Both the position numbers and the translations under genes were made by a program. DNA of 20,430 bases from a virus: positions 1 through 20,430 of IMG/VR virus record IMGVR_UViG_3300037090_000138; one strand, given 5' to 3'. Below the pieces are notes generated by a model that saw only the letters and a program-made list of their open reading frames with translations, was not told the origin of the DNA and made no database searches. Every line of letters starts with the position of its first letter. Position 1 is the first letter of the stretch. Below, one piece after another: positions 1-20,430 of the stretch.

Positions 1-1
1 C

Positions 2-442
2 GGCTCGACCGCTCCGGGCGTGACCTCTATCCCCCTGATAACCGGTTCAGGCACCGTCCTGGCCGGGGATGTAGTGACCTTCGCGGCCGATACGGTCAAC
101 AAGTACGTGATCAACACCGGCATCGCGGCGCCTGGCACGATCGTCCTGAACGCCCCAGGGGCGTTGGTTACTATCGCGACCTCCAATGCCATGACGATCG
201 GAGGGAACTTCACCCCCTGTGTAGCCTTCGACGGCAATGCCCTCTTCTTGGTAGCGCGCATTCCTGCGACCCCGCCTGGCGGAGACGCGGCGGATGATGC
301 AATGACGCTCATGGACCCTGTCAGCGGCCTGCCGTTCGAGATCCGCGTGTACAAGCAGTACCGCCGGGTAGCCTACGAAGTCGGCATCGCCTGGGGCGTC
401 AAGGCTGTCAAATCAGCCCACATTGCGAACCTGATCTACTAA
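2..442 (+). CDS. Major capsid protein, C-terminal part (P22 coat-like family)
   Basis: The reading frame is already open at base 2, so the gene starts before the window; about 146 residues remain. The visible part has a beta-rich segment with GTVLAGDVVTFAADTVNKYV, then a stretch naming an inserted or ring-type capsid domain, and ends in YEVGIAWGVKAVKSAHIANL. That ending and the 'G..L.GD.v.fa.d' pattern resemble the C-terminus of P22 coat-protein-like major capsid proteins, which form the icosahedral shell. Its place directly before head-tail connector genes fits. A GTG at 20 is an internal codon and not a start. Family recognised from memory; the N-terminal two thirds cannot be judged here. 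Confidence 0.72.
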   Translation, partial: GSTAPGVTSIPLITGSGTVLAGDVVTFAADTVNKYVINTGIAAPGTIVLNAPGALVTIATSNAMTIGGNFTPCVAFDGNALFLVARIPATPPGGDAADDAMTLMDPVSGLPFEIRVYKQYRRVAYEVGIAWGVKAVKSAHIANLIY

Positions 443-481
443 AACGGCTGAGGTAAAAAATTTCAAACTAAGGAGTTTTCT

Positions 482-679
482 ATGGAATTCACAATTATGG
501 AAAAAGCCGGGCAGCGCCTGGTGGTCCACCCGGACGCGGTCGAAGAAACCAAGGCCTTGGGCTGGGCGATCCTGGGGACTACGGCCAACGCCGACGACGA
601 CCCCTGGGAAAAACCCAAGAAAGCATCGAAGAAAGAAGCGCCTGAAACGCCAGCCGCGCCAGCCGCGCCGGCCAAGTAA
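482..679 (+). CDS. Small charged protein of the head module, unknown function
   Basis: 65 residues with a strong ribosome site (AAGGAG at 470-475) six bases before the ATG. The N-terminal 40 residues (VVHPDAVEETKALGWAIL) look like a small folded unit; the C-terminus is a low-complexity Lys/Ala/Pro tail (KKASKKEAPETPAAPAAPAK). Small proteins with such tails often sit between capsid and connector genes in siphoviruses. No motif gives a function. It ends 3 bases before the next start, so it is translated with the head-completion genes. Confidence 0.75.
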   Translation: MEFTIMEKAGQRLVVHPDAVEETKALGWAILGTTANADDDPWEKPKKASKKEAPETPAAPAAPAK

Positions 680-682
680 GCT

Positions 683-1189
683 ATGACCAATATCTTGACG
701 GCTGTACAAGCGGCAAATGCACTGCGCTGCGACGTGACAGACCCGGAGATGCTGGACCTGCTTCCGCAGGCTGACAGCTACATCCGCATCGCCACCGGGA
801 GGGATTGGACCCTGGACACGCCGATCCACCCGGTGGCCATTGCAGCAGCCCGGCTGCTGGTGGTGATGTGGCACGAGGACCCGGCCATGATGGCCCAGCG
901 CAATGCGCCGCTGAGCTTTGGGCTGATGTCCTGCCTGACGCAGTTGGAGGCAATTGCGCTGAAGACCAAGACGTTCCAGGGCAATCAGGGCCTGGGAGGC
1001 GCCAATCTGGTGGGCGCCATGCCAGGAGACCTGGTGTCCACGTTAACAGGCGTGGTGGGCTGCTCAGGCGACCAGAAGGCTTCTTTTGAGCCGGTGATCA
1101 CCCTGGCCGACCAGATCCAGCAGCTTACCAGCACTGACCTATCGGCCAGATGGTACCGGGTGTACCTGATCCCGCTCGAGGAACAATAG
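683..1189 (+). CDS. Head-tail connector protein (gp6-like), with extra C-terminal segment
   Basis: 168 residues. The first ~100 residues are helical, with LDLLPQADSYIRIATGRDW followed by AIAAARLLVVMWHEDP, the pattern of HK97 gp6 / SPP1 gp15-like connectors: a short helix, 'aa.yI...tGr', then a hydrophobic helix. Such proteins form a ring under the portal. Known members of this family are usually about 100 residues. The last ~65 residues (from about PGDLVSTLTGVV to the end) form an additional beta-rich segment I do not recognise. It starts 3 bases after the previous stop and is followed by head-closure and gp10-like genes, which supports the assignment. Confidence 0.7.
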   Translation: MTNILTAVQAANALRCDVTDPEMLDLLPQADSYIRIATGRDWTLDTPIHPVAIAAARLLVVMWHEDPAMMAQRNAPLSFGLMSCLTQLEAIALKTKTFQGNQGLGGANLVGAMPGDLVSTLTGVVGCSGDQKASFEPVITLADQIQQLTSTDLSARWYRVYLIPLEEQ

Positions 1190-1191
1190 CC

Positions 1192-1536
1192 ATGCAAATC
1201 AACGGCATCCCCACCAACCCGGGCGATCTACGTACGCAGATCACGCTGCAGACGCGGGGCGTTTCATCAACTTCAGGCGGCTTCCCGTCGCCGACGTATA
1301 CGACCCTAGCGACAGTGTGGGCAAAGTGGGTGAACGTGCACGGGACAGAGATATGGGCGTCGCAGATCGTGGAAGCGATCGCGCCGGCGACGGTATTGAT
1401 CCGCTACCGGAACGACGTGGACAATACCTGCATCGTGCTGAAGGACGGCAAGGTCTACGAAATCCTCGCAATCGACGACGTTCACAATATGCATGAATAC
1501 CTGGAGCTGAAGTGCCAGTACGTAAGGAGCGGGTAA
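1192..1536 (+). CDS. Head closure / head-tail adaptor protein (SPP1 gp16-like)
   Basis: 114 residues. The pattern 'GDLRTQITLQTRG' near the N-terminus, 'TLATVWAKWVNVHGTE' in the middle and 'VLKDGKVYEILAIDDVHNMHEYLELKCQ' at the end is that of the phage head-tail joining family, a small beta-barrel that seals the head after packaging. An in-frame GTG-type start at 1150 would add 14 residues inside the preceding gene; the ATG at 1192 is preferred because GAGGAA (1178-1183) precedes it and the preceding gene stops at 1189. The stop overlaps the next start (TAATG). Confidence 0.82.
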   Translation: MQINGIPTNPGDLRTQITLQTRGVSSTSGGFPSPTYTTLATVWAKWVNVHGTEIWASQIVEAIAPATVLIRYRNDVDNTCIVLKDGKVYEILAIDDVHNMHEYLELKCQYVRSG

Positions 1537-1928
1537 TGACCAAAAGCCGCCTGGATCTGAAAGGGTTCGATGAATACCTGGCGAAGGTTGCCAGGGCGGG
1601 CGTCGACATCGATCCGGTGTGCGACGAGGCGCTGTCAGCCGGCGGGGCGATCCTGCTGGATGGCATGAAGCGCCGCGTGCCAAAGGATACCCACAACCTG
1701 GAGAACCATCTGACCTGCACCGACCCGGTCCAGGATGGGACCGTGCATTACGTAGAAGTGGGGATCAGCCAGGATGCGGACGCCAACACGGCCAGGTACG
1801 GCAACGTGCAGGAGTTCGGATCGGCGCACACCCCGGCGCAGCCCTACGTGCGGCCCACCTTCGACCAGGACCTGGGCAAGGCGCGGGCAGCCATGCGGAA
1901 AGTGTTCGAGGAAAAGAAACTGATATGA
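1536..1928 (+). CDS. HK97 gp10-like neck / tail-completion protein
   Basis: 130 residues. The family hallmark is at the C-terminus: YGNVQEFGSAHTPAQPYVRP followed by a long charged helix (FDQDLGKARAAMRKVFEEKK). A middle 'GAILLDGMKRRVPKDTHNLENHL' also fits. Proteins of this family act at the neck joining head and tail. The start at 1536 overlaps the previous stop by one base and has AAGGAG at 1524-1529; an upstream GTG at 1512 is less likely. The stop overlaps the following ATG (ATGA). Confidence 0.85.
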   Translation: MTKSRLDLKGFDEYLAKVARAGVDIDPVCDEALSAGGAILLDGMKRRVPKDTHNLENHLTCTDPVQDGTVHYVEVGISQDADANTARYGNVQEFGSAHTPAQPYVRPTFDQDLGKARAAMRKVFEEKKLI

Positions 1929-2278
1929 GCACGATCTGGGAACGGATCAACAGCGCACTGACACCCCTGGGGCTGCCTATGGCGGCCGGGGTGTGGATCC
2001 CGGCCAATGGGGCGCAAATCCCGGCGCAGTACCTGGTGTACTTCGAGATCTCCGGTTCGGGCAAACAGTTTGCAGACAACACGGAGAAGAGCTTATTACA
2101 CCACGTCCAGATCAGCTATTACAGCCAGAACGGGTTCTCCGGGGCGAACCTGACTGCGCTGAATGGAGCGATGCAGACGGCCGGGTTTATCAAAGGGCCG
2201 GTGCATGACCTGCCTTATAACTCCGACGACAGGATGTTCGGGCTGGCGGCGGAATTCAATTTTTTAGAAGAGGAGTAA
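1925..2278 (+). CDS. Probable tail terminator / tail completion protein
   Basis: 117 residues, translationally coupled to the gp10-like gene by an ATGA overlap. It starts with a helix (IWERINSALTPLGLPMAAGV) and continues with beta strands such as AQYLVYFEISGSGKQFADN and HHVQISYYSQNGF, ending in FGLAAEFNFLEEE. That is the usual layout of small tail-terminator proteins (gpU / DUF3168-like) that stop tail-tube growth. The position between gp10-like and tail-tube genes is the standard slot for it. Sequence similarity alone is not decisive, so the name rests largely on order and fold pattern. Confidence 0.62.
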   Translation: MSTIWERINSALTPLGLPMAAGVWIPANGAQIPAQYLVYFEISGSGKQFADNTEKSLLHHVQISYYSQNGFSGANLTALNGAMQTAGFIKGPVHDLPYNSDDRMFGLAAEFNFLEEE

Positions 2279-2284
2279 AATCCC

Positions 2285-3205
2285 ATGCCTTTAACTTACG
2301 CTCCAGCCGAGCAAAAATCCAAGATCGGTCTGGACAACCTGTATTTTACCCTGGTGACCCAGGACGACAACGCCGCCTACGTGGCAGGGACGCCGGAATA
2401 CCTGGCGCCAAGCGCCACGGCGACGATGGAGCCGCAGAACACGTTCGCGATCCAATACGCGGACAACCAACCTTACGAGGTGATGACGGCCGAGGCGGAA
2501 ACCAAGCTCACCTTAGAGGTGACCGGGCTGGGCCTGGTGCAACTGGCGACGATCATCGGACGGTCCTTCGACGCCACGACCGGGCGCATGTATGACAACG
2601 GCAGCGTGCCGCCGTACATTGCCCTGGGCTTCAGAGCCTTGAAAACCAACGGGCATTACAGATACTTCTGGTTCCTGAAGGGCAAGTTCGCCATGCCGAA
2701 AGAGGACGTGACGACCCTGGCAGACAAACCAGATCCTAAGATAATGCAAATCATCTTCACGGCGATCCGGACGACCTGGAAGTTCAGCCTGCCGAACTCG
2801 GTGACCGACAGCGTGAAACGGGTGATCGGCGACGACGACACCAGCAACTTCACGGTGGGCGCTTCCTGGTTCAGCCAGGTGCAGACGCCGACCTCGACCG
2901 CTCCAGGAGCTCTAACCTTTACGCCAAGCCCGACCGATGGCGCGACTGGTCAGGCTAACACTGTGGTCTGCACGCTGACCTTCAGCAATGCCCTGGCAGT
3001 CGGACAGGAATTCAACTGCGAGTTGATCAACAACACCTCGCACGCGGTGATCGCGGGAACGAATACAATCGATGCGACGCGCAAAATCGTTACCGTAGTC
3101 CATACGGCCAACCTGCCGTCGGCGACAAATATCACGATGGCTTTCGCTGTCAGAGATATTTTCAACCAGTTGAAATCTGGAGTCAGCTCATTCACCACCA
3201 CGTAA
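2285..3205 (+). CDS. Major tail tube protein (phi13-type) with C-terminal Ig-like domain
   Basis: 306 residues. Residues 1-200 carry features of the phi13-type major tail proteins: KIGLDNLYFTLVTQDD at the start, then 'YIALGFRALKTNGHYRYFWF' and 'KGKFAMPKEDV.TLADKPDP', then 'IIFTAIRTTW'. These form the hexameric tail tube. From about residue 205 a Pro/Thr linker leads to a ~95-residue beta-sandwich (LTFTPSPTDGATGQANTVVC to the end) that looks like a bacterial Ig-like domain of the Big_5 type, as found decorating tail tubes. AGGAG at 2271-2275 is 9 bases before the ATG. It is followed by two hairpins. Confidence 0.85.
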   Translation: MPLTYAPAEQKSKIGLDNLYFTLVTQDDNAAYVAGTPEYLAPSATATMEPQNTFAIQYADNQPYEVMTAEAETKLTLEVTGLGLVQLATIIGRSFDATTGRMYDNGSVPPYIALGFRALKTNGHYRYFWFLKGKFAMPKEDVTTLADKPDPKIMQIIFTAIRTTWKFSLPNSVTDSVKRVIGDDDTSNFTVGASWFSQVQTPTSTAPGALTFTPSPTDGATGQANTVVCTLTFSNALAVGQEFNCELINNTSHAVIAGTNTIDATRKIVTVVHTANLPSATNITMAFAVRDIFNQLKSGVSSFTTT

Positions 3206-3213
3206 GCTGGTTA

Positions 3214-3232
3214 ACCCCCGAAGTGCGGGGGT
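3214..3232 (+). promoter_or_regulatory. Hairpin after the tail tube gene
   Basis: ACCCCCG (3214-3220) pairs perfectly with CGGGGGT (3226-3232) around the loop AAGTG, 9 bases after the tail-tube stop. No T-run follows, so it is not a classical intrinsic terminator; it may protect the 3' end of the abundant tail-tube mRNA or lower read-through. The same flanks (AACCCCC ... GGGGGTAATG) recur at 11274-11299. Confidence 0.6.
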
Positions 3233-3259
3233 AATGAGATTCAATCAAATAGTTCTCTT

Positions 3260-3292
3260 CCCCTCGGTCTGCTCTTGCGAGAGACCGAGGGG
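3260..3292 (+). promoter_or_regulatory. Long hairpin just before the tail assembly chaperone gene
   Basis: CCCCTCGGTCT (3260-3270) pairs over 11 bases with AGACCGAGGGG (3282-3292); a CTC/GAG extension with a TTGC loop sits inside. It ends two bases before the AGAAAGG ribosome site (3294-3300). No U-tract follows. Likely a transcript-processing, stability or translation-tuning element that lowers chaperone output relative to the tail tube; a factor-assisted terminator is an alternative. Confidence 0.65.
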
Positions 3293-3306
3293 TAGAAAGG
3301 TAAATT

Positions 3307-3618
3307 ATGTCAGGCACACCTATCGAAATTACGCTGTACGCGGCGGACGATGCGCCGATCAAAACCTATACCAAATCCATCGTGCCGTGGGGCATTCTCA
3401 AGCGGGCGATCCGGCTGGCCAAGGTCCTGGACGTCAACAATATGTCCGAAACGGATTTTGACGAGCTGACCGGGTTCGTGATTGCGGCGTTTGGGGACCA
3501 GTTCGGGATGGCCGACCTGGAGAAGGGGGCGGACGTTACGGATATGGTGAGCGTGCTGACCATGATCATGGCCAAGGCCGGGAAGCTGGTTCCAGGAAAC
3601 CCTACCCCGCCGGCGTAG
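3307..3618 (+). CDS. Tail assembly chaperone (gpG-like)
   Basis: 103 residues, between the tail tube and tape measure genes, which is the fixed position of the tail assembly chaperone. It starts with a small beta unit (IEITLYAADDAPIKTYTKSI) and continues as a helical protein (WGILKRAIRLAKVLD, ELTGFVIAAFGDQF). The chaperone coats the tape measure during tail assembly and is not kept in the virion. AGAAAGG at 3294-3300 is the ribosome site. The end overlaps an open -1 frame described in the next entry. Confidence 0.8.
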   Translation: MSGTPIEITLYAADDAPIKTYTKSIVPWGILKRAIRLAKVLDVNNMSETDFDELTGFVIAAFGDQFGMADLEKGADVTDMVSVLTMIMAKAGKLVPGNPTPPA

Positions 3619-3821
3619 AAGCCGGAGGCGAGCCGCTCGACCACGGATGGATGGTCGACATGGAGATTGCGCTGGTAAAAGGATTCAACTGGAACCTGCA
3701 CGACATCGATGAAACGGACATCGAGAGTCTATTTCCTTTTATCAGCCGTCTTGGACAAGGTTCTTCATCAGAGGCTGAATCTGAATTGGTCTACTGCGAC
3801 CAGGTGGAAGGTTGGGAATGA
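3600..3821 (+). CDS. Frameshift extension of the tail chaperone (gpGT-like)
   Basis: The -1 frame relative to the chaperone gene is open across its stop (3616-3618) and runs to TGA at 3819-3821. It encodes a Trp/acidic-rich segment (GWMVDMEIALVKGFNWNLHD, then IDETDIESLFPFISRL) like the T part of lambda-type G/GT chaperones. The likely slip site is AGGAAAC at 3594-3600, read as A GGA AAC in frame 0; this resembles the GGGAAA(C/G) type but is not canonical. The fused product would be about 171 residues. The end overlaps the tape-measure ATG. A separate start at 3651 or 3660 is the alternative. Confidence 0.68.
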   Translation, partial: PYPAGVEAGGEPLDHGWMVDMEIALVKGFNWNLHDIDETDIESLFPFISRLGQGSSSEAESELVYCDQVEGWE

Positions 3822-6361
3822 GCGATAACCCATTAAGTGGAACTGTATCCCTGGATACCACCAATTACAAGGCGGGGATCTCCGAGCTAAACCGGCAGAT
3901 CAAGGTGATTGAAACGGGGTTCAAATCGAGCGCGGCGGCGATGGGGGATTGGGATAAATCCTCGACCGGGATGGAAGGCCATCTCAAATCCCTGACCAGC
4001 CAGGCGGCCTTGCAGCAGCAAAAAGTAGACGGACTGAATAAGGTTTATAAGGATCTGGCAGCCGGGGGAAATACATCCGCCAAAGCGCTAGAAGAGCTGC
4101 AAATCAAAGTCAACCTCGAAACGGAGAGGTTGAATAAGATGTATACCGGGATCGAGAATGACAACCTGGCTCTGATCAAGATGGGCCCGGATGCCAAGAA
4201 CGCCGGCAGCGGGGTGGGGGAACTGGCGACGAAAGAGGATGCGGCCGAGAAAAAGACGATCACCTTTAAGCAGGCGATGGGTGCGCTAGGCGAAGGAATC
4301 AAGATCACGGCGACGGCGGTTGCAGCGACTGCAGCAGCCGTAGCAGGCGTGGGCGCAGCCATTGCAAAGCTGGTCATAGATGCGGGGAATTCCGCCAGCG
4401 AACTGACGGTGCTGAGCGAACAAACCGGGATCAGCACGCAGCGCTTGCAGGAGCTGCAATACGTGGCGAAAGGGACCGGGATCGATCTATCCACAATCAC
4501 CGATCCAATGGGAAAATTGATCCGCAACATGGCTTCGGCGGCTACTCAGGCGGATAAAACAGGCACATCCATCGAGTCTCTAAAAATAGGAGCTAAAGCA
4601 GGCGAATTCAACGATCTTGGAATCGCTGTCCAAAATTCGGACGGAAGTTTCAGAAACGCCAAAGCAGTTTACACCGAATTAATCACAGCTCTGAAAGATA
4701 CTAAGGACCCTGTCGAGCGCGACAGGATCGCCTTCGAACTTTTCGGAGTTTCAGCGGCTAAAGTCAGCTCGAAAGATCTGCCAGCTCTTGAAAAAAGCAT
4801 GGCTGCCGCCAAGCAACAACAAGAGGATTTTAATCAAAAAATAGCTGCGGCGACAGATAAGACCAACCCAGCATCCGCCGCATTCAAGGATTTAGGTATT
4901 TCAGTCAGAGATTCATCCGGCCAATTACGTGACAGCCAAACGGTGATGAACGAGACCCTGGCCGCCCTCGGAAAAATTCCGAACGAAACCCAACGGGACG
5001 CGCTGGCGATGGCAATCTTTGGCAAGAGCGCGCTGGAGCTCAACCCATTGATCGAAGCGGGCCCCAAAATTGCGAACCTGAGCGCGGAGGCGCACAAAAT
5101 GGGGGCGGTGATGAGCGATGACAGCGTGAAAGGCCTGACCGATTTCCACGACATGCTGGATGAGCTCGGCGCAGGATTGCAGGGCACGCTGGGTACGCTG
5201 GCCAGCGCATTCCTGCCCGGATTTCAGGCGGTATTCGGGTCGGCGGGGAACTATTTACAGCAATTTTCCCAGATCGTAAGCGGATCTGGCGGAGACCTGG
5301 GTAAGATGGCGGATGGGCTGGGGCAGTTGGTGGGGACGATGGCCAACAACGTAGCAGCCCAGGCGCCGAAGCTGCTGCTGGCCGGGTTGAATATTTTAAA
5401 AGGGATAGTGGCAGCGCTGGTGAAAAACCTGCCGGCGCTGCTGCCGGCGGTAGTGCTCATACTGACCTCGCTGGTGACATTTATTACGCAAACCCTGCCA
5501 ATTTTGATGAAAGCGGGCGTACAACTGATCCTGGCGCTGGTCAAAGGGATCCTGCCGCAGCTTCCGGCGCTGTTGACGGCGGCGCTGCAGATCATAATCA
5601 CCATCGCCAATGGGATTACAGACGCCCTGCCGCAGTTGATGCCAGTCATCGCCGAGGTCATCCCACAGATCATCCTGGCGCTGATTAACATGCTGCCTTT
5701 GCTGATCGATGCGGCGGCGCAGTTGATCCTGGCCCTGGCAAACGGTCTCGTCCTGGCAATCCCCGTCTTGCTGCCTTATATTCCCAAGATCATCGATGCG
5801 ATAGTGATGGCGCTGGTGAATTCGCTGCCGATCCTGGATGACGTGGCGGGGAAGATTATCACGGCGCTGCGGGAAGGGATAATAAAAAATGCGCCCTTGA
5901 TCGGCAGTACGGCGGTCCAGATTGTTAGCTCACTCGCAAAAGGCATCGAGGCGCTGGTGCTACAACTGGGCCTGATCGGAGCAGATATAGTCAAGGGACT
6001 GTGGACCGGGATTAAAAACGGTTGGGCGGACCTGATAAGGGAAATCACCGGCCTGGTGAATCTCTTACCTCCGGCGGTAAGGCACGCCCTGGGAATGTCC
6101 TCTCCATCCAAGGTCTTTGCGGAGATTGGGGCAAATATGGCGCTCGGGCTGGGAGCGGGGTTTGCCAATCAGATGCAGGCGGTCAAACGGCAGATCAACG
6201 GGGCGATGAACGGTTTCCAGGGGGGAAACCTGGCGCTGGCCGGGACAGGAGGCGGGAGCTACTCCAGCAGCAGCACCGCCAATTATTACTATGGGCCGGT
6301 GACGATCCAGCAGGGCCAGGCCGGGAAACCCTTCGCCCAGCAGAAAGCGAGCCGTTTCTAA
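3818..6361 (+). CDS. Tail tape measure protein
   Basis: 847 residues, the longest gene. Residues ~1-130 are coiled coil (TNYKAGISELNRQIKVIETG, VNLETERLNKMYTG). An Ala-rich membrane-like helix lies near 165-185, then the tape-measure core (LTVLSEQTGISTQRLQELQY). Residues ~262-330 and ~356-425 are two diverged copies of one unit (DLGIAVQNSDGSFR / DLGISVRDSSGQLR). Residues ~518-700 are a run of hydrophobic, Pro-punctuated repeats (LPALLPAVVLILTSL and similar), followed by a conserved-looking GMSSPSKVFAEIGANMALGL. By the known relation of about 1.5 angstrom per residue the tail would be about 127 nm. ATG at 3818 overlaps the chaperone-extension stop; a TTG at 3812 is less likely. Confidence 0.92.
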   Translation: MSDNPLSGTVSLDTTNYKAGISELNRQIKVIETGFKSSAAAMGDWDKSSTGMEGHLKSLTSQAALQQQKVDGLNKVYKDLAAGGNTSAKALEELQIKVNLETERLNKMYTGIENDNLALIKMGPDAKNAGSGVGELATKEDAAEKKTITFKQAMGALGEGIKITATAVAATAAAVAGVGAAIAKLVIDAGNSASELTVLSEQTGISTQRLQELQYVAKGTGIDLSTITDPMGKLIRNMASAATQADKTGTSIESLKIGAKAGEFNDLGIAVQNSDGSFRNAKAVYTELITALKDTKDPVERDRIAFELFGVSAAKVSSKDLPALEKSMAAAKQQQEDFNQKIAAATDKTNPASAAFKDLGISVRDSSGQLRDSQTVMNETLAALGKIPNETQRDALAMAIFGKSALELNPLIEAGPKIANLSAEAHKMGAVMSDDSVKGLTDFHDMLDELGAGLQGTLGTLASAFLPGFQAVFGSAGNYLQQFSQIVSGSGGDLGKMADGLGQLVGTMANNVAAQAPKLLLAGLNILKGIVAALVKNLPALLPAVVLILTSLVTFITQTLPILMKAGVQLILALVKGILPQLPALLTAALQIIITIANGITDALPQLMPVIAEVIPQIILALINMLPLLIDAAAQLILALANGLVLAIPVLLPYIPKIIDAIVMALVNSLPILDDVAGKIITALREGIIKNAPLIGSTAVQIVSSLAKGIEALVLQLGLIGADIVKGLWTGIKNGWADLIREITGLVNLLPPAVRHALGMSSPSKVFAEIGANMALGLGAGFANQMQAVKRQINGAMNGFQGGNLALAGTGGGSYSSSSTANYYYGPVTIQQGQAGKPFAQQKASRF

Positions 6362-8274
6362 TGGCAGCCATCGTCAAAACGTTCAACGGGTTCGTCCTGA
6401 ATAACAGCAGCTACCAAGCAGCCGTGGTCGACGTGAACAGCCTGCCTAACGCTGACCTGGCCTTCCTGCAACAGATGAAAAACGACCCGACCTGGTCGGG
6501 GGCATATTTCGGAGAGGCGCGAGGCATCCCGGTTGTCATCCGGATACAAAACTACGCCAACCGTTTCGTACTGTGCCAGACGTTGAAAGCAGCCCTGAAA
6601 CCGGGCACGACCGGGGTCCTGGTAATAACGCTGGACAATGGCGTCGATTACCAGTTGACCGCCACGGTGACCTCGCTGGTCCCGAACAATGACCAGACCT
6701 TGTATACGGCGGTGCTGCAATCCGGACCGGCAGCCTGGCAGGCCGTTTCCGCAGAAACGGATAGCTGGTCGCCGACCGGATCCGGAGGGACCAAGGGGAT
6801 CACGGTGAGCGGTACGGTAATGACGCGCCTGTCGCTCAGCATCACCCCCACCAGCGTAACCAGCGGCTGGTTGTACCAGCAGCTCTACCAACTGGTCAAC
6901 CCGCCCGCGATCAAATACGGCAGCCGGCCGTGGTGTATCACGCTGAATACCGCGACCCTGGTCAGCTCCGGGTACATGCTGGCCAGCGGTTACGATCTGC
7001 GCATCATTGTCAACGACGTGGAAGTGTCCCGCTGGATCCCGAACCCAAACAACGCGGCGACCAACGTGTGGTTCAACCTCAATTTCGACCCGGGCTACTC
7101 CCTCACGCTGCTGACCCCGGTGTCCAGCGGCGGAGGGGTGACCTTGCTGGTGTTCCAACCCACGGCCAACAACAAGGCCGCCTTGACGGCGATGCCGGCG
7201 GCAGGGATCTTGTACCACGGCACGGAATGGTTCAAATATTCCGGGAAAAACGTGGCGCTTTACACAGTGAGCGTGATTGCGCGGGGCGTCCTGGGCACCA
7301 CGCAGCAGGCGCATGCGGCCGGGGATACTTTCAAGCACATCCAAAACGTCATTTATATCCTGTACGGCAATTCCTCTGCGACGGACCCGGCGGCAACCAA
7401 TGCGCATTACGATGACAATAAACCTCTATTCGACCTGACCAACAGCTCTAACAGCAGCTGGGTCTACAGCGCCACGACCGGGTTCCAGGACCCCACCAAC
7501 ACCAGCCGGCCGGGCAGTTGGAAGCCATCCATCACCAAAAAAGGCGATCAGAGCACTACCTATCTATACACGCAGAATGGGGGATCCGGCAACCTGGTGG
7601 CCGGGATGCTGGAAGCCTGCTGGACACTGAGCGGTCGGTTGCAGAATGAAACGGCCACGATTGCCTGGCAGATGGACTGCGCGGGCGGAATCGCATCGAT
7701 CACGTCGACCGGCAGCAAACGGGCCACAACAACAAGCTGGCCGGCGCTGGCGGCCTTGCAGAAGAGCGTGAACGGGTCGAGCTGGAGCCAGGTGTGGAAT
7801 GAATCCATTCCAGGGACCTTGAATAGCTGGACGGCGATCAGCCATACCGGCGATACGATCGGGGTCAACTCCCTGCGCTTCCTGCTCTCCGGCAGCCTAA
7901 AAGCCGTGACCGGCGCCGAGGCGGACCTGGAGATCGGCACGGCCACGGTGACGTTCACCTCGGGCAACCTGCCGGTGGGAGCGCTGTTGGGACAGGTTAA
8001 CCAGATCCACCTGAACATCGCGCTGCAAAACCAGACCACCGGAGACATGATAACGCTGATCTACCCGATGATCTTGAATCGCACGCTGGTGGTAGATGGA
8101 GAGAATTACCTGTTGAGCTGCGACGGGGTGAACGTGCACGGGGCGCTGACGCCGGACGACGGCGGGCGGGACGTGTGGATCCGCCTGGCGCCTGGCGCCA
8201 ACACACTGGCGGCGGCGCTCACGAACCAGGGCAACCTAACGATAGCGCTGAGCTGGCTGCCAAGACAACTTTAG
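6361..8274 (+). CDS. Distal tail protein, Dit-like, enlarged
   Basis: 637 residues starting in a TAATG overlap with the tape measure stop, the usual position of the distal tail (Dit) protein, which forms the ring joining the tube to the tip. The N-terminal ~140 residues look like the Dit beta-sandwich (VVIRIQNYANRFVLCQTLKA, GVLVITLDNGVDYQLTATVT). The C-terminal ~100 residues end in YPMILNRTLVVDGENYLLSC and ALSWLPRQL. Dit proteins are often 200-300 residues; here ~350 residues are inserted, beta-rich with many Asn/Ser/Thr, plausibly accessory carbohydrate-binding domains. An in-frame upstream extension to 6022 lies within the tape measure gene and is not used. Confidence 0.7.
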   Translation: MAAIVKTFNGFVLNNSSYQAAVVDVNSLPNADLAFLQQMKNDPTWSGAYFGEARGIPVVIRIQNYANRFVLCQTLKAALKPGTTGVLVITLDNGVDYQLTATVTSLVPNNDQTLYTAVLQSGPAAWQAVSAETDSWSPTGSGGTKGITVSGTVMTRLSLSITPTSVTSGWLYQQLYQLVNPPAIKYGSRPWCITLNTATLVSSGYMLASGYDLRIIVNDVEVSRWIPNPNNAATNVWFNLNFDPGYSLTLLTPVSSGGGVTLLVFQPTANNKAALTAMPAAGILYHGTEWFKYSGKNVALYTVSVIARGVLGTTQQAHAAGDTFKHIQNVIYILYGNSSATDPAATNAHYDDNKPLFDLTNSSNSSWVYSATTGFQDPTNTSRPGSWKPSITKKGDQSTTYLYTQNGGSGNLVAGMLEACWTLSGRLQNETATIAWQMDCAGGIASITSTGSKRATTTSWPALAALQKSVNGSSWSQVWNESIPGTLNSWTAISHTGDTIGVNSLRFLLSGSLKAVTGAEADLEIGTATVTFTSGNLPVGALLGQVNQIHLNIALQNQTTGDMITLIYPMILNRTLVVDGENYLLSCDGVNVHGALTPDDGGRDVWIRLAPGANTLAAALTNQGNLTIALSWLPRQL

Positions 8275-8311
8275 CCACAGATGAACACAGATGGGCACAG
8301 ATAAGAATTAA
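8275..8311 (+). repeat. Interspersed-type short repeat CACAGATG...
   Basis: Between the Dit-like and hub genes is GCCACAGATGAACACAGATG followed by GGCACAGATAAG: the octamer (A/C)ACAGAT occurs three times at near-regular 10-11 base spacing. The complementary strand reads ...TCTGTGCCCATCTGTGTTCATCTGTGGC, a sequence type I recall as widespread between genes in diverse environmental bacteria. It is the only sizeable gap inside an otherwise tightly packed tail operon. Confidence 0.6.
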
Positions 8312-8326
8312 GGGAAAAGATAAAGA

Positions 8327-9343
8327 ATGAGCAGGATCGTGGTCTTTAATCTGGACGAGTCGAGCGCGGGGGAGATCCACGCGCCGTGCAGCCGGGGCTG
8401 GGCGATCAACGCGGGCGGCCAGACCACGGTAGATATCAGCGCGACGGACGCGTCGAATAGCTGGCTGCAGTTCGGCCGGCTGGCTCTGGTAGAGCATGCC
8501 ACACTGCCAGCCTGGTGCGGGATGATCGACACGCCCTGGGGCGCCATCCCGCCGGTAAGATTGTCTCTGTACAACGCTGGATATTTGTTGAAAGTGCGCA
8601 GCCTGGAAGCGGCGGCGATCCTGACGGGCAGCGCAGGAAGTATCGCTACGCAGCTCCTGGCGATGGCCAATGCGACCGAAAAACTAGGGATCCAGATGGG
8701 CGACGTGGATAACTCGGGCGGGACGCGGACTGAGGTCTACGATATGCGCCCGGTGTGGGACCTGCTGATCGAGCTAGCCGGGCGGGCCGGGATGGAGATG
8801 AACCTGCGGCCGGAGCGCGGGGTGGATAACCACCTGACGCTGTACCTTGATTTCAAACAGCGGCTGGGGATAGATACCGGCTGGCTGCTGCACGATGGAC
8901 CCAACGCCAATATGGAGATCACGGACGCCCAGGTGGACGGGGAGATTTGGAACCGGATGATCGGGATCAGCGACCAGAGCTCCAAGTCGTCGCGCCTGAC
9001 CACGCCGCCGACCGGGGTGCCGGATTCGATCAGCACGTACCGGCTGCGGTCGACGGTACAGCAGTTCAGCGGGGCGACCTCGCTGAGCGTCCTGCAGGAC
9101 AACGTCAACGCGGCCCTGACGGCGCCCCTGATCGGGGCGAGCAAGCCGCACCTGATCCTGACGGTGAAGGTGATGGAGAGCGCCTTCTCGTATTTGAGGC
9201 TAGGCAATTCATTGGTCATCCAGGCGGCGAACCTGTGGCTGCCGGGGGGCGGGCATGGCTGGCGAGGAGTGATGCGGATCACGGCGATGGCCTACGACGA
9301 GAGCGATAATACGGTCTCGATGACCCTGAAGGGAGATCTGTGA
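8327..9343 (+). CDS. Tail hub / baseplate protein (Gp37-like, tail-associated)
   Basis: 338 residues, between Dit-like and fibre genes, the normal place for the central tail hub. The N-terminus has the hub-like pattern of strands (SWLQFGRLALVEHATLPAWC, GMIDTPWGAIPPVRLSLYNA), a middle 'VWDLLIELAGRAGMEMNLRP' helix region and a later 'LRLGNSLVIQAANLWLPGG.HGWRGVMRITAMAYDE', like Gp37-type siphovirus proteins and T4 gp27-fold hubs. No peptidase or lysozyme domain is seen. AGGGA at 8310-8314 and AAAGA just before the ATG give a modest ribosome site. The stop overlaps the next ATG. Confidence 0.68.
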   Translation: MSRIVVFNLDESSAGEIHAPCSRGWAINAGGQTTVDISATDASNSWLQFGRLALVEHATLPAWCGMIDTPWGAIPPVRLSLYNAGYLLKVRSLEAAAILTGSAGSIATQLLAMANATEKLGIQMGDVDNSGGTRTEVYDMRPVWDLLIELAGRAGMEMNLRPERGVDNHLTLYLDFKQRLGIDTGWLLHDGPNANMEITDAQVDGEIWNRMIGISDQSSKSSRLTTPPTGVPDSISTYRLRSTVQQFSGATSLSVLQDNVNAALTAPLIGASKPHLILTVKVMESAFSYLRLGNSLVIQAANLWLPGGGHGWRGVMRITAMAYDESDNTVSMTLKGDL

Positions 9344-11121
9344 TGGTTGAATTAAGAAACGCCGACGATATTAACCTGCAAGCCGAGATCGAGAAGCTGA
9401 AGCGGAGGCTGTCGATCGTGGAACAGCGCAACGTGAATGTGAATGCGCTGGACGAGCTGGGGACGGACAATATGGGGGATATGCGGGCGGGGAGGTTTTT
9501 GGCGCTGCTGAGCGGGAGCAACCCGACGGACCCGGACGCGAACGGGAGCTTTATGAGTGCGGCGGGGGAAACGTTTGGAAGCTGGCTGATCAAGGTGGGG
9601 GAAGTGCTGAACGGGCAGCTCCAGGCGGGGTTTGGAGGCGGGGCGCTGGTATGGGCAAACGGGGACGGGGTGGGGGATGCGACCGGTCTGAACTTGAACG
9701 GGACAAGGTACGCGCTGCGGCACTACGCCACGGACATCAACGGCGCAAACGCCAGGTACGGGCGCTATGAGATGATGTTCGAGAATGGGAAAACCATTCC
9801 CAGTCTGGCATTGACTTATATGGACGGAACTAATAACACTGAATTAACACTCAATGGGAATTTTGAGACAGGTAATTTTACCAATTGGACAACGGTTGGA
9901 TCGCCGCAAGTAGCCACCCCAGGATATTCCGATAATTATTGCGCCAACGTACCTTACGGTTCAAATATCAGCCAGATAATCAACGTCAGCGGTTCTCAAT
10001 ATTATCAATTTACAATGATGCAAAAAGCCATCTTAGGCAGTGGGGGGCCATCCCTGATCAATTGGTACACGGCCGGATCAGCATTAATCAGGACGGATTA
10101 TGTAAATATATCCACGACAGGCAATTGGGTGCAACAAACAAAATTGCTTCAGGCACCGTCAAATGCCGCCACTGTTAAAATTGTTATCGGCGGTTATTAT
10201 TATGGATATTTTGACTTGATATCTTTTAAAACGACTGGCATTACTCGCCAAATTATCTTTGGGCCAGAACCAGAAATTAGCGACAGTTTTACCAGTCGAA
10301 AAATATTAGGTGCAATCAAAGAAATTTGGATCTATCCAAGTGTAACAATATCATTGGTTAATACTGCCAGTGGAAACTGCGATAATGGGCAACATTCTGT
10401 AAAAATTACCTTCGTGGACAGCGAGGGAGAGACGTTGCCCAATACAACGAGCAATAGTGTAACGGTGGATGCCTCGCACAAGCAGATAACCGTGCCGCTG
10501 CCGCTTGGTCCTTACGGAACGACGGGAAGAAAAATCTATATGTGCACTGCCGCTGATGCCATCACCTGGTACCTGGCAGCCACGGTTGCGGATAATACCA
10601 CCACGACGATCTACCTTAGCATTGCCGATGCCAGCCTGGGTGCGGCTGCGCCTGGGTACAACACGACCGGGAGCCGGCCGCTGTTCCCGAGAAGCGCGAT
10701 CAAGCTGGCCCAAGAGTTCCTGCTCTTTGGCTCAGATGGGAGTTCTAAGACCCTGGCTATCACCAATACCGGTAGTCAAATTCAATTTGGATTTTATGTA
10801 AAAGCCAGTACAGGCGCCGCGGATAAAGACCGGTGGCAAGTGCAAATGTACCTAGAAGCAGGAACGTACAACTTCCTGTGGCATGGTTACAAGTATACTG
10901 TCGGAGGAATCTTTGACCTGTGGGTGGATGGAATCGTCGTAGCGACGGGATTCGATACCTACTCATCAGGTACCTACGACACGGAATATACGATGAGCAG
11001 CATTACGGTGACCGGTAGCGGCTATCACCTGATTGAACTGGTATTAAATGGTCATAATGGCAGCAGTTCAGGTTACCAGGTATGCACAACCTATGTTGAG
11101 GCGGAGCAGACGAAATACTAG
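9343..11121 (+). CDS. Tail fibre / receptor-binding protein
   Basis: 592 residues. The start is ATG 9343 in a TGATG overlap. Residues ~8-30 form a short coiled coil (INLQAEIEKLKRRLSIVEQR). Next is a Gly/Asp-rich region (DELGTDNMGDMRAGRFLALL), then from ~165 a jelly-roll-like unit (ELTLNGNFETGNFTNWTTVG) resembling carbohydrate-binding modules. A fibronectin-like unit follows (VKITFVDSEGETLPNTTSN, GRKIYMC), then a C-terminal beta-sandwich ending in 'YHLIELVLNGHNG'. This modular layout and last position in the tail operon suggest adhesion to host surface sugars. Base composition drops sharply in AT-richer patches (about 9790-10420 and 10740-11121), suggesting exchanged modules. Confidence 0.7.
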   Translation: MVELRNADDINLQAEIEKLKRRLSIVEQRNVNVNALDELGTDNMGDMRAGRFLALLSGSNPTDPDANGSFMSAAGETFGSWLIKVGEVLNGQLQAGFGGGALVWANGDGVGDATGLNLNGTRYALRHYATDINGANARYGRYEMMFENGKTIPSLALTYMDGTNNTELTLNGNFETGNFTNWTTVGSPQVATPGYSDNYCANVPYGSNISQIINVSGSQYYQFTMMQKAILGSGGPSLINWYTAGSALIRTDYVNISTTGNWVQQTKLLQAPSNAATVKIVIGGYYYGYFDLISFKTTGITRQIIFGPEPEISDSFTSRKILGAIKEIWIYPSVTISLVNTASGNCDNGQHSVKITFVDSEGETLPNTTSNSVTVDASHKQITVPLPLGPYGTTGRKIYMCTAADAITWYLAATVADNTTTTIYLSIADASLGAAAPGYNTTGSRPLFPRSAIKLAQEFLLFGSDGSSKTLAITNTGSQIQFGFYVKASTGAADKDRWQVQMYLEAGTYNFLWHGYKYTVGGIFDLWVDGIVVATGFDTYSSGTYDTEYTMSSITVTGSGYHLIELVLNGHNGSSSGYQVCTTYVEAEQTKY

Positions 11122-11131
11122 AAAGGAAACT

Positions 11132-11275
11132 ATGAAACAGATAATTTTCTGGATTGGGATTTTTTGCCGGAGACCGCACCTGCCGGTGCACTGTCTGGCG
11201 TTGGAGTGCCAGATCATCCATAAACTACCATACCTGCTTGCAGGACTGCCGCACCTGGGCAGGTTCCTAAGATAA
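11132..11275 (+). CDS. Small ORF of 47 residues, hairpin-dense, unknown
   Basis: A 47-residue reading frame preceded by AGAAAGGA (11120-11127), the same ribosome site as neighbouring late genes. The product would be basic and His/Leu/Cys-rich with a short hydrophobic start (MKQIIFWIGIFC) and repeated 'LPxL' motifs. It resembles no family I know. The nucleotide sequence contains four consecutive small hairpins (11176-11262), so it may act partly or only as RNA. Confidence 0.45.
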   Translation: MKQIIFWIGIFCRRPHLPVHCLALECQIIHKLPYLLAGLPHLGRFLR

Positions 11276-11295
11276 CCCCCAGAAAGGATGGGGGT
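11275..11295 (+). promoter_or_regulatory. Hairpin presenting a ribosome site in its loop
   Basis: ACCCCC (11275-11280) pairs with GGGGGT (11290-11295). The 9-base loop is AGAAAGGAT and contains the full Shine-Dalgarno sequence for the ATG at 11297. Display of a ribosome site in a loop can favour or tune initiation. Confidence 0.6.
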
Positions 11296-11296
11296 A

Positions 11297-11374
11297 ATGG
11301 ACTGGCTGCTGTTTGGGATTTTTCTTTTTATTCTCTGGCTGCTGGATCTCTATTTTGTAATATTCTGGAGGTAA
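11297..11374 (+). CDS. 25-residue single-span membrane peptide, candidate holin-like
   Basis: ATG at 11297 opens 25 codons ending at TAA 11372-11374, two bases before the endolysin ATG. The sequence MDWLLFGIFLFILWLLDLYF is almost wholly hydrophobic with a terminal Arg, enough for one membrane span. Its ribosome site lies in a hairpin loop (11281-11288), and its own 3' end holds the endolysin's GGAGG (11367-11371), so the two are coupled. A membrane peptide directly upstream of an endolysin suggests a very small holin or lysis modulator. It is much shorter than most holins; a leader peptide controlling endolysin translation is the alternative. Confidence 0.6.
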   Translation: MDWLLFGIFLFILWLLDLYFVIFWR

Positions 11375-11375
11375 G

Positions 11376-12284
11376 ATGCTGAAAATTGTGGATGTTTCCC
11401 AATGGAACGTGATCACCGATTGGGCGTTACTTAAAGCGAACGTATCGGCGATCCTGATCAAATCTTCCCAGGGGGTTATCGAGGATCCGACTTTCCGCAT
11501 TAAATTTGCCGGAGCCCAGAGCGTGGGACTGCGCGCCGGAATCTGGCATTTTTACCAGCCGGACATGGACGCCAACCAGCAGATCATCGCCTTCTTGAAA
11601 ATCTTTTCCTCTCTGATTCCTTCACAAAAGCCTGGCTGGATTGGGTTGGACTGCGAGGAATCGACCTGGGTAGACGACCAGGGGATCAAACATACGATCG
11701 TGCCGCCCAGCATCGCAACTTACTCAGCCGGGCTGGCGCAATGGCTGGTTGCGATTGAGGCGGCCACCGGGATCACCCCGACCGTCTACACGCGGGCGAG
11801 TTGGTGGGATGTGTGGGTGACGCCAGGACAATGGAGCAAATATCCGGTGTGGGTGGCGCATTATGGAGTGATAAAGCCGACCTTACCCAGGGATTGGGTC
11901 GCTGCCGGAAAGTGGCAGATCTGGCAGTGGGGAGAATCGCAGACGCCAGGCATCCAGACGCCGGTCGACAGCGATTGGTTCGATGGAACGGAGGAGGATC
12001 TGGACGTATTGTTTGGGATCGGCGCAGCGCCGATTACGCCGGCGCCAGTCATACCGGTCACTCCGGAGATCATACTGTTCAAGGTCCAGATCACGGCGCC
12101 CACGTTAAATAAGAGGACCGGGCCAGGGACAAAATACCCGGTGGTAGCCCAACTGAAGGCAGGCGACCAGGTGAATGTGACGGAGATCGCCGGGGATAGC
12201 TGCTGGTTTCGGGACGCGGATGGGAATTATTTCGCCGCTCATTACATGGGCGAAAATTTTGTAGAAGTTATTTGGTCGGTATAG
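11376..12284 (+). CDS. Endolysin: GH25 muramidase with C-terminal SH3-like domain
   Basis: 302 residues without a signal peptide. Residues 1-215 are a GH25 lysozyme: DVSQWN at 6-11, the catalytic pair D92/E94 in GWIGLDCEES, 'VYTRASWWDVWV', and 'KWQIWQWGESQTPG' followed by 'DSDWFDG'. GH25 enzymes cut the MurNAc-GlcNAc bond of peptidoglycan. After a Pro-rich linker (PITPAPVIPVTP), residues ~232-302 form a bacterial SH3 domain (LNKRTGPGTKYPVVAQLKAG) for wall binding. GGAGG at 11367-11371 serves as the ribosome site. It is the main lysis enzyme and needs a holin or other export route. Confidence 0.92.
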   Translation: MLKIVDVSQWNVITDWALLKANVSAILIKSSQGVIEDPTFRIKFAGAQSVGLRAGIWHFYQPDMDANQQIIAFLKIFSSLIPSQKPGWIGLDCEESTWVDDQGIKHTIVPPSIATYSAGLAQWLVAIEAATGITPTVYTRASWWDVWVTPGQWSKYPVWVAHYGVIKPTLPRDWVAAGKWQIWQWGESQTPGIQTPVDSDWFDGTEEDLDVLFGIGAAPITPAPVIPVTPEIILFKVQITAPTLNKRTGPGTKYPVVAQLKAGDQVNVTEIAGDSCWFRDADGNYFAAHYMGENFVEVIWSV

Positions 12285-12295
12285 AAAGGATAAAA

Positions 12296-13030
12296 ATGAA
12301 AGAAAGTCGATTAGGAAGAAAGTACGGTCTAATTCCCAGCCCGGAGAGTAAGGTCGATTTCCTGGCCAGGGATATCGGTTTTACACTTAGTGGGTATCCG
12401 GTAAGTTGGGATCTACGTCCCACCAGCCCTGTCCGGGACCAACTCGACCAGGGCGCCTGCACTGGCTTTGGCGCCACGGCTGTATTGGAGTACAAGTGGA
12501 AGACCAACCGGTTTATTTTCAGCCCAGCCGATGAATATTGGAATGAGTTGGATCTGGAGCACAGCACCGGCGTAGATAACGGCGCCATGATCAAGGATGG
12601 CATGAGGGCGTTTCTCAAACGAGGCTGCTGCCTGGAGGTCGACGATTCGTACACGGATCTCTCTTACAGGACACCTCCGACAGCGACGGCGGTCAAAGAC
12701 GCTCTGGCTTTCAAGATCAATTCCTATCACAGGTTACATACCTGGCAAGAGATGTGCGCTTCGATCTACGCAGGGTTTGCCGTAGTTTGGGGAGGCATTC
12801 TCTTTGAGTCATTCGAGAGTGATGCTGTAGCCAAGACAGGCAAAGTTCCCATGCCTCGCAGAGGAGAAGAGAAACTCGGCGGGCACTGCATGGCAGTGTT
12901 TGGGTACACGCCTGAGCACGCCATCGTGAAGAACTCCTGGAATATCACTTGGGGCGACAAAGGATATTGCTATATCCCGAAGGGGTACTTCACACGGTCG
13001 AAGGTAACCGACCTCTGGATTATCCAGTAG
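12296..13030 (+). CDS. Papain-family (C1) cysteine peptidase
   Basis: 244 residues. The papain fold signature is complete: Gln52/Cys55 in LDQGACTGFGA, His197 in GGHCMAVFGY, and Asn213 in IVKNSWNITWGDKGYCYIP. No signal peptide or inhibitory propeptide is evident; about 40 residues precede the catalytic domain. AGAAAGGA at 12283-12290 precedes the ATG; the in-frame TTG at 12272 lies in the endolysin end. Bacterial C1 peptidases cut proteins or peptides. In the lysis segment it may attack wall peptides or S-layer proteins, or be a fitness gene. It is followed by a terminator, so it ends the late operon. Confidence 0.88.
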   Translation: MKESRLGRKYGLIPSPESKVDFLARDIGFTLSGYPVSWDLRPTSPVRDQLDQGACTGFGATAVLEYKWKTNRFIFSPADEYWNELDLEHSTGVDNGAMIKDGMRAFLKRGCCLEVDDSYTDLSYRTPPTATAVKDALAFKINSYHRLHTWQEMCASIYAGFAVVWGGILFESFESDAVAKTGKVPMPRRGEEKLGGHCMAVFGYTPEHAIVKNSWNITWGDKGYCYIPKGYFTRSKVTDLWIIQ

Positions 13031-13046
13031 CGTTTCTGCAGAAACG
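13031..13046. repeat. Perfect 16-base palindrome, copy 1
   Basis: CGTTTCTGCAGAAACG is its own reverse complement and begins directly after the cysteine peptidase stop codon. A near-identical copy lies at 13140-13155. Candidate protein-binding site (operator or integrase/excisionase arm site). Confidence 0.7.
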
Positions 13047-13054
13047 GTAAAGTG

Positions 13055-13086
13055 AGAGCGCAGGCGGCCAGGCCTGCGCTCTTTTT
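13055..13086 (+). terminator. Intrinsic terminator of the late operon
   Basis: AGAGCGCAGGC (13055-13065) pairs over 11 bases with GCCTGCGCTCT (13072-13082) around a six-base loop, followed by T13082-T13086. It lies 24 bases after the cysteine peptidase gene and ends the rightward late transcript. Confidence 0.88.
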
Positions 13087-13090
13087 AGAG

Positions 13091-13120
13091 ACTCGAACGG
13101 ACTCGAACGGACTCGAACGT
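13091..13120. repeat. Three tandem 10-base repeats
   Basis: ACTCGAACGG, ACTCGAACGG and ACTCGAACGT follow one another without spacing. They sit between the two palindrome/terminator units and near the putative attachment site. Possible iteron-like binding sites; a 10-base period would place them on one face of the helix. Confidence 0.75.
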
Positions 13121-13139
13121 TTGGGAAAATTATGCTGAG

Positions 13140-13155
13140 CGTTTCTGTAGAAACG
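13140..13155. repeat. Palindrome, copy 2
   Basis: CGTTTCTGTAGAAACG has the same 7-base arms (CGTTTCT/AGAAACG) as the copy at 13031-13046 and differs only in one central base. Both are preceded by AG and followed by GT, so identity extends beyond the palindrome. Confidence 0.7.
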
Positions 13156-13166
13156 GTCGAATCATA

Positions 13167-13197
13167 AGAGCGCAACCCTGGCCGGCTGCGCTCTTTT
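13167..13197 (+). terminator. Second terminator-like hairpin
   Basis: AGAGCGCA (13167-13174) pairs with TGCGCTCT (13187-13194), 12-base loop, followed by TTT and A. The stem arms match the outer arms of the first terminator, so this appears to be a duplicated unit together with the palindrome 12 bases upstream. Confidence 0.7.
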
Positions 13198-13246
13198 ATG
13201 ACCGGTGGCCTAGGGGACCAGGGGCCGGACCGGCCGGGATTCCACC

Positions 13247-13269
13247 TTTTACGGTGGGAACCGTCAAAA
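13247..13269. repeat. Hairpin next to the putative attachment site
   Basis: TTTTACGGT (13247-13255) pairs with ACCGT-C-AAAA (13260-13269) with one bulged C and a GGGA loop. It lies immediately beside the tRNA-like segment; it could be a recombination-protein site or a weak terminator. Confidence 0.4.
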
Positions 13270-13270
13270 G

Positions 13271-13325
13271 TGGGCGCGGAGGGGCTCGAACCCACGAACC
13301 TTACGGGATTAGGGTTATAGCCCGC
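13271..13325 (-). other. attP: tRNA 3'-end-like segment, candidate attP core
   Basis: On the - strand the segment reads as the 3' half of a tRNA: a T-arm of 5+7+5 bases (GTGGG TTCGAGC CCCTC, one mismatched pair), then a seven-base acceptor strand CGCGCCC and a discriminator A. No 5' half and no encoded CCA are present. Upstream GGGCTATAACCC resembles an anticodon region lacking a base. Many tyrosine-integrase phages carry such a fragment as attP beside int, and the integrase operon starts 200 bases away. The exact core cannot be set without a host attB. Confidence 0.5.
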
Positions 13326-13454
13326 CGTGTAGGCACTTTTTAAACATTTCTTTGGTCAACGTGGAAAATGAAAATCGGCTCCGAATGGCTTTATTTTCGA
13401 CATTTTAGGCGCCGAAAAGTCAGTATTTTTTAAGGTTCGTTTCCGGATTTCTGT

Positions 13455-13462
13455 TATATAAT
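13455..13462 (+). promoter_or_regulatory. Probable promoter of the integration operon
   Basis: TATAAT at 13457-13462 (also readable as TG-T-TATATA, an extended -10). No good -35 lies 16-18 bases upstream. Transcription would start near 13469, just before the leader hairpin. Confidence 0.5.
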
Positions 13463-13476
13463 GAATTTACAGGGAT

Positions 13477-13524
13477 AGACACCGGCAGGTGCCTTTTTTT
13501 GGTTAATCTGCCAGTGTCTTTTTT
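13477..13524 (+). terminator. Leader terminator / attenuator before the integration operon
   Basis: AGACAC-C-GGCAG (13477-13488) pairs with CTGCC-A-GTGTCT (13508-13519), one mismatch, followed by six Ts (13519-13524). Inside the loop is another T-run (13494-13500) after a competing mini-hairpin CACC-GGCA-GGTG (13480-13491). The second T-run abuts the AAGG ribosome site of the next gene. The promoter-leader-terminator-gene order suggests attenuation, or insulation from upstream read-through. Confidence 0.62.
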
Positions 13525-13533
13525 AAGGTGTCT

Positions 13534-13968
13534 ATGCCTGTCCCTACTATTACAAAATCTAAAGTCCAGAAGGCGCGCAGTCTGTTAAATATGATGTATA
13601 AGCCGGCCGATATCGCCGAAGATCTTGGTATCACCGTAGATACTTTACATAGGTCTTACCTCCCGGCTGGGGCGCCTTGCATGAAAGATACGAAGGGAAA
13701 TATCTGGATCCACGGCGAATCATTTGCCAGATGGGCCAAGATTTATTTAGAGAATCGAAGGCCGCATGGACGGGCCAGGGTATTAAAACAGAAGATGCTG
13801 GACGACCAGGTTTATTGCCTAAAATGCAATGAGGTAGTACAGCCAGTGGAACTGCATACCAGCCGGCCGAATGGGCATGGTGTTGCTAACCGGTATGGGA
13901 AATGCCCACAATGTGGACATAAGGTTTTTCGCTTTATCAAGGCTGAACCTAAAAAGGAGGTTGGATGA
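13534..13968 (+). CDS. HTH protein with C-terminal zinc ribbon, integrase partner
   Basis: 144 residues from ATG 13534 (GTG at 13528 is the alternative; AAGG at 13525-13528 supports the ATG). Residues ~8-50 look like a helix-turn-helix (KARSLLNMMYKPADIAEDLG then ITVDTLHRSYLPAGAP), followed by a wing-like 'WIHGESFARWAK', as in excisionase/MerR-like DNA-binding proteins. Near the end are two Cys pairs, CLKC and CPQC, about 30 residues apart: a zinc ribbon. The stop overlaps the integrase start, so it is co-translated and may act as a directionality factor, target-site cofactor or regulator of int. Exact role unknown. Confidence 0.72.
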   Translation: MPVPTITKSKVQKARSLLNMMYKPADIAEDLGITVDTLHRSYLPAGAPCMKDTKGNIWIHGESFARWAKIYLENRRPHGRARVLKQKMLDDQVYCLKCNEVVQPVELHTSRPNGHGVANRYGKCPQCGHKVFRFIKAEPKKEVG

Positions 13969-15041
13969 TCAATTACAACAATTATCTGGATGTGAAAGAT
14001 TTTTTGAATTTTCAGAAAGATTTAAAACAGAACGATCCGCACACAGTGGTAGGTTATTGGTACCGACTGGTCCATTTATTGAAATGGGCAGATGAAAATT
14101 CGTTGATGAAGGCAGGTGCGATCCGGCCGGCTTTCCCAGCCTATCTGGAAAAATTAAAGACAAATAAAGACAACTTGCTCAGCTCGAGCGGTTTCACGGC
14201 GATCTGCAAGACGGGACGAGCTTTCTTTTTATGGGCCAAGGCGGAGTTTCCTGGTCGCTACCGGTCTATCGACAATAACTGGATTTTGTCAATCCGGCCG
14301 CCAAGAGCTCGCCGCGAGGAATCGGAACTGCACACACGATTATTATATACGGTAGAAGAAGCAATCAAGCTGGCGACCTTCCCGGTCACTTTTTTAAGCG
14401 AGCACAGGACTCAGGCGGCAGTGGCGCTGCTGTTCCTGTCGGGGATGCGCATCGGGGCATTTATGAGTTTGCCGATCAATTGCGTCGATCTGGAGCACAT
14501 GCGGATTTTCCAACTTCCCGAACGAGGGGTAATGACCAAAAACCGCAAAGCGGCAATTACCACATTATTAAATATTCCCGAATTATTGAAGGTGGTACGA
14601 ACCTGGGATATCTATGTAAGGGAAAAGCTGGATGATGGTTTATGCTGGTATCCTCACATGGATTCGTACAGCGGTTTTTTACCAGAGGATTCGATCAACC
14701 GGGAAGCTTTGGCCAATCGGAGGATTGATTTTTGCGATAGTTTGCGAAATCTGTGCAATATGGCCGGTATGGAATATAGATCGGCGCATAAGTTTAGAAA
14801 CGGCCATGCGGTCTACGCGCTGAAACATTGTCAAACGATGTCCCAATTCAAGAGCGTTTCGCAGAATCTGATGCATTCGACGATTGGGATAACAGATGGT
14901 GTATATGGCAACCTTGTGCGGGATGACGTACATGATACGATTTTGGGTCTTTCCAAGAATTTAGATAAGCCGGCCACCGATTCCCAGCTGCAGGCGATAT
15001 TCGAGGAAATGATCCGGAAATATACGAAAGAAAAGGAATAA
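13965..15041 (+). CDS. int: Tyrosine site-specific recombinase (integrase)
   Basis: 358 residues. The catalytic set is visible: Arg162 in LSGMRIGAFMSL, a candidate Lys192 in the beta-hairpin, His275/Arg278 in SAHKFRNGHAVY, His304 in LMHSTIGIT and nucleophile Tyr314 in DGVYGNL. Residues ~5-110 are the SAM-like core-binding domain (YNNYLDVKDFLNFQKDL ... FFLWAKAEF). No clear arm-binding domain precedes it. AAAGGAGG (13952-13959) is a strong ribosome site; the ATG overlaps the preceding stop. It would recombine phage attP with host attB. Converges with the lipoprotein gene, with nine bases between the two stops. Confidence 0.9.
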   Translation: MINYNNYLDVKDFLNFQKDLKQNDPHTVVGYWYRLVHLLKWADENSLMKAGAIRPAFPAYLEKLKTNKDNLLSSSGFTAICKTGRAFFLWAKAEFPGRYRSIDNNWILSIRPPRARREESELHTRLLYTVEEAIKLATFPVTFLSEHRTQAAVALLFLSGMRIGAFMSLPINCVDLEHMRIFQLPERGVMTKNRKAAITTLLNIPELLKVVRTWDIYVREKLDDGLCWYPHMDSYSGFLPEDSINREALANRRIDFCDSLRNLCNMAGMEYRSAHKFRNGHAVYALKHCQTMSQFKSVSQNLMHSTIGITDGVYGNLVRDDVHDTILGLSKNLDKPATDSQLQAIFEEMIRKYTKEKE

Positions 15042-15050
15042 GGTTAAATA

Positions 15051-15776
15051 TTATTTGGCCTGGCATGCGCATCCGGCCGGTTTGGTGCAGGTTTTGGTCA
15101 GGCTGATGCAGGTATCGCCACAGGCTTTGCTGGCTGAACTACAGACTTTGCAGCAAGTCTGGTTATTGGCAAGTGTGGGCTGTTGGGTTTCGGTAGGTGG
15201 GATTATTGGGGTAAGAGAATCTAAAACTTGCTTATATTTCATAGCCTGGGTTTGTGGCAGATCACCATTGATTTGAACCAGGATATTGTTCTGTTCGAAC
15301 ACCCACGAAAATAAAGCCGCCGATGCTCGGGCGAATTTGTTGTAATAATCTGCCATGATTTCACGATCGGCGGAATTGGCAAAGGAAAAAATTCTACCAC
15401 CACAATCTGAACACATAGATGGGATCAGGATATGAATTCCTTTGGTGGCTACCATAGGCGCCAAACCATAATCAGCCGGGGTCATCGGCATGGGATTCTC
15501 AGCCTCCAGGCCGGCGGCTTTGAAGGCGGCAATAACTTGCTCTGGTGTAATGACTTCAAAAACGGGTGTGGCAGTAGGGGTAACCGGTGTGTCGGTAGGA
15601 GATGGGGTGATGGTACTGGTAGGTGGAATGGGGGTTTGGGTAGCGGTTGGTGAGGGAATGATAGTATCGGTGGGCCTGGCTGCTTCAGTTAAGGCGATGG
15701 CGGTCTGGATTGTATTTGTGGATGGGGTGCAGGCGCTAAGAAAGATGATCAGGAAAAATACCAATATCTTTTTCAT
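15051..15776 (-). CDS. Lipoprotein with Pro/Thr linker and Cys-rich tail (probable lysogenic-conversion gene)
   Basis: 241 residues. The lipobox is in MKKILVFFLIIFLSAC (Cys16). Residues ~35-72 are a Pro/Thr-rich linker (PSPTATQTPIPPTSTITPSP), as is common in Anaerolineae envelope proteins. The middle domain (~75-185) includes VITPEQVIAAFKAAGLEAEN and a CSDC pair. The last ~35 residues are Cys-rich (CCKVC, KACGDTCIS, KTC, GCAC). The start is chosen for AAGGAGGG (15785-15792); longer forms lack this. It is on the strand opposite its neighbours, next to the repressor, as expected for a gene expressed in the prophage state. Function unknown; surface exposed by inference. Confidence 0.85.
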   Translation of the reverse strand: MKKILVFFLIIFLSACTPSTNTIQTAIALTEAARPTDTIIPSPTATQTPIPPTSTITPSPTDTPVTPTATPVFEVITPEQVIAAFKAAGLEAENPMPMTPADYGLAPMVATKGIHILIPSMCSDCGGRIFSFANSADREIMADYYNKFARASAALFSWVFEQNNILVQINGDLPQTQAMKYKQVLDSLTPIIPPTETQQPTLANNQTCCKVCSSASKACGDTCISLTKTCTKPAGCACQAK

Positions 15777-15820
15777 GTGATTTTCCCTCCTTTTGGTGCT
15801 TGTATTGAAAATTGTTTCGT

Positions 15821-15849
15821 TATATAATAGAACTGCCGTTCTATGAAAA
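15821..15849 (-). promoter_or_regulatory. Promoter with an SOS/LexA-type operator
   Basis: On the - strand a -35 TTTTCA (15849-15844) and a -10 TATATA (15826-15821) are 17 bases apart. Filling the spacer is the perfect inverted repeat ATAGAAC-TGCC-GTTCTAT (15827-15844), which contains GAAC-N4-GTTC (15830-15841), the LexA box of Gram-positive bacteria. It lies 45 bases upstream of the lipoprotein ATG. A phage repressor operator of similar form is the alternative. Confidence 0.7.
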
Positions 15850-15862
15850 CACAACCGAAAAA

Positions 15863-16300
15863 TTATGATCTTTTGGTGAACGTAATCTGGACGCCGTACT
15901 TAGCGAACGCCTGCCTGATGATCTCTTCGGCTGCGGGGTTAGCTTCTTCGTTGCCTCTCTTGACAAGTTCGGACCTGGCTTCGCTGAGAGCGGAAAGTAA
16001 GGGGTCTCGCAGCTCGGGCGGGAAATCGGCCAGGAGATCTGCCGGATCCGGACGCGCATAGCCGCAGATATCCATAATCTCGAAGTCGCCGAGGCGCTGA
16101 GCAATTTTATCGGCTGCCTTTCGGCTGATTTGAGTTTTACTCCCATTTAATATCTCAGATAAATAACTGCGACTTAATCCTATAAAAGTCGCAAATTCTT
16201 CGAGATTACGACGCCCACCTTGTTTTAACTCCCATTGAAGCATTTTGGTTTCAAGCCATTTTCCAATTTCAGGCATAAGTTCAGTATAGTAATTTTTCAT
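15863..16300 (-). CDS. Xre-family repressor (CI-like)
   Basis: 145 residues. Residues ~31-72 are a Cro/CI-type helix-turn-helix (RNLEEFATFIGLSRSYLSEI, then LNGSKTQISRKAADKIAQRL). The C-terminal ~65 residues are helical and acidic (PADLLADFPPELRDPLLSAL), probably for oligomerisation. There is no LexA-like Ser-Lys peptidase domain, so self-cleavage after DNA damage is not expected. It diverges from a Cro-like gene. No Shine-Dalgarno sequence lies before the ATG at 16300, and the predicted transcription start falls on or next to it, suggesting a leaderless mRNA like lambda cI from PRM. ATG 16276 is an alternative start. Confidence 0.8.
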   Translation of the reverse strand: MKNYYTELMPEIGKWLETKMLQWELKQGGRRNLEEFATFIGLSRSYLSEILNGSKTQISRKAADKIAQRLGDFEIMDICGYARPDPADLLADFPPELRDPLLSALSEARSELVKRGNEEANPAAEEIIRQAFAKYGVQITFTKRS

Positions 16301-16307
16301 AAATCAA

Positions 16308-16335
16308 TAAATACCTATTGACATTCTCGTCGCAA
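16308..16335 (-). promoter_or_regulatory. Leftward repressor-maintenance promoter
   Basis: On the - strand TTGCGA (16335-16330) and TATTTA (16313-16308) are 16 bases apart. The transcription start would lie at about 16300-16301, the first base of the repressor ATG. It interlocks with the rightward promoter. Confidence 0.55.
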
Positions 16336-16346
16336 CGTGCTATTAT
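16318..16346 (+). promoter_or_regulatory. Rightward early promoter
   Basis: TTGACA (16318-16323), 17-base spacer, TATTAT (16341-16346); an overlapping TATAAT is at 16344-16349. The direct repeats AATTTCGC at 16347-16354 and 16366-16373 just downstream may be operator half-sites. It drives the Cro-like and early genes. Confidence 0.75.
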
Positions 16347-16383
16347 AATTTCGCAATAAGTGACTAATTTCGCTGGAGGCGAC

Positions 16384-16641
16384 GTGAAGGATAAAACATC
16401 AGAAATCACGAAAAAATATATCGGAGAGCAAACCCTGGAGGCTTTCGGCATAAGCCTGGGCATTAAAGCAAGCCGGCAGGCTGTATGGAACTGGAAAGAA
16501 GGCAAAGAATCTCCAGATACGATGACGCTTTTCCGGGTGATTGCCTCTCCCGATTCGACGGCATTGGCCAAGACGTGGGCGGGTGAGATTTTGGCAGTCT
16601 ATCAGACGAAAACTGAAGATCCGATAATCGAGAAAAGCTGA
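16384..16641 (+). CDS. Cro-like small DNA-binding protein
   Basis: 85 residues from GTG 16384, chosen for GGAGG at 16375-16379; an in-frame GTG at 16360 lacks a good ribosome site. Residues ~18-55 form a helix-turn-helix (TLEAFGISLGIKASRQAVWN then WKEGKESPDTMTLFRVIASP), with the 'vs.W..G' recognition-helix pattern of Xre/Cro proteins. It lies directly downstream of the rightward early promoter and opposite the repressor, the position of Cro. It would repress the repressor promoter and commit to lytic growth. Confidence 0.75.
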   Translation: MKDKTSEITKKYIGEQTLEAFGISLGIKASRQAVWNWKEGKESPDTMTLFRVIASPDSTALAKTWAGEILAVYQTKTEDPIIEKS

Positions 16642-16660
16642 TAACAGGGGAAAAGCCAGC

Positions 16661-16939
16661 ATGTTGTACTCCGTCAAACGATTTACTTACGAAACCAAGC
16701 CAGATCCGAAACTGGATCCAAAAAAATCCAAGAAAACAATTAAGGTGCGCCAATGCGTGACGGTGAAATCCGGCCTGACCTGGAAACAGGCCAAAGCAAT
16801 GCGGGCGGCAGAACGCAGCCTGATCATCTTCGAAGGGTCGGAAGGTCCGCAAGATGGGGAACAAATCTTGAATGAGGATGTAAGCACAACACCATCATGG
16901 CAGGATTTGCGAACTGTGTCCCAAATAGGGCACGAATAG
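16661..16939 (+). CDS. Early protein of unknown function
   Basis: 92 residues with AGGGGA (about 16646-16651) before the ATG. The sequence is strongly basic in its first half (DPKLDPKKSKKTIKVRQCVT) and has a helix-like 'SGLTWKQAKAMRAAERSLII'. No family recognised. It overlaps the ribosome site of the next ORF and belongs to the rightward early operon. Confidence 0.6.
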   Translation: MLYSVKRFTYETKPDPKLDPKKSKKTIKVRQCVTVKSGLTWKQAKAMRAAERSLIIFEGSEGPQDGEQILNEDVSTTPSWQDLRTVSQIGHE

Positions 16940-16944
16940 GAGGA

Positions 16945-17151
16945 ATGATGACCATGCGGAAAAGATGGCCATACGTAGCCGAGGCGGCGCGAATGGAATC
17001 CATCGCCCAGGCCCGGAAGGGGCTGCGAAAACTAGAGCCGATTTTAGAAAAAGAATCATCGGTAGAGTTACTGAGAAATGCAGCGGTAGTCGCCAACAGT
17101 TTATCCCAAATCATTACAGTCCTGGTCGAGGTCAGGACGGCGCAATCATGA
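16945..17151 (+). CDS. Small helical early protein, unknown
   Basis: 68 residues. AGGAGG (16938-16943) overlaps the preceding stop. ATG codons at 16945, 16948 and 16954 are all in frame; spacing favours 16948 or 16954. The product is helical (YVAEAARMESIAQARKGLRK, LLRNAAVVANSLSQIITVLV) and probably oligomeric. Function unknown. Downstream the sequence changes to stem-rich, probably non-coding DNA. Confidence 0.55.
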   Translation: MMTMRKRWPYVAEAARMESIAQARKGLRKLEPILEKESSVELLRNAAVVANSLSQIITVLVEVRTAQS

Positions 17152-17370
17152 AGGAGCCGCGGCGCAGCGAGCTGGCTGGCCAGCCGGGAGTGAGCGCCCT
17201 ACCGCTCGCAGGCAGGCGGATCTGCCCGGCTCCTATCGCCCATCGGGGCGAGACAACTTCATAATGCCAGGCGCAGCACGCTACGCGTATCCGTTTGCCC
17301 GGCCGAAAGGCAAGGGGCAGTCAATTTGGTGATGTGAATTAAGCCGGTGTCTATCCTGGCTGCGCCTGGC
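17152..17370 (+). ncRNA. Candidate structured RNA, two stem-closed domains
   Basis: No convincing coding sequence. Domain 1: AGGAGCCG (17152-17159) pairs with CGGCTCCT (17227-17234); inside are GGCGC/GCGCC (17161-17165 with 17194-17198), the palindrome GGCTGGCCAGCC (17174-17185) and GGCAG/CTGCC (17211-17215 with 17222-17226) abutting the closing stem. Then comes CGCCC-ATCG-GGGCG (17237-17250). Domain 2: GCCAGGCGCAGC (17266-17277) pairs perfectly over 12 bases with GCTGCGCCTGGC (17359-17370), enclosing TTGCC/GGCAA. Many nested, compatible stems argue for RNA structure, though this GC-rich sequence gives some by chance. Strand assumed from early transcription. Confidence 0.42.
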
Positions 17371-17392
17371 GAGTTGTGAAAGAAAATTTTCA

Positions 17393-17509
17393 ATGATAAA
17401 TATCTTTTTAGATCCTGCTTTTATCTGGACATTAGTTGTGATTTTTCTTGTGGGTTTCATTCTCGGTTTGATTATGGATCTTGTACGCCATCATTGGAAG
17501 GGATGGTAA
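17393..17509 (+). CDS. 38-residue single-span membrane protein
   Basis: ATG 17393 to TAA 17507-17509. The sequence has one strong hydrophobic span (FIWTLVVIFLVGFILGLIMD) followed by a basic end (LVRHHWKGW), giving a likely N-out/C-in orientation. The ribosome site is weak (GAAAGAAAA). AT-richer than the flanking stem-rich DNA, which supports a real gene. Possibly a small regulator, superinfection-exclusion or toxin-like peptide; no evidence distinguishes these. Confidence 0.55.
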   Translation: MINIFLDPAFIWTLVVIFLVGFILGLIMDLVRHHWKGW

Positions 17510-18060
17510 CAGTTATTCCTTCCCAAGAACCTTAACATGCGACCGGTGGAGATCACGTTCAAAACCGGCCATATATGCCAAAACTAAAAAAGGATTGGTT
17601 ACGCCCTATCTGCGACATGGCATAAACTACAGCCGGGGACAATCTGGAAATGTGATTGTTACAGCCAAGGGATGTACTAGCCGGTAAGCCTGACGGTTGA
17701 AAGACACCAGCGGCGCCGGGGAGGTCACCAGTTTGCGGGCGAAGGGAAAGCTACAGCCGAGGAATATCCCCTGCGAGAATGCAGGAACAAGGAGAAGTCA
17801 CAGCCCTGGGCAAAACGATAAAAACCCGATAGAGACTCCTGAAATGGGAGGTAGACAGGTAGGAAACGAGCCAATCAAGCGCCCGGACTTGCCCGTCCAG
17901 CGCCAAGCCGGTGGAATGCCGGCAGAAATTTAACTTGGGCGGCGGGAATCGCAACGGGAGCTGTGACCGACCCTCCCTCGGCCACGTGGCGAGAGGCACC
18001 GTAAGGAAGGTTCGAGGCCTTCCTCGCTCACCTGGAGATAATCCTCAGTTTTTGAAAGGA
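17510..18060 (+). other. 550-base stretch without a convincing gene; possible structured RNA
   Basis: Short ORFs here (for example 17697-17933) have low-complexity, uncharacteristic products. Local stems include TATGCCA/TGGCATA (17574-17580 with 17619-17625), CCTGC-GAGAAT-GCAGG (17770-17785), GCCGG/CCGGC (about 17907-17923), GCCACGTGGC (about 17981-17990) and AGGAAGG/CCTTCCT (about 18004-18024). The hexamer ACAGCC recurs at 17629, 17661, 17753 and 17800. It ends in a weak hairpin with five Ts (18031-18053). Could be a large ncRNA or degraded coding DNA. Confidence 0.35.
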
Positions 18061-18071
18061 AAAAAATATCG

Positions 18072-18206
18072 ATGGCGCATAAACCTTCAAGCACAGATTG
18101 GGCAGCCTGGTTTCTGATGGCGATGGCGGCGGTCCTGGCCTGCGTGATCATCGGCAGCCAGGTCGGCGTCTGGTTGGGCTATGCCATTGCGGCGGGAATG
18201 CATTAA
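18072..18206 (+). CDS. 44-residue membrane protein
   Basis: ATG 18072 to TAA 18204-18206, preceded by AAAGGA (about 18055-18060). After a polar start (MAHKPSSTDW) it is almost entirely hydrophobic and Gly/Ala-rich (AAWFLMAMAAVLACVIIGSQ, VGVWLGYAIAAGMH), enough for one long or two short spans. The stop is followed by AAGGAGG, the ribosome site of the next gene. Function unknown. Confidence 0.6.
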   Translation: MAHKPSSTDWAAWFLMAMAAVLACVIIGSQVGVWLGYAIAAGMH

Positions 18207-18214
18207 GGAGGCGC

Positions 18215-18886
18215 ATGCCAAAGAAATATTCGGAAGCATCCACAGAAGTGATCCACCTGGCTGAGGACCTGATCAGCAAATATCATCCGGCGCTCGAAGA
18301 AGCGCGCATCGCCTTCGTCTTCCAGGATAATGGCACCGGAAGACAAGACCGGGTCGAGTTGGCCAAGACTTCTAAGATCCAGGCGAAGATGCAACCGCTG
18401 CTGGAATACGATTTCCTGATCGTCATCACCGAGGATCAATATATGCGTATATCCAGTAAAGCACGTGAAGCGCTGATAGAACACGAATTATGTCATTGCG
18501 GCGGCGACGCGTCGAACGGCTGGAAGATACGCCATCACGATATTGAGGAGTTTCGGGAGGTGATCGAAAGGTATGGCGCCTGGAACATTGATCTTGCTAA
18601 AGATCTTCAATCCATTATGCAGCCAGGCCTGCCAGGCACCGAAATGGTTGCTCTGCCTACCAAACAGGGCACAGTCGCCACTTTAGATGGGCAACAATTG
18701 GCGCTCCTTTCGAAGAACCCTTTAAAAATCGTGACCGATTTCAAGGATGAGCTCCTCGAGGAAGTCCGCAAGTTCAAGGCAGAAGAAGGGGAAATCTCAG
18801 TCAGTAAACTTCAACGAAAATTCAAGATCAGTTATCCCAGGGCAAGAAGTCTGATGGATTTGATGGAGACTGCCAATGGCCAATAA
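18215..18886 (+). CDS. Phage metallopeptidase-like protein fused to an FtsK-gamma-like winged helix
   Basis: 223 residues from ATG 18215 with AAGGAGG before it; longer forms starting at 18098 overlap the membrane protein. Residues ~1-125 are of the putative phage metallopeptidase type: EHELCH at 89-94 gives the HExxH zinc motif (His90, Glu91, His94), and GWKIRHHDIEEFREVIERYG carries likely third-ligand residues. Residues ~178-222 (VSKLQRKFKISYPRARSLMD) closely resemble the gamma winged helix of FtsK, which reads specific DNA motifs. The combination suggests a DNA-guided or DNA-bound peptidase in early infection. Substrate unknown. It overlaps the next gene by 11 bases. Confidence 0.72.
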   Translation: MPKKYSEASTEVIHLAEDLISKYHPALEEARIAFVFQDNGTGRQDRVELAKTSKIQAKMQPLLEYDFLIVITEDQYMRISSKAREALIEHELCHCGGDASNGWKIRHHDIEEFREVIERYGAWNIDLAKDLQSIMQPGLPGTEMVALPTKQGTVATLDGQQLALLSKNPLKIVTDFKDELLEEVRKFKAEEGEISVSKLQRKFKISYPRARSLMDLMETANGQ

Positions 18887-19289
18887 ACTCTACGACGAGG
18901 AGATCCGGCAAATGGAGCCCGGTATAGTGCGGGCGGTGCTGAAAGTGCTATCTTCTTTCCACATCGGGAAGGAAAACACGATCAAGCGCTTGGACCTGGC
19001 CGAGGATCTACGCCGGATGGGGTTTGGGTCCGACCTGATCCCATTGACGTTCGACCGGCACATGCGGGCAGCCATCGCTGAGCTGCGCAAGGACGGCCAC
19101 CTGGTATGCAGCTCATCCGGAGACGGCGGTTATTACCTGGCCAGGGACCGGGCGGAGTACGATGAGTTCTCCCAGGTGGAATACCGCTCGAAGATCACCG
19201 ACATGGCGGAAACCCTGCGGGCGATGGACCAGGCAGCCGCCAGGCGCTTTGGCAACGATACACCGGCAGAACAGTTGAGCCTGATATGA
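18876..19289 (+). CDS. Winged-helix DNA-binding protein of the replication segment
   Basis: 137 residues. ATG 18876 lies in the end of the preceding gene (GGAG at 18864-18867 as ribosome site) and the stop overlaps the next ATG (ATGA), so expression is coupled. Residues ~15-90 have a winged-helix layout: helix, 'TIKRLDLAEDLRRMGFGSDL', recognition helix 'FDRHMRAAIAELRKDGHLVC' and a wing 'SSGDGGYYLARD'. The C-terminal ~45 residues are helical (YRSKITDMAETLRAMDQAAA). It resembles small helper proteins next to phage replication initiators. Precise role unknown. Confidence 0.62.
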   Translation: MANKLYDEEIRQMEPGIVRAVLKVLSSFHIGKENTIKRLDLAEDLRRMGFGSDLIPLTFDRHMRAAIAELRKDGHLVCSSSGDGGYYLARDRAEYDEFSQVEYRSKITDMAETLRAMDQAAARRFGNDTPAEQLSLI

Positions 19290-20014
19290 AAGATGAGTTC
19301 TATTTCACGATTGACCTGGTCAGGGATCTCAAGCCAAATAGTGCAAAAATTTTATTATTACTTATCCTTTCTGCCCAGCCACAGAATGCAAAATATTTGG
19401 AGGATTTTAGTCAATTGAGCGATAAAACGGTGGCTAAGGCCCTCCGAGATCTCGAACATAGAAGGCTAGTCACCCGAAATGGCCGCTATTCCTGGCAGCT
19501 TTCGACTTATGCAACTCAACTTCCGCTCATGGCTCAGACGAGGTTAGAACCTCCAGCCGGCGCAGATGAAGCATGCGATCCATCGCCCATAGCTTTGACC
19601 GGCGCCCCTGCGGGTCCGGTAGCCGGCGACGATCCCGAAAGTAATGCCAGTGAAGAGAAAGGGGAGTCGGAGAATTTCCGACTCGGAATTTCCGACTCCT
19701 CTAGTAGTAGTAGATCTTTAATTAAAGATTCCAAGAATCCAGTTAAAGATCTACCACTAGCTAGTAGGCCTGACCCGGAAATTCTCCGAGTCCTTTTGGC
19801 GGCGATGGACGAATGGGGAATACGTGAGCCGGCGCGTTCTGACATTGCCAGGATGCCAGGGATGACCCTGGCGCGCATAGATTATCACTGCGGCACAAGA
19901 GATAACTCGGGCCACGTGATTCCTAGGGGCCAGGCGATTTACCGGATTAAGAATAATTGGCCGTATAAGGAAACTGATGAATATGAAGATCCCGTTCCTG
20001 GTGGAGATTATTAA
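19286..20014 (+). CDS. Winged-helix replication initiator-like protein
   Basis: 242 residues. Residues ~15-70 are a winged helix (SAKILLLLILSAQPQNAKYL, QLSDKTVAKALRDLEHRRLV). Residues ~85-160 are a flexible Pro/Ala then Ser/acidic linker. Residues ~163-235 are a small helical domain (PDPEILRVLLAAMDEWGIRE ... IDYHCGTRD) ending in 'YRIKNNWPYKE'. The layout (N-terminal DNA-binding domain, linker, C-terminal domain) and the repeat array encoded in the linker (19663-19793) match lambda O-type initiators, whose gene contains the origin. No helicase follows in the window; ParB does. Name is an inference from layout and context. Confidence 0.58.
   Translation: MKDEFYFTIDLVRDLKPNSAKILLLLILSAQPQNAKYLEDFSQLSDKTVAKALRDLEHRRLVTRNGRYSWQLSTYATQLPLMAQTRLEPPAGADEACDPSPIALTGAPAGPVAGDDPESNASEEKGESENFRLGISDSSSSSRSLIKDSKNPVKDLPLASRPDPEILRVLLAAMDEWGIREPARSDIARMPGMTLARIDYHCGTRDNSGHVIPRGQAIYRIKNNWPYKETDEYEDPVPGGDY
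19663..19793. other. Nested repeat array inside the initiator gene, candidate replication origin
   Basis: Two tandem 14-base units, GAATTTCCGACTCG and GAATTTCCGACTCC, at 19672-19699. Outer inverted arms GGAGTCGGAGAATTTCC (19663-19679) and GGAAATTCTCCGAGTCC (19777-19793) match 16 of 17. Inner arms TAGTAGTAGATCTTTAA (about 19704-19720) and TTAAAGATCTACCACTA (19743-19759) also match 16 of 17, and ATCTTTAATTAAAGAT (about 19714-19729) is a perfect palindrome in an AT-rich core. This is the iteron-plus-AT-rich plan of a phage origin. Confidence 0.65.
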
Positions 20015-20063
20015 AAATTAGTTCTTGATAATTTCTGTTATCAAAAGCAAGAAGTGAGGAAAT

Positions 20064-20430
20064 ATGGCGGTAATCCCATTAAGCAAAATTGTTGCTAACC
20101 CAGAGCAGCCCCGGAAAGAATTCGATCCGGACGAACTGCAATCCCTGGCCGCATCGATCAAAAAGCACGACCTGATCAACCCGATCAGCGTCGAGCAAGC
20201 TGGCGATTTATATATCCTGATCGACGGCGACCGGCGGGTCAGGGCGGCGCGCATGGCCGGCCTGACTGAGATCGAGGCCAGTGTCCGCCCATCGATGGAC
20301 GGCGGCGGCCAGCGTGAGCGCCTGCTATTGGCCATGACTGCCAACCTGCAGCGCACGGATTTCAACCCAATCGAGGAGGCGCAGGCTTATAAACGCATGC
20401 GCGAGCTGGGCATGACCAACGTTGTGATTT
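20064..20430 (+). CDS. ParB/Spo0J-family protein, N-terminal part
   Basis: 122 residues are visible; the gene runs off the window. The ParB N-terminal domain is clear: IPLSKIVANPEQPRKEFDPD, then 'ELQSLAASIKKHDLINPISV', the nucleotide-binding motif region 'LIDGDRRVRAARMAGL' and 'ANLQRTDFNPIEEAQAYKRM'. ParB proteins bind parS-like sites and, in the chromosomal class, hydrolyse CTP; phage members may partition extrachromosomal prophages or regulate genes. GAGGA at 20056-20060 precedes the ATG. The 49-base gap after the initiator gene holds no other gene, and no ParA is seen upstream. Confidence 0.88.
   Translation, partial: MAVIPLSKIVANPEQPRKEFDPDELQSLAASIKKHDLINPISVEQAGDLYILIDGDRRVRAARMAGLTEIEASVRPSMDGGGQRERLLLAMTANLQRTDFNPIEEAQAYKRMRELGMTNVVI

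Follow-up and report, generated by a model that had tools for sequence, protein, structure and literature searches.

A probable phage replication origin within the linker-coding segment of a putative winged-helix initiator gene

In phage lambda, the origin (ori-lambda) lies inside the O gene: its iterons are 18-bp hyphenated inverted repeats, each bound by an O dimer, an AT-rich part adjoins them, and the O protein comprises a DNA-binding N-terminal domain, a flexible linker and a C-terminal helicase-recruiting part (PMC6022878). Plasmids of the repABC type carry oriV within repC, with an A+T-rich central stretch in which silent changes impair replication (PMC3155836), and an origin inside repA has been suggested for extrachromosomal mycobacteriophage RepA-parABS prophages, where no repeats were found (PMC7157519). 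Concerning smaller recognition elements, the DnaA-trio has the consensus 3'-GAT-5' (PMC8287927), and TnnT motifs are bound by DnaD (PMC10201434). The locus described here is found in a viral record (IMGVR_UViG_3300037090_000138 of IMG/VR); the whole stretch analysed, of 20,430 nucleotides, will be referred to as the window. A sequence-only reading had pointed to origin-like nested inverted repeats inside the coding sequence of an initiator. From the comparison with related loci, we consider this segment a probable origin of replication, used by the phage or by a plasmid-like prophage form of it and placed inside the gene for its own initiator.

The putative initiator is encoded on the plus strand (19286-20014) by an ORF of 242 aa, with an N-terminal winged helix, a disordered linker and a C-terminal helical domain. 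AlphaFold2 predicts helices at residues 9-58, strands at 62-72, disorder at about 78-162 (pLDDT about 40-50) and helices at 164-222. The winged-helix DNA-binding domain (residues 9-76; 19310-19513, plus strand), delimited by AlphaFold2 and fold search, resembles MarR/ArsR/TubR-like wHTH folds (best E 0.005), and its predicted recognition helix starts with an SDK motif (19418-19426, plus strand), whose D/E-K pair ([DE]K) co-segregates with CGGA..TCCG sites. Pfam matches of the window protein are weak, and no Pfam match to O-type, DnaD or phage replisome organizer families was obtained. PHROG matches are also weak (phrog_270, replication initiation, E 0.007; phrog_678, O-like, E 0.05), and the window protein as query found no matches in phage, plasmid and GTDB protein collections. 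The term initiator is nonetheless supported by the C-terminal DnaA domain I predicted in several homologues and, weakly, by the PHROG matches.

The nested inverted arms and the central 16-base palindrome proposed at 19663-19793 were all recovered at those positions. The inner left arm TAGTAGTAGATCTTTAA (19705-19721) and the inner right arm TTAAAGATCTACCACTA (19743-19759), both given on the plus strand, are complementary at 16/17 positions, as had been claimed for both pairs; the repeat search refined the outer pair (19663-19680 and 19776-19793) to 17/18. The palindrome ATCTTTAATTAAAGAT, read from the sequence, occupies 19714-19729. Each outer arm is itself a hyphenated palindrome of about 21 bp, and for this reason the two are mutually complementary: GAGTCGGAGAATTTCCGACTC on the left (19664-19684, with its CGGA-N5-TCCG core at 19668-19680) and GACCCGGAAATTCTCCGAGTC on the right (19772-19792, core 19776-19788). 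A second, overlapping left site, GACTCGGAATTTCCGACTC (19680-19698), has a CGGA-N3-TCCG core at 19684-19694, and together with GAGTCGGAGAATTTCCGACTC constitutes the tandem 14-mers of the earlier reading, which the repeat search returned as 13-mers at 19672 and 19686 with a period of 14. The nested arms are, on this dissection, two predicted palindromic protein-binding sites around an inverted-repeat core. The pattern CGGARNNNYTCCG occurs three times in the window against 0.1 expected, two of them in the repeat segment. The AT-rich character is confirmed as well, since the core (19699-19770), a candidate unwinding element, has 36% GC against 49% in the gene and 54% in the window. Among 1000 synonymous-codon shuffles of the gene, one contained a single 16/17 arm pair and none contained two. 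The repeats are genuine and exceed chance by far. They fall in the predicted-disordered linker, Ser-rich in the window as had been proposed, the final ~20 bases extending into the next helix. Comparable arms elsewhere in the 20.4-kb window were found only at 13056-13193, a region upstream of the integrase gene (13965-15041) in which three direct copies of ACTCGAACGG are enclosed by two GC-rich, terminator-like hairpins that face one another.

Relatives were collected by protein and by DNA pattern. Protein searches of viral contigs gave L003, which shows zero differences from the window over the 6145 bp shared, then L004 (42% identity), then L009 and L010; L008 was found by DNA pattern. The pattern of two sites 57-87 bp apart returned 32 contigs, in the majority of which the sites lie inside a homologous winged-helix gene. 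A protein-only search with the winged-helix profile A3, useful for viral contigs only (another profile, A2, was too heterogeneous to be searched by back-translation), gave 21 loci; six had not been found before, and linker sites occur in every one of these. Across 396 genomes from the class to which Chloroflexi bacterium GWB2_49_20 belongs, a protein-only search found matches in 11 genomes. By similarity, the window gene is a member of a winged-helix family present in phage contigs and Chloroflexi-class genomes, and at least some phages of the group seem to come from Chloroflexi-type bacteria, the host group being taken only from these genome matches. Several candidates were discarded: the exact-pattern matches (CTAGTAGTAGATCTTTAA) in L005 and L006 lie in an unrelated portal-like gene and are due to chance; those of L011, L020, L037 and L039 look like chance or other repeats; and those in Butyrivibrio, Tannerella, Sorangium, Okeania, Mogibacterium and Thermoguttaceae apparently are the same.

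Palindromes of the CGGA-N5-TCCG type (N3 in L086) are present in the linker of 36/36 members with a [DE]K recognition helix, usually as one to three left sites and one right site around the AT-rich core. The distance between left and right sites is mostly 76-108 bp, many being at 90; in many members the left site is doubled or tripled at 16-bp intervals, and L012 and L013 carry ten iteron-like copies each. The palindrome is read in codon phases 0, 1 and 2, giving peptides such as RNNSDS, ESENFRL and GETPT, and the linker peptide is not conserved across the family. Synonymous-site conservation, one of the checks that had been proposed, was assessed through shuffling: 31 genes hold 89 CGGA-N5-TCCG sites against 7.0 expected, an excess of about 13-fold. 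On these comparisons, the linker segment is conserved as DNA and not as protein. The earlier proposal that the protein sequence yields to DNA function is thus supported by the 36/36 occurrence, the three phases, the excess over synonymous shuffling and the co-variation with the recognition helix. The alternative that selection for a flexible Ser-rich linker made the DNA repetitive by chance has next to no probability: the segment does encode such a sequence in the window, but synonymous shuffles fail to reproduce the repeats, all three frames are used to read the site and the linker peptide shows no conservation, so that coding chance is refuted as a full explanation.

Among 43 members, sites occur in 36/36 with [DE]K and in 1/7 without it (a single N3 match), with a Fisher p of 1e-6 that overstates independence because the members are related; many of the 36 were, moreover, first found through the DNA pattern. 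Restricted to members first found by protein only, the figures are 10/10 with [DE]K and 1/7 without. Where [DE]K is missing, different palindromes or repeats are present: three copies of GCGAGGGATGAAAATCATCCCTCGC in L084, GAAAGCGATT words in L090, two copies of GTAAATTTTACCCACC in L091 and inverted GGAGGGCGATTTT in L085. Site and recognition helix therefore co-vary, and the loss of repeats in relatives keeping the protein, named earlier as an observation that would speak against an origin, was not seen, since the distant members lacking the site have these other elements instead. Most simply, this would mean that the outer sites are bound by the winged helix. The inverted-repeat core is still present in L084, L085, L090, L091 and L092.

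This core recurs in the family with different arms (TAGTAG.., TTATTA.., TGTTGTT.., TTGATTGA..; further examples are TAGTAGTAGATC, TTATTATTATTACTACCTCC, CTTATTACTACT, TGTTGTTAATGT and TTAAGTAAGGAAGTAGTAGT). The combined p for the core inverted repeat, over 26 members and with relatedness kept in, is 6e-24 by synonymous shuffles and 1e-20 by codon permutation; in L009, L025, L035 and L068 the repeat has no individual significance. In AT-richness, the median core ranks within the uppermost 1% of stretches at its own locus. Pairing of the arms is kept while their letters change, as would be expected of a secondary structure.

DnaA domain I contacts the DnaB helicase and other DnaA molecules. The C-terminus of the L057 protein corresponds to this N-terminal domain of DnaA (PF11638, E 1.3e-9), and that of L023 likewise, below the Pfam cut-off; the assignment in relatives is also found by structure match (PDB 4tps, E 3.4e-5, TM 0.79, rmsd 1.2). 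The window protein lacks the domain. DnaB (DnaB_C) was found in 0/30 records, which may be fragments, and on this count the helicase would have to come from the host; the listed neighbour families likewise include no helicase, primase or polymerase. In L022, L067, L068 and L073, an outer site has a perfect DnaA box, TTATCCACA, no more than 30 bp away, and the window contains no DnaA box (TTWTNCACA) anywhere. The change in GC skew that had been proposed as a check is absent at the site, both in the window and across 17 loci; the missing switch may perhaps be expected where genes are co-directional.

Some related sequences show further arrangements. In Chloroflexi bacterium GWB2_49_20, L067 (360-900), L073 (160-366) and L068 (78-788) contain 2-3 tandem origin-like units, each with DnaA boxes in the form TTATCCACA-GG-TTTTCCACA, situated behind the disrupted gene for a different winged-helix protein; in 3/4 contigs the tandem units are near the contig end, as assembly-breaking repeats would be. 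The notion that the L067 copies are purely non-coding was dropped, because every unit keeps one open frame, and the guess of a replisome organiser for the L067 gene was also abandoned, there being no Pfam match. Furthermore, arrays of CCGGAATTATTCCGG with 45-bp spacing and G-rich words between them occur at L014 2531-2633, L030 5046-5148 and L036 3469-3616, in viral contigs without the initiator's winged-helix family; they possibly represent another origin or an operator array.

Taken as an origin, the segment could work as follows. A winged-helix dimer would bind the palindromes of about 21 bp (CGGA-N3/5-TCCG) flanking the core, and binding at both ends would strain and open the AT-rich stretch. 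The core inverted repeat might then extrude as a cruciform or present single-stranded hairpins, serving as a helicase-loading platform. The C-terminal part of the initiator would recruit host DnaB, in several relatives with its DnaA-domain-I module; in the window phage a partner might do so instead. A more ambitious version is possible but, in our judgement, less likely than not: a one-gene portable replicon whose single ORF is both initiator and origin, in which site and specificity co-evolve and a DnaA domain I acquired from the host initiator captures the host helicase. Its core would evolve as secondary structure, forming a loading platform of the cruciform or hairpin kind, and some members might instead have divergent arrays resembling DnaA-trios.

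The neighbourhood of the gene raises the main competing explanation, that of a partition centromere with parS-like palindromes bound by the adjacent ParB, or by the winged-helix protein itself in the manner of TubR/AspA. A ParB-like gene directly follows the initiator in the window (20064-20430, plus strand, running off the window) and in L003, where its counterpart of 287 aa precedes a second ParB-like gene; similar arrangements are seen in L017 and L018, and a partition role is possible on account of these adjoining genes. The fold search also lists the centromere-binding winged helices TubR and AspA, among many others. However, HTH_ParB is present in 11/30 records, all 30 of them with sites, and the remaining 19 lack ParB, several being 30-40 kb long, although records may be fragments. 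Besides, co-variation links the sites to the recognition helix encoded by the very gene that contains them, relatives carry DnaA domain I, and a centromere needs no AT-rich inverted-repeat core within a coding sequence. We therefore regard a centromere as unlikely. The genes around the initiator in relatives also include integrase, ParA/ParB, SSB and virion genes. Shortly before the window initiator lie a gene for a 137-aa protein and, at 18203-18886, an unusual fusion in which an FtsK gamma domain (PF09397, E 2e-12) is joined to a putative phage metallopeptidase (PF18894, E 5e-28). In FtsK, the gamma domain reads KOPS and activates XerCD. In several loci, ThiF, prokaryotic E2 and JAB-type genes (ubiquitin-like modification) are found near the initiator, e.g., L058:4689-5699.

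Regulation without any replication role, with the protein binding inside its own gene for autoregulation by road-block or by looping of sites about 90 bp apart, is quite unlikely. A MarR/ArsR-type winged helix with palindromic sites is typical of repressors, and two sites 76-108 bp apart could loop. Nevertheless, the sites are mid-gene and not at promoters, no promoter-like match was found within the segment, and the motif is nearly absent elsewhere: 30 whole records contain 86 copies, mostly within the initiator gene, against 2 of a reversed control pattern. An operator also leaves unexplained the DnaA domain I of the relatives and the AT-rich, co-varying core.

Very improbable is a function as RNA, either an mRNA hairpin or an antisense RNA acting on translation, stability or attenuation. 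The folding z-scores of the segment are indeed strong (-9.6 as DNA, -10.4 as RNA), and the inner arms still pair despite their changed sequence. Against this, the outer sites act as units, forming tandem pairs 16 bp apart and ten-copy arrays without nesting; inner-arm mismatches on the coding strand are more often A-C (30) than G-T (20), the opposite of a G-U tolerant mRNA hairpin, with codon bias as a confounder; and no meaningful Rfam family match was obtained.

Database searches returned no annotated or experimentally studied relative and no matching phage or plasmid record, a literature search on Chloroflexota prophage replication found nothing relevant, and the replication of Chloroflexota phages thus seems unstudied. 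The family offers a clear comparative case of a DNA function overriding protein coding, together with a natural series in which changes of the site and of the recognition helix go hand in hand. If the origin reading is true, synonymous recoding of ~130 bp should abolish replication although the protein stays unaltered. Compact candidate origin-initiator cassettes might also serve as replicons in Chloroflexota, for which we know of few genetic tools.

The described systems resemble this family in different respects. With lambda O and ori-lambda it would share an origin inside the initiator gene, palindromic sites, an AT-rich stretch and a linker between DNA-binding and partner-binding halves. 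The earlier comparison to lambda O holds for the proposed mode of working and the anatomy, but not for family membership, there being no convincing sequence relation (phrog_678, E 0.05 for the window; phrog_391, E 0.004 for one member). The layout also differs, as the sites flank the core on both sides whereas lambda has four direct iterons on one side, and the helicase contact would be DnaA domain I in the relatives where lambda uses its P protein. We know of no co-varying inverted repeat of this kind in ori-lambda. With repC/oriV the family would have in common an origin within the initiator coding sequence, an A+T-rich stretch and linked partition genes; the window, however, lacks the upstream repA-repB order of repABC, ParB being downstream in the window and L003, and palindromic sites flanking the core are added to what is reported for oriV as an A+T-rich region. 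The mycobacteriophage RepA-parABS prophages are alike in having an HTH initiator beside partition genes, a likeness by description; the window virus also has an integrase. As for the DnaA-trio, the AT-rich core contains 5'-TAG-3' runs, within an xAx trinucleotide run (TAGTAGTAG), and the other strand matches the DnaD-bound TnnT, the TAG runs being on both strands because they lie within inverted arms. Some members have other triplets (GTT, ATG) or the tetramer TTGA instead of TAG; since orientation and word vary across members, DnaA-trio recognition is only a possible contribution, and as the sole explanation it was rejected because triplet orientation is not conserved. The basal unwinding system joins a DnaA box to the DnaA-trio, whereas the box is missing from the window and stands beside an outer site in the four loci cited above; the DnaA domain I of the relatives is a further likeness to that system. 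The best reading of these comparisons is that of an initiator gene with an internal origin, like lambda O or repC/oriV, which would nonetheless belong to a different family and follow a different layout.
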